From: Chrysaora quinquecirrha
Lineage: Eukaryota > Cnidaria > Scyphozoa > Semaeostomeae > Pelagiidae
Length of the DNA stretch: 64,000 bases
NCBI GenBank assembly: GCA_014526335.1
Contig: JACTAT010000331.1
Location: 55,342-119,341, forward strand
Direction of reading: 5' to 3'
A program made the translations under genes and the position numbers. Below, in pieces: positions 1-64,000 of this stretch. Under the pieces are notes generated by a model. That model saw only the letters and a list, made by a program, of their open reading frames with translations, made no database searches and was not told the origin of the DNA. Every line of letters starts with the position of its first letter. Position 1 is the stretch's first letter.

Positions 1-3000
1 AATCGACGTCTTGAAGAACAGAGATTGAAACTGGAACGTGATTTTCTTGAAGAACAAGAAAGAGAAAGAAAAAAGGAAGAAGAAGTAAGATGCATTGTTT
101 GTTGTTTTGTTTATATTAGTATTTTGTAATATTGTTAATGTTTATGTAATACTTAGGTAATATGTAATAAAAGCACAATATGTTAACAAAGTAACATCAT
201 TTGTTTAGACACGACAGAAAAATGATGAGATGAGAAAAGCGGCGGAACAAAAACGACAAGAAGCTATAAAAGTTAACAAAGAAATCGAAGAAGAAAGAAT
301 GACTATTTTACTACCAAAAACATCATCGGAACTACAAACTCATTCTACGGTCAGATTTCATATTTTAATTATGTTTTTATAAGAAATATAATTTAACAAA
401 TAGTTTGGAATTGTCTACCATCAATGTAATTATTTAACATGTTTTTCTAATTGTAGATGATTGGAAATAGAAGTTCATCTCCTCCTATACCAGCAATTGC
501 AAAACAACAAAGGCAGCAACAAAAGGTATGACATTAGTCCAAGATTAAACTGTTGTCGTCTTCATTGTCGCCTTCACAAATTTGGCTGTCTTCTTACACA
601 AAACAGGGGCTTATTCTACTCGCAGATTCTCGCTGATTTAGCTGCTTATATCTACTGCCCAAATCTGGTATCGCTGTTTGCTGCTAACTGCCTGACTGCC
701 TCAGTTGCTTATTGCATTAGCAGTTACCAACACTTTGAGTTATATGAATAAGACTAATAAATGGTTTTTAAATGGAGTATACTGACTCTCTTGACGTATC
801 CTTTCAATGGGCATTCAACACCACATAGTGTCTGGCTCTGTCACTGTGACTTAAAACTGCATCGTTGTAAAACAGTGAAGAAAGCATACTATTCTCTTTA
901 CAAGAGGTTTCAATTGGTTTGCTTGTCGTAATTAATTTCTATCAGCTCAGTATTTTTATTTCTTATTGATTTAGCATACATCTGTGGATACACATCAGAA
1001 TGCAACAGAAATTGCCTCAACTGATAGATATAAAGCAAATCAAAAGGAACAATACAGCGTAAATATGCAACAGTCAACAACGCAACAAGCAACACAACAA
1101 AAATCAGTCAAAACAACAGCAGAAGAAACGACAGATTCAGATATGTATTATTTGAATTCAATAAGAGAAGAATTATTTCAAAGAAGGAAGGAAGATAACT
1201 CTATTAATCAACAAAATTCACATCAAGGAACAAAAAATGCAAGTGAAACTCATATCATCAAACAATTAGCTGCTTTAAGAAGACAATTAAGTGCAGAAGA
1301 AACGAAAGTTCAAAATGAGCTTCAAATGAATATGGTACGGGATATCAGTGTTTTTTATTTCATAATACTGTTTCATTAGCAACTGTAAGACTTTGATGAA
1401 GAGTATTTGATTAAGTAACAGGTAATATATATTGGGCGAGGCTCTTTCTTTCAACGAACCCACATGGTTTTCACGAGACCTTCTATGTGTAGCAGGAGTG
1501 AATCAATTATTTGGCCATCACAAAAGTATGTTTTCGTAGCTTTGCCCTCCGAAAAAAACTCTTTTCAGAACTGTGCTAACATAGATAGAGAATTGCAAAC
1601 CGACGTACTTTTAACTATTCAGTCAGACGGGCATTTGTGCGGGAATTTGCACCAGTTCTGGAGTAATTACAGTATATATTCCATGAATCAAGTTTTTGCA
1701 GACTGCAACTAAAATCATTATTAATCCTGGGCAATCCCAGTATATTTAAAAGTTTCAAAACTATTTGCTAAATTTCATTAAGGGTAACGAAATAGCACAA
1801 ATTTTGCACAATTCAAAGACTCTAGAGCCATCGAAATGTCCCCTTAAAGTATCATATCGTACCTTACAGTAGCGCCATGTTGTTTGTATGACCTTTAATG
1901 CTAGTTTTTATTATTTTCAGGGAAAGTATGAAGAATCAAAATCAAAACCTGCACCAAAAAAGTCAGTAATGCTTTGTTTTTTAAGTTTGTAGTTTATAGA
2001 TAAAAATATATCATCAATGATTGCAAATTTTCTTTTACGTTGTTATGATATTTTTCAGAACTAAAGCGAGAAATATGGAAATATTTGAAAAGGCCAGAAT
2101 ACGGAAGGGATCATTTTCCAAGAAACCAGTAAGAATATGTCTTCAAAAATTTGTCCTATTTACTTCATTGATTTGAATAACCTCTTTAGCTTACATAAAA
2201 TGTGAGAAATGACTTTGATTGGGTGATTTCGTTTTTCAGCCTGTCAAAATTGACGAGTTTAATAAGTTAACAGGTATGAGTTCCTGGGCTTTTTATTTTA
2301 TGGATTTTTATTGATGAACTAGATTGCTGTCTGAATTTCTTTAATATTTGCAAATGGAAAAAGGTATTTTTATTTTGATAGATGCATCGTCTGTTGTGGA
2401 TTTTAAAGCTAAATTCCCAAATAAACCAGTGACATCAAGTGACCTTGATTTGCAGCAAAGGGAATTCATAAGGTTCAATCAATTAATTCTCATTTTTGCC
2501 ATGTCTTATAAAATGTTATAAAAAGCGGAAAATAGACCGAAACAATTTTCTACGACTTGAAATACACTTGTTTTCAAAAGCAGCCGGTCAGTAAGCAACT
2601 AGGGCTGAGATTTTGTTAAACTTTTTGGTCGAGATAGCCTTCTTTATACAGTACATCGTTGCAAACTTGTCAATTACATTGAAAAGCAAGAAAAGAGCCA
2701 GAATAAGAGGTTTTAGGGGGTACCAGTCATTCTGTGAGGGCTGAAATACTAGATATTTTACGGAACTTTGAGGGCTGAACCAAAAGTCCAGTTGCTTATT
2801 GAAAAAAGTGTATACCAGGATGTGGTGCGAAATGCACTAATCGGAAAGCTGAAAATTATATTAGAATCAAGTCCAGCTTCACATTTCTGATTGGTGCATA
2901 CACTTTTTTTTAATAAGCAGCTGGACTTTTATCCAGCCCTCAAAGTTGCTTAAAATTTTAGAAATTTCAGGCCTCCAAGTTGCTTACAAGCTGCTTAACA

Positions 3001-4547
3001 TTCTTTGTGCCTAACAACCATCCCTGACTTTGCGGGTCAAAATCTCCAACTGTTAGGCCTACAACATGACTTTTGGGAGACAGTAAGTGGAAACACGTTA
3101 GCTTAAGAACTTCAAAATGCAAAACATAAGAACAAACAATTTCCTAACAACAAGAAAGCGTATAAGCTTGGTTGTTTGACTTCTTAGTTGCTTACAGTAA
3201 TTCAGTTGAGCCCTCATGTTGCTAAAATGTTAAGGTCAATTCAGCCCTTATTGCTTAAAAAGTCTAGTCAATTGTTTGTGCCTGTTTCTGACCGTTAAAA
3301 AGCTTTAATTTGATTAATCGTTTATAACAGCAAATGAGTGAGTGAAATGCTTATTTTTGGTAACATAGGTTGCAAGAACAAAAAACTGCAAGCATTGAGA
3401 CAAGCAATACGTGAAACATCAGACAATTTGATGCTTGATATTGAAAATGATAAACCAACAACAGAAAAACAGGTTCACCTACTTTTTTATTTCGTTCAAT
3501 TTTGTTTTATCAATGCCTTGTTGCTAACATGTATCTATGCTTGTTCGCTTTACGATTTAATTTTTAGAGGAGACCAAGCAAACAATCTCTTTTGGAATCA
3601 GAAAGTAAATTCATTAATTTACAAGATGAAATTAACGATGAAAATGATGAAATCAAATCGAGACAATCTTCAGCAAGATCAAGGCAGAGATGGAGAACAG
3701 AGAAGGAAGAAGATGTAAGAGCATTTTTTGATTATATCTATTTTCAATTTTATTATTGCATTCGGACCATTTTCCTTATGATCTGATTTCTGTTTTAGAA
3801 TTATTTGAAGAAACCTAAAAGCCCTGGAGGATATTCTGTTGGTTCGATGACGTCACAAGCTATCGAAGATTTAGCAGCTAAAAACGAGGCTAGACTAAGA
3901 AGGTTTCGAGGCAATGACCACGGTAATTAGTCATGTTTCCCATGTTACAGATAAAGATACAGGGTCTGATCTGACAAAACAAGAAATGCTTTCCAAGAAT
4001 TTGCCCTTTGTGCTAATATTGGGGTAGGCAAAACGCTGGCACAAAAATTGATATGACGAAACGTTTTTGCTTATTAAAAAAACTATAATTGATTCATTTG
4101 ATGGAAGAGTTTTTCCAGTGCTACATTTTACACGTCGATGAGCAACATGGGCGGGAATCTTAGTAATCGCTTTGAAATATTATGTAATAATTATCCAATT
4201 CTGCAGTTAAGTCTATAGCTTTATTTAGTGCAGCTGTCTACAGTTTTTTGTCTACTTGTCTACATAAACTAGCTGTAGTTAATTTTCATGATTGTATGAA
4301 AGTTATTTGATAAAATTTTTGTGACAGGAAATGACCATGAAGACCCAGAGGATGTGATTGAACAATATATGAAAGACTCTTTATCAAAGTATGTTAAGTA
4401 TATTTAATATTTTATATACATTTTTCTTAATTTAATGTTTTATTATTTGATAATGTCAGAATTTATTCTAATCGCAGAGAAAACAGATCATTGAGCAGAA
4501 GAGATTCAGAGAAAAGTTTACCATCATCAACAGCATTACAAAGATGA
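1..4547 (+). CDS. Coiled-coil protein, 3' part of a multi-exon gene (CSPP1-like, tentative)
   Basis: Thirteen exons can be chained: 1-84, 209-349, 457-525, 975-1334, 1921-1961, 2059-2128, 2240-2273, 2382-2472, 3369-3472, 3568-3714, 3799-3922, 4328-4388, 4478-4547 (stop TGA). The gene enters from the left edge, so the start is missing. The product is hydrophilic: first a Glu/Arg/Lys-rich helical stretch (RLEEQRLKLERDFLEEQERE), then Gln/Ser-rich segments, a second coiled-coil segment (IIKQLAALRRQLSAEETK), a basic stretch (KARNMEIFEKARIRKGSF) and a Ser/Arg-rich tail ending STALQR. No catalytic domain is visible. The style and order recall centrosome/spindle-pole proteins such as CSPP1; human CSPP1 lies in the same 8q13 region as ARMC1 and MTFR1, which makes the guess more plausible but is not proof. 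All junctions keep phase except at 3369-3390, where one extra A in a homopolymer breaks the frame (see findings). It could equally be another centrosomal coiled-coil protein. Confidence 0.6.
2570..3266. mobile_element. Two small inverted-repeat elements with the AAGCAAC word, in an intron of the first gene
   Basis: One element ends at about 2812 with a right terminus reading GTTGCTTATTG...AAAAGTGTA; another begins at 2899 with TACACTTTTTTTTAATAAGCAG. The internal word AGTTGCTTA (or its complement) recurs near 2590, 2790, 2946, 2980 and 3188, with AGCTGCTTA near 2991. The phrase GAGGGCTGAA / CAGCCCTCA accompanies it. The left end of the first and the right end of the second are not clear. This is the same general design as the elements at 16.4 kb and 56.7-62.4 kb. 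Confidence 0.55.
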
Positions 4548-4888
4548 TACTTAAAAACTGATCCATGTTTTTCCTTTTTCCTTCGTTATTTATTCTGTAT
4601 ATTGTCAGTGGAAATGAGTTTGCACATATATTTGATTGATAATTGTGTTGTATATGTTTTCATGCTTTTTTATCAAGAGTAGTAAAAGAATAGAAAGTTA
4701 CTCGGAATTCTTAGCAAGAACAAACGTTTTAGTTTTCTTTTTCATAAAATCTAAGTTTCGACAAAATAAAATCCGATTAATATTCATAAAATTATGATGA
4801 AATAATTATAGAACAATTTGCAAGCGATGATAGATATTGTAATTGTAGTCAATGTTGTATTAGCGAGGTTAGTCAATGATTATGGAAG
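4548..4888. other. Intergenic spacer between two convergent genes
   Basis: A+T-rich spacer holding the 3' ends of the coiled-coil gene (from the left) and the MTFR gene (from the right). AATAAA-like words are present on both strands (for example near 4766 and 4800), which would serve polyadenylation. No other gene is seen. Confidence 0.5.
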
Positions 4889-7800
4889 TCAGTTCTCGTT
4901 AACAGGACTCAAGACAATTGTTCTACCATTGATTTTATTGGATTGCCTTCGACGTGATCTACGATGACCATCTTTTGGGGACTTGAAGTTATCTAAAAAG
5001 GACCAACCAAAATCAATATCCGTTGTATTTCCTTCAATAGACTGCTTCTAAGAGGCCTGGATCGGCGAGACATTTTTCTGGAAGATGGCGAACGCCTTGA
5101 GTAAGGGAATCCTCTCTGCGTGCAACGACCGAGATTGTGGTCGCTTTAAGAGAGGTATTGCAGCAACGTTTTCTTTAAATTCACAATGGAAGAAAAAGAG
5201 AGAGAAAAGCAATCTGCGACGATAGATTCGCTGTATGACCTCGACTGAAGCGACCGCAATGTAAGTCATTGCCTTCGGAGAGGATTCCCTTACTCAAGAT
5301 GTCCGCCATCTTGCAGAAGAATGTCACATCGACCCAGACCTCTTTGAAAACGTCCATTGATAATTTTTGTATAAAAGCCAACCATGTTTTTAGTGGTTAT
5401 TTCTGAGACATTCTCGGCGATCAAAATTCAACGAATACAGCAGATTTCGCAACAATCAAAACATTTTATCTTGTTTAGTTTTTGGCTTCCTCTTCTTTCA
5501 CGCTGACACAATGACACTAACTTAACTGTAAAATTCCAGCAACCAGATTTACTGGATATACCAATCAGAACACAACGATTGCTCAACTACATAGTTTTAA
5601 TTAAGCTGGTTAAATTTGCAGTGTAAAAATTCGTTAATCAGAGGATAAAATAAACAAATGACTTACCGGTGACATGATTACATCAGGTGATGATTGAGGC
5701 GATGGAGAAAAACCAGAATGAGGACTCTGTTGGTTTTCTTTTCCTGTTTTTCAAAATTTTAAGGCTTGTGAGCTAACAATTTTTTGAAGAAAATTGAGGG
5801 AAAATACGCGCAGTACGGAAAACATCTACCCGGTTATCAGATAGCGGTCACTATCCTGGACACTAGCGTAAGCTGATTTGCTAGTATTTTTAGAGAGAAC
5901 AAGCAATAGTGGACAGCCTTCGCTTTTCAAGGATTGGATATCTTAAATGAAATGACGGGGCAACTGTGGCTTGAATGAACTTAAATAGGAAAATATGCAC
6001 AAAATGAAATCCAGGAACAATGTCTATCCGATGAGCTTATTTTGCTCTTGGCAACTGATTTTTTGGTGTGCATTTGCCTTCGCCCAAGTATTGGTGGACG
6101 TTTAATTGTAAAAGATATTGTTTGTAGCTAAATACCTGTAGCTGGCGATCCGATGCTTCTCCTTGCCTTTGCAAACTTTTTTCTCAATGCATTAGCAATG
6201 ATATCAGCAGGATCATTCGAGGACGATGAATCATTCATTGATTTGACTTTCAAAGGAGTACCACCAGGTGATCTAAAAGTAACATTATAAGTCATTGTTT
6301 CCAACTCATTCAACAGAAAAAACCATATGATAGAACCAGGGAGAGTTAAATGTGAAGCAAATTAAAATTCAGTCAACTCTGTCTAATTCGAACAAGGGTT
6401 TGGAGAAAGTGTTTCATTAAAACTAAAAACGTCGCAGCACTGACACGGGTATTGTTGGCTATATGGAAACCACAGTCTTAAACTGTAGCAGAAAACTAAA
6501 AGAATAACCAATTGTGAAATAACATTACCTTTCTACATTTGATGGTTTCAATTTGATTGACGATAGACCAACAAGAACATCTTTCATTGAAGGCACTGAA
6601 TTTGTATTTTGTTGTTGGGTGTTGCTCTATCAAACAAGAAACATTTATTGATATTAAATTATTGGTTCCATTAGTATGTTTATTTAAGTTCATATGAATA
6701 TCGTTGATCTCCTTGACAGGTCAGACCAATCAGATAAAACGCTTGCTGCGTGTAAAATGTAATCTCGTAGAACTAGTCGTTACGCTTGGAAAACATTGAT
6801 AAGATGATGATGTTTATCCTGGTTCTTCAATTTTAATTTACCGCTTGTAGATGTTTTGAGCATACACTCCCCTTCCAAAAGTATCCGGACGATTGAACAA
6901 AATGGCCGCCAACGGCGGTCAAGGAGCCTAAGAGCAAATATTTTTACGACAATGTACAGAAGCCCCACAGACTTTTCATGAATGAAATTGGGCATGAAAA
7001 TGATCGCCATTGCACGGGCTTTCATCCTAAATGAAAACTTAAAGTTTATTTTATTGTTTCTATGAAAAAATTCAGGAAAACTTCGAAGCAGTACTTGCTC
7101 AAAAAAGGCAAAAAAATTTTCAGAGTTGTTTTCTAAAATAGCGATAAATATTACGATGTTTCAGCACATGCATGATGAATTTGAAATTTTTCAAAGCAGA
7201 AAGGGTTATATTTTATTGTTATGATAAAATTTTTTGTAAAGAAAGATTTTCCGTGAAAATTTCATGGGGGTAAAACCTTGAGTATGACTCCCATTGAGCG
7301 ATTTTAGAATCATCTTTTTAATACAGAAATTTGTTTGGCCATGTTATGGTGTTTGACATCGAAGATAAGCACAAATTTTCACAAAATCTCGAAAACTAAA
7401 TTAAATTTTTGATGTTTTCTTAATTTTAAAAGCCAATGGAGACTTCGTAAATGAAAAAATTTAAGTTTACAAAAAGCTACCTCTTTTTAGCATATGAAAA
7501 TTCCACTCACCTTGACTTATGTCAGGCCTTTACCCCTTGAAATTTTCACGGAAATTATTTCTTTACAAAAAATTTTATCATAACAATAAAATATAACCCT
7601 TTCTGCTTTGAAAAATATCAAATTCATCATGCATGTGCTGAAACATCGTAATATTTATCGCTATTTTAGAAAACAACTCTGAAAATTTTTTTGCCTTTTT
7701 TGAGCAAGTACTGCTTCGAAGTTTTCCTGAATTTTTTCATAGAAACAATAAAATAAACTTTAAGTTTTCATTTAGGATGAAAGCCCGTGAAATGGCGATC

Positions 7801-10800
7801 ATTTTCATGCCCAATTTCATTCATGAAAAGTCTGTGGGGCTTCTGTACATTGTTGTAAAAATTTTTGCTCTTAGGCCCCTTGACCGCCATTGGCGGCCAT
7901 TTTGTTCAATCGTCCGGATACTTTCGGAAGGGGAGTGTAGTCAATGTTTTGAGCAACTGATCATGCAGCTATTTTCAGTTGGTTTATGGTTTATTATTGC
8001 AGGTTTATTAATGCACCAATAGGCCTTTTAATTTAATAAACGCACTGCTCAAGGAGATGTGTGGATTTTTTGTGCTTTATTCAGGAAAAACTAATAAACA
8101 TGACTGTTTCTTAACAAAGAAATACGGAAGTCAGATTCAACTCACTTCTGGCTTTCGACGAGGCTTTGGTACAGGTTGCTGTGGCGGAGCTATCACTGGA
8201 GGAGGTGGAGGAGGAGGTGGCGGTGGAGGAGGAATCACTTCATTTGAAACTGCAACTAAAAAGATAAAAACAAATGAATATTTTGAAGCACACTGCATTG
8301 GCCTTTAATTTGTTGAATGTGCAAACGAATTAGGAGCCTTCAATCAGTTGTTTCCTCTTATTGAAAGGAAATTAGACAAAAAAGGTCTGAGCATTAAAGG
8401 GTAGATACAGTAGATAATTGCAAAGCACTGTTGAATTTATGAAGTTTTAGATAACAATATGTTGATATGCTAATTCTTCACAATCTCATGCATTAAATAA
8501 AAAGTCTCGGACGATCAAACTTTCGGACAATTTTGTCAAAAAATTTAACTGTTGGAGCGATCTAAAATCTCCTGAAAACTTGTCCGAAACTTTCTTGACA
8601 ATTGTTGTTCATGGATTTATTTTCTTTAAAAGTATGTGACACCCTTTTTCCCTTTATAACTGGATGCAAACTCCAGAAATCTACGATAATACGGTGGAAA
8701 ATATTGTATTTTGAAACATTGTTAACTAAAAAACAGAAGTTTCAGAAATGTTCTGAGAAAAGGGTTCAAAAGTTTTTGTCTGAAAATGTTTGTCAGAATT
8801 GTCTGTTTGAAACTTTTTGTTATTATGTGGCTACAACTCAACAAATTGCTTAGCATCTGCAACAATCTGAGGTCTTGCATTGCTCAGGTGTTGCATTGTT
8901 TCAGGCTGTCTGCATTAACATTGATACCTTCAAGATTTACTATAAGAGCATGGCATTAATTTTAAGGAAATATGGCAAGAAAAATGCAGTGTTTGGTAAT
9001 ACCTTGTGATTGTGCTGACACAATCAATGCAATCTGTGCTCGTAAATTTGCCAATTCATCTTCTAAGGCAATAATTTTCTTCTCAGATGAACCTTTTGCT
9101 CTTATTTTCTTCCCCTTTTTAATGCATCTTGGCTGCACCAACTCGTCTTCATGTGAAACTTCACTTATATGACTTAAACTAAGACCTGAGCTATCCAACG
9201 TTGATCTTGTGATAATATCTTTTCTATTGGAAGACTGTACTTCATCAAAACCATCCCATGAAAATAAGCCTATATCTGCAAGGCCCATCTCAGGCATATG
9301 TGACTTTACATTGTTAAAATTGTCTGCAACAAATGTTTTCGCTTTGCTCATTAATTGACGGTTGGACTCACAAAATATCTGTAAAAGATAAAATAAATCT
9401 GTTAAAGTTGCACAGGAAGGGTCTAAGAAATGGAGGAAAATAGTGTATGAAATGTTTGAGTGAGCTCAAACTGGAAGAGATTTTACAACATAGGTGACGG
9501 TGAAGGATGTTCTAGCACCAGTTGCTAGGATCTCCGTAGCAGGTTAACGAATCGAGACCTCAACCCTAGTTGTGATGCTTCCATGGCTGGGCTTGAACCC
9601 ACACCACAATTCAGCTGGATTACACCATGATGCCACAACACCTTCAAGCATGAAATGGTACCTTCCTAGAGTAGTGAAGAAACAATTCAATTCAATAAAA
9701 AAGTAACTTCTTACTTGAAAGTATGCTCTTTTTGATGGCTTCAAAGGCAATTTACTAGCAATCATTCGAACAAGACTTCGATTGTTGAATTTTCTTCTTT
9801 TTCTTGGTTCCTGTTTATTTGTTTTCCACAAAACGTAAGAAGCAATCATTCTCACGATACTCTTTTTGGAGCCTTTCATAAATTTCCTTTTCATCCATAA
9901 ATACGTTCCATTTTCCTCTATTTTCATCAATGATTTATTTGGCTTAAATCCATCCTAAAACAAACAACAGGGGTGACATTAATATCACAAATAAAGGAAG
10001 ATATAATCATGTTATCAATAAAACTTCAAATAAATGATCCCTTCTTTGATAAATTATACCATTTCAAAAGTTTAACCTTATTTTTCTTTAATCAAGGGGT
10101 GTTTCCCATATGTCTTAACTAGGGAAGGGCATACTCAGGGCTGTAGCTTTGAAGCAGTGTGAGGGTGTGACAACCCCCCTCCCCCCAAGGCCAGTTATCT
10201 GCTTGGCAAATTTGAGAAGCACTCGGTTTTTTGGGATTCAATTCAATTCAATTCTTTTTTATTTGTAGAAATACAATTTACAATAACAAAACTAACAATT
10301 CCAAAAAGATTGGTTTTAATGATGAAAAATAGGTTTGAAAAGTAACAATAAATTTGCCAAGGAAAGGTCAATCAAACAATCAAAGCCACAACCATTAAAA
10401 AAGCCATGCCCATTTTGACAGCAAAATAAGGAGCCACACCCCCCTCTGTCATTGAGCCCTAGCTATGGCCCTGGCAGAGGTGCCAGAAGCATGAGCGCAG
10501 CAGGGGCAATCGCCTCTAAGGTGCTGTGGCTTTGTGGTGTAACCCAGCTGACTCGTGGTGTCAGAAGCTCAGTGTGGTCATGGTTCGAGCCCAGCCACGG
10601 TAGCGTCACAGCCAGGGTCGAGGTCTCAATTAGTTAACCTACTACTGAGATCCTAGCGACTGGCGCTCAAATACCACATCACTTTCACCTTCACCTTCAC
10701 CCTCCTTGCCACCTTGCCCTCGTGAAAAAATTAACTTCTTTGATTTTCCTATTGTTTTACCCTCAATTTGTTGTTTCTGCCCTGGCTGCCTGGTGTCCCA

Positions 10801-11276
10801 CCCAATACCTTGCTTCCAGCCCCTCTCCCTCTGGGCCTTGGCAATAGAGAAAATTCATTGAGGCTGAGTTACAGTCAGCAGTCACAATCAGCAATCTGTT
10901 GTACTGTAACTGCACTGCACACATGGTCACGTGACAGTACACAACAGCTATTGGATGTGTTTCCCTTTCTTTAACATCGAAATTTAAGGCTCAATAAAAG
11001 CTAAAAATCCCCACAGATAGAGCAGAATCTAATGTACAATTTTTTAACAACGCGAAGGAAGTGAGCTTTCGACCAACAAACGAGCAGCCATCAGCCTTGT
11101 GGCCTATCTATATCTGCTGGCTTCCTGTGGCAACAACCCATGCAGAAAAGTCATATCATGGGCGATATATCATACTGTACCTGTTCATTTTCGTCTTCAT
11201 TATCTTTGGAAGTATCATTTGAATCCCAGGACAAGAATTCTGCGATAGATGCTATGTATTGTCTTGTACTTTCCAT
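4889..11276 (-). CDS. MTFR1: Mitochondrial fission regulator, MTFR1/MTFR2 family
   Basis: Eight exons on the minus strand: 11276-11181 (start), 9954-9715, 9378-9003, 8255-8146, 6626-6529, 6272-6136, 5743-5667, 5041-4889 (stop). They sum to 1287 nt, 428 aa, with every junction in phase. Family hallmarks appear in order: the N-terminal R-S-L-V-R-x-I-A-S-x-L-P-L-K-P motif (exon 2), an acidic/Ser region, the coiled-coil I-x-A-L-E-D-E-L-A-N-L-R-A-Q-I (exon 3), a run of 13 prolines (exon 4), and the C-terminal block V-P-S-M-K-D-V-L...R-S-P-G-G-T-P followed by D-P-A-D-I-I-A-N-A-L-R-K-K-F-A (exons 5-6). The family sits at mitochondria and influences fission and distribution. The length is near that of vertebrate members (about 330-385 aa) but exon 2 carries an extra copy of the VRMIAS motif. 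MTFR1 versus MTFR2 cannot be decided; a single ancestral gene is likely. The start codon is shared-promoter side, 333 bp from ARMC1. Confidence 0.9.
5046..5356. mobile_element. MITE with about 105-bp terminal inverted repeats (family with 31.5 kb element)
   Basis: The left arm (AGAGGCCTGGATCGGCGAGA..., from about 5047) and the complement of the right arm (AGAGGTCTGGGTCGATGTGA..., up to about 5346) align over roughly 105 bp, including the shared AAGATGGCG and TTGAGTAAGGGAATCCTCTC. No coding capacity. It lies in the last intron of the MTFR gene and its left end comes within about 6 bp of the final splice acceptor. A related, longer copy lies at 31.48-32.26 kb. Confidence 0.75.
6863..7939. mobile_element. 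Foldback (palindromic) Tc1/mariner-type element
   Basis: The element begins TACACTCCCCTTCCAAAAG and ends CTTTCGGAAGGGGAGTGTA; the outer 415 bp or so of each arm (about 6863-7280 and 7525-7939) are near-perfect reverse complements, leaving about 245 bp of unpaired centre. Termini CACTCCCC...GGGGAGTG flanked by TA fit a Tc1/mariner-type MITE. The same open stretch (a 50-residue conceptual peptide beginning MKAR) is read on both arms simply because they are complementary; it is not a gene. Located in MTFR intron 4. The 12-mer ATGTTTTGAGCA occurs on both flanks (6851-6862 and 7944-7955). Confidence 0.8.
9490..9645 (-). repeat. tRNA-derived SINE, family 1, copy 1
   Basis: On the minus strand it begins GGTGTTGTGGCATCATGGTG, has a Pol III B-box-like GGGTTCAAGCCC and ends near CTAGCAACTGGTGCT followed by a (TTCACC)-like tail. 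It aligns with copies at 10,519 and 20,127. It lies in MTFR intron 2, in the sense orientation. Confidence 0.7.
10236..10440 (-). mobile_element. 3' fragment of a LINE, probably CR1-type, with (GAATT)n tail
   Basis: On the minus strand the segment ends with TTGTATTTCTACAAATAAAAAAGAATTGAATTGAATTGAATC-like sequence, i.e. a short pentamer microsatellite at the 3' end, the same layout as the larger LINE at 39.5 kb, which ends in (TGAAC)n. No coding part remains. The left boundary in element sense is unclear. Confidence 0.4.
10519..10710 (+). repeat. tRNA-derived SINE, family 1, copy 2
   Basis: Starts GGTGCTGTGGCTTTGTGGTG, contains B-box GGTTCGAGCCC (around 10,583), then CAGGGTCGAGGTCTC, CTAGCGACTGGCGCT and a (TTCACC)n tail. 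It is the best-preserved copy of the three. Confidence 0.75.
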
Positions 11277-11609
11277 GCCAAAATTACCCAAAACAAAATA
11301 AAAGTTTCAAATTTGAACTCGATTTCTTGTTGGGCTCGCTGCACACGCTCCGCCAACTGTTCAAAATAGATTAGAGACTGGGCTCTAAAGTATGAAAGCC
11401 AATGAAAAGGCGTCTTTGAAGTGATGGATTCAAAAATTGTCCAATCAGCTTTCAGCACACAAAATTTTAAATTCGTTGTTTCAAAAGTAAACTGTCATTT
11501 CCTCTCACCTGATCTTGATCTGTGAAGAAAGTGTTTTGTGATCATTAGTCGATCAAAAAGTTACAGCTTGAGAATCTAGAATACACAACGATACCTTGCT
11601 AAAATTAAA
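11277..11609. promoter_or_regulatory. Bidirectional promoter region between MTFR and ARMC1
   Basis: Only 333 bp separate the two divergent start codons. No convincing TATA box is seen for either gene, as usual for housekeeping divergent promoters. Both genes encode mitochondrial proteins. Confidence 0.65.
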
Positions 11610-13295
11610 ATGGAAGTTCTCTCAGTTGTTCAGCACTTGCATTCTCTTGCAATTAATCCCAGAAATAGATCTGGGATCGTCAAGGTATTTTTTTTGTTAT
11701 AATTTAGGCCTTGCTCGTTGACGTTGTTGGGTTTCCCTTTTTTTGCATTTAAGTTTTACAACGATCAATCGCAATGCTCCGAAAATGTACATTTGCTTAT
11801 ATTTGCTCTCTAGGACCAAGGATGTCTCCCAGGACTTGTATTATTTCTTGATAATGATCAAAACGAAGTTGTACTGATGTCATTAAAGGTATTAAAAATC
11901 TTATAAAAACTGACATTGCAAAAGATAGAAGCTGCAAGTCATGATTACAGGTTGATTATACCCAATAGGCTAGCAGGCTAAAAACGTGTATTTCTTCTCT
12001 TCCACAGACTCTTCAACTTCTTGCAATGCATGGACCAAACAGGGCTATGATGAAAGAAGAACTAGGGATGCTTCCTAGTCTAAAACAACTAATGTCTAGG
12101 TATGAATGGAAATATTATTATAAGTAAACAGGTTTAATGGTATATATAAGGTACTTATGGCACCCTGGTTATAGCTTTAACAATATTTTGCTCTTTTTCA
12201 TATAGCACTGATCCTGATATAAAAAAACATGCAACAGAGACTTACAACACTCTAATGGGCAGCAGACCCTCAAGGTAGCTTATTTGTTACAGATGCAGTT
12301 TAGTGGACACCTTCGAACATCGAAAACGCAACAAAAACAATGTGCTATCTATTCAAATGGATGGCGTATACCTTGGAACCCTAAAACTAACCCTATCCCA
12401 ACCCTAAAACCCCTAACTTTAACCCTAAAACTCTTCCTTAATCCTAAAGCCTCTCCCTAACCCTAAAACCCCACTCTATTATAGCCTTGTTTCTCCATTA
12501 AAGGTGTCTGCTAAACTGCATTCTAGCCTCTATTGTCTGTCTTTGCCAACTTATGTCTCCTCACAGACTAAACATAATTCGTGTATGAAGCTATTTATAC
12601 CTACATCACAAACTTTTCTCTACTTCAGGCAAACCAATAGTGGAAATTCAAACATGTTTCTTGGAAAATCAAATAGTCGAGCAAAAGTCATCACACTTCA
12701 AGTTAGAGGTCTACATCAAGCAACACGAAAAATTTGTGAGGAACAATTGCTTCAAGTGAAAGGAGTGATCAGTTTTACATTCAACATGAACAAAGCCAGA
12801 TGTGTTGTTAGAGTAAAACCACATATTGATGCAAAGAAACTTTGTGATAAAATTACAGAAACCAAAATAATGTCTGCCCAGCAGATTGTAAAGAACGAAT
12901 CAGGGGAAGAGGTTAGCTGCAGTTATAAATTGAAGAATTGTTTTAGCATGCATGGCTTTCTATAATTTCTATGATATTCATGTGTTTGTGTATTTGATAG
13001 GTTGTTCTTTCATTGGGAAAATGTCCTGTAAAGATGCCAGAAGAAAAACAACATGAAATGCCTGATTATCTTCCGGAAGATGAAGAAAACATCCCAAATC
13101 AAACCAAGGTAACTTTCAATTGCTGAGTTGCAAATCCATGTCCTTCAATCTCAGACATTTTTAAACTTAATTTTATTGCTTAATCTATATTTTTATTTTT
13201 AGGTTCTTGTTAAAAAAGAACAAAAGAAAGAAAACGAAAAGGGCGGATGGTTGTCTGGAGTATCAAACTTTATAACCAGTACACTTTACTGGTAG
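11610..13295 (+). CDS. ARMC1: Armadillo repeat-containing protein 1
   Basis: Seven exons: 11610-11684, 11814-11888, 12008-12099, 12206-12274, 12629-12911, 13001-13108, 13203-13295 (795 nt, 264 aa, all phases consistent; human protein about 282 aa). Recognisable ARMC1 landmarks are IVKDQGCLPGLVLFLD (exons 1-2), the armadillo-like helices with GPNRAMMKEELGMLPSL, the second domain LCEEQ/LLQVKGVISFTF...RCVVRV with an HMA-like ferredoxin fold, AQQIVKNESGEE, the acidic PDYLPEDEE and the C-terminal WLSG-V-SNF-TLYW matching the human ending. ARMC1 is a soluble/mitochondrial-surface protein linked to the MICOS/intermembrane-bridging and MTFR-MIRO machinery. It is transcribed away from MTFR from a shared promoter region. 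Orthology is clear. Confidence 0.95.
12366..12472. repeat. Degenerate telomere-like CCCTAA repeats
   Basis: ARMC1 intron 4 holds about ten imperfect CCCTAA/ACCCTAAAAC words in about 105 bp. Likely an interstitial telomere-like tract or a minisatellite of similar sequence. Confidence 0.6.
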
Positions 13296-13740
13296 ATCAG
13301 ATCATTCAAATGTTTATAAAAAATTACTTCGAGATAAATTAACTTCAAGCAAATTTATCATCTGTGAATCAAATTTACCTATATCAAGCGTCAGTTAGTT
13401 GTTTTGTCAAATGTTTTTGTTTCAGGATAGTAGATTTTCTGCTTATGGCAGTAAAGTAAAAAAGTTTTTGGTATCCAGGTTGATTTTTTGCTTTGCTTTA
13501 AATTTCATTATAATTAACCTTATGCTATGTCATTCTTTGTAAATATGTACTTTAATTTTGAATTGTTAGATGAAATCATCAAATTTTACGATTTGCTCTG
13601 TTCGATCTCTGAAGCTGTTTTAGAGATGGCTACACTGGGCATGCGCAGCAGGGGCCCGCCCGCGTGGTGGCATCCCAGCATTCTTAGCGCGCGCGCGCAG
13701 TGACTTGAGTTCATGATCGGCGATCGCATGGTTGTGAACA

Positions 13741-14223
13741 ATGGCGGACGCAATAGATATCGTCATTGATGATGAAGAATTCCATGATGAAGGCGAAGAA
13801 GATCTCAAAAAGCTGAAGTCATCAGTAACGAAACGTAAAGGCAGAGGATTCAAGGATTCTTCAACAAGAAGGGAGCATGAGAAATATGAAAGCATTTATG
13901 ATGAAGACATAGATGAGGCAGGCCCGGCTCGTTCTGTGGAAGGTTGGATTTTATTTGTAACAAATGTACATGAAGAAGCTCAGGAGGATAACATACGAGA
14001 TTCATTTGAAGAATATGGACAAATTAAAAATGTTCATCTGAATCTTGATAGAAGAACTGGATTTTTAAAAGGTTACGCTCTTGTTGAGTACGAGACGTTC
14101 AAAGAAGCACAAAATGCATTGGAAGGCCTCGATGGTGGTGAAGTATTAGGCCAAACAGTCAAAGTTGATTGGGCGTTCGTAAGAGGACCAACCAGTGGAA
14201 AAAAGCATGGAAGAAAGAAGTAA
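13741..14223 (+). CDS. RBM8A: RNA-binding protein 8A (Y14), exon junction complex core
   Basis: Uninterrupted 160-aa ORF. An acidic N-terminus (MADAIDIVIDDEEFHDEGEED) and basic segment precede a single RRM at about residues 64-145, with RNP2-like WILFVTNVH and RNP1-like KGYALVEYE; the tail ends VRGPTSGKKHGRKK. This is the Y14 layout (human 174 aa). Y14 pairs with MAGOH and marks spliced mRNA upstream of exon junctions in the nucleus. The ATG context is AACAATGGCGG. The preceding 100 bp are G+C-rich with GCGCGCGCGC, unlike the surrounding A+T-rich DNA, probably a CpG-rich promoter. The gene is intronless here; it sits 445 bp after the ARMC1 stop on the same strand. Confidence 0.96.
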   Translation: MADAIDIVIDDEEFHDEGEEDLKKLKSSVTKRKGRGFKDSSTRREHEKYESIYDEDIDEAGPARSVEGWILFVTNVHEEAQEDNIRDSFEEYGQIKNVHLNLDRRTGFLKGYALVEYETFKEAQNALEGLDGGEVLGQTVKVDWAFVRGPTSGKKHGRKK

Positions 14224-15055
14224 AACAACTTAGAATAGTTAACTCTTGATGTTAAGAAGGGGCTGGGGATTTAATTAACTCTCTAATGCCAGGTCGATGA
14301 CATGTTTTATTAGAACAGAACAGTCAGTATCAAAAAAAGTTTGTTTGTGAAGCAGGGAAACATTTTTTAAGTAAAGATTTTTTACTTTGGTATCTATTAT
14401 TGTTTGATTGCTTTTGCGTTACATGAAAATCAGCAAGCTAACATGAATCTCTGCATAAAACTATTCTACAATATTATTCATGGGTAGGCCTATTTTCTTT
14501 TCAAATATATTAGGACATTTAAAAACTACAGGGCTGAAGCCAGTTGATATCCTGGCACTTGGAGAGCCTGCAAAAACATGTATGTTAGGTCAAGTTTGCA
14601 GAGTACAGCAGTTTTCAGTGAGATCTTGGATGTACAAGAGCCCCTTCCTATTGTTCTTTCCTATTGTTTGCCTGTCTTTCATTGAAAATGGGGGGGGGAT
14701 ACAAGTGCAATACTCTGCAGTCAGTTCAGGCATTAGTTATTGTTGGAAAGCTCTATTTTACAATTATTATAAATGATTTATTGTCTTAAGTTGATTCTAT
14801 TGTTTGCTTTCAGAAATTTTACTCTCCAACTCCGAGACACTCTACCCAACTTTAGCTCTGAATAATTAGAAATGCACTTTTACAAACCACATCACTAAAA
14901 TTGTGTCCAAAATGTTTTACAACAAACATCCTAAAATATATAACCTATACCAAATTATGCTTTCTTTCTTTTATTATTATCTGCAGACATACATTTTACA
15001 TTGTATTATTGAATAACTTCCTGAATGGAAGGTTTTAATTTGTCTATTAGTCTAC
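14224..15055. other. Spacer between convergent RBM8A and ARFGAP1
   Basis: A+T-rich DNA expected to hold the RBM8A 3' UTR and the ARFGAP1 3' UTR. A short G-run at 14,690 and no credible ORF. Nothing else recognised. Confidence 0.5.
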
Positions 15056-18000
15056 CTAATCCCCCTTTTTAGTAGCTCTAGATGACCTTTTAAAAGAATT
15101 ATTACCCCAGCTGTCACCATTACCCCAATCATCATTATTTTTATTCCATTCATCTGTTGAGCCCCAATCTTCGTTGTCCCAACCATCATATGATTTTTTT
15201 GACAATGGGTTTTCCTGATTTGAAGCTGAAAGACTCCCATAACCTTGTTTGGTTTGTTCCTGTTTTTCAATGTTGTTTTGACCAACTTTATAAACTTGTT
15301 CTGTTTGTGTATCTTGTATTGATTTATTATACCCATATCCAGTTGATACATATGACTGGAGATTGAGCCATCCTTTTTGGCTTGCTGTTTGAACCTGGAA
15401 TACAGTGTCATCGTTGTATTCACATGCACATGCTTTACTATAGCCTTTGAATAAGCCCAAAGCTCTTAATAAGCACACCCAAAGAACTAGCCCCCCAAAT
15501 AAACCCCCACAGTCTATTTGAGGATTCACAAGAATCTCTTTTCATTCAAATGGATACACAAAACTGTGCATGTCTTCAAAGTTTGATGAATGCAATATGT
15601 TCTAAAGATAGATGTACATACCTTTGATGCAATTCCGGACATTGATGCTGCAACATCATCAAATAGTTTACCTTCATGCACCTGCAGAGTTGAAATATGA
15701 ACAATCATGACCACTATGATCAATATGATCATTACCATCATCATCAGCATCATCATGACCATAGAGATGACCATAGAGATTGTAACCATGATCATGAAAA
15801 ACATGATTAAGATCATGTTCTTAATCATAATCATCATAAGCATCACTAAAACCACCATGATAATTATCATAGTCATAATCATCATTATCATCACCATCAT
15901 TATGATCATAGAGATATGCAAGCTCATCATTACTGAAACTATGATTGTAACCGTTATCATGAAAATCATGATTTTATTATTGAATCAAAATCGTCACCAT
16001 GATCATTCATAATCATAATCATCAATCACCATCATCCCCATCATAATCGTTGAATACCTTACCTTATTTGATGTTGGTTTGATGACATTTTCATTCAGTG
16101 TTGATCCAATCTTTGCTGCCTGAATTTCATACAAAATAAAATAAACTTTGAAAAACATGAAAGGAAAAGCTAACAGCTAAAATATTTTAACTCCAATTAA
16201 ATCCACCGACAAATTATTAAAGAATATTATTTTCTGTCAAAGTCAAATATTTATGCAAACTTTAGAACCTTAGAAACACGCCTTCCTAATACTACCTCTG
16301 ATGTGAATGCTATTCGCAAGCTTTTGCTAAAAGTGCAATAAGCAAAAAATATGAATTGGCTTTACTGATCAGTGTACAAGATGAAGCAAGATATCAAAAT
16401 GTATACACGTTTTTTTTTTATAAGGAACACCTTTATAAGGAACTCGAGGCTGAAAATTCCCAAAAAATTAAGGAACTTTAAGGAACTGTCGAGGCTCGGA
16501 TGAAAAACTAAGAAACTCTTTTTTAAAGAACAAGACGGTTTGTACGAAAAAGGAACAGAAGTACAATATATTTCCCATCGTTCTTCCCCAAAAGGCTCCA
16601 TTTATACTTAAAGTTTGAAAGGAAGAATAGTTGATATGAATTTGCTGTAAAAATTAGTATTTATACGTATCCCACGGCAAGGAACAGTATAAGGAACTTT
16701 CAGCCTCATTTTGTTAAAAAATTAAGGAACTCCAGCCTCAACTCAGACCAAAGGTTCCTTATAAAAAAAAAAACGTGTAGCGCTGGTAAAAAAAGCCATA
16801 AAAGCGATCTATTTCTGTATTTGCCACACAAATTCAAGTCATCTTACTCAAAAATTTGTTTGTGCTGAAATTTGACGGGTTGCTCTCTCAAAACCTTTCG
16901 TGCCAAGTTTCTTCATTACAGCATTTTACAATAAACGTGGGAAAGTTCGATATAAAGAGGGAAACATTGATAAACTGAGAGAAAAGAAGGCGCCAGTCAT
17001 TGGAAATGTTCAGCAGACCGTTGTCTCCAGTTTTTATGGATTTGCGCATTTCTTACCGCTGCTATAATAATTCTGCCAAGCCACATTCTCTCGTAACTTT
17101 CTTCTCCCAAGAACCACTATCACTCGCAACTCGCAGTTACTTTCTTTCGTCTCAAGTTTCTACGAATTTGCACATTCCTTGTTGTATTCGCTTATTTCCT
17201 TCTCCCAAATTCCATATACAGTTCTCATTAGTATATAGCTCTAGCCCAAAACATTGCATTACCTATTATCTTATAGTTTTTATCAGGACTCCAGTCATCT
17301 GTACCTCTCTTTGCAACTAACATTTTACAAAGATATCTATAAATGCACTGAAAATATAAATGCACTGAAAATATTTAAAGAATCAACAAATAATTTTCTA
17401 TTGCAACAAGAAATAACTTTCGTTACCTTTTCAGATGCAACATTTGCAAACTGCTGAGCTCCACTGGCAAAAACACCCCAGCCCTAGAACAATAAAAAAA
17501 TAACATGATTTCTAAGAATATTCATATTTAGATAGTGATGACAAGAAGTCAACAAAATTCATCACGTGAGCAAAACTGTGACACATACCGACTGAAGAGA
17601 TGCAAGAGCGTTATCCCAACCTACAAAATCAACATAAGATTTTATAAAAATTGCGGAAGGACGATGACCAAGCGTAGCTTGCTTGGTTTTTGATTCCAAC
17701 AATCTGTTTAAGGTTTTAACCACATTCCCAAATTAAGAAGGTTCAGAAAAAAATAGTTTGCCAAACGGACAAGAATTAAATGCGAATGGAAAAGGGGAAG
17801 ATCGCTTGGCAGAAATAAACACTAATTTTTTCAAGTAAAATCATGGTAAATAGAAGACATTAGAGAGTGTAGCGATTCTTTCAGGAAAGTGCTAGGAATA
17901 GGGCGATTCGGAGGAATTTTTATTTCTCCAAATCAGGTTTTCGACGCAAAAATCGTATAAAGCATACAAAATTTAGTCGAAGCACAAATTTTCGCTGTCT

Positions 18001-21000
18001 CTTAAGATTATAAGCATTCAAACTTGCCGATTCTATAAAAGCTTTGACCGCAAAAATGAAGTAGGTCAAACTTTTACACCCACTGGATCTAAGCCCTTGT
18101 AAAATCGTGAACTAAAACTTTGCACTTAGACTAAATTTTGGGTGCTTTATACGATTTTGGAATGTAATGAGGATGAATGAGAATAATCCAACCAAAAAAT
18201 GCTTAACAGAGAAACTGAAGTGAAAAGAACAAGAGGAAGGCCAAGAAAAAGATGGAGAGACAACATTGTAGAAGACCTGCAGGCTTTTGGCCTCATTGCA
18301 GTGACACCCCAAACAGATTGCTCTGGTGGAGAAGGATTCAGTCAGCCAACCGTACCACAAAGCAGCAAACGGCTTTTAGAAGAAGAAGAAGAAGAGCACT
18401 TAGCAAATGCCTGAATTCATTATATTGACCACTTCAAAGTAAACATCAGATCTAAATATTACAGCAAAAACCAACCTGAATCTTTGTTTCTTTGACTGGA
18501 TTGTTGATTTGAAGAACTACCAAACCCCACATATTTTCCTCCTTGACTTGGATGTAATCCTCTACAATTTAAAAGAAAGTAAAAAAGCAACTTGATAAAC
18601 ATGCCTTTCAGAAAAGAATTTCATTGCATTAATTGCCTAAAGATGTTCAGGCACACATATTTTAAGAAAAATTGGATAAATTTTGGGTTGATTATGATAA
18701 CAACATAGATCGAATTGACCTTTGAATAGATATGGACTTACACTTGAGCACTAACCAGTTATTATTTTTTGAAATATATTTTATATCGTTTTACAGGAAT
18801 TGGGCTTACTTTTAATCAAAAATACTTTTCTATGTTTACATGAAAAAGGAAGTAAAAAAATTTACATACAATGAATAGGACTCAAACCAGGACTGCATGA
18901 TCATGACCAATGGCATTTCTATCTGTGAAAATATCGATCCCAGGGTTCACCATCATGACAAATATGTACAAGTATCTATGGTGCTGAAGAAGGCTCAACA
19001 TAGCCGAAACACAAAAGGCAAAATGGGATGAGAGTCATGGAATGTATGACTTGGAGAGTTACTCTCATTTAGCTCTTTGCCTGAGTGGAATCGTCGTTGG
19101 CTCTCTAATCATGCAGTCTTGTGTTTGAATCCCATCAATTGTGGTATGGAGGGTTACCCTGAGATTTCATTGAGGTCTATAACTCAGAGATCAAGAAGCC
19201 CAGGTTCAAATCTTATGTATTGTGGTATGCCACTAGTGGAAAAAATATCACATGAATAAACATGCTAATTAAAAAATCTTACTCTGGTCTGCTGGCATTC
19301 TCGTCTTGTCGTTTTTGAAAAAAATCATTCTTTTGACTTTCAATTTCATTTCTATTAGGATAGAAAATCAAATGTTAAAATGAAATAAATAGCAACGACC
19401 ATTAAAAAAAGATAAAGCTAAAAATAGCTGATTTCGTTATTTACATAAACATTAAAAAGGCGTAACAATCACATCACATGCAAACAACCTACTAAAGTCA
19501 AAGAGAATTTAAAATGGTTTCAGAATATGAGTAGATTTCCCGCAGATTTCCATAAATTATAATAAGAAATTACGCTTATTTTTAATTATTGTAATAAAAA
19601 TACTTTCTCCAGTTAATGATTGAATTTAACTGTCGAAAATTTTCAAGCAGAAAATAATTTGAAATTTCTCTTCTCATGCAGATATTGAACAGAGGATGTT
19701 AAACAAACAATTACTAAAACAATTGGCCGCTTTAATATTTTATTTCTTTCAGTGATTTATTGGAAATCTTTTTAGTCGTGAAGAAGATGTAAAATTTATA
19801 GTAATTATGAAGCCATTTTGCAGGTAATACACTAATGAGTTTTGCTTGCCTTGATTTCTATACGTTTCAAAGAATATATAAATACCTGATAGAGGAAAAG
19901 GCAGAAAGAACATAGCAACTTGAAAAGAAGAATTTCGTTAAAACCACAACATCAGGTTAATATCTGTACTTTCAACCCTTTCTTAAGAAGTGAAAATCAA
20001 AGATTATTTAGAAAAGCTAATAGTATGTCATTTTCTTGGATTAAAACCAGTGACACCAACAACACAATTCTTGGAGGAAAATGGGCCACCCCCTTCAATA
20101 ACGACGAGAGGAATGTCTTTTTGAAGGTGCTGCAGCGTGGTGGTGTAATCCAGCTGACTCATGGTGTCAGTAGCTCAGTATGGTCAAGGTTGGAGCCCCA
20201 GGTACGGTACCATCACAGCCAGGGTCAAGGTCTCGATCTGTTAAACTACCACTGAGATTCTAGCGACTGGCGCAAAAACAACATTTCACCTTTACCTTTT
20301 TGTTCGAAGTCAAAAGAGGAAAAATGCATTTCAAATGAAAGAAAAGCTTGTCCTCTCCAATTACGGCCATCGATCCTCCCCCTTGGAGTTATGCTATAGC
20401 CAGAGTCCAGAAAAGTGTTCAACCTTCCTCCAGACAAAAATACCCCTAGCTGGAAACCTTCCTCGCTTAACAATGAAAAATAGGCAGGTTTGGGGGTGTG
20501 GCACAATATTTTCCATTGTTCTAATGGACCTTCCTCCGGTCAATGACCGTGTGACCGTAACTTTTTCCTGACTCTGGCTATAGCTATCATTAATGCGTTA
20601 GGCAAGCCCTCTTTTTGGGTTGAAATTGTTTCGTTACCGTTCTGTTATTGAGTAAAAAAAAGTAAGCCTCAATTTACTGCAATGGACAGCAATGGTTGAA
20701 CAACGTTAATTGCGGAAACATCTGAAAACCAATGTCGATAAACACATCAGCAGGCCTATTAATCTTCTTCATTCATATTTCATAAAGCCATTGAAGAAGC
20801 CAAGTTTAAATTGTTTAAACGAACTAACTAAATGAACAAGATATCAATGTAGTGATCGACTTACTTAGACATTCCAAGAAAAGTTTCCAAATCTTCTGCT
20901 GTATTAGCGTGAGCAGCATTTTGACGAGAAGAAATGTTACTTTTATTTGCAAATGATGGAGTTGATTGCGAATGATGGAAATTATTTGAAACTGGAGCTT

Positions 21001-24000
21001 TATAATCTTTTGCTGCTGAATTCTCTCTTGACCATGTTCGTCCTTCTGCTAAAGTTGTTATCTAGAAAAAATTAATGAGAAAATAAGGAAGAAGCTTTAG
21101 AGAAACGGTTTTAAAACAATCTTTTTATTAGTTAATCTTTGAAAGGAAAGATAAAACAAAACGAAAGAACCCTACAAGTTACGCATCACTAACAAATGTC
21201 TAATTTTTATAACAAAGGATATTTTGATGACTTTCAACTTTGGACGAAATTTCTTATTTCATCGCGATACAAAAATTCCTACATGCTATTATTAAAACAA
21301 AATTATTTAAGACTAACATTTGTCAAGAACACCTTCAACTGCTTAAAGGCCAGAAGAAAGAGGTCATGCCACTCACCTTGTAGCAATTGCGTTAAATTGG
21401 TGTAAAGGGTGCTTCAAATGCTTTATTAAGTTAGATGCTCACAAAATAAGCTTCGCAATTGGAAACAAATCATTTTACGGTATTGTCAGTAGGGTAGGGG
21501 CAGGCTGGCAAAAAGACCACCGTGATTAAATTAATGAACAGACAAATATAGCCATCATAAAATTTTTGAAGAAGAAATGCTGTTCCTTCTCAGAAGCTTG
21601 CGATGGATGTTTTGATACTTCAGCAAGCAAAGCTAGCCAAACCAGACACATTTTGACAAATCTTCACAAAATGACATGGTTACTAAAGAATGTTAGAAGA
21701 TCAGCCATATAGCGTTACTGTGTCAAAATAACATTGGAAATATCTGCAATATTATTTACATAAGCATTAAATGCCTTTGATTATTTGGTATTCTTGGAAA
21801 ATGGCAATGTTATCACCTTATCTCTGTAAAGGGCTGCAGCTTTGGTGTGATATTTTTCTGATATTGACATTCCATCTCTATAATCACTTTCTGATTTGAA
21901 AAATGCTTTTGCTGCAGCATTTCCACCAACCTGAAGAAAAACAAGAGAAGCTTTGACATAGAAGAGGGAAGATTGCCAAAACTCCTGTTCATCATATTTT
22001 CTACTCCTCATTTTGGATTTAGAATTTCACCTTTGGAATTAGAATTTCACCATAAATTTTTTATATTTGTCCCCCATTTCTTGAAAATGCTAGCCAAAAT
22101 GTTGTCACTGCATGACCTTGCCCTTTCATGACTCTCAGAGTGACAGCCTATAAAGTATACATTAAGATTACTTCTAAACGAATTATACTGTAATTGCCTT
22201 TAAGTTGTACAAAACTTCAAAACTGTGAGAAATAGTGGAAAAATCTTTGGATATACATTTCAATATGTTCAAACATGTCCAATAATTTCAAAAATCTAAA
22301 AAAGGTAGCACAATTTAGTACCTTCATCTTTTCAAGCTCAATATCTTTCCATTTGTCCATTGTCACAGATCTGACAAAACTAAAGAAACAGAAAACCCAT
22401 TAGCAAACCAATTAGAACTTCAACAGATTGAAAACAAGCAAGCAAGCAAGCGTTATTTGCTAATGCAGGTCAGGGGTTATGGCAGCTATACAGCTGATGT
22501 GGGTGGACCAGCAGCTTGTGCCCCCAGACTGATAATCTAGAACGAATTCATAGGTTTGTTGTATTGGTAGTCAATAGTACAAACAGGCTGTTTTTGGCTA
22601 TTGGCTAATACAAAGTTGAAGAAACAAATCCTTTGATTTAAGATATACCTTAGGTGTACTCCAAGTCCTCTGTGTTTGCCAGAGCAGTCCAAACATATCC
22701 ATATACCATATGTAACACTGACCCACTGAGGATTATGACCTCCGCATTCAAAACATATCTGAAACGAAAATACAAACCAATTAATGTCTTGCTTGCGTTT
22801 ACTTATCCAAAACGAGTGTTTTCAAATCCAATCATTAGAATCCTGAAGGGGGGAATTTCGGGGGCAGCAGAATAGAAGTTGTTAGAAAGTTGAGCTGCTC
22901 AGGGCCATTCTATCTATATAAAATGGGGGAGGAGGAATACAATGAAGTGCCAAATGTGCTGCACGCAGGTGCTCCCCCGGCTTTAGGGTTACGTTAGTGC
23001 ATTGTCTATAAAACAGACAGGGTGCCTAAGGAAAATAGGGTTTTTTGTTTGGCAACAGACATATGCTAATCCAACAATATCTTCCCGCTCATCGCACTGT
23101 CAACATTCGGAGGTTTTCAGCAATGCTGTGATAACATAGCAGATACAGCACTGGTCTCTGATGACTGTATGCTTTGGGTAGAGCTGCTCTCAGTTCATTA
23201 CTTTTTATTTTCAACTTTGGAAAATTAAGTCTCTGGAGCAGATCAATTTTCTAACACTATGTGGCAGAATCCGTCTTAAAACTGCAAGAATAATAGGTGA
23301 TTGTTGAAACAATAATTAAAGCAAAATAATGAAAGGACATAAGGTTTACAGTATACGATTGTAGTATAATAGTTTTTGAGAAGTAAAAAACTTTGGAAAA
23401 CAGTGGAAACATTTTCAGGCATACTAATTCTACTATTATACTTATTAAATCTGAATATACTTTTTTGTATGCCCAAAAACGTTTCTGCTGTTTATCCCAA
23501 TTCTATCGTAAAATTGTGCTTTATGCATATGACTGATTATTTTGTTGTTAAAGCTTTTAAATTTGCAAATCAATACCATTTTATAGTCCCCTGTGAGCCT
23601 GACCAATGGAAATAACAAGTTTTTCCACAACCATACTTCAAGTGGAACAGGGTTGTCTGGCATGGGAATTTTAATATTTCTGGCATTCTGGCTAGCAGAA
23701 AAGAAAAGGTGACCCTCTTTTGCTTTTAATTGATTGGTTTGGTGTTGGATTGGCTCCCGAGGGCTCTCCCAAAGTATGGTCGGGTACATATGAGCCACTC
23801 AGTCAGGAATGGTTTTTGCCGATTTTGAGTCTCTTATCTGTTTTGCCAGTTTTGGTATAGGGTGTCTTGGTTAGCATTTTTGTCTCAGGTATATGTACTA
23901 TCGGGTCATATTTTGATTGAGGTACCGTTTGGGGTTGATTTTGACTCTGCAGCCTTGAGCAATCCCCCAGTATTCCGTATAAACAATCTTGTTCAAGATC

Positions 24001-24484
24001 AAAGTATTGTAGTAATAACGTCACTTTATATGAACACTGTCTCTGGTTATTTTTCAATTTCGTGTTTGTATTTCACAATATTTGCTATCCAGTCTTGTAT
24101 CTTTCTCCATTCTGGTCTACCTCTTGACACCAGGACGGCTTAACTGTACTCAATAATTCTCGATGAACCCCCTGGGGGGTTTGGTCCCTTGGGCTTTTTG
24201 GGCCAAATAATCAGGCAGAAAACAGAGAAACTGCCGAAAAGGCCGGGTAGTAAATGGCAAAATAAACAAAAATCCAAGCACATGTTTTTATAAACAATAA
24301 GAAGAAGGGGATTGATTTTATGTCGTATTCATTAACCCTTGTCTGAAGCTTTTGAAGTAGATACCCTTCTGTGTCTGGCCTTACGTCATCCAAATGATCA
24401 TCATGAACAGTCAACTTTACTTACATTATTCCCATCTTTGACTTTCAGTTCTTTCAAAACCTTGCGTGTCCTTGGACTTGCCAT
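15056..24484 (-). CDS. ARFGAP1: ADP-ribosylation factor GTPase-activating protein 1
   Basis: Twelve exons on the minus strand: 24484-24425, 22758-22649, 22379-22322, 21930-21817, 21061-20865, 19351-19283, 18561-18476, 17620-17589, 17483-17427, 16119-16063, 15681-15622, 15394-15056 (1239 nt, 412 aa; human 406). It starts [14 protein letters not shown], followed by the ArfGAP zinc finger C-x2-C-x16-C-x2-C (CFEC...CLDC) with the catalytic Arg in [16 protein letters not shown], then GGNAAAKAF and AAALYRDKV. The middle has KYVGFG; Trp-containing amphipathic ALPS-like segments follow (exons 8-11), e.g. LNENVIKP and [16 protein letters not shown]; the C-terminus has repeated D-x-W motifs ([10 protein letters not shown]). 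The protein activates Arf1 GTP hydrolysis on Golgi COPI membranes, sensing curvature through ALPS motifs. For exon 3 the acceptor at 22380 is preferred over one 9 bp downstream because it restores SFV in the conserved HLSFVRS. Confidence 0.95.
15690..16040. repeat. Low-complexity ATC/ATG tract in an ARFGAP1 intron
   Basis: About 340 bp of (ATCATn)-rich sequence such as ATCATCATCAGCATCATCATG. Long Met/Ile open frames on both strands are a by-product of the composition. Confidence 0.8.
16404..16779. mobile_element. TA-flanked MITE with AAGGAAC word
   Basis: Left end TACACG(T)9ATAAGGAAC and right end GTTCCTTAT(A)11CGTGTA are inverted repeats. The word AAGGAAC recurs about nine times inside (for example after 16,434, 16,470, 16,480, 16,680, 16,693, 16,724), often beside GAGGCTG or CAGCCTC. 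About 376 bp, no coding capacity, in an ARFGAP1 intron. Confidence 0.8.
17948..18162. repeat. Small foldback repeat
   Basis: AAATCGTATAAAGCA...CAAAATTTAGTC at 17,949 is matched by GACTAAATTTTGGGTGCTTTATACGATTTT ending near 18,158 in inverted form, giving arms of about 30 bp around a 150-bp centre. Probably a MITE. Confidence 0.55.
18185..18405 (+). mobile_element. 3' end fragment of a LINE reverse transcriptase ORF
   Basis: The translation [19 protein letters not shown] is the signature found near the C-terminus of many LINE-encoded polyproteins; the ORF runs into a (GAA)n tail at 18,379-18,396, as expected of a 5'-truncated insertion. It lies in an ARFGAP1 intron, antisense to the gene. Confidence 0.65.
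19040..19260 (+). repeat. tRNA-like SINE fragment(s)
   Basis: Two B-box-like words, TGTTTGAATCCC near 19,120 and GGTTCAAATC near 19,203, occur after a possible A-box-like TTAGCTCTTTGCCTGAGTGG. Lies in an ARFGAP1 intron. The boundaries and family are uncertain. Confidence 0.35.
20127..20300 (+). repeat. tRNA-derived SINE, family 1, copy 3
   Basis: Begins GGTGCTGCAGCGTGGTGGTG, continues TAATCCAGCTGACTCATGG, has a decayed B box (GGTTGGAGCCCC), CAGGGTCAAGGTCTC, CTAGCGACTGGCGC and a TTCACCTTTACC tail. In an ARFGAP1 intron, antisense to the gene. Confidence 0.7.
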
Positions 24485-24716
24485 GTTTCTCCTAATTTAT
24501 CTTCTTTAATTCACCGTCTTTCTGTTGTTTTTAATCGAAATCTTCCGGAAATTCTGTTGAAATTCCTTTAGGCCATTTAGAAAATTTTTTTCTACCAGTT
24601 GATGACCTTTGCGCATGCGTGCTTTTGACCTCATCTTCCAATGACGTGGCTTCCTGTATTTGTTGTGCTGGCATTGAATGCTGGTTCCTGAAAGAATCGG
24701 AAAATGTCGTCGGATC

Positions 24717-24900
24717 ATAGGGGGTCAAAAACCGTAAAACCGCAATTTTTAGCCAAAAACCGTACAAGCGTACATGTGTTTTGTTAAAACCGTAAAACCG
24801 AACCGAAATCGCAGATTGAAAACCGCAAAACCGTACTTTTTGAAGGTAAAAACCGTAAAACCGCTCTCAAAATGTCGAAAACCGCAAACCGTCATGCCCA
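24717..24900. repeat. AAAACCG word-repeat island
   Basis: About eleven copies of AAACCG within 180 bp, mostly as AAAACCGTAAAACCG, AAAACCGC and AAAACCGTAC, irregularly spaced. A similar island of TTTACGG/CGGTTTT words lies at 61.37-61.70 kb. It lies upstream of ARFGAP1 exon 1 and abuts the element starting at 24,909. Confidence 0.6.
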
Positions 24901-24908
24901 ATGACCCG

Positions 24909-26952
24909 AGTTCATATGCTTTTCCAATGATACTTAGGTAAATCAATGTACGCCTGTCCAATTTCAACGTCTTCCCATAACTATTCCTATTTAAGGTACA
25001 TAAATGGTACCAATTTGTATGAGAAACTTAGATTCGTAGTCATGAAAAGTCAATCAGTTCTTATTCCTCAAGCAAGCCGAAACTTTGCAACTATGTGTTG
25101 CTCTTATGATTTTTTAAGCGCTATACGCCCAACTCAACGATATAACGATAGTAATGATAAAACCAACTCAATGCGAAGCAATAGTCAAGAAATCTGGTCC
25201 TAAAAAGCCTGTTTCTATTTTGAAAGAGTGCCAGTTATTTCATATACTGTTCGTCAGGTTGTAGCTCAGGAGAAACCTTCCAGGACTAATTATTGTCCGC
25301 CATTACTTAAAAATTTCGTCATCTCTTGAAGCGTATACAGTGGAGCCCTTGCCGATATCAGCTGGTTCCATTTGGGCACAGTGCACCGTTGGTCTGAACT
25401 TGGAAGAGCGCTTAAAGCTGACTCACTTGCGCATCGTCAGATCTTGGCACTCCGGCCGCGTTTTCGAAAATGCTCAAATGAAAACAGGTATATTTCCAAG
25501 CAACAAAATATGACGAACTTCAAAAACAACGACAATAGATTTGAACTTATAATACATGTTTCGGCTGATAATTCAGCGCAATTTTGGAATCTCCCCAATT
25601 TGTCGTCCCTGAGAGATGAAAGCTTTAAGCTGGCAAAAAGAATGGCAAATGTATCCACAGAGTATGATGACAAACCAACTCATAGCGAAGCAAAAAGGAA
25701 GCGGCTGATTAACCTGATTTCTTTAAGTTCCCACTGAAAAATGGTCTAATTCCGCTAGAAACCGTATACCATCACGAAAAGAAACAATGCTTAGTGAACC
25801 GGGAAAGAATGAGTTAGAGTTCATAACAACAACCTCGGAAAAGCTGAAGGTCAAGTCAATTAATACTGTAAGCATCGCTAAATTTGCTAAACTTAGAAAT
25901 GGACTTTGAATTTTTGACCTTGAAGATGAAAAGTTGTTCGTTAAGTAAGACTTTGGGATTGCTGTTCGCCTGTTTAATATACCTAATCTGAGTGAAAAAA
26001 TACACAATAGTTTTCCAAAAAGGAACGCTAACGTTGAAAATGGCTGCTATCTGCTCTACGATTCACCCTGCTACGCTTGGTGCTCAGGTTCGGGTATATG
26101 ATTCTCTGTAGAAGCTTTATTAGGACGAATTGCTTTCATATATGTAATTACTGTACGGGAACGTCAACCTGTTTTCCGACTATGCTGTTCGATATAGTCA
26201 CCCAGTCTCTATTATCAGGGTCCACAGAGATCCATTGGCTTCATCAGATTAAATAGTTCAAGCATAAACATCATAAGTTACCATGTCGCGAAACGGTCTA
26301 CATATAATTTCAAGAAGCCGATGTTGCATTTGGTATGGAATATAAATGGCAAATGTGAAATTAGAACAACAAGAAGAGAGATACAACCAAAGAAAAGAGC
26401 AGATGATGTCAATGGCGCTTCTAATAAAGCAGCCAAAGAACATTATCATGAACGCAACTTAGTGATACCAAGTGCGCTTTCTAACAATTCACACTCACAT
26501 TCTGCTATTTTTCTTTGCAAAAGGTCTCACAATGGAGCTGCAGTGGAGACTTGTGCGACTGATACCACGCTTTACCGCGCTGGATGAAATTCAGGGTTGA
26601 GCTACAAGTTCTAGACGCACGATGTATAGTATGTTGACCCAGAAAACACTGGCGATAAATTATGGTCGCAACAAAAAGTACGTAAAAATCATACAGTACA
26701 AAACGATGGGCGCAGAGTACATAAAAAGTCTAAAGGCAATACATAAACGGAAAGTCGAACGCAATCTCCCAAAGTTTCGGCTTCTCAAGGGATAAGAACT
26801 TTTGATTGACTTCTCACGACTACGAATCGAAGTTTCTCTTACAAATTGGTACCATTTATGTACCTTAAATAGGAATAGTTATGGTAAGACGTTGAAATTG
26901 GACAGGCGTACATTGATTTACCTAAGTATCATTGGAAAAGCATATGAACTCA
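24909..26952. mobile_element. DNA transposon-like element with about 165-bp terminal inverted repeats
   Basis: GAGTTCATATGCTTTTCCAA at the left edge is the exact complement of the right edge ending at 26,952, and similarity continues inward for about 165 bp (shared GGTACCAATTTGTA/GGTACCATTT...). The 1.7-kb interior has only short ORFs (longest 121 aa at 25,372, unrecognised). No transposase motif is visible, so it is probably non-autonomous or decayed. Target duplication is not evident. Confidence 0.7.
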
Positions 26953-29500
26953 AAGTCGCAAGTTTGAATCACTATGAATCTAAGTTTTTCGGACAGTTTC
27001 GCACCTCTTGCACATCCGTTATACCTCAGCAAAGTGTACAATACAGTAGTTTTGCTTCAGAGAGATTACAGAATGCATTTTAAAAGCTCAAAAAACTTGA
27101 GCCTCTGCGGAGGAGCACTTTTTTAACTATGCATATCTTTGTATCCATAGCTCAAATGCAAGGCATGCCTTATAATATTTTGCTCCATTTTTGACGCTCT
27201 TTCATATGGTATACTGAAATTTAAAATATCTTGACATTGATTATTTACCGACCGGCAACTACATACGTCATCGATCACGTGACATCCGGCAATTACCAAA
27301 AAATGTCCCAAGTGCCAAAATATCCGCAATAGTATAGTTAAGTAATAGCAACAATAAAATTTTCGGTTACCCAGTTTGCTAGATGGTTACAGTAATTTCC
27401 CTGTCTACACGAAAGAGCGAGGATTTGTAATTGAAATTTTCTATTTAGTGAAGGGGGTTTAATAGAGAGGGGACTTCAAGAAGATTGATACGGTTTTCGG
27501 CTGCCATCATCGTCTTCATCAGCAGGCAGAAAATTTCAATTGGGCATATGATTTTAAAGCGATGTTTTGTAAAATAAGGTGATCAATTCATGCTGGTCAG
27601 TTCCGAACTGCTTCGTGACCTTGTTGCACTGTTGCTGGAGGAAAACAGGACATAGGAAAAACATTTCTGTTCGTCACTTTTGCTTCTGAAACGTGGAGGA
27701 GATAGTCGAACATGAAAAAAACTGGGTATCAGCCATTGGTCTATCGTTGCGCAACTGTCTTTGCCTAGAGATGACGTCAATAAACATTTAACGAAATCTT
27801 TATCGACAGGGTTAAATCTCGAACTACAATAATAGGATACAGTAGTGAAATTAGAGCATGGATATGCGTGATAATTTGATAAAAAAGGAAATGATTTTAG
27901 TAAGAAAACACAACAGCCTTATGGCGAATGAAGCACATGGTTAAACTAAACAATCGTCATCGCATTGATTATGTTGTTGACCAACAAATAAGATTCTATC
28001 CAGGTTACTAGGGGGCAATCACTTCATGTAGATTAGAGACTGAAAATATGGAATGTAATGAGTTCATTTCATTGTGTGAAATACGTTCTTAAGTATGACG
28101 TAGTGGAATAAGATCATTATGTCTATCATGAACTCATGAGTGATTGTCTATCATGAATTATAAAATATTTAAGAAAGTACGTAGGATGATAGAATTGATT
28201 TGAATTGAGTAATATAAGATGACTTTTATTGATTGAATAAGAGATAGACCTGCTAAAAGGCAATCTGTTCAGAATATTAATATATGAAAATTCGATTTGA
28301 TGGTGGGTTCTTAATTGCAAAAGAAAGACGTGTTTTGAAAATCTAATAAACAGCAGTCGTTTGTCGGATGATGAAATGTGCGCATATTTTGCGAGAGGAA
28401 AGCGAGATCTATTACTAGAAGCTAAATTAAATGTGGCTTTTGCAATAAGAATGAAGATTTGTATTCAAGAGTGAAGGTGATCAAATGAGAAATGACTGCT
28501 TGATAATTGATGCAATCACGTATTTTGATCATTAGAATGCTCGGTTGAACATAACAACCAACTTCAACATCAAACAGTCAGATAAAGACCACGTTACACG
28601 GGGGAAGAATCGTCATAACTTAATAAAATAACTATAAGATAAACTCATTCAAACATCCATCCTTTAAATTATTTCCTTACTTTTTATACGTGTCTTTCTT
28701 CTTCACTTACAAGTCACTATTCTTAGAAACACTAACGTTTCAATTTTCAGTTATAAAGCTACTTGAGGAGATTAAAATAGCTACTTCATGGCACTTCAAG
28801 ATACGTCTTGAGTATGAAAATTCCAGAAAAGATATGTTTTCATAAGTTAACTATCAACGTGCATTTGTCTTAGTTCCTATATGTCTACACAACTAGCTTT
28901 CTTAAACGTCTTTTGTCCTGTTACACTTTAAAGAAGATAAGTTTAGACCATGAACAGAATGAAGCAAAGTTTGTTTCTTCAAGAAGCTACAACGAATTAA
29001 GGTATTTTCTTAAAGACGTGCTTAAATACCTCTCAAAAACAGATACAATACTTTACATTACATATGCGCACTAACTTTCACCTTCTCAAGTAGCTAGTAC
29101 TTTAGCTATATAAACTTGTATCTTGAATTTTTTGAAAAATAAATTTCGGGATTTCTATCTCAGTAAGTCTTTCGCAGTGCCTTTTTTTGGGTGAAAACTG
29201 CAACTGATTAAAAGAAGTGGCTGAAAGGTGTATGGAGTATTTTCCTTTTGAATTAATGTCGTAGAAATTATTGTATATATGAGGTTAATTTTTAAGATGA
29301 AAAATGGCATCATGAGACATTAGTTTGTTAAAGAAAGCCCGTTTGACATTGCTATCTATAGCAACCCCCCGGTTAATAGGATAAAGATGATAGTGTCTTG
29401 AAGCGTAAGTTGACTTCCATGATCAAACTAATTTTAAATTAATATATTTCCAGTGTTTTAATGGTGTGCACGTGAAATGCATTCGTGAATAATTAATGCA
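26953..29500. other. Intergenic A+T-rich stretch
   Basis: About 2.5 kb with no credible coding region, RNA gene or recognised repeat. ORFs are short and without family resemblance. Confidence 0.5.
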
Positions 29501-29508
29501 TTGATGGC

Positions 29509-29516
29509 TATAAAAA
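29509..29516 (+). promoter_or_regulatory. TATA box of the small secreted-peptide gene
   Basis: GGCTATAAAAAGGC lies about 98 bp before the start codon at 29,607, giving an expected start of transcription near 29,540. Confidence 0.6.
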
Positions 29517-29606
29517 GGCATATCTGCATCATCATTGCTATAAAGGTAAGAGAAAGGCACAGCAACGCCACAAGAAAGAAGAATCGCTCCGGACGTCGCT
29601 CGAAAG

Positions 29607-30582
29607 ATGGCATCTCAAAAAATCGCCTACATGATTTTCGTTTCTGTTCTAATTTCTGGTTTGTTGGTAACAATGTCATCAGCACTTTCTTCGCAGACTA
29701 ATTTGTGGCAGGGTAAAAGAGCAGAAAAAGAGGTCAGTTTTATTGTCAAATTTTAATCCATTCAAACAATATTCAAGTATGTTCTTCTTATTGCTTCGTT
29801 TATTATTGCCAGTAAACGTAATGCCATAACATTTCGGTTTTTCTTCATTGAGTCAACTCTATGTTCTAACCTCATCTGGCTAACTTTTCTCTTGTCATTC
29901 CCACGTCAATTCTTTGAGCAAAGCAAAATTGGAAGAAAAAGACGAGCAACGGATTAATATAGTTAACCTTCAAAGGTGCAACAGTGTTGTGATCTCATGC
30001 ATGTGGTATGGAGCGTAGAAACTTAGCCACAAAACTGAAATCAACGTTGATATCAAATGAGGGAGTGAGTAACGAGAAATATGAATGAGGATGGAAATTC
30101 ATTTCATTATAAATTTCATTATGACTCTTGAGGCAATCAAACAACACATACGCAAAAGCTTTGTAAGACGCAGAAAAACTCTTTTGTTCTGCAACGTTTT
30201 TTCAAACACAATCTGTGCCACATATGTCAGCGTTTAAAAATGATCATTGTGCCGTTTATCATTGCTTCTTTGAATAGGATCTCTGTATGAGTATTATTTC
30301 ATGGTTTGTTCATGTTAATAACGCATCTGGTCGTTTCTCTTCTTTTTTAAATAATCTTTAAGACGTATGACTTTATTTTTGGTTTGATTTTTTTACAAAT
30401 GTTCCACAGATGTTAATTTAAATTTTATATCTTAATTCTAGGGAATGGCGAAGACGCTAAGCACTGAGTTTAGCAAGAGGGGGGTTTGTGGAATGTGCAA
30501 TAAATATTGCAGAAGAAATGTTGTCAGTCGTTTAAGAGAAATGGAAGAAGATATCCTTAAAGACGCCGATTATGACAGTTGA
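29607..30582 (+). CDS. Small secreted peptide precursor with amidation and dibasic sites
   Basis: Two exons, 29607-29732 and 30442-30582 (88 aa, junction in phase; donor GAG|gtcagt, acceptor ttctag|GGA). Residues 1 to about 27 form a signal peptide (MASQKIAYMIFVSVLISGLL...), followed by LSSQTNLWQ-G-K-R: a Gly-Lys-Arg site that would yield an amidated peptide such as QTNLWQ-amide, with a Gln that could cyclise if exposed. Further on FSKR|GVCGMCNKYC|RR marks a dibasic-flanked 10-residue segment with three cysteines, then an acidic helical tail. A TATA box precedes it and AATAAA occurs near 30,713. These are classic neuropeptide/peptide-hormone precursor features; I do not recognise the family. 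An alternative is a short Cys-containing secreted peptide with no amidation. Confidence 0.65.
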
Positions 30583-30779
30583 AGAACCAACTGAAACAAT
30601 CATCATAAATAGAAGAAATTATTTAACTAAATTATTTATCAAATGTATTTAGTTATAGCTTGATGATTAAATTATGGCAAAGTAGAATGGTAGGCCTATA
30701 TATGAAAGATATGAATAAAAGAATATACGAAAATAAGTTCAGTTTAAAGGTGTCATCTTTTTATTTCAAATTATCTCTC

Positions 30780-30986
30780 ATCACAAACTAACTAACTAAC
30801 TAACTAACTAATCAACAAAATAACTAACTAACTAACCAACTTACTAACTAAATAACTAACTAACTAACTAACTAATCAACAAAATAACTAACTAACTAAC
30901 CAACTTACTAACTAAATAACTAACTAACTAACTAATTAATCAACAAAATAACTAACTAACTAACCTACTGACTAACCAACTAACTG

Positions 30987-31031
<45 letters not shown>

Positions 31032-31295
31032 ACAGGTAACTAAATAACTAACTAACTGACTAACTAACAAACTAAATAACTAAATAATTAACTACTTAAC
31101 TAACTAGCTAACTAACTAACTTACTTAACAAATTAGCTGACTGACAAACTAATAACTAACTGACTAACTATCTTACTAAAAAACTAACTAAATAACTAAA
31201 AGCTAATAATTAACAAACCAACTAAATAAATAAATAAACAACAAACCAACTAACAAACTAACTAAAAAACTAACAAACTAACGAACCAACCAACT
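30780..31295. repeat. (TAAC)n microsatellite array
   Basis: About 510 bp of CTAA/TAAC tetranucleotides with interruptions, including a near-duplicate 60-bp block (AACTAATCAACAAAATAACT) three times. It starts about 65 bp after the polyadenylation signal of the small peptide gene. Confidence 0.95.
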
Positions 31296-31479
31296 AAGTT
31301 GTACCTAAAATCCTCCAGTATAACCAAATCTCGAGTAAGACCCAAATGAAGAGCTAAGTGAAAGTCTCAGATATCTCTCAACTACTTAAAATATAGAAAA
31401 AGCTAGTGCTGACAAGTCTCGCTATGAATAAAACCATTAATCAGTTACCAGCTTTAGCTAGCAGCTAATAGACATTTTC

Positions 31480-32262
31480 AAAGGCGTCTGGGTCAGCGCG
31501 ACATTTTTCTTGAAGATGGCGGACTAATCAAGGGGAATCATCTTCGCGTGCAATGATCTGTATTGTAGTCGCTTTTGGAGAGGTACTGTAGCAAATTCAC
31601 GCTTAATTGGAGTAAAAGTGAAAGAAAGGATTCAAGCTCTAGCTTATCTGCTCAAGTAGGTAGACTTATTACACCAGGCTCATGTTCCGCTTATACAATC
31701 CAGACCAACGACCGCTACACGGAGACTCATCCTTACAATGTTCAAAAGCGACCAACTTTAGATTGAAACTTGTATTCCAAATTCGAATGTTTTGATCGAA
31801 AGTCATTCGCAATTTCTGGAGTAACTCGTGCTGTAAGGCATTGTAAAAAAAAAATTTCTCTCTGCTGCTCACTGATTGGCCAGATGTTCTTCTATCGTTC
31901 GATCAGACGAAAAATCGAATCGCAATAAAAGTGGGAGGACATTCATAAGCCAGTAAAAATGCAGCAAATTAAGTACTGCAACCTGATTGGCTCCGCCAAA
32001 TTTTTGGCAGAGAGTGGCCGCTTTTGTGCATGCAAAAGCCATGAGTCCCAGTTTGAGCAGCTTTCTGACAACAACAACAACTAAAGGTGGTAGCTGCGAT
32101 AACTGGGATTAGGCATAAAATCACAATTTATCGTCTAAGTTCCTTTTTGCTCTTTGTCTTCCGTTCATCGTGAATATGAAGAAAAATATGCTGCACTATC
32201 AAGATGTCTGCCATGTTCCCGAATAAAATGTGCCCACCCAGGTCTCTTTGAAAAGGCATATA
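31480..32262. mobile_element. Inverted-repeat element related to the 5.05-kb MITE
   Basis: The left end (TTTTCAAAGGCGTCTGGGTC...TTGAAGATGGCGGA) and the complement of the right end (TTTTCAAAGAGACCTGGGTG...) share the terminal motif of the element at 5,046-5,356. Its interior is longer, about 780 bp overall, with no coding capacity recognised. Confidence 0.65.
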
Positions 32263-32752
32263 TATGATTATAATGAATATAGTAGTAGTTACAATTTTCG
32301 TATGTTTTTCGTATGTTTCCCCCATTCGAATAAGCCCCTATCTGAAATTAATTTTGTACCAAGGGGACCCATTTTTGACCCTTTGTTACTTTGCGCTTAC
32401 CAACTAGGAAGAAACAAGCTTCAAAAACAATGAAGTCGTGCAAATAGAAAATGAAGAATTAAAACTGACTTTCTGCCCAAAATGTTCACGAAAATAAAAA
32501 CTTTAATATCGTCAGACACTCTTAATAAAATGAAATTTAATAAATTAGCTATAAAATTAAAAGTTCAAGTATCTAATTATCAGACCATGTCATACAACAA
32601 ACATAAATGCAAACGCTAAGTCATGATAACTATGGTCATACTATTTTCAGAGACTAATAACTATACTATTGTCACTAAAATTTAATAAAATCAGATAGAT
32701 ACTCGACTGAAATAGGCGAACAAATGTCTCTATTTAGTAGTCCTATTCACAA
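32263..32752. other. Spacer downstream of the ELPRS precursor gene
   Basis: A+T-rich with no credible gene. The AATAAA on the minus strand at 32,758-32,753 lies about 25 bp after the precursor stop codon and is a likely polyadenylation signal. Confidence 0.5.
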
Positions 32753-32783
32753 TTTATTTCATTGTCTACTTCAGCAATTTAAA

Positions 32784-35597
32784 TTAGCGATCAAAATCCT
32801 CTTGAAAATCATTTACTTTTAAATTTTCCATTCCATGCTCCTCTTCTTCTGCTTCTTTAAATATTGAATTTGTGTAGAAATTCCCAGTGTACAAAGAAGC
32901 CAAGCTATCTCCCAGCATATTATCAGAGATATTATCATCTTCGTGAACTTTCCCATATGCTAGAATGCGGAATCTTTTTCCTGACCTTGGCAGCTCAATT
33001 TCTCGCCGTCCTGATCTTGGCAGCTCAATCTCTTTTCGTCCTGATCTTGGCAGTTCAATTTCTCGTTGTCCTGATCTTGACAGCTCAATCTCTCTTCGTC
33101 CTGATCTTGGCAGCTCAACGTCTCTCTTTCCTGAACTGGGCAGCTCAATTTTTCTCTTTCCTGATCTTGGCAGTTCAGTCTCTCGTCGTCCTGATCTTGG
33201 CAGCTCAATCTCCCGTCGTCCTGATCTTGGCAGCTCAATGTCTCTCTTTCCTGATCTTGGCAGCTCAATGCCTCTCTTTCCTGATCTTGGCAGCTCAATC
33301 TCCCGTCGTCCTGATCTTGGCAGCTCAATTTCTCGTCGTCCTGATCTTGACAGCACAGCCTCCCGTCGTCCTGATCTTGGCAGCTCAATCTCTCGTCGTC
33401 CTGATCTTGGCAGTGCAATCTCTCGTCGTCCTGATCTTGGCAGCTCAATGTCTCTTCGTCCCGATCTTGGCAGCTCAATGTCTCTCTTTCCTGATCTTGG
33501 CAGCTCAATCTCTCGTCTTCCTGATCTTGGCAGCTCAATCTCTCTTCGTCCTGATCTTGGCAGCTCAATCTCTCGTCTTCCAGATCTTGGCAGCTCAATC
33601 TCTCGTCTTCCTGATCTTGGCAGCTCAATCTCTCTTCGTCCTGATCTTGGCAGCTCAATGTCTCTCTTTCCTGATCTTGGCAGCTCAATCTCTCGTCTTT
33701 CAGACCTTGGGAGCTCAGCCTCCCGTCGTCCTGATCTTGGCAGCTCAATCTCCCGTCGTCCTGATCTTGGAAACTCAATGTCTCTTCGTCCTGATCTTGG
33801 CAGCTCAATGTCTCTCTTTCCTGATCTTGGCAGCTCAATCTCTCTTCGTCCTGATCTTGGCAGCTCAATGTCTCTCTTTCCTGACCTCGGCAGCTCAATC
33901 TCCCGTCGTCCTGATCTTGGAGGCTCATTCTCTCTTCGTCCCGATCTTGGCAGCTCAATGTCTCTTCGTCCTGATCTTGGCAGCTCAATCTCTCGTCGTC
34001 CTGATCTTGGCAGCTCAATCTCTCGTCGTCCTGATCTTGGCAGCTCAATCTCTCGTCGTCCTGATCTTGGCAGCTCAATCTCTCGTCGTCCTGATCTTGG
34101 CAGCTCAATCTCTCGTCGTCCTGATCTTGGCAGCTCAACCTCTCGTCGTCCTGATCTTGGCAGTTCAATGTCCCGTCGTCCTGATCTTGGCAGCTCAGCC
34201 TCTCGTCGTCCTGATCTTGGCAGTTCAATGTCTCTCTTTCCTGATCTTGGCAGCTCAATCTCTCGTCGTCCTGATCTTGGCAGCTCAATGTCTCTCTTTC
34301 CTGACCTTGGCAGCTCAGCCTCCCGTCGTCCTGATCTTGGCAGTTCAATCTCTCTTCGTCCTGATCTTGGCAGTTCAATGTCTCTCTTTCCTGATCTTGG
34401 CAGTTCAACGTCTCTCTTTCCTGATCTTGGCAGTTCAACGTCTCTCTTTCCTGATCTTGGCAGCTCAACCTCTCGTCGTCCTGATCTTGGCAGTTCAATG
34501 CCTCTCTTTCCAGATCTTGGCAGCTCAATCTCTCTTCGTCCTGATCTTGGCAGTTCAATGTCTCTCTTTCCAGATCTTGGCAGCTCAGTGTTTCTCTTTC
34601 CTGATCTTGGCAGCTCAGCCTCTCGTCGTCCTGATCTTGGCAGCTCAGTGTTTCTCTTTCCTGATCTTGGCAGCTCAACCTCTCGTCGTCCTGATCTTGG
34701 TAGTTCAATGCCTCTCTTTCCAGATCTTGGCAGCTCAATCTCTCTTCGTCCTGATCTTGGCAGCTCAACCTCTCGTCGTCCTGATCTTGGCAGTTCAATG
34801 CCTCTTTTTCCAGATCTTGGCAGCTCAATCTCTCTTCGTCCTGATCTTGGCAGTTCAATGTCTCTCTTTCCAGATCTTGGCAGCTCAGTGTCTCTCTTTC
34901 CTGACCTTGGCAGCTCAACCTCTCGTCGTCCTGATCTTGGCAGTTCAATGCCTCTCTTTCCTGATCTTGGCAATTCAATGTCTCTCTTTCCAGATCTTGG
35001 CAGCTCAGTGTCTCTCTTTCCAGATCTTGGCAGCTCAATCTCTCTTCGTCCTGATCTTGGCAGCTCAGTGCCTCTCTTTCCTGATCTTGGCAGTTCAATG
35101 TCTCTCTTTCCTGATCCTGGCAGCTTAATGCTTCTCTTTCGTGATCTTGGCAGCTCAATTTCTCGTCGTCCTGATCTTGGCAGCTCAATGTCTCTCTGTT
35201 CTGATCTTGATATTTCAACTTCTTGTCCTGCATTTGAAAACGTCGGTTGATACGCGCCAGAATCTTCGGTTTGCAGTCTTTGAACAGTGGCTGTTGGATT
35301 TCCATCTAGCTTATTTTGCAATTTACCAAACTGATGAAATTCGCTGATAAGATTCACAAGTGCTAACTTACAAATGGTGTTATCAAGAGGAGAAGACGTT
35401 CCACAGTACCTTTCAAGTTCTTCAACAAGTTGTAACAACAAACTACTTGTAGAATCTTTTGATAGTTGCTCAATGTCGTTGTTTCTTTCATTGTTCCTTT
35501 CTTTTATCCAGTATCCGTAATTAAACTCACCACGGGAGATATGAAGCAATTGATAAAATGCAAGCATACACAGCATAAAAACTCTAGTGAAATTCAT
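32784..35597 (-). CDS. Giant neuropeptide precursor with about 74 tandem IELPRS-amide units
   Basis: Single-exon ORF of 937 aa. It begins with a signal peptide (MNFTRVFMLCMLAFYQLLHI, cleavage near SRG-EF), then about 100 residues of spacer with two cysteines (RYCG...TICK), then an array at about residues 127-876 of a 10-residue unit: (E/D/G)-(I/A/V/T)-E-L-P-R-S-G-(R/K)-R. Each unit ends in Gly plus a dibasic site, so prohormone convertase cleavage and amidation should give xIELPRS-NH2. A few units are degenerate (for example RSRKR, KLPGSGKR, PPRSGRR, AVLSRSG, LPSSGKR). The tail of about 60 residues is acidic. A TATTTAAG at about 35,719-35,712 could be its TATA element. The C-terminal P-R-X-amide resembles the cnidarian X1PRX2amide family (for example hydrozoan PRP- and PRG-amides), which is an inference from the motif only. 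Codons vary between units, so this is expressed coding repeat, not simple satellite. Confidence 0.9.
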   Translation of the reverse strand: MNFTRVFMLCMLAFYQLLHISRGEFNYGYWIKERNNERNNDIEQLSKDSTSSLLLQLVEELERYCGTSSPLDNTICKLALVNLISEFHQFGKLQNKLDGNPTATVQRLQTEDSGAYQPTFSNAGQEVEISRSEQRDIELPRSGRREIELPRSRKRSIKLPGSGKRDIELPRSGKRGTELPRSGRREIELPRSGKRDTELPRSGKRDIELPRSGKRGIELPRSGRREVELPRSGKRDTELPRSGKRDIELPRSGRREIELPRSGKRGIELPRSGRREVELPRSGRREIELPRSGKRGIELPRSGRREVELPRSGKRNTELPRSGRREAELPRSGKRNTELPRSGKRDIELPRSGRREIELPRSGKRGIELPRSGRREVELPRSGKRDVELPRSGKRDVELPRSGKRDIELPRSGRREIELPRSGRREAELPRSGKRDIELPRSGRREIELPRSGKRDIELPRSGRREAELPRSGRRDIELPRSGRREVELPRSGRREIELPRSGRREIELPRSGRREIELPRSGRREIELPRSGRREIELPRSGRRDIELPRSGRRENEPPRSGRREIELPRSGKRDIELPRSGRREIELPRSGKRDIELPRSGRRDIEFPRSGRREIELPRSGRREAELPRSERREIELPRSGKRDIELPRSGRREIELPRSGRREIELPRSGRREIELPRSGRREIELPRSGRREIELPRSGKRDIELPRSGRRDIELPRSGRREIALPRSGRREIELPRSGRREAVLSRSGRREIELPRSGRREIELPRSGKRGIELPRSGKRDIELPRSGRREIELPRSGRRETELPRSGKRKIELPSSGKRDVELPRSGRREIELSRSGQREIELPRSGRKEIELPRSGRREIELPRSGKRFRILAYGKVHEDDNISDNMLGDSLASLYTGNFYTNSIFKEAEEEEHGMENLKVNDFQEDFDR
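32971..35220 (-). repeat. 30-bp coding minisatellite of the peptide array
   Basis: Unit GATCTTGGCAGCTCAAT-type on the plus strand, 30 bp, about 75 copies in perfect register: each 60-base stretch from 33,001 to 35,160 holds exactly two units, so no indel has accumulated across 2,160 bp. Confidence 0.97.
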
Positions 35598-36801
35598 GTT
35601 GCAAATTAAATCACCAATACAGAGATGGCTTATTAAAATTGCCGATGATTTTGCTAACCAATTTGCTTGCGCAAAGTAACGAATATGTTTCCTTCAGTTG
35701 TCCAGCGTCTTAAATACTGAGAGTAGATCGTGCATTTCGAATGTCAGATAATGAGTCTAAGACAGCTTTTAAAATATAATTAGTTGCAGATGATAATTGA
35801 ATATCTCTCTGAATTATTGATTAGAAAAAAGTTGAGAACATCTGGATGGGACTTACAAATAAATTTAACTATTTTCTTTGTTACATATGTTATTTTGTTG
35901 AAAATCTTACACATATGCGCATCACCTATCAAGATTAACATAGAGGTTAGCTGAGAAAGAAAAAATTCATTCAAAAAAGAAGTTTCATTTATTCAATTGT
36001 TTTGCAAACCTCTGTATTGTAATTTCCGACAGTTGGTTTGTCGCTCCCCCTTAAATGTTAAAACGAAGTACAATATCCGTACTTTAGACATGAGAGTCGC
36101 AAAATCATACCATGAAGAAGAAAAGCAAAATTAGAAATCAATCTCTTTTACCTAATAATGAAAGATTATTTTTCTTAGCTAGACAAATAAATTCATATAC
36201 TGTAGTGATAGCCAATTACAATAGCGATTTTGTAAAATGATGTTCAGCTGTTGATTAAGGTGATGCTGACCATTGAACTGTATATAAAAAGTCTTTTTAT
36301 AAATACAATAGTTAAATGATGCTGACAAGGCAGTTTTAACAACGTTGTTTATAAGCTGAAGTCAGCTAGACAATTTTCAGGACGAGTTTTGGTAAAATTC
36401 GCCTCGGCAAGAAATTTTCTCCTGACGATTTTGTTCGCCAAACATTTGAACCAGTGGTATTCAAGTATTTCTTTTATTTAATTCCTAGTTGCTTCAACCT
36501 GAAGTCACACTTTCATGACTCCATTATTTTCTTCGTCCGTTATACTATACTAAGTGGAAAATTGAAAAAGCCTTCTCGATTTGATGGCGATTGTCGTGAA
36601 AATTGGGCTGGAAATCGGCCTTATAATTCAAATAATGGCGATTTCTCCCTCATTTCCACATTACCATTAAAATTTCTAATTTACACTCTTTATCTTAAAT
36701 TTTAAATCCCTTAAATGTATGTAATAAATTAAGTTTCTGACAGCTTCCCAGAATGCAACATACATTCTCAATAGATTGAATCTCATGTGATTATCATAAT
36801 G

Positions 36802-36836
<35 letters not shown>

Positions 36837-37185
36837 TTTCTTTCTATGGTTTCAAGTTCATATTGCGGCTAAGAAACTAAATGAAAACAGCTAAATATGT
36901 AGAACATTGGTGGGAATTGTTTCCACAGTCAAACTGCTCTGTGGTAAAGAAGTATCATTTCTTAAACGAGCATTTCAACATGATTAAATAGATTATGGCA
37001 AACAGATGAGGATTACATCGTGTTTTTCTTTCAAATGATAAGTTTATTTGAAAAAAATAACAGTGAAAATGCTTCAGTTTAATCGTGCTTATAATTATGT
37101 ATAATTTCATTCATTTTAAATTCATAATTCCTCCCAAAAACTTTGCCAGAAAAAAGCGTGTGTTATGTGTCAGAAATGGGTCATT
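35598..37185. other. Intergenic A+T-rich stretch with (ATA)n microsatellite
   Basis: No credible gene. An (ATA)n run occurs at about 36,800-36,835. The first 150 bp are the likely promoter of the ELPRS precursor gene. Confidence 0.5.
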
Positions 37186-37189
37186 TCAG

Positions 37190-37412
37190 TTATCAACATC
37201 GTAATCATGATCATGATCATCAACATCATCAAGAACACCGTCATCATCAAAATCATTAACATCATCAACATCATTATCATCACAATCATCACAATCATCA
37301 CAATAACAACATCATCGTCATTAACATAACCATAATTATCACCATCATCTTCATCATCATCTTCATCATCATCTTTATAACCATCATCGTCATCATCACT
37401 GGTTATCATTTA
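37190..37412. repeat. Low-complexity (ATC)n tract
   Basis: ATCATCAACATCATC-type repeat; the Asp-rich and Met/Ile-rich frames across it are compositional artefacts. Confidence 0.85.
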
Positions 37413-38579
37413 TTAAAAAATTTTGCATCATGACATGTTTTAGCAAGATATTCAAACATGAAAGCCCATCTGCAACAAGGTTTCACTACGTTTATGAAAG
37501 ATAGCTTAGCCTTGATAAGAAAATTGCGAAAATTGTTGACAAATAGTCTTATGATTCAAATAAAAACACAAGAAAAGATAAGGATAATCAACATCTGCCA
37601 TCGTCTAGATGAAAACATTCTACTCATATCACTCAAAACTGATGAAAATCATCATCATTACAGAAATATATTTGATAATTTGAACGTAATAGATTCTGAT
37701 GGCTGCTAAAGTAATTCGTTTCTTAAACTAATTTGTTTATTAAGTATTTAACGCTAACATTAAACTATTTCAAATTGAAATTTCTCGTTTAATAAAGGGT
37801 CGATGCTAACATTTTGAAGAGTTTCAATGATGTATAAGTCTCGGTGAGAATACGACAATAAGAGCAAGAAAAATACCATTCATTTCCGAAGGCACCAGCA
37901 TGTTTCTCCCTAAATGGTTACAGGACGATTTTCTATCTACTTACAGATCAATTTGACAAGCAAGCAAAATAATGGTTCCTAGACTCAAATGACGTCCCAA
38001 GACGAAGCAATAAACATTATTTACGTTGTTTATCATCCCAACACCTAATTTGGCAACATCGTTGGACATTACTTGCAATAAATGTTGCTTAGCTTAAGTA
38101 TCGTTTTAAGATACGTAGTGCTCCTCATTGTTTCAAGGACAAGCCGAAGGATAAGCCATACAGCAAGTCTCTATAGAAAAGACGCAAGCACACTCTTTCT
38201 TTCATTTTTTTGTTTACATCGCTAACATTGTCTGTAAGGTGTAAGGGGTAGCGCCCAAGCAAAAGGTTAATGACTTGTAACGCTACCTTGAAACCGTCAT
38301 TCAGCATAACAGTGAGAGCAAAATAAAAGCACAAAACATCAAAATAAGATAGCCGCCTAGTTCAACTGTCAAAATGTCATTGTAGTGTATTAAACGTTAG
38401 CTACAAGTTGACATCACGCATGGCAAGGATAGTTTTAATGAAGCACTGTTTTACTGTTCGTTAGGTGTAGGTTCTGATAAATTATAAGCTCAGCTAAAAA
38501 AAGTTATATGCTTCCTGGCAAAGAACCAATTCGATTTAAGAAAATCAAATGATAGTTAAAAGGAAAGACAAAATCTGTA
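37413..38579. other. Intergenic stretch without recognised features
   Basis: Short ORFs only (for example 83 aa at 37,458, unrecognised). Nothing supported. Confidence 0.45.
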
Positions 38580-38580
38580 C

Positions 38581-39262
38581 TGATGATATCCCCCGCAGCA
38601 CTGATGATATGCCCCCACAGTACTGACGATATCCCCCACAATACTCAACACACTCCACAGTACTGATGATATCCCCCACAGTACTGATGATATCCCTCAC
38701 AGTACTGAACACCCTCCACAGTACTTATGATGTCCCCCACAGCACTGATGATATGCCCCCACAGTACTGATGATATCCCGCACAACACTGAACACACTCC
38801 ACAGTACTGATGATATCCCCCGCAGCACTGACGACATGCCCCCACAATACTCAACACACTCCACAGTACTGATGGTATCCCCCACAGTACTGATGATATC
38901 CCCCACAGTACTGAGCACTGTCCACCGTACTGATGATATCTCCACAGTACTGATGATATCCCCCACAGTACTGATGATATCCCCCGCAGTACTGATGATA
39001 TCCCCCACAGTACTGATGATGTCCCCCACAGTACTGATGATATCCCCTACAGTACTGAGCACTGTCCACCGTACTGATGATATCTCCACAGTACTGATGA
39101 TGTCCCCCACAGTACTGATGATATCCCTCACAGTACTGAACACCCTCCACAGTACTGATGATATCTCCACAGTACTGATGATATCCCCCACAGTACTGAT
39201 GATATCCCCCCCACAGTACTGAACACCCTCCACCGTACTGAATATTCTCCACAGTACTCGAC
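38581..39262. repeat. Minisatellite, 21-bp unit CAGTACTGATGATATCCCCCA
   Basis: About 30 variant units in 680 bp, with alternates reading CTGAGCACTGTCCACCG and CTGAACACCCTCCA. Open frames of 150-183 aa run through it in several frames because the unit length is divisible by three; none looks like a real protein. Confidence 0.95.
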
Positions 39263-39763
39263 AGAGGTTCCCCAGATTGAAAATGAACGAATGGTGAGAC
39301 GGCAGAAGGTATTATCTTTAAGCTTGCTCGTCCGATCTCATAATATCCATGAAGGATGTTTAAAATTAGAAATTTAATCTTCCAAAATCTCTTCTTATGC
39401 AAATATAAATTTTCTATTTAAAGGTTCTAATTCGATATTTTCATCTTTAGTTCATTATTTATCAGGCTATTGTGTCAACTTACATAATGAGTTCAGTTCA
39501 GTTCAGTTCATTTAATTTTAAAATTCCACATCATACAATACAAATTAAGATTAAAGATAATATAGCTAATTACAAATACAAGTGGTTATATAAATTAGAA
39601 AGTTGCTAAATTAAAGGAGCTATTGTATGAGGGGAATTTCTTAAAGGAGGAACTCTCTCAATAGCTAAACTAATCGAGGAGAGAGCACCCCCTGTTGATA
39701 AAAACCTATTTCAATTGATTTGTAACAGATGGAAATTTGATAGTGAATTGTGTAAATCAGATT

Positions 39764-42700
39764 TTAGTTCACTTGATAATTTGTAGATAAAAGGTGTAAT
39801 TTAAGTTTGGAGCGAAAATTCATGCTTGAGGGAGATAGCTTGATTAAATAGGGGATATCATTCCAGGTCTTTGCACCTGCATATCTGATGGATCTTAATC
39901 CATACAAAAAGGTATTTTCTTGAGTCATGAAAATATCACCTTTAGAAGCCTGCCGTGTATTATACTGATGAACAGAAGACAAAGTTTCGAAAAAATTGTG
40001 AAAACAGACGGGAGAAATCTTGTTCACAGATTCGTAAACAAAGATGAGTAGCTTTAAATAAAACAAATCATATAATTTAAGAATTTTGAAATCAGCGAAT
40101 ATTGGTGTGGATGGAGAAGTAAAAGACTTGAATGCAATAGCTCTAAGAACTTTCTTTTGTAGAAGATATATTGGTCTGGTATGTACTTCATAAGTAAGAC
40201 CCCAGACAACAATACCATATTGAAGAAATGAAGAGAACAAAGAATTATAAAGAGATATTAGAATACTAGCTGGTAGAAGATGTCTTATTTTAAAGAACAC
40301 ACCACATGTTCTTGAAAGCTTCTTGGATAGTTCACACAGATGGTACTTCCAGCTAAGATGTTCATCTAATAGCAAGCCAAGAAACTTGACATGTTTAGCT
40401 TGTCTGATATGTTGATTTCCAATTTTAATATTTAGACTTTCACTCAAAGAATTTTGCACAGAATGAAAAACAACAAAGTTTGTTTTTCCAACATTAAGAA
40501 ACAAGTTTGTTAGCATCCAGCCACTTTTTGACATGTCTAAGTTCCTTATTGACAACTTTTTGAAGATGATCTAAAGTATCTGATTCAAAGTAAATGTTTG
40601 TATCATCAGCAAAAAGATAGAAAGAAAGTTTTGAAGAGGAGTTAGGAAGATCATTTATGTAAATTAAAAACAGAAGTGGGCCAAGAACAGACCCTTGTGG
40701 TACACCACATTTAATATTCAGAAGATCCGACTTACAACCATTTACTGATACATACTGACTTCTGTTACTAAGGTAGGAACTAAACCATGCCAAAGCTGTA
40801 CCTCGAATGCCATAATGTTCAAGTTTGTCAAGTAGAATTTTATGATTAACAGTATCAAAAGCTTTTTGCAAATCAAGGAAAATTCCACATCCAAATTTTT
40901 TGTTATCTAAACTGTTTTTTATTGATTCAGTTAAACTAATTAAAGCATGATTTACTGAGTGATTAGCACGAAAACCGAATTGGAGATCATACAGAATTTT
41001 ATGTTCTTCCAAAAAATTGTATAATCGTTTATGCATCAATTTCTCTGTAATTTTACTGAATACAGAAAGCAGAGATATTGGTCTATAATTTGAAGCAAAC
41101 AAAGGGCTACCCTTTTTGTACAATGGAATAACTCTAGCTTGTTGCATTTTTACAGGAAAGATACCAGACTGGAAAGACTCATTAATGATATCAGATAGAG
41201 GTGAAGAAATACAAACAGAAAGAATTTTTAATAGTTTAATGGGGATACTATTTGGACCGGTCGACTTACCAACTTTTAAGAGATTTATTATATCTGAAAT
41301 TTCATATGGAGCTGTAGGAGAAATGAAAACGTACTAGGATTACTCATATCAAGATAATTTAGGGGGGACTTGGGGGATCTGGGTATATTTTTTGTGACAT
41401 CATCAGCTACATTGACAAAAAACTTATTAAATGTATTAGCCATAGTTGTAGAATCAGTCGTTGGATTACCATTTGAATCCTTCAGCTTGCTGATAAGATT
41501 TGTACTAGATTTTTTAATGCTAATAATTGACTTTATTCCCGACCATAAAAGTTTCATGTTGTTACCATTAGAAGTAAAATAATTCTGAAAATAAGATTTC
41601 TTGCTCTCTTTAAGTTCACAAGCAACTCGGTTTCTAAATTTTTTATATGCAAGATTTACTACTGGATCAGGCTTCTTTTTGAGCTTTTTTAGTAATTTAT
41701 CTCTTAATTTTATCATTTTTCTAATCTTGCTATTTATCCATGGTTTATTTTGCAATTTAATATCCTTTTTTGTAAGCTTCTTCAATGGAGCATGCTTTTC
41801 AACAAAGCTTTCGAGGGTTGCAAGAAATTTATTAAATTTTGAATTTATGTCACTCTGGTTGTCATTCAAATAATCAAATTTAAGATTATTAAAATCTGCA
41901 AGAAATTTTTCTTGATCAAAGTTTGAATAATCATGTTGGTAATATGACATAGTTTTATTTGATAACACCACCTTTTGACAATTAAAACTGAGGAAAATGA
42001 TCAGCAATTTGTGTCAAAATGTTTCCACTTTTGGTATCTAAATCACATACATTGGAGAAGATATTATCAATAATGGTAGAAGAATAATCTGACACTCGCG
42101 TAGGATGGATAATATAAGGTAAGTAATGGAGCGAGAGAAGAAGACTGACAAAATCATTGGTAGCACTATGAGAGTCATAATTTATTAAGTTGATATTGAA
42201 ATCCCCTAAAATGAAGACATGCTTATTCTCGACAGAAGGGTTGGACAATGTCCTTTGAAGGTACTCGGTAAAGTTTCCTATTTCAGTACTTGGATGACGA
42301 TAGGCACAACAAACCAAAATGTTTTTATCTCTAGAATTTTCAATTTCACCCAGATTGTCTCATACTCATCACAATTACTATCTAGTTCTGGTTTTGGAAT
42401 GGCACCCAAACATGTTTTGATGTAGAGACCAACACCGCCATTTTGAGATTGAGATTTAGCGAAAAAAGGTATATCCTTCAATGTCAACATTTGTGCTCAA
42501 TGGTCGATCGAATGAATCCCAAGTTTCAGAAACAGCAACAACATCAAGGCCAATTTTAAGGTTAACTAACAAGGAATGTAGTTCATCAAAATGACAAGAG
42601 AGACTTCTTATATTCATATGCAAGAAAGAAAGATCATTATGAGAAGTATCAGAGGAAGATAATTCTTGAACAGTATGATAGCTTGAATCAATATTAGAAG

Positions 42701-43052
42701 GAAAATGTTCATCAATATCATAATCTTGCAGGTTAGGTAAGTTAGTAAGGTGAGATGTTATTTCAAATGAGGGTAATGTATCAATAAGGGAGGGTATATC
42801 ATGTTCGAAAAGGTTTAATAATGGTTCGTCCTCAATCGCACCAAAAGGAAAAATGGATTTGTGATATGCTATAGTGCAATTAAGACAAAACCATGGAACA
42901 TCATCAGGTTCCTTGGAAAGTGCTTCATATTCCTTAACCGAAATGTCATTGCACTTTATATGCTGCCAAAAGTTGCATCGGTTGCAAAGAATACCATTTT
43001 TAGTTACACTTTTGTGACAGGTGCCACATGGGTAATTATTAGCTCTTACCAT
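39764..43052 (-). pseudogene. LINE ORF2 (PHD-endonuclease-reverse transcriptase), frame-disrupted
   Basis: Segments in order: 43052-42456 (PHD finger and start of endonuclease), 42490-42278, 42317-41982 (endonuclease GDFNI and DHFP), 42007-41288 (linker), 41147-40494 (reverse transcriptase palm with FADDTN), 40555-39764 (thumb and C-terminus). Shifts between segments mean no full-length protein is made. Confidence 0.8.
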
Positions 43053-43166
43053 TTGGGCCTATAAATTAAAATAAACAAAATTGAGTGAAAATGAACTAAG
43101 CTGAAAAAACAAAAAAAAAAAAAGAAAAAAAAACACAAATTTGGTTTGATGACAGTCCTTAATAAA

Positions 43167-43859
43167 TTAGTCCTTAAAACTAATTTCATTGTCACTTACG
43201 GCGGCTGCTGCACCTACCGCTGCTGCATCTGTAGCATTTTCCCCATTTCCTTCACTGTGTACGTGTGATTGTCTGATTTTGGTATCCGGCGGCTTATCTT
43301 TTATGACTAGACGGTCAAGGACAAAAAAAGCATCTTTCCCCCTCTGTCTTGCCCTTATGAGGTCATCAACTTGACTTTGACGTTTCAACAATGTTCTTTG
43401 TGACAAATCATTGAAGAACATGATCCCTTTTGGTTTCAGTTGGCGTGCTTTCTTCACAATCATTTCTTTTGTCTTCCATGATCTCAGCTTTGCAACAATG
43501 GGCCTAGGTTTAGGTTTTTGGTTGGTATTGCCAGACCTGTTCACATTCTTTTGAAAACGGCCTACACGGTGGGCTCTTTCAATTTCAAAATCATCCGAGA
43601 TGCCAAGCTCAGATTTTACCAAATCCTTAACCTTATTCTCAGTTTCATCCCAAGATTTCTCGTCAGGACTCTCTGGGACCCCAAGGATTTTCAGATTATT
43701 TCTCCTGGACTGATTTTCCAGATATTCAGTGTGGTCAGCGATGTCTTCGAAGCCTTCGTTCACATAAGCTTCAAATCGATCCACTTTTTGCACTAAACTT
43801 GCTGTTTTAGCCTCATGACCTTTCAGTTCAACTTTTATCGAATCGTTATCGTTGCTCAA
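43167..43859 (-). CDS. LINE ORF1 protein (L1-ORF1-like)
   Basis: Intact 230-aa ORF. Residues 1-45 form a heptad-type coiled coil, then ENQSRRNNLKILGVPE, AHRVGR, and RPIVAKLRSWKTKEMIVKKA, the RRM/C-terminal-domain type features of L1-like ORF1 nucleic-acid-binding proteins. It is followed on the same strand by the PHD/EN/RT ORF2. Confidence 0.8.
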   Translation of the reverse strand: MSNDNDSIKVELKGHEAKTASLVQKVDRFEAYVNEGFEDIADHTEYLENQSRRNNLKILGVPESPDEKSWDETENKVKDLVKSELGISDDFEIERAHRVGRFQKNVNRSGNTNQKPKPRPIVAKLRSWKTKEMIVKKARQLKPKGIMFFNDLSQRTLLKRQSQVDDLIRARQRGKDAFFVLDRLVIKDKPPDTKIRQSHVHSEGNGENATDAAAVGAAAAVSDNEISFKD

Positions 43860-44929
43860 AATGAGATGGATTTCACAACTTCATTCAAGTCTTTTCTCAG
43901 CTCTTTAATTTCTGTCTTGACATCGTTCATGAATAACTGGAGCGAAGAGCGATAGGCCTGATCTTGAATTTCCAGCATCTGCTTGAGAATACTAAGTGTA
44001 ACTGTATCGTTACCAGACATGACTTGTTAATTAAATTTAAAACTTCCTGAACGTATTTTATTAAAACTATGGTTACTAACAACATTAATATTTCACGAGA
44101 TAGTGACAACAGGCCAGTTTGATTTTATTTTACCACGCCCACGCGGCAACTTACGTCTGTCCGCCATCTTAACTTGGTAACCAAACGTTGTCCTTTTAAT
44201 TTCTTTACTCTCCTTTCCTAACTCAGACCAATCAAGAACCTCAGAATCTAGTGAAAGTTTAAGAGTTAAGAATATTTTTTCAACAACCCATCCTAAGCAT
44301 GATTCAACTATTTCTGAGTAATTGGTAGAGCAAGATTTTTGTTTCATTCAAGCATTTTGGAATATGTTCATATAGCATTTTGTCAAGACAGAAAGAGTAT
44401 GTTTTCTGATTTTGACTTTCAATCAATTCTGTTGGTCATCGGAGCTGCTTGCCATTTAAGATACAATACACATCCAGCTTTGCTTTTCTGTTTGGGGTAT
44501 TTTTAAAGCCATCTTGCTATATATTTTGCCTCAGTCACTTCTTTTTCGAATTTTTCTGCTTAAACTCTGAGGAGTGTGCGACAACAAAATCTTTAAAGTA
44601 TGCTCAAAGATTTTTCTGGTTTTGCAACTTCTGTGTTAACTTCTGTGTTACTGTTTTTGGGTCAACTTGAGGGATTGGCCTACCTTTTATTTTTGTGTCT
44701 ACTTTTTAAGTCTTGATGAAATTTCTATTAATAAAAAAATCAATGAAAATAGCAAAGTTTGCCTCACCTCAACAAGCAAGAATGATCTTGACGGCATGAA
44801 TTTTCTTGCAGGAATTCATTGTAAAGATCGAACCATGATGATGCCAATTCAAAGAACCAGGGAATGTTGCTGGTCCAATTTTGGCTATGAACAAAGTCTC
44901 TTTTTGTCATGACAGAAGGGTTAACTACC

Positions 44930-46661
44930 AATTCAGAAATACCATCTTATCGGCCCTAATCAGATAGGATTTCTAAAGGAGTATAGAACAACTGACCATG
45001 TTTTTGTGGTTAACACACTCATAAATAAAATTGTGAAAGATAAAGGAAAAGTTCTATATTCTGCCTTCATAGATTTACGCAAGGCATTTGACACTGTGAG
45101 TAGAAATGCTCTTATTAACAAACTATGGTCATTCGGGATAGATGGTAAATTTCTGGAAACTATTAAAGCTATGTATACGTCTGTTTACCAATGTGTTAAA
45201 TTACAAAATTTCATATTACAACCGATAGTTTCCAAAAGAGGTCTGAAGCAAGGTTGCAATATCTCACCCTTACTATTTAACTTATTCATAGAGGACATAA
45301 AATTCGACTTTGATGAAACATGTGATCAAGTTGCACTGGATGGGACAAACTTTAGTCATCTACTATATGCAGACGATTTGCTACTATTCTCGACTTCCCC
45401 AGAAGGCTTGCAAACCTGTTTGGACAGATTAAAAGATTACTTTCATAAATGGGGGCTTGAAATAAACTTAAAAAAAAGTAATGCTATTTGTTTCTGCAAG
45501 ACGGGGAAAATACCGAAAGATGTTAGCTTTAGATTTGGAGATGAAAAACTTCAATTGAGTAGTAGATATAAATACCTAGGAACCCTATTATCGTCTTCTG
45601 GATCGTATTTCCCAAATATTGAGAATCTTTGCGACAAATCCAGAAAAGCATACTTTTTACTGAGAAAGATTTTGGAAAAAACTGATTTCAATCCGAACAT
45701 AAGCTTGAAAATTTTTGACACAGCTATAAAGCCCATACTCTCTTACAACTGTGAAATATGGTCTCAGCTTAATCCTCGTCAACTTAGAGTTCTTAAAGCA
45801 AAAGATCCAAACAACGCTAAAAATTTTATCTTTACGTCATATTTACAGGAGACAGAATTGCAGCATCTCCGATTTTGTAAAATTATTTTGGGAGTGAGAA
45901 AAAGCTGCTCAAATGTAGCTGTTTTGGGTGACCTGGGTAGATTTCCCTTGAAACTATATTGTTTGCAGCAAATGTTCATGTATTTGCACAGGTTAATTAA
46001 CTTTAAAGAATCGAGCCTGGTCAATAAAGCCCTCAACGAAAGTATGAACCTTTGCCAAAACAAAAAATTTAGCTGGGTATCGTCCACTTGCCAATTACTT
46101 AAAACTTTTGGACTTGACTATGATCTTGAAAGGCTTAGAAGGACAAAGAAAAGTCGTTTCAAGTCTCTGATAATTAGAACCCTTAAAAGAAGCTATGATA
46201 GCTTTTGGTCCGATACGGTAAAATCTCCAATTGGAACATCCCAAAAAGGAGGTAATAAACTGCGTTCGTATAGTGATTTCAAGCAATGCATAAAAGCAGA
46301 GCCTTATTTACAAATCAAGGAAAGAACATTGAGAAAATCAATGGCAAAATTCAGATGTAGTGACCACAGTCTGAGAATTGAGACTGGCAGAAGAGAGGGT
46401 ATTCTTCCTACATCTAGGATCTGCTTGCAATGTGATAGTGGAGAAACTGAAGACGAACTCCACTTTCTTACATCATGTGTCAAGTACAACACCTTACGTG
46501 AAAAACTATATGACCTTTTGAGAATCGACTCTAAATATTTCGATAACTTGCCACAGGAACAAAAATTCATATTCATTCTTTCTAATGAAAAGAAGGAAAT
46601 AGTTTTGGACGTGGCTAAATTTATAAGAGACGCATTTAACCTTCGTTCAAAAGTAACCTGA
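44930..46661 (+). mobile_element. 5'-truncated LINE with a long intact reverse transcriptase ORF
   Basis: The frame is open from about 44,945 (GPNQIGFLKEYRTTDHVF) to the stop at 46,661; the first Met is at 45,006 (551 aa). RT motifs are SAFIDLRKAFDTV, RGLKQGCNISPLLFNLFIEDI, LLYADDLLLFS and KYLGTLLSS. A C-terminal C-x2-C...H...C knuckle (CLQCDSGETEDELHFLTSC) follows, as in several non-LTR clades. The upstream endonuclease is absent. The clade is not the CR1 type at 39.5-43.9 kb. Confidence 0.8.
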
Positions 46662-47066
46662 ATCCAGTGCAGTTTGGTCAATGTCCCAACTGTGCAGTCT
46701 GCTGATTGTGCACCGTTTCAATGAGATCTTGGGGGGGCATTGTCAAGAAACTGCTGGTGCAGGGGCAAAAATATGATTCTAACAAAGAATATTTTTGCAC
46801 GGAAACGGCAGAACAATAGTGCGTTGGTGTGCAGAGTGATTTGAGCAAAAATATCCCAGGTGCCTCACTCACACACTCTGCAGCCTGGCTTCCTGTTCCC
46901 ACTGACTATCCGACTGACTGTAGAATGTTTGCAGAAAGTTTACTACCAAACTGCCAAACGGAATGTGTATCATGAACTGCTGACAACTTCTGAAGTTGTT
47001 GTATAATGAAATTTTGCAAAATTTTTGTTCAAGTAATAAACAAGTAAATAAACAAAGAAGAGAAAC
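46662..47066. other. Spacer between LINE and nucleoporin exon
   Basis: Probably LINE 3' UTR followed by intron of the nucleoporin-like gene. No further exon could be assigned with confidence. Confidence 0.35.
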
Positions 47067-47439
47067 CTGCTGAAGCCAGTAAAGATTGTCCTCCAAATGA
47101 TAAATTAGTTGTTGCTGTTGTTGATTGGGGTTGTACAGATGTTGCTGTTGTTTTAAAGCCTCCAAATGAAATGCTTGAAGGCTGGGAAGTAGAAGTAGAT
47201 TGTGTCAAACCAAACTTCAATCCATCTGAAGCTTGTTTTGCATCATTTTTAGTTGTCGTGACACCAAAACCAGCAAATTGAAATGTTGCTGTTGATGCAG
47301 GGGTTTGCTGTTGTGCGGCTTGTGCAGGTTTTACACCAAAAGAAAACCCTGGTGTGCTTGTAGATGATGTTGTTGCTGTCGTCGCTGTTATTCCAAAGCC
47401 TTTAAAACCACTCTGACCCGTAGTGCCTTGGCCAAACAT
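47067..47439 (-). CDS. FG-repeat nucleoporin, N-terminal exon
   Basis: Open exon starting MFGQGTTGQSGFKGFG, with FSFG, FAGFG, FGGF and FGGQ in a Thr/Ser/Gln/Ala-rich, charge-poor context, typical of FG nucleoporins of the NUP62/NUP54/NUP58 type that line the nuclear pore channel. It ends with a good donor (GCTTCAGCAG|gtttct). The remaining exons should lie at lower coordinates, but that region is filled by the two LINEs, so either the gene has very large introns or this is an orphan or pseudogene fragment. I cannot name the nucleoporin. Confidence 0.55.
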
Positions 47440-50400
47440 CTTTTGATTCTAACTATATTGCACAGCACTTGTCAATCTTGTCTATTGGCAATGACCTTGT
47501 CCCATACAATGGAATTCTCTCTGACAATTGGTTTCAAATGAATTTCCAATAATGTCCAACAGACCCTAAAGATGAAAGAAAGGAAATCTAAGATCAAAGA
47601 TTGCAGCAGCCCAGTTCACCCTGGTTAGAAAACATGTTTTCATTTGCAGTGGTGATTTCAAAAAATTTTGACTCGCATCCTCGAAAGTGAAGTCTCACAC
47701 ATGTTACTTAAGGTTGCCATTGTTGGCGGAATTTCACTCGCACCTCATGCACTAGCTTTTGAGGTGTCTCACAGCTTGTAACTTTCACTTGCTTGCACTT
47801 TATGTGTTGGCAGAAATGAGCAAGTTTTCCAACCTTGCATTTCGCAGGGTAGCCTATGGAAGTTTTGCATGGTTGCCCCAAGAATCAATTTCTTTTGTTC
47901 AAAGCTTATAGCTGAATATTGCAAATGGCTGGTAGTACTCTGCAGTGTGCAATCTGAATTTTAGCAAAATAGGAAGAGCTGTAGAGAAGAAGAAGGCCAA
48001 ACTGAAGATTCCTAAGTCAAAAGAGAGAGGCCACTTCTTGTTCTGGAGCGGTACGTACAACGGTGGTAGCCAAGTTGCAGGCCTTACACCTTACAAAAGG
48101 GCATCAGACTTTTTCAAATTTGAAGCCAAAATTTGACAGGAATTTGTATAGAAATAGGTAAAAAAATGATGGGCATTTCTACTTACCTCTCTCCTTACCA
48201 CAACACAAAATCACACAGTTTTTAATTTGAACCCAAAATAAGCTGATCATGTTTAACATGAACCAAGCTAAGGAAATTAATGCAACAACAACAACAATGA
48301 AAACGTGACTTTCGTCACCAGGTTTAATTCACAATGGGATGGAACGGTTGATGCAAAATTCAGTCTGATATCAATAGTTCTTCCGCTGGGTCAAAAGAGC
48401 CCTTTTTCTGAGCGGAAGATTCTTACAAAATACATTTATTGAATATTGAATTACCTTAGAGATTAAGAATCAAGATTAATTGATACTTGTCATGCAGAAG
48501 GCATACAGACGTTACCTGTAACCCCCCGAAACAGAAACATGATATTCACTGGTGGAGGCGTGCTTTGAATTTAATATTTGTTCCAGGGAAGGCAATAACG
48601 GCATGGAAGCAATAGCAATTGGCTATGCAAAAGAAGTCCCTCAGCGCTGTGTAGCCACCATTGTCTATCAACTGAGATCTGGTGATGTTTTTCTCATCAT
48701 CGGAACTTCAGAATGGGCGGTCAGTGTGCCAGCCCAATGCCAAAATGCCCTTCGCTTCTGGGGGGTTGACGAAGAAACGAAGTTTTTTCCGCAGACCAGC
48801 ACACTATGTCCATGCCGACAACCAGAGCCCGAGGACACTAGTCGAAAGCATGAAAAGAGTGAAAAAGAAAGCAAGTACCTAAATCAAGCAAGCAGGGAGG
48901 GTGGGTGGGACAAAAAATCTGCTTGTCAAGCACCTTGAAACGTTCTCCGTTCACAGTTCATGTTCAGTTTTAATGATAAGCACAGACCGCGTGGCAAAAT
49001 TTATAGCCGCCAAATTTTAAACGCACGAGTTAACCCGATTCACCATAGCAACACTGCTGTATAAGGAATCGCTTTGTATGAAAAAGCTTCCACCAATCAT
49101 GAAACACCTGAAAAGCTTCTCTACCTCTAATGCGATGCAAGAGGGCAATAATAACATAAAAGCCCCTGTCACATATTAAACCCGAATAAATTGCATTTAG
49201 TCGTGCCGAAATGAAACCTTACATTTTGAAAAAGACGCACTTTATTATTGCTGAAGTTGCTGAGCGAATCGTTGTGTCTAATGTAGAATTGGTTGTCAAT
49301 GTCGAATTCATGGATGTCATTATTAAGTTGTGACAAATTTAATAGAGCAAAGAGTGCCAAATAACAGCAAAGTGTCCTTGTGAACACAACACTGCGGGAA
49401 TGACAAAACCGGAAGAGCATCCAAACCGAACGAAGTCCTCTCGCGGCTTGGCTTCATCGAAAATCGATCTCCTGCGTTTATTAAATCTAAGTTCTTTTAA
49501 TTTGCTGAGATGCTACTGAAACCAAGATATTTTGATGTATAAATTGAATATGGAGAGCGCCAGAGCGATTTAAGAGGTTTGTGAGCATTTTTATTCCACG
49601 TGTTTCATCCACTGATCAGTGGTTTCCTTATGGACTTCACCACATGTCACGTGTTTCATCCTGGCTGCCCGGAACAGAAAGCGCTTCAATTTATCTGCGT
49701 TTATCTCCACTTCTGCGGATAAACCATCGAAGTATTATTGGAAATTTGCAATTATAGCAATATTTCTCAACAATTTCGTAAGAAATAAGTAGTTTTGCAA
49801 ACTTTTTGAATACGATTCTGTTCGGAGCATGCGCCCGAAGGGTCAAACCATCACTGCTGAAATTCAGCGCTTGAATCCTATGAGTAATCTGAGTCGATAT
49901 CTCCAACATGTGGGCCTCACGCGCTGCTGCGATGAGTGTCCACGTCGGGGCTTGGTGGGCTTGCTACTTTTTTATGGTTAGAAATTGTTGTTGTTTTGTT
50001 GTTGTTTTGTTATTGTTTTGTTTTGTTTTGTGTGAAGGTGTTACCCACATTTTAAGAAAAAAAGTTGCGGAGTTTGCATCCAGGTTTTCTGGTACCTTGA
50101 AAAAATTTGGACTGTGGGCTAAGAGACCATTGCAACCACTTGTAAAAATTTTTGTAGCTAATGTTACCCAAAATTAAAATAATTTATTTTTTGGGGTTTT
50201 AAAAACAAGTGGGTTTTACTTTTTTGGGGTACTGGAAATATGCTTCCATTGAGCCCCCCTCTCCATAGTATTTGAACTATCCCCCTGGGAAATTTGCATT
50301 TTCCACCATTCAATATTGTCTATTCAAAGAAATATAAATTTTTCCTGAAATATCACCAGAATATTACGTCTAAATTTTAACATTTCTTTACTTTATGCAT

Positions 50401-50890
50401 TTAGGTTTCAGTAGCTATTGTGTTTATTGCGTTTTACATTTGCGAAAGGAATTAATCCTTTTCGTTAAATATGAGTAGCTGTAACTGTAGAGATTAAAGA
50501 GTAAAAGATATCTCTTAGTGTAACATCCGTAGATTACTAGGTGCGGCCGCAGCATTTGCGCAACAGCCAACATTACCTTGCATTATCTTGCATTACCTTC
50601 CGTTGCCTTTGCTTACGTGTTACGCTTATTTAACCGCTAATACGTTAATACAAAAGAAAGAATAGTAAACTGAGTTGTGAAACTCAGAAGTACACGTGGT
50701 GCTTGAGAAAGACACTGTCGAAACAGCTCACTGTAACTACTTGTGACAGTAAAATTATAGTTATTATAGCTATATATGTTTATAAGAAGCATTTCTTGGT
50801 CTATTTTCTTTGTATTGGCCTACCACTCAAGAAATCCTGCCTAAGAGGAACAACGCGTCACAAAATCCCAGGAAAATGGCTAAAAATAAG
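47440..50890. other. Intergenic stretch with no supported gene
   Basis: Short ORFs only, such as 128 aa at 48,552 on the plus strand (unrecognised, no codon or domain support). A TTGTTGTTTTG-type run occurs at 49,985-50,030. Confidence 0.4.
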
Positions 50891-50894
50891 CCAT

Positions 50895-51770
50895 TTTCAA
50901 AAATAAATGCGCAAACCTACCAAAAACCTCGAATTAGGAAGAAAAATTTTTCCCGAAAAAACAGCAAAATAGTAATACCGTAGCCCAGGAAAATGGCATA
51001 AATCAGCCAAAATAAGAGGTTTTGAAAACCCGCTTTTTCTTCAAAAATAAATGCGCAAACCTACCAAAAAGCTCCTAAATAGCTCTTAGGGGTATATAAA
51101 GTATTTTCTGATCAGATAAAGTCGAATTAGGAAGAAAAATTTTTCCCGAAAAATCAGCAAAATAGTAAGTCTATAGCCCAGGAAAATGGCCTAAAATCGG
51201 CCAAAATCAGGGGTTTTGAAAACCCGCTTTTTCTTCAAAATAAATGCGCAAACCTACCAAAAAGCTCCTAAATAGCTCTTAGGGGTATATAAAGTATTTT
51301 CTGATCAGAGAGAGTCGTATTAGGAAGAAAAATTTTTCCCGAAAAATCAGCAATATAGTAAGTCTATAGCCCAGGCAAAAGGCCTAAAATTGGCCAAAAT
51401 CAGGGGTTTTGAAAACCTGTTTTTTTCTTCAAAAATAAATGCGCAAACCTACCAAAAAGCTCCTAAATAGCTCTTAGGGGTATATAAAGTATTTTCTGAT
51501 CAGATAGAGTCGTATTAGGAAGAAAAATTTTCCCGAAAAATCAGCAAAATAGTAAGTCTATAGCCCAGGAAAATGACCAAAAATAAGCCAAAATCAGGGG
51601 TTTTGAAAACCCGCTTTTTCTTCAAAAATAAATGCGCAAACCTACCAAAAAGCTCCTAAATAGCTCTTAGGGGTATATAAAGTATTTTCTGATCAGATGA
51701 AGTCGAATTAGGAAGAAAAATTTTTCCCGAGAAATCACGAAAATTGTAAGTCTATAGCCCAGGAATAAGA
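50895..51770. repeat. Tandem satellite, unit about 195 bp, five copies
   Basis: The phrase AAATAAATGCGCAAACCTAC recurs at about 50,901, 51,046, 51,240, 51,435 and 51,628. Units carry CTCTTAGGGGTATATAAAGT, TTAGGAAGAAAAATTTTTCC and GTCTATAGCCCAGGAAAATG. The first copy lacks about 50 bp. No coding potential. Confidence 0.9.
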
Positions 51771-52010
51771 AACACCGTCATCATAATGATCAGTGTGAAG
51801 GCAGGAGTTTTTCTTCTGCGCATGGCCTAAGGCGCGCGGGTTTTGCTTAAATTTGTCATTTTGTTTTGATCGATCTTTCAATGATTAAAGATATCGAAAC
51901 AGTGAAAGTAATTGGCAGAATAGCTGGACAGCACTCGTAAGTACGACATATGTTCAAAAGTCTGCAAATGAAAAGTCTTAATGAAATACTTTTGATCAAC
52001 AATGAATGGT

Positions 52011-52643
52011 TCAAGGCTCTTCACCTTGGATCTCTGCCATATCTTCCTTTCGGTTATCCATAACGTATTTGTGCATGTCTTTTTTTGAGCTCCTCAGCAA
52101 ATATAAGCCAGTAGATTCGTTGTATTTAATGTCTATAGGATGAATAAGAGTGTCCCAGTTTTCTTCCCATGATGAACCAATCTTCAGTTTGTAGTTGTTC
52201 TTTTCAGTGTTCTCAAATTCCGCCAGGACTACTGATTTGGTTTCTTTATTTATTTGTATAACCTTACCAAGCCATATTTCAGGCTTGGCAAGTGTACTTT
52301 CCGGTGTGATTAATGCAACAATTTGGCCAAGAGAAGGCACTTCCTCGCCATCATCATCTCTTCTAGTAATCGTGATTCCAAGGAAATCGCCTGTTGTGTC
52401 GGATAGGTGCTTTACAGCTGCTTCTACCTTTTTTGCTGATTCTTGGGTGTAGTACCTCAATTGCTGCATGCGGGTGAGTGTCGCATAAGCCTTGCAAGGC
52501 ACTTCCCATTTTCTCGGAGTCTCCACTACTATTCAGAACAAAGTTGACGCATGCTTTACGAAGGTTAGCGGTCGTCAGTCGTAAATTTGAGAAGGATTCA
52601 AATGCTCGAGTGAGATATTTTGAAAATTGGCTGGACTCCGTAA
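52011..52643 (-). pseudogene. C-terminal part of a tyrosine-recombinase-like (Crypton-type) protein, interrupted
   Basis: The 171-aa ORF at 52,526-52,011 starts in mid-domain. Reading on from the gap in another frame gives FESFSNLRLTTANLRKACVN...MGSALQGLCDTH, and the 171-aa frame continues TRMQQLRYYTQESAKKVEAA. Taken together these resemble the last boxes of a tyrosine recombinase: an Arg box (LRKA), a His (DTH) and a Tyr (RYY). The two frames are offset by one base near 52,475, and the N-terminal half is lost in the 500-N gap. Downstream is an unrecognised domain (GKVIQINKETKSVVLAEFEN...). This is inference from motif spacing, not a certain assignment. Confidence 0.4.
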
Positions 52644-53143
52644 NNNNNNNNNNNNNNNNNNNNNNNNNNNNNNNNNNNNNNNNNNNNNNNNNNNNNNNNN
52701 NNNNNNNNNNNNNNNNNNNNNNNNNNNNNNNNNNNNNNNNNNNNNNNNNNNNNNNNNNNNNNNNNNNNNNNNNNNNNNNNNNNNNNNNNNNNNNNNNNNN
52801 NNNNNNNNNNNNNNNNNNNNNNNNNNNNNNNNNNNNNNNNNNNNNNNNNNNNNNNNNNNNNNNNNNNNNNNNNNNNNNNNNNNNNNNNNNNNNNNNNNNN
52901 NNNNNNNNNNNNNNNNNNNNNNNNNNNNNNNNNNNNNNNNNNNNNNNNNNNNNNNNNNNNNNNNNNNNNNNNNNNNNNNNNNNNNNNNNNNNNNNNNNNN
53001 NNNNNNNNNNNNNNNNNNNNNNNNNNNNNNNNNNNNNNNNNNNNNNNNNNNNNNNNNNNNNNNNNNNNNNNNNNNNNNNNNNNNNNNNNNNNNNNNNNNN
53101 NNNNNNNNNNNNNNNNNNNNNNNNNNNNNNNNNNNNNNNNNNN
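52644..53143. other. Assembly gap (500 N)
   Basis: Exactly 500 unresolved bases, a standard scaffold placeholder; the true length is unknown. Open frames across it are meaningless. Confidence 1.
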
Positions 53144-53155
53144 CGATAGCAGTAC

Positions 53156-53525
53156 TGTAGTTGATCTGAAGTTTTCTCATGTGAAAGCTCGCAGGTGGAA
53201 TGAAAGATGGATGCGCAATGGAATCCTACGTGTAAACGCGTGAAAACGTCCTCGCATTTCTCGGCTCATGAGCTGGAAGGTGGGACACATTTTTCCTTAT
53301 AAAACGTAATTTAAACCACAAGGGAAATCCACAAGAGCACCTCAGCTAGTTGATCTGAAGTTTTCTCATTTGAAAGCTCGCAGGTGGAATGAAAGATGGA
53401 TGCGCCATGAAATCCTACTTGTAAATGCGTGAAAACTTCCTCGCACTTCTCGGCTCATGAGCTGGAAGGTGGGACACATTTTTCCTTATAAAACGTAGTT
53501 TAAACCACAAGAAGATACTAATTAA
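53156..53525. repeat. Tandem duplicate, unit about 190 bp
   Basis: AGTTGATCTGAAGTTTTCTC...GGGACACATTTTTCCTTATA is present at 53,159-53,325 and again at 53,348-53,512 with about 95% identity. It borders the gap, so further copies may be hidden in it. Confidence 0.9.
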
Positions 53526-54129
53526 ATTGTGCTGCCTTCACATAACAATAATTATGCCCTGGTCAAAGGATCGAACATAGTCCAGTAATTATAGGTTTCG
53601 ACCCGGAACAAATTCGCACAAAAGCTTTCTCTTCGAAAATCTTTCAGAATAATCTTCTTGATAAACATACTAAAAGTCCCCAAAAATTATGGCGTGGGAA
53701 CATATCGAAATTTATGAAAACAAGGAAAAGGGGCTGTGCCACTGCATGAAAACGAGGCTGATGTCGAAATTGCTTCTCTCCGACCTTTCCTGATCGAAAC
53801 AAGGCCTCTAGCACTCTTGGGTGCATAATAGGGGGTCGGAATAGTCGGGGTGGGTGGAAAATGTCTCAAAATGGTAATTAATAAAGGTGGGCACACCCCT
53901 CTGTCAGACCAAAACCGCTGGATTTTTCAACGATTTTGCAATGTTTAGTCATTTTTGGAAATTTTTTAGTGTGTAATTTGCTTTCTGAATATTTTTTGTA
54001 TGTGGCACAGTCTAAAATTGAGGTCCCATGACGTCCCTGGCTGGGAAATAAGAATATTTTGGTTGAAAAAATGTGCTCTTTTAATAATGAGTGAAAATAA
54101 CAATTTCAAATGTTTTCTGAACAAGAAAA

Positions 54130-55504
54130 GTTTTAGTAGTGTCAATGCGTGGGGGTAATCTTTGTCGTCATCACTGTCATCGATAATGCTGCTGTTGGTA
54201 CATGCAGTACCGTGGCATTGGCCACATTCCAGCCCGTGCTCCTGACAGCTGCAGCTTCTGGTGGCACAGTCGGTCGTACAATTGCATCTGATCATTTTGA
54301 GAAAAGCTTGTGGGGCGGCTGGCAGATCTATAGTTAATGGTAGCACTTGATTGCCGACAACCTTCCATCCATAGTCTTCAAGCATCAATCCTGCATCCTT
54401 GCACTGCCACAAGCTTGTCCGGGGTCCGGGCATTGAACAATGGCAGAACATGAAAGAGAGGCTGCATCACATTGCTCGCACGCACCAATGCGCGTTTCCT
54501 CTCCCTACTTAATCTCCCTGGTTTTACCTGTAAATACCCGCAGGCTATGGTACTTGGCTGCCGCTGAAGAGGGAGGGAGGTTTTGGTGTCTGACGACCAT
54601 TTGTGGCCACCTTCTCGTAATATCGCCGGTAGCGTAAGGTGTCGAGGCTTTCCCCTTTACGGCCACCGTATAACATTACCAGTGCATTCTCCCCTGCTCG
54701 CTGTATTTAGTCTGCACTTGCTGTTGTAGCATCGAATGCTTTGGCTTGGTCTTGGAATTCAGCATCCTTGAATTTCTTGATGGAGGCAGATTTGCCGATT
54801 CCGAAGGGGGAGATGTTGTCTCACAGCCCAGTACTGCGTGTAGAAATAAAATATGTTGACAAAGATTCATGCCTAACTCTACCACCACCTTCCGCATATT
54901 CCAAACCTTATTTTCTTTGCTGTTAGGCTTTGGTTCCGGTCGAAAATACAGGTCGAATCCATCTGCTGGCATATGGTGGCAGAGAAGGATTATCAGGTCT
55001 GTATCATCTCCAACCAGAACAGTTGGCCCTCCTGCTTCAGACTCGACTGCTGTCTTAACGATAAAAACGTCAGCGTCGCCTTCGGCTTGTATGGTGTGAC
55101 AAACAGCTTCAGTTAAGTGGCGTTGTAGCATATCAAGGAATCGCTTCTTATTATTGGTATTTGAAAGGAAAGCATCTTTCTTCATGGTTGCTTTCATTCA
55201 ATCCTGAAAGGTGATGGTTGCGCTGGTTTTCCCTGCTGAGCGAATGAGATGTGTCATGCTTTTTGTAGAGGGATTGTTGTTGTACCCATCGAAAACAAAC
55301 AGTAGCCTTATTACTGTATTTTCTCTGAACATACTGACAGTAGAGACTACAGATTTCTTCGTAAGTAGCTTGTCGTGGCCAAGGCACCCGGTGAAGAAGC
55401 GGACCTCCGTCTAGCACATAATCCACGCTGCCTGCCGGACCAGTCTTTGCAGCAGACGAGAGCTTTGCCCATAAAGAATCAGCAAGCATCGATTTCTGGG
55501 GCAT
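54130..55504 (-). pseudogene. PIN/FEN-like nuclease-type protein with C-terminal Cys-rich motif, disrupted
   Basis: On the minus strand the pieces read in order: 55504-55151 (LLHRVPWPRQATYEEICSLY, VQRKYSNKATV), 55197-54676 (ADVFIVKTAV, LVGDDTDLIILLCHH, LHAVLGCETTS) and 54451-53966 (DYGWKVVG, then the Cys-rich CNCTTDCATRSCSCQEHGLE). Asp residues in GDADVFI and GDDTDLI and the GC-E-TTS motif suit a PIN/FEN-like fold seen in large, uncharacterised invertebrate multigene families with mobile-element character. A stop codon near 55,199 and frame changes near 55,290 and 54,690 disrupt it. It lies between the last FAM13 exon seen here and the recombinase-like fragment. Confidence 0.5.
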
Positions 55505-56382
55505 GTGTAGAGTTTAGAAAAATGTTTTCGCACTGTTTTATTTTTCTCCCATGAACTCTTTTGTAAACAAGTTGAAAATATTGTAAATATATAAAATATA
55601 AATATATATTTTGATTACATAAGATAGTTTACACGAAACAAATCCAGAAACGAAAATGGAATTCTAAATGGGTGGTTCAACACCAATTCATGATGTTTTG
55701 AGGTGCGAAGAAGACAAAAAACTCCACACAACTTTTTAATCTTCTGAGCAGTTTAGTGCAATTTAATATATATATTTTAGCTTATTATTTGTAATTTATT
55801 GCTTTTTAACACAAATCCATATTTTTACAAGATATGAAGTTGATTCCAACTTGGGAAGACTCGCAAAATGAAAGAGGTCTTGATTAGCCTCGTTTCCATG
55901 CTGTCTGAAATTCGACATTTACCACCTCCAACTTAACCCCATTTTTTAGGGTGTTCCCGTAGTGGGACTTTTGGGGACTTTTAGTATGTCATTTACTGAT
56001 AAATTTGGAGTCTAAAACCGCCAAGTTTTCTTTTGTGCGAATTTGTTCCGGGTCAGACCTTTTTTCGAGTTAAAATTACTGGACTAACATTCTTTGTCAA
56101 ACATTTGAAATTTGCTTGTCAATCAATGTTTGAACACTGAGCCAGGTCGGAAAATATTGCTTGCCAAGTAAAAATATTTTGCAACATTTTAGCTTTGTTT
56201 TTCGAGTTGTTTTTCTATTCACTATCTAAGGAGTACCATAAAAATGTTAATCCATTGTATTCTACGAATCGTAATCAAAATTACAAGGGGACTGATGCGA
56301 TGGAAAGTTTGCATCAAGGATGTATTTTCTACAGTATGTTATCAAATTAGACATTTTCCAACAATATTCCTTGATCGCTTAC
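55505..56382. other. Intron/intergenic A+T-rich DNA
   Basis: No gene recognised. It is likely FAM13 intron, since the last FAM13 exon seen ends at 56,383 with a splice donor. Confidence 0.45.
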
Positions 56383-59300
56383 CTTCGATGATTGGTTGGA
56401 GATCTTTCGGAGATTTTTCAGCTGACTCCTGAGATCTAAAATAACAATTTAATTCGTTTTAAAGTAGCTGACCACAGGTTCGTGGGAAAGAGACTTTGTT
56501 CGAAATATTTTGTTCAAGATTGTAGCTATAAAATCAACATCGTTAAGACTACAGGCACGAAATTCGCCTCAGCATTAAAAGTGTGATGAATCCGAATCTG
56601 AAGTCAGAATTCTCGTATGAAGAAATTTTGAAAAAATTTAGTTTACAAGGCCCTTAGTTGAAAAGGTGTACACTCATTCTTTTATAAGAAACCGTCTATA
56701 AGAAACTATAGATGCCTTCTTCTAAAAAATCAAGAAACTCTTCTATAATAAGAAGTAAGAAAAAGACCAAAAAACTATTTCCGCTTTTAAATTCAGCATT
56801 CTATTTTCTGATGTGCATTGTGCAATGTTAACGTAAAAATAAACCAAAACTATCATACTTGGGGTCGATTCCGGAAAATGTCCATATTTAGACTGCTAAG
56901 AACATGATGCTTCAAATTAAACCCTGATTTCAAATAAATCTAGGTTTTTAAGTTCAGAATTTCTGCAAGAAACTTTTCCTGTATCAATTGTCCTCAAAGT
57001 TAAGAAACCCTACCATGGCTCAGAGCATAGTTTCTTATAAAAAAATGAGTGTCTTCAGATATTTGTGCATCCTGAATGCTGTTCATAGACTTATCACCTT
57101 TCTTCTAATATCACTTTGCTTGCTTGTCATCTTTTTTTGAATTCAATATTACAATCTAGCTTCTAATAAAACCAAGATAAAATAAGAGAACTAAGATAGT
57201 CTAACTTGTGCATAGTTCATTCCTAGGCAAAGTGACGTTTTTAACCACGAAATTTCTATTTTTGTAACAAGACTCCTATAGGTTTATGTTGTGGTTTGAT
57301 CCCAGAATAGAAACTGAAGCATTTTACTTCGTCACTTTGCTTAGGTTAAACCTGTGCAAGATATCAAAATACCCTGGTTCTCTTATTTTATCTTGATAAA
57401 AATAATCCAAATTGAATACACGTATTTTTTCACAAGAAACTTTTTATAAGAAACCCAGACTCTCGAATGGGCAACCATTTAAGAAACTCCAGTACTGGAA
57501 TTATTTGTGCGTAGGAAACTTTTCAAAGTGCAGGTGCTTTTGGTGGCTTATATGTGACTGCACGCATTTTTTTATGAGGAACCTTCCTCAAGGCCTAGTT
57601 CTTAAAGTTCCTTATTTTTGGACCTCTTTTGAGGCAATAGTTCCAAAAGTTCCTTAATAGTTCCTTAATTTTTACTACACATACAGTGGTCATAATAATA
57701 ATAGAAAGACACTTGCATGTAAGTAAAGCTCAAGAGTACTCAAGGAAATTTTTGATACATTCGTAACGTACAATTTATGTGATTTTCGACCTCAAATGAA
57801 TGGAACCGGCTTTCTAATTCTTGATTATTTGCAGTGATAAAAGTATTCAACATTGAAAAGTTCCTTAATGATTTTCTCTTTAGTAGTATAAGTTCTTCAA
57901 ATTTTAGGGCCTTCTACATGTAGGTTCCTTATAAAGTGGTTCCTTATAAAAAAAGCGTGTATATTTGATTAGGAATTCCCTGCTCGAGTTATGGCGACCA
58001 AATTAAAGATCTTGATTTCGAATTTGCTTCAAATTTTTCGTTTGAAGAAATTCTCACACGTTTTCTAAGAAATATTCGCAAAATTTGAAAACGCGAGTTT
58101 AAAGGCCGTTCTCCACTACACGTTTTTTTGATAAGAAAGTTATTTTTGGGCCAGTATTGAAACTTTCTTAGATATTTCATGTTTTCAGTACCAAAACTTT
58201 CTTGTGACTTTCTTAGCAAAAACTTTGGAATACAGAATTTCTAAGAATGCACAGTTTAAGGCACTGTATACATTGCACAAATACCACGTTTTTCAAAGAA
58301 AATAATCATTAGACTCGTTTAATAGCAAGATGAGCGACTGAACAGAAGAGCGAAAATAACATACAGAACATTAGGAGTGAAAGTATGAAACAGAACTTTC
58401 TTAAGTTTCAAGAATCCAGTACTGAACTTTCTTAAGTTTTTAAGATGTCGAGCACTACTTTCTTATAAACCACTTTCTTATTAAAAAAAAACGTGTAGAC
58501 GATTTTCACAACGATCGTCGCAAAATTTTGTTTGAATTTGAAAACGAAAACGTGTGTTTTTACGCGGCAAGCGGAGATCTCAGCACTCATATCCTACATC
58601 CAAGCAGCTGATATTTGACGATGGATAAGCAGATAGCAGATTCTTCACTTATTTTTACTTTATTGAAACTCACCGCACTGTGTCGGAAGATATCTCTGAA
58701 ACCTTTGATGTTGAAATATCCTAAAAAAAATATAATAATTCAAAACTAATACCTATAGCCCATTAATATTCAACAGACATCACTGTAAGTGAGCAAAAAT
58801 CCTGAAAAAACTGATCAAAATTTTTCAACAAGCTGTGATTTTATATTATTTTTCTGAGTTCTAACAGGCTTATTTATTGGAGAGGAAGCTAGAAGCTGCA
58901 AATCAAAATTTAAGGACTTATTTTCATTGGAGATTTGAATTTGAAGTGACCCAGCTGAATCTGTAAAACTTTGCGTTCGCTTTTGAATAATAACCAGAGC
59001 GTGAAAATTTTTCTGAAAATTGATAGGACGGGAAAGGCTATTGGATAGGATAGGATAGAATAGTACATGCTTTTTTTTATAAAAAACCTACCTCAAGGCC
59101 TAGTTCTTAAAGTTCCTTATTTTTGGGCCTCTTTTGACGCAATTGTAGTTCCAAAAGTTCCTTGATTTTAACTGCACATACAGTGGTCTTCACAGTAAAA
59201 GAGACATTTGCATGTGAGCAAAGATCGAGACTACTCAAAGAAACATTGGATACATGTGTAAAGTACAATTTATGTGATTTTCGACTGCAAATGAATGGAA

Positions 59301-62300
59301 CTGGCTTTCTAATTCTTGATTATTTGCAGTGATAAAAGTATTCAACATTCAAAAGTTCCTTAATGATATGATTTTCTCTTTAGTAGTATAAGTTCTTTAA
59401 ATTTTCGGGCCTTCTACATGTAGGTTCCTTATAAATTGGTTCTTTATAAAAAAAGCGTGTAACTTAAACATTCCTTCAGGAAATTAGTCCCCCTTCACAC
59501 ACAGCATTCGCACGCATTCACACATTCTACACAGCGTCTATTTTATAGGCTGCATACAGACACAAACTTTTCTAAAAAGAACAAATAAGACCCCGTCTAC
59601 ACTGTGCCGGTAGGAGACGAATACGGTATGAAACTATACCGCTTTGGCCGTGCGTCTACACTATGCCGGCATAGTTTTGAAAAGAATACGGTACGAAATG
59701 AATACGATACGCTAACCGGCTTCATCTGAAAACGGCACAGTGTAAACGGCTGAATACGGCACAGTTTCATGCTGCTTTGCTGAATGAATGAGAGCAAAAC
59801 AATTACTCTTTGTTCCTGTTGACAAACAATAGATTATAGACAAAAACCGATGACCTTGCTCATCGTATTCATTTCATACCGGCATAGTGTAAACGGGGAC
59901 TCCCAATTCCCCATCCGATATGAAATCATTCCGTATTCAGTTCATACCGGCATACACGCATTTTTTTTTATAAGGAAGTTCGGCTCAGGGTCGGTACTGA
60001 AAATTCCTTAATTGATGGTGAAAATTGAGTACTCAATATTCCTTAGCAATTCCTTAACTTCTTACTTTGTGATTCTTAAAGACAACCAATGGTCAAGTAA
60101 ATATAGGTCATAAAGGTTTCAGAAGACGAGTAGAAATGAGGACTGATTGAAAACCATTGGCAATAAGTATTGCTTGCTCTGTTAATTCAGAACTTCATTT
60201 TTTTAATCGAAATGTTAAGCTAAAAAAAAGTCAGATTCCTTAGTAATCTCCGATCCAGTACTAGAAATTCCTTAAGTTTTTGCCAGCCCGAGTACTACCT
60301 TCCTTATAAAGCACTTCCTTATAAAAAAATGCGTGTAGTGTAAACGGGGCCTAAAAGAACCCTTCGAAATTTATTGAGAAAAAGTTGTGTCTGCGTGTAG
60401 GTTAAATTTTTGCTGTCCTAACATCCTTGCTCGAACTCTTTCCCCAGTCTAAAACTAAAAAATCAAAAACACTCTGATTACCTTTCCAGTTGCTATCATT
60501 CGTTTAATTCTACGATATCTTTCATAAATTGGACGCATCAATGTTTTATCTTCTTTTGACGTCTGAAATGGAGAAAAAAGACATAAATTTTCGACATAAC
60601 AAGTTCTGGCACGGTAGGGGCTCGGCGTTTCAATCCACGCCGTGGTAGTGTCGCGCAATTGCCGTGCGGTACATCAAAATGGGCTGCGTCGAGATTTTAG
60701 CTCAAGAGAAATCATCGACTTCACTGGCACCAGAGTCAATAGAAACAAGGACGCCTCGTCCTTCTTTCTAACTACGTTTTCTCACGATAAGGAGTTTTTA
60801 AATTCCATTATTTTCACAAGGAGAAAGCTATCGTGGTGGTGGTTTTAGTTTTGGGACGGTGTTTGCACCCTTTTTAATTTAAGTAAATCACTATAGTGAA
60901 AATTGGAGCTACTGTAGAAATGACTTATGAAATATTGTTTGTTTCTTGCCTAAAAATAAGTAGCAAAACTCTCCTTGTTAAAATTATTGTCCGATTCTTA
61001 AATCTAGCTATTCAAAACTCTCAAAATTATTCTCTGATTCTATTCTAACTCTGATGTTTTTAGATGAGGAAAATGATCCCAATCAGGAGAAATTAGCTTA
61101 TATCCGCAGCCGACTTGAACTGCACATCAAAAACGATAGTATTGCACACATCTTCATCTAAATATTAAAATAATAAACACAACGTTTCTCTTCGTTTCAA
61201 ATCTTTCCTTGTGTATTCTGCAGTCGATTCTCGTAGTTTGTCCTCTCAGTAAGATCACCCGACCGAAATAATTTGCGCGTTCAAGTTGTGCGGCCGATTT
61301 CAATATAACTAAAGAAATAAGACAATAGGTTTCCAGACCAGTCCTCGCGTCTATTGACTATGCAGAGGGGGTGTTCGGGTTTTACGGTCACACGGTTTCG
61401 CCAATATTCTGGCTCAGGTCTTCGGTTTTTCCGAAAAATTACGCGGTTCTTCGGCGAACAGTTTTACGGCATTTCTGGATAATTTTTCTGGTTTTTGATT
61501 AGATTTTGCGTTTTTGGTACTGAATTCCGACTGAGTGAAGCTACAGGTTAGCCCGCAATGAAAACAAAAATTGTCAACGTCTCAAAACGTGAAGTAAACA
61601 TAAAAAGTTGGCAAGCCTAGAGTTTTGATAGATTCTGTGCAATTTTTGTGAAAACGGAGACTTATATCGTGCCATACGGTTGTGTTCAATATCACACAGT
61701 TTTACGGTTTTCGCGCAAATTTCGCAAATTTTCGCACACACGGGGTGAGGCGGACATATGGAAATTATTCCCAGAATTTCCTTCGGAAAACCTCAATGAC
61801 AACAAGGGACTGACAGAAATGGCCATTTTCTTTTACGGCAGCCTGTACACTTTTTTTTATAAAAACCAGGAAATTTTGATCGAGGCTGGCTGTTTTTAAT
61901 TTTTTGCCGCTTTGAGCCTGAAATGTTCTTAATCTGTTCTTAATTCCTTGGTTACTTAGATATCTATATTTTTCAATGAATGCCTGGAGTGGTACTAGGT
62001 TTATGTGAAAATGCAGCATCCCTGTCTATTTCTTTGTTTGCTTGCTTTTTACATTCAGTCTTGCTTACATTTTTTGTTGATATTCTTATGGCTTTGGAAA
62101 GGCCAGCCTCAACTTGTTCTTAATTTGTTCTTAAAATCTGGGCGAAATCCAAGCTCGTGCTCTTATAAAATTGTTCTTATTAAAAGAAAAGAGTGTAGGC
62201 ATCTATATTTTTCAGTGAATGTCTGTAGTTGTATTAGGTTTGTGTAAAAATGCAGCATGCTTGTCCATTTCCTTGTTTGCTTGCATTTACGTTCAGACTG

Positions 62301-63829
62301 ACTATCTTACTTTCATATTTAGCTGGTATTCTTAGGGCTTATGAAAAGGCCAGCCTCGGCTTGTTCTGATTTTGTTCTTAAAATCTGGGCAAAATTCAGG
62401 CTCGTGTTCTCATAAAATTGTTCTTATAAAAAGAGTGTATTTTCTTATTAATTTTTTTTATAAAAACATGAGTGAATAGTCTTCGAGTTGTACAAAACTT
62501 CAAAATTGCGATGAATAGCGGAATCATTTTCGGGCATACTTAAAAGCTTTTTCGTCTGACACTCCTCAGAGTATGAACGTCAGAAACAGACCGAAACAAT
62601 AGACTATAAGGCAGAATTTATACCCAGATGCGGCTCGAAATGCACCAACCAGAAAGAACGAAAAGCTGAATTGTGTTAACATGAGTGTATGTCATTGCAC
62701 GATTTAAGATGAGAGTTAGTTATCTCAAATGTTATTTAACTTATAGTAAATTCAACAAGTCAACAAGTAAAACGTTAATACAACAATAAAAAAAATTACC
62801 GGTCTTCCATGTAAATTCTCAAATTGTAGCAAGGCTTTTTGAACAGCTAGTTTTTCATCTTTAAGTTGATCAGAAGACATTACCTATAATGATTAAGAAA
62901 ACAGTTAAAAAGCAGGCAAAGCAGACAGTAAAAAACTAGAAAGTAGATAATTACATGAACGGCTAAAAACAAATAAATAAATAAATAAAAATAGATAGGA
63001 TAAATAAATTAATAAACGAATCAACAAAATAATGAATAAATAGACATAAGGGGGAACGTACATAAGAAATAAAATATTAAGTAAAAAAGAAATTAAAAAA
63101 ATTAAACAAACGACAATTAACAAATTAGTCAAAATCGTAAAGAAAATCAAAATTTCCATTTGCAAACATTTTTCCAACAACACTCCGTGTTTGTATGCGG
63201 TTTGAGCAATTATTATAAATAAAAACCTCGCCAAGCACACATGTTATATGCTGAAGCAGCAAACATTTTACGCTGCATAACGAAGAATTTTCAGAAGGGT
63301 TATTAGGTAATGCAACATTTCTCTAGCTTCTTCTTCGCATGGGGATACCTATTCTATCTGATTATAATCATCAATGAGCAACGGCAGATCGAAACATGTT
63401 TTACTAGCCTAGGGCTACCCAGTCGACTTTACATTTTACCCCTGGTCTGGATGCATAAAGCAAATAGCAGGGTGCAGCCACACACGTCTCTGATAGCTAC
63501 CAACCAGGTACCTATTTATACACTTGGGTAGAGAGAGGCACATTTGTGTTAACGACTTGCCAAGGTTGTTATCTCTGCAATCAAGGATGAAACGACCCTG
63601 GCTCGAACCCATAACATTCTCGTTGTAAGCCCTGCACGCTTACCACTGCGCCACAACCACAGAGATACAGAAGTAGTTTTGCTATCAAGAAAGTATACTC
63701 ATCAAAACAAGCTTCAACGTACCTCTATTTCCTCCGGCCTCCCTGCAGAGCCCCTCTTTTCCTGTAATTTTCTCAACAGAAGATGAAGTGTGTCTTCTTT
63801 AGAAGGCTTTGTATCTCTTGAACTTATAT
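56383..63829 (-). CDS. FAM13B: FAM13-family protein (FAM13A/B-like), internal exons
   Basis: Five minus-strand exons with matching phases: 63829-63723, 62883-62800, 60562-60482, 58720-58674, 56435-56383. Together they read ...LLLRKLQEKRGSAGRPEEIE, DEKLAVQKALLQFENLHGRP, TSKEDKTLMRPIYERYRRIK and SPKDLQPIIEG. The order KLQEKR, (E)K-AVQKALLQFE..HGRP, (L)M(R/K)P-YDRYR..K and LQPIIEG matches vertebrate FAM13A/FAM13B, in the region after the RhoGAP domain. The upstream part lies beyond the right edge and downstream exons were not found before the PIN-like gene. FAM13 proteins are linked to Rho signalling; family members lacking the RhoGAP domain also exist. A versus B cannot be decided. Confidence 0.85.
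56669..57052. mobile_element. TA-type MITE with AAGAAAC word
   Basis: Left end TACACTCATTCTTTTATAAG then AAAC; right end GTTTCTTATAAAAAAATGAG TGT. AAGAAAC recurs near 56,703, 56,731, 56,969 and 57,003. In a FAM13 intron. Confidence 0.75.
57417..57560. mobile_element. Truncated MITE with AAGAAAC word (left half only)
   Basis: Begins TACACGTATTTTTTCACAAG then AAAC; AAGAAAC also occurs near 57,448 and 57,480. It is cut off where the next element begins. Confidence 0.55.
57561..57961. mobile_element. TA-type MITE with AAGGAAC word, copy 2
   Basis: Left end CACGCATTTTTTTATGAGGA ACC; right end GGTTCCTTATAAAAAAAGCG TGTA. GTTCCTTA recurs near 57,605, 57,650, 57,662, 57,860, 57,923 and 57,939. Close relative of the element at 59,064 (same GGGCCTTCTACATGTAGGTT). 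Confidence 0.8.
58117..58497. mobile_element. TA-type MITE with AAGAAAG word
   Basis: Left end TACACGTTTTTTTGATAAGA AAG; right end CTTTCTTATTAAAAAAAAAC GTGTA. ACTTTCTTA recurs near 58,165, 58,196, 58,214, 58,395, 58,428 and 58,459, with CAGTACTGAA nearby. Confidence 0.8.
59064..59461. mobile_element. TA-type MITE with AAGGAAC word, copy 3
   Basis: Left end TACATGCTTTTTTTTATAAA; right end GTTCTTTATAAAAAAAGCGT GTA. GTTCCTTA recurs inside. It aligns with the 57,561 element through most of its length. Confidence 0.8.
59590..60354. mobile_element. Inverted-repeat element with CCCCGTTTACACT termini, host of a nested MITE
   Basis: Left end ACCCCGTCTACACTGTGCCG, right end CGGCATAGTGTAAACGGGGC C once the inner MITE at 59,953-60,337 is set aside. 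Words such as GAATACGGTAtGAAA, GCCGGCATAG and AGTGTAAACGG recur through it. Similar termini are known in hAT-like MITEs, but the superfamily is not established here. Confidence 0.65.
59953..60337. mobile_element. TA-type MITE with AAGGAAG/AAGGAAT word, nested
   Basis: Left end TACACGCATTTTTTTTATAA GGAAG; right end CTTCCTTATAAAAAAATGCG TGTA. ATTCCTTA recurs near 60,007, 60,038, 60,051, 60,234 and 60,269. It sits at a TA inside the surrounding element. Confidence 0.85.
61372..61745. repeat. ACGG/TTTTACGG word-repeat island
   Basis: GTTTTACGG, CACGGTTT, CGGTTTTTCC and CGCGGTTC-like words recur, the reverse complement of the AAAACCGT words at 24.72-24.90 kb. Confidence 0.45.
61846..62439. mobile_element. 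TA-type MITE with AAGAACA word and its partial tandem copy
   Basis: First copy 61,846-62,197: left end TACACTTTTTTTTATAAAAA, right end TTGTTCTTATTAAAAGAAAA GAGTGTA. TTGTTCTTA or CTGTTCTTA recurs near 61,928, 61,938, 62,116, 62,128 and 62,171. A second 240-bp copy of its right half follows at 62,200-62,439, again ending TTGTTCTTATAAAAAGAGTG TA. Confidence 0.75.
63385..63662 (-). repeat. tRNA-derived SINE, family 2
   Basis: On the minus strand it begins GTGGTTGTGGCGCAGTGGTA (A-box-like), has the B box GGGTTCGAGCC at about 63,607-63,597 and continues to the phrase CAAGTGTATAAATAGGTACC and CTGGGTAGCCCTAGGC. This head and body are those of a Pol III SINE. It is unrelated in sequence to family 1. 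In a FAM13 intron, sense orientation. Confidence 0.75.
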
Positions 63830-64000
63830 CTAAATAAATAAAGATAAGTGTTTTAACTTCTAAGTAATCTTTATTAAAAGTGTCAATAAGGGCGTATTTT
63901 TTGGTAACCTGTTTTTCGCACTCTCCGAATTTTGAAAACGGTAGACTTGGCAGGAAAAAGTTTCGTCTACCAAAAAAACACGGCTGCCGAAAATCGTAGG

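Follow-up and report, generated by a model that had tools for sequence, protein, structure and literature searches.

Which peptide, and how many copies of it, would be released from a protein that consists mostly of one ten-residue unit repeated in tandem? The question is raised by a minus-strand gene of the scyphozoan Chrysaora quinquecirrha, found in a stretch of 64,000 nucleotides of contig JACTAT010000331.1 (hereafter, the window) and initially annotated as a giant single-exon peptide precursor. For the coding frame, the single exon was borne out: 937 codons run uninterrupted to a TAA, with no internal stops. The putative leader is hydrophobic over approximately residues 3 to 18 (best 11-residue hydropathy mean, 1.94), but a stretch starting at residue 74 scores 1.89. 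The 74 repeat units and their glycine-dibasic sites support the proposed plan of a secreted, multicopy precursor of amidated peptides (Table 1). The gene is very probably a scyphozoan X1PRX2amide preprohormone yielding mostly LPRSamide, for which we infer expression, cleavages, amidation, a receptor, and a function.

Table 1. Coordinates of the precursor gene and its parts within the window
Feature	Position	Strand	Basis or remark
Complete precursor coding frame, 937 aa + TAA	32784..35597	-	ATG at 35597, TAA at 32786-32784
Putative signal peptide, aa 1-23	35529..35597	-	Hydropathy; putative cleavage site
N-terminal spacer region, aa 24-135 (112 aa)	35193..35528	-	Similar to P0001, P0004, P0005, P0006
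Conserved spacer core, aa 49-87, two cysteines	35337..35453	-	Invariant columns in 5 sequences
74-unit ten-residue array, aa 136-875, consensus [ED]IELPRSG[RK]R	32973..35192	-	66 amidatable LPRS sites
C-terminal tail, 62 aa, starts FRILAYGK	32787..32972	-	Frame translation
AATAAA, possible polyadenylation signal, 26 bases past the stop codon	32753..32758	-	Motif

The array contains exactly 74 units, as had been estimated, and each is exactly 10 residues long; Tandem Repeats Finder recovers it as a period of 30 with 74.4 copies (score, 2725). The array is not a product of chance, and its diversity at the DNA level, with 48 different sequences for the 74 units, speaks against assembly stutter. 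The strict form, xxxLPRSG[KR]R, is found in 65 of the 74 units; the other nine deviate from LPRSG[KR]R, and G[KR]R is kept in 70. There are 68 XPRXG[KR] sites, with 66 LPRS cores, one PPRS, and one FPRS, each followed by glycine, and the processing tripeptides at these sites are GRR (n = 42), GKR (n = 25), and GRK (n = 1). The plan behind the predicted release of over 70 amidated heptapeptides stands, but 68 sites, not all 74, are amidatable. The residues at unit positions 1 (42 E, 22 D, 6 G, 2 N, 1 S, and 1 K) and 2 (54 I, 8 V, 6 T, 5 A, and 1 N) vary as described initially, whereas position 3, which is E in 71 of the 74 units, and the LPRS core are far more constant. The residue directly preceding the XPRX core is E at 67 of the 68 sites and A at the remaining one. 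When all pairs of units are compared, the LPRS codons have a pN/pS of 0.14, the glycine-dibasic codons one of 0.26, and positions 1 and 2 one of 2.51, values that describe a pattern and are no test of selection because the units share descent, and hence are not independent, and because positions 1 and 2 offer few synonymous changes. Approximately nine in ten DNA differences at positions 1 and 2 change the amino acid, and position 9 swaps K and R. Identity between units exceeds the shuffle limit (0.864, 95% of the maxima from 500 shuffles) only at lags 5 (0.870) and 14 (0.867) among the 30 lags, a weak sign that the array was built partly by block duplication.

In the genome (328 Mb in 740 contigs), a second, near-identical frame was found on another contig, C242, encoding 797 aa with 60 units, 52 of which are strict. 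Relative to the window frame, it differs by two amino acids in the N-terminal 135 residues and by one in the 62-residue tail. Unit-by-unit alignment of the two arrays, with self-chosen scores, gave 59 pairs, 50 of them identical in DNA; the 60-unit copy lacks runs of 10 and 4 units and one single unit, and it carries one unit that the window array does not have. The flanking sequences are likewise colinear, with the orientation reversed (window, ∼49,900 to 1; C242, ∼10,756 to 68,506), in blocks that are 84 to 99% identical with indels between them (listed blocks, ≥300 bases on the minus strand). Outside gaps, the two copies are 99.2% identical over the 1 kb upstream and 97.6% identical over the 1 kb downstream. 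On the simplest reading, the C242 copy probably represents the second haplotype, which the assembly did not collapse; a possible alternative is a recent segmental duplication. A 193-bp tandem repeat is present in approximately four copies at positions 50929 to 51765 of the window and occupies ∼10 kb at the matching end of C242 (89 to 10756).

Three neuropeptide families are attributed to the common cnidarian ancestor, and one of them, the X1PRX2amides, is described as little known (PMC6909153). Several of the features by which membership in this family was judged are present in the precursor: similar peptides followed by GR or GK, of which at least three are expected, number 68; P and R occupy core positions 2 and 3, with X2 among S, A, and G and an amide-donor glycine behind it; dibasic sites stand at most units; and the residue before the core, almost always E, is an acidic or known N-terminal processing residue. 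Membership is supported by this anatomy and by the relatives P0001 and P0004 to P0006 described below. The initially suggested kinship with the cnidarian X1PRX2amides holds, given LPRS cores with glycine and dibasic sites here and scyphozoan LPRSamide-type precursors in print (PMC6909153). The same source contradicts the supposition that an IELPRS-amide was undescribed: it reports, for three scyphozoans, multicopy precursors that have GKR or GRR sites and encode LPRSamide or similar sequences, and the Chrysaora precursor is very probably a new member of this already published class. As described, the preprohormones of Nemopilema, Rhopilema, and Aurelia (X1PRX2amide family #1) resemble ours in their peptides, their sites, their many copies, and the acidic or small residues before the core; for published scyphozoan LPRSamide-type precursors in general, these residues are given as acidic or other (PMC6909153).

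Other systems are more distant. Anthozoan GPRGamide preprohormones likewise encode X1PRX2amides in very high copy number, but with GPRG rather than LPRS as the core (PMC7523074). The maturation-inducing hormones of Clytia, for example, WPRPamide, are amidated XPRX tetrapeptides with a known GPCR and act in oocyte maturation (PMC7053711). Their last residue is P, A, G, or Y, whereas ours is S, and their copy numbers are lower; one Clytia precursor, for example, bears six RPRPamide and six WPRPamide. Octocoral GPRRamide precursors have GPRR cores, single basic sites, and DEIT ahead of the core; ours has LPRS cores and dibasic sites, and DEIT is absent. Protostome pyrokinins end in FXPRLamide, and no PRL core occurs among our 68 sites.

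When the whole precursor was searched against approximately 5.8 billion proteins, a single relative stood out clearly, P0001 (522 aa; E = 2.6e-81). P0002 (E = 2.8e-15) and P0003 (E = 3.5e-8) were dropped as ELP/LPD-rich proteins with one glycine-dibasic tripeptide each and no repeated site. The spacer of P0001 in turn retrieved P0004, P0005, and P0006, plus P0001 itself, and all four proteins bear XPRX repeats with glycine-plus-basic sites. In P0001, 17 of 19 sites are LPRS, as are 12 of 16 in P0004 and 14 of 17 in P0005, with a few variants, and P0006 carries 12 YPRS and 9 MPRS cores (21 of 21 sites). The unit is conserved in the relatives as far as the PRS core and the glycine-dibasic site are concerned, but IE is not kept. 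The residue ahead of the core is E at 1 of 19 sites in P0001, at 13 of 16 in P0004, and at 14 of 17 in P0005; in P0006, it is acidic (D or E) at 16 of 21. With A, S, K, F, I, V, or E at this position, P0001 does not conserve the acidic cut. The form KR-ELPRSG occurs among the units of P0004 and P0005.

The relatives also share the region ahead of the array. In BLASTP, the window spacer scores 53.1 to 57.4 bits against the four relatives' spacers, compared with 20.8 to 22.3 bits for the best of 100 shuffles each, and the invariant positions of the five sequences follow the pattern STS.LLL.LV..LE.YCGTS...D...C..AL..L...F, which includes YCGTS and the second cysteine. Judged from these alignments, a two-cysteine spacer common to P0001, P0004, P0005, and P0006 is a new element, and Pfam gave no match to it at E ≤ 1. 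An AlphaFold model of the spacer is of low confidence (mean pLDDT, 49; pTM, 0.28). When the window spacer itself was the query, 183 candidates were scored and not one reached E ≤ 1; P0001 was also missed, although the two spacers align directly; because P0001, at 522 aa, lies inside the length range of that search, the result says little about other giant precursors.

In the proposed processing, the signal peptide would take the chain into the secretory pathway, prohormone convertases would cleave after KR or RR, a carboxypeptidase would remove the basic residues, and PAM would convert the exposed glycine to a C-terminal amide. These convertase, carboxypeptidase, and PAM steps are in part general knowledge. 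Cleavage at the acidic residue, a step proposed for cnidarian precursors elsewhere, would take off the E/D-I-E ahead of the core; the published cnidarian rules comprise cutting at KR or RR, amidation via glycine, and trimming at the preceding residue, by an enzyme that a review states is not known in Cnidaria. Each chain could then give approximately 66 LPRSamide, one PPRSamide, and one FPRSamide. LPRSamide would be protected by the proline at position 2, and the peptides would be released from neurons, probably to act on PRXamide-type GPCRs. Further published background was drawn from PMC9545775, PMC11087051, and PMC6756747.

The ligand is likely the tetrapeptide LPRSamide rather than the heptapeptide EIELPRSamide put forward initially, since IE is not kept in the relatives and tetrapeptides are the potent published forms. 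PRGamide is reported to activate at least 13 receptors in Nematostella, with EC50 values of 1.6E-10 to 4.5E-8, and at the two receptors tested with longer PRGamides, these were weaker than the tetrapeptide; the Clytia receptor is described as responding to tetrapeptides and only poorly to penta- and tripeptides. Likewise, variation at positions 1 and 2 had been taken to generate a family of related ligands, but these residues are probably trimmed, which would leave mostly LPRSamide. The same precursor might instead be cut at its dibasic sites only, giving full heptapeptides (EIELPRSamide, DIELPRSamide, and others). This outcome, which we consider unlikely, would fit the dibasic sites between almost all units, the near-constant E at position 3, the E before most cores of P0004 and P0005, and the longer PRGamide forms that mass spectrometry detected in Nematostella; against it stand the absence of a conserved IE in the relatives, the KR-ELPRSG units, which are too short for a heptapeptide, and the potency of tetrapeptides in both Nematostella and Clytia. 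Because the PRGamides found by mass spectrometry were longer forms, partial processing is possible.

A secreted repetitive protein of matrix, mucus, or defense, in which the repeats are structural and remain uncut, is very improbable. The low complexity of the repeat would suit such a protein, as would Extensin_1, the sole Pfam match to the precursor at E ≤ 1, which was read as a match of composition since its 23.6 bits fall below the curated cutoff of 105; however, the glycine and two basic residues are present in 70 of the 74 units, the glycine-dibasic site is kept in four relatives, and neuropeptide precursors of the same plan are published (PMC6909153). An accidentally open minisatellite can be practically dismissed: the array is stop-free in two sense frames and in one antisense frame, and a single stop interrupts a further antisense frame, but frames other than the coding one are kept open by the 30-base length of the unit and are taken as by-products, whereas the leader and tail are in frame in both copies of the locus, the spacer is conserved in the relatives, and synonymous differences outweigh nonsynonymous ones in the LPRS codons.

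With an LPRSamide preprohormone as the preferred reading, the copy number is, as initially supposed, at the extreme end. The 68 XPRX copies exceed the 50 of the Stylophora GPRGamide precursor, the largest published number found and one called an “impressive number” by its source (PMC7523074), and, compared by description, they also exceed the up to 32 copies per preprohormone given for scyphozoans (PMC6909153). Among the matches listed in a literature search, which were phrase matches, mostly off topic, and no full survey, none was a neuropeptide precursor that exceeds 50 copies. The new aspect is a copy number that is extreme and probably also allelically variable, with 74 units against 60. 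The yeast alpha-factor gene MFalpha1 is alike, with no sequence kinship, in having intragenic peptide repeats whose number varies among alleles, from 3 to 6 in the alleles compared, against 74 and 60 units here (PMC5850478). According to the same source, which tested repeat number against signaling for this pheromone, more than approximately six repeats bring no extra pheromone, and length-dependent translation is given as the cause. The more than 10-fold-higher repeat number in Chrysaora suggests that a different limit applies or that unequal exchange lets the array drift. A more speculative idea, to which we give little credence, is that the difference between haplotypes of 74 and 60 units reflects an intragenic coding minisatellite that sets a heritable, rapidly mutating dose of LPRSamide, with the two-cysteine spacer aiding the sorting or folding of the long chain. 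If this were true, peptide output per translation would go far beyond the six-repeat plateau of alpha-factor. With approximately 66 identical tetrapeptides per chain and two array lengths in one assembly, the locus poses the question of whether neuropeptide repeat number alters signaling strength.

Two further neuropeptide genes were recognized in the same genome. The QWLRGRFG pattern has 19 matches, all at one locus (C190:223000-225500) and none in a reversed control; the locus encodes a GRFamide precursor in a 364-aa frame with 19 QWLRGRF units. The peptide pQWLRGRFamide is given for Scyphozoa and Cubozoa (PMC6909153) and also for some hydrozoans (PMC8638164). The PMCWFR pattern has three matches, all in one 303-aa frame (C257:4494700-4496200) and none in the control, in the cyclic-peptide units CSSSPMCWFR-GR, CNSPMCWFRI-GGKR, and CASPMCWFR-GRR. 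The published consensus is CxSPMCWFRx for scyphozoans and CxGQMCWFR for cubozoans (PMC6909153). All three units contain the SPM of the scyphozoan form, but the first has an extra residue between the cysteines, and the first and third lack a residue after WFR, an ending that is cubozoan-like. Taken with the LPRS cores, these markers assign the genome to a scyphozoan strongly, if not conclusively.

Several other features were noted in the window. An Rfam scan at gathering scores gave no matches. A single-exon frame at 13738 to 14223 (plus strand) encodes RNA-binding protein 8A (E = 5.2e-57 to PDB 5xjc_w; RRM_1), and two exon-like frames at 8962 to 9954 (minus strand) match Mitochondrial fission regulator (PF05308). 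RVT_1 frames at 39764 to 43880 (minus strand) and 44925 to 46661 (plus strand) are apparent remains of non-LTR retrotransposons, and a PHD-finger frame lies upstream of the former. The precursor gene is flanked by two further arrays, (AACT)n of 512 bases (30786 to 31297) and a 21-bp repeat in approximately 33 copies (38577 to 39258). Finally, an inverted pair of 126-aa frames (6780 to 7160, minus strand; 7642 to 8022, plus strand) is alike over the first 99 residues, with four differences, and unlike thereafter.
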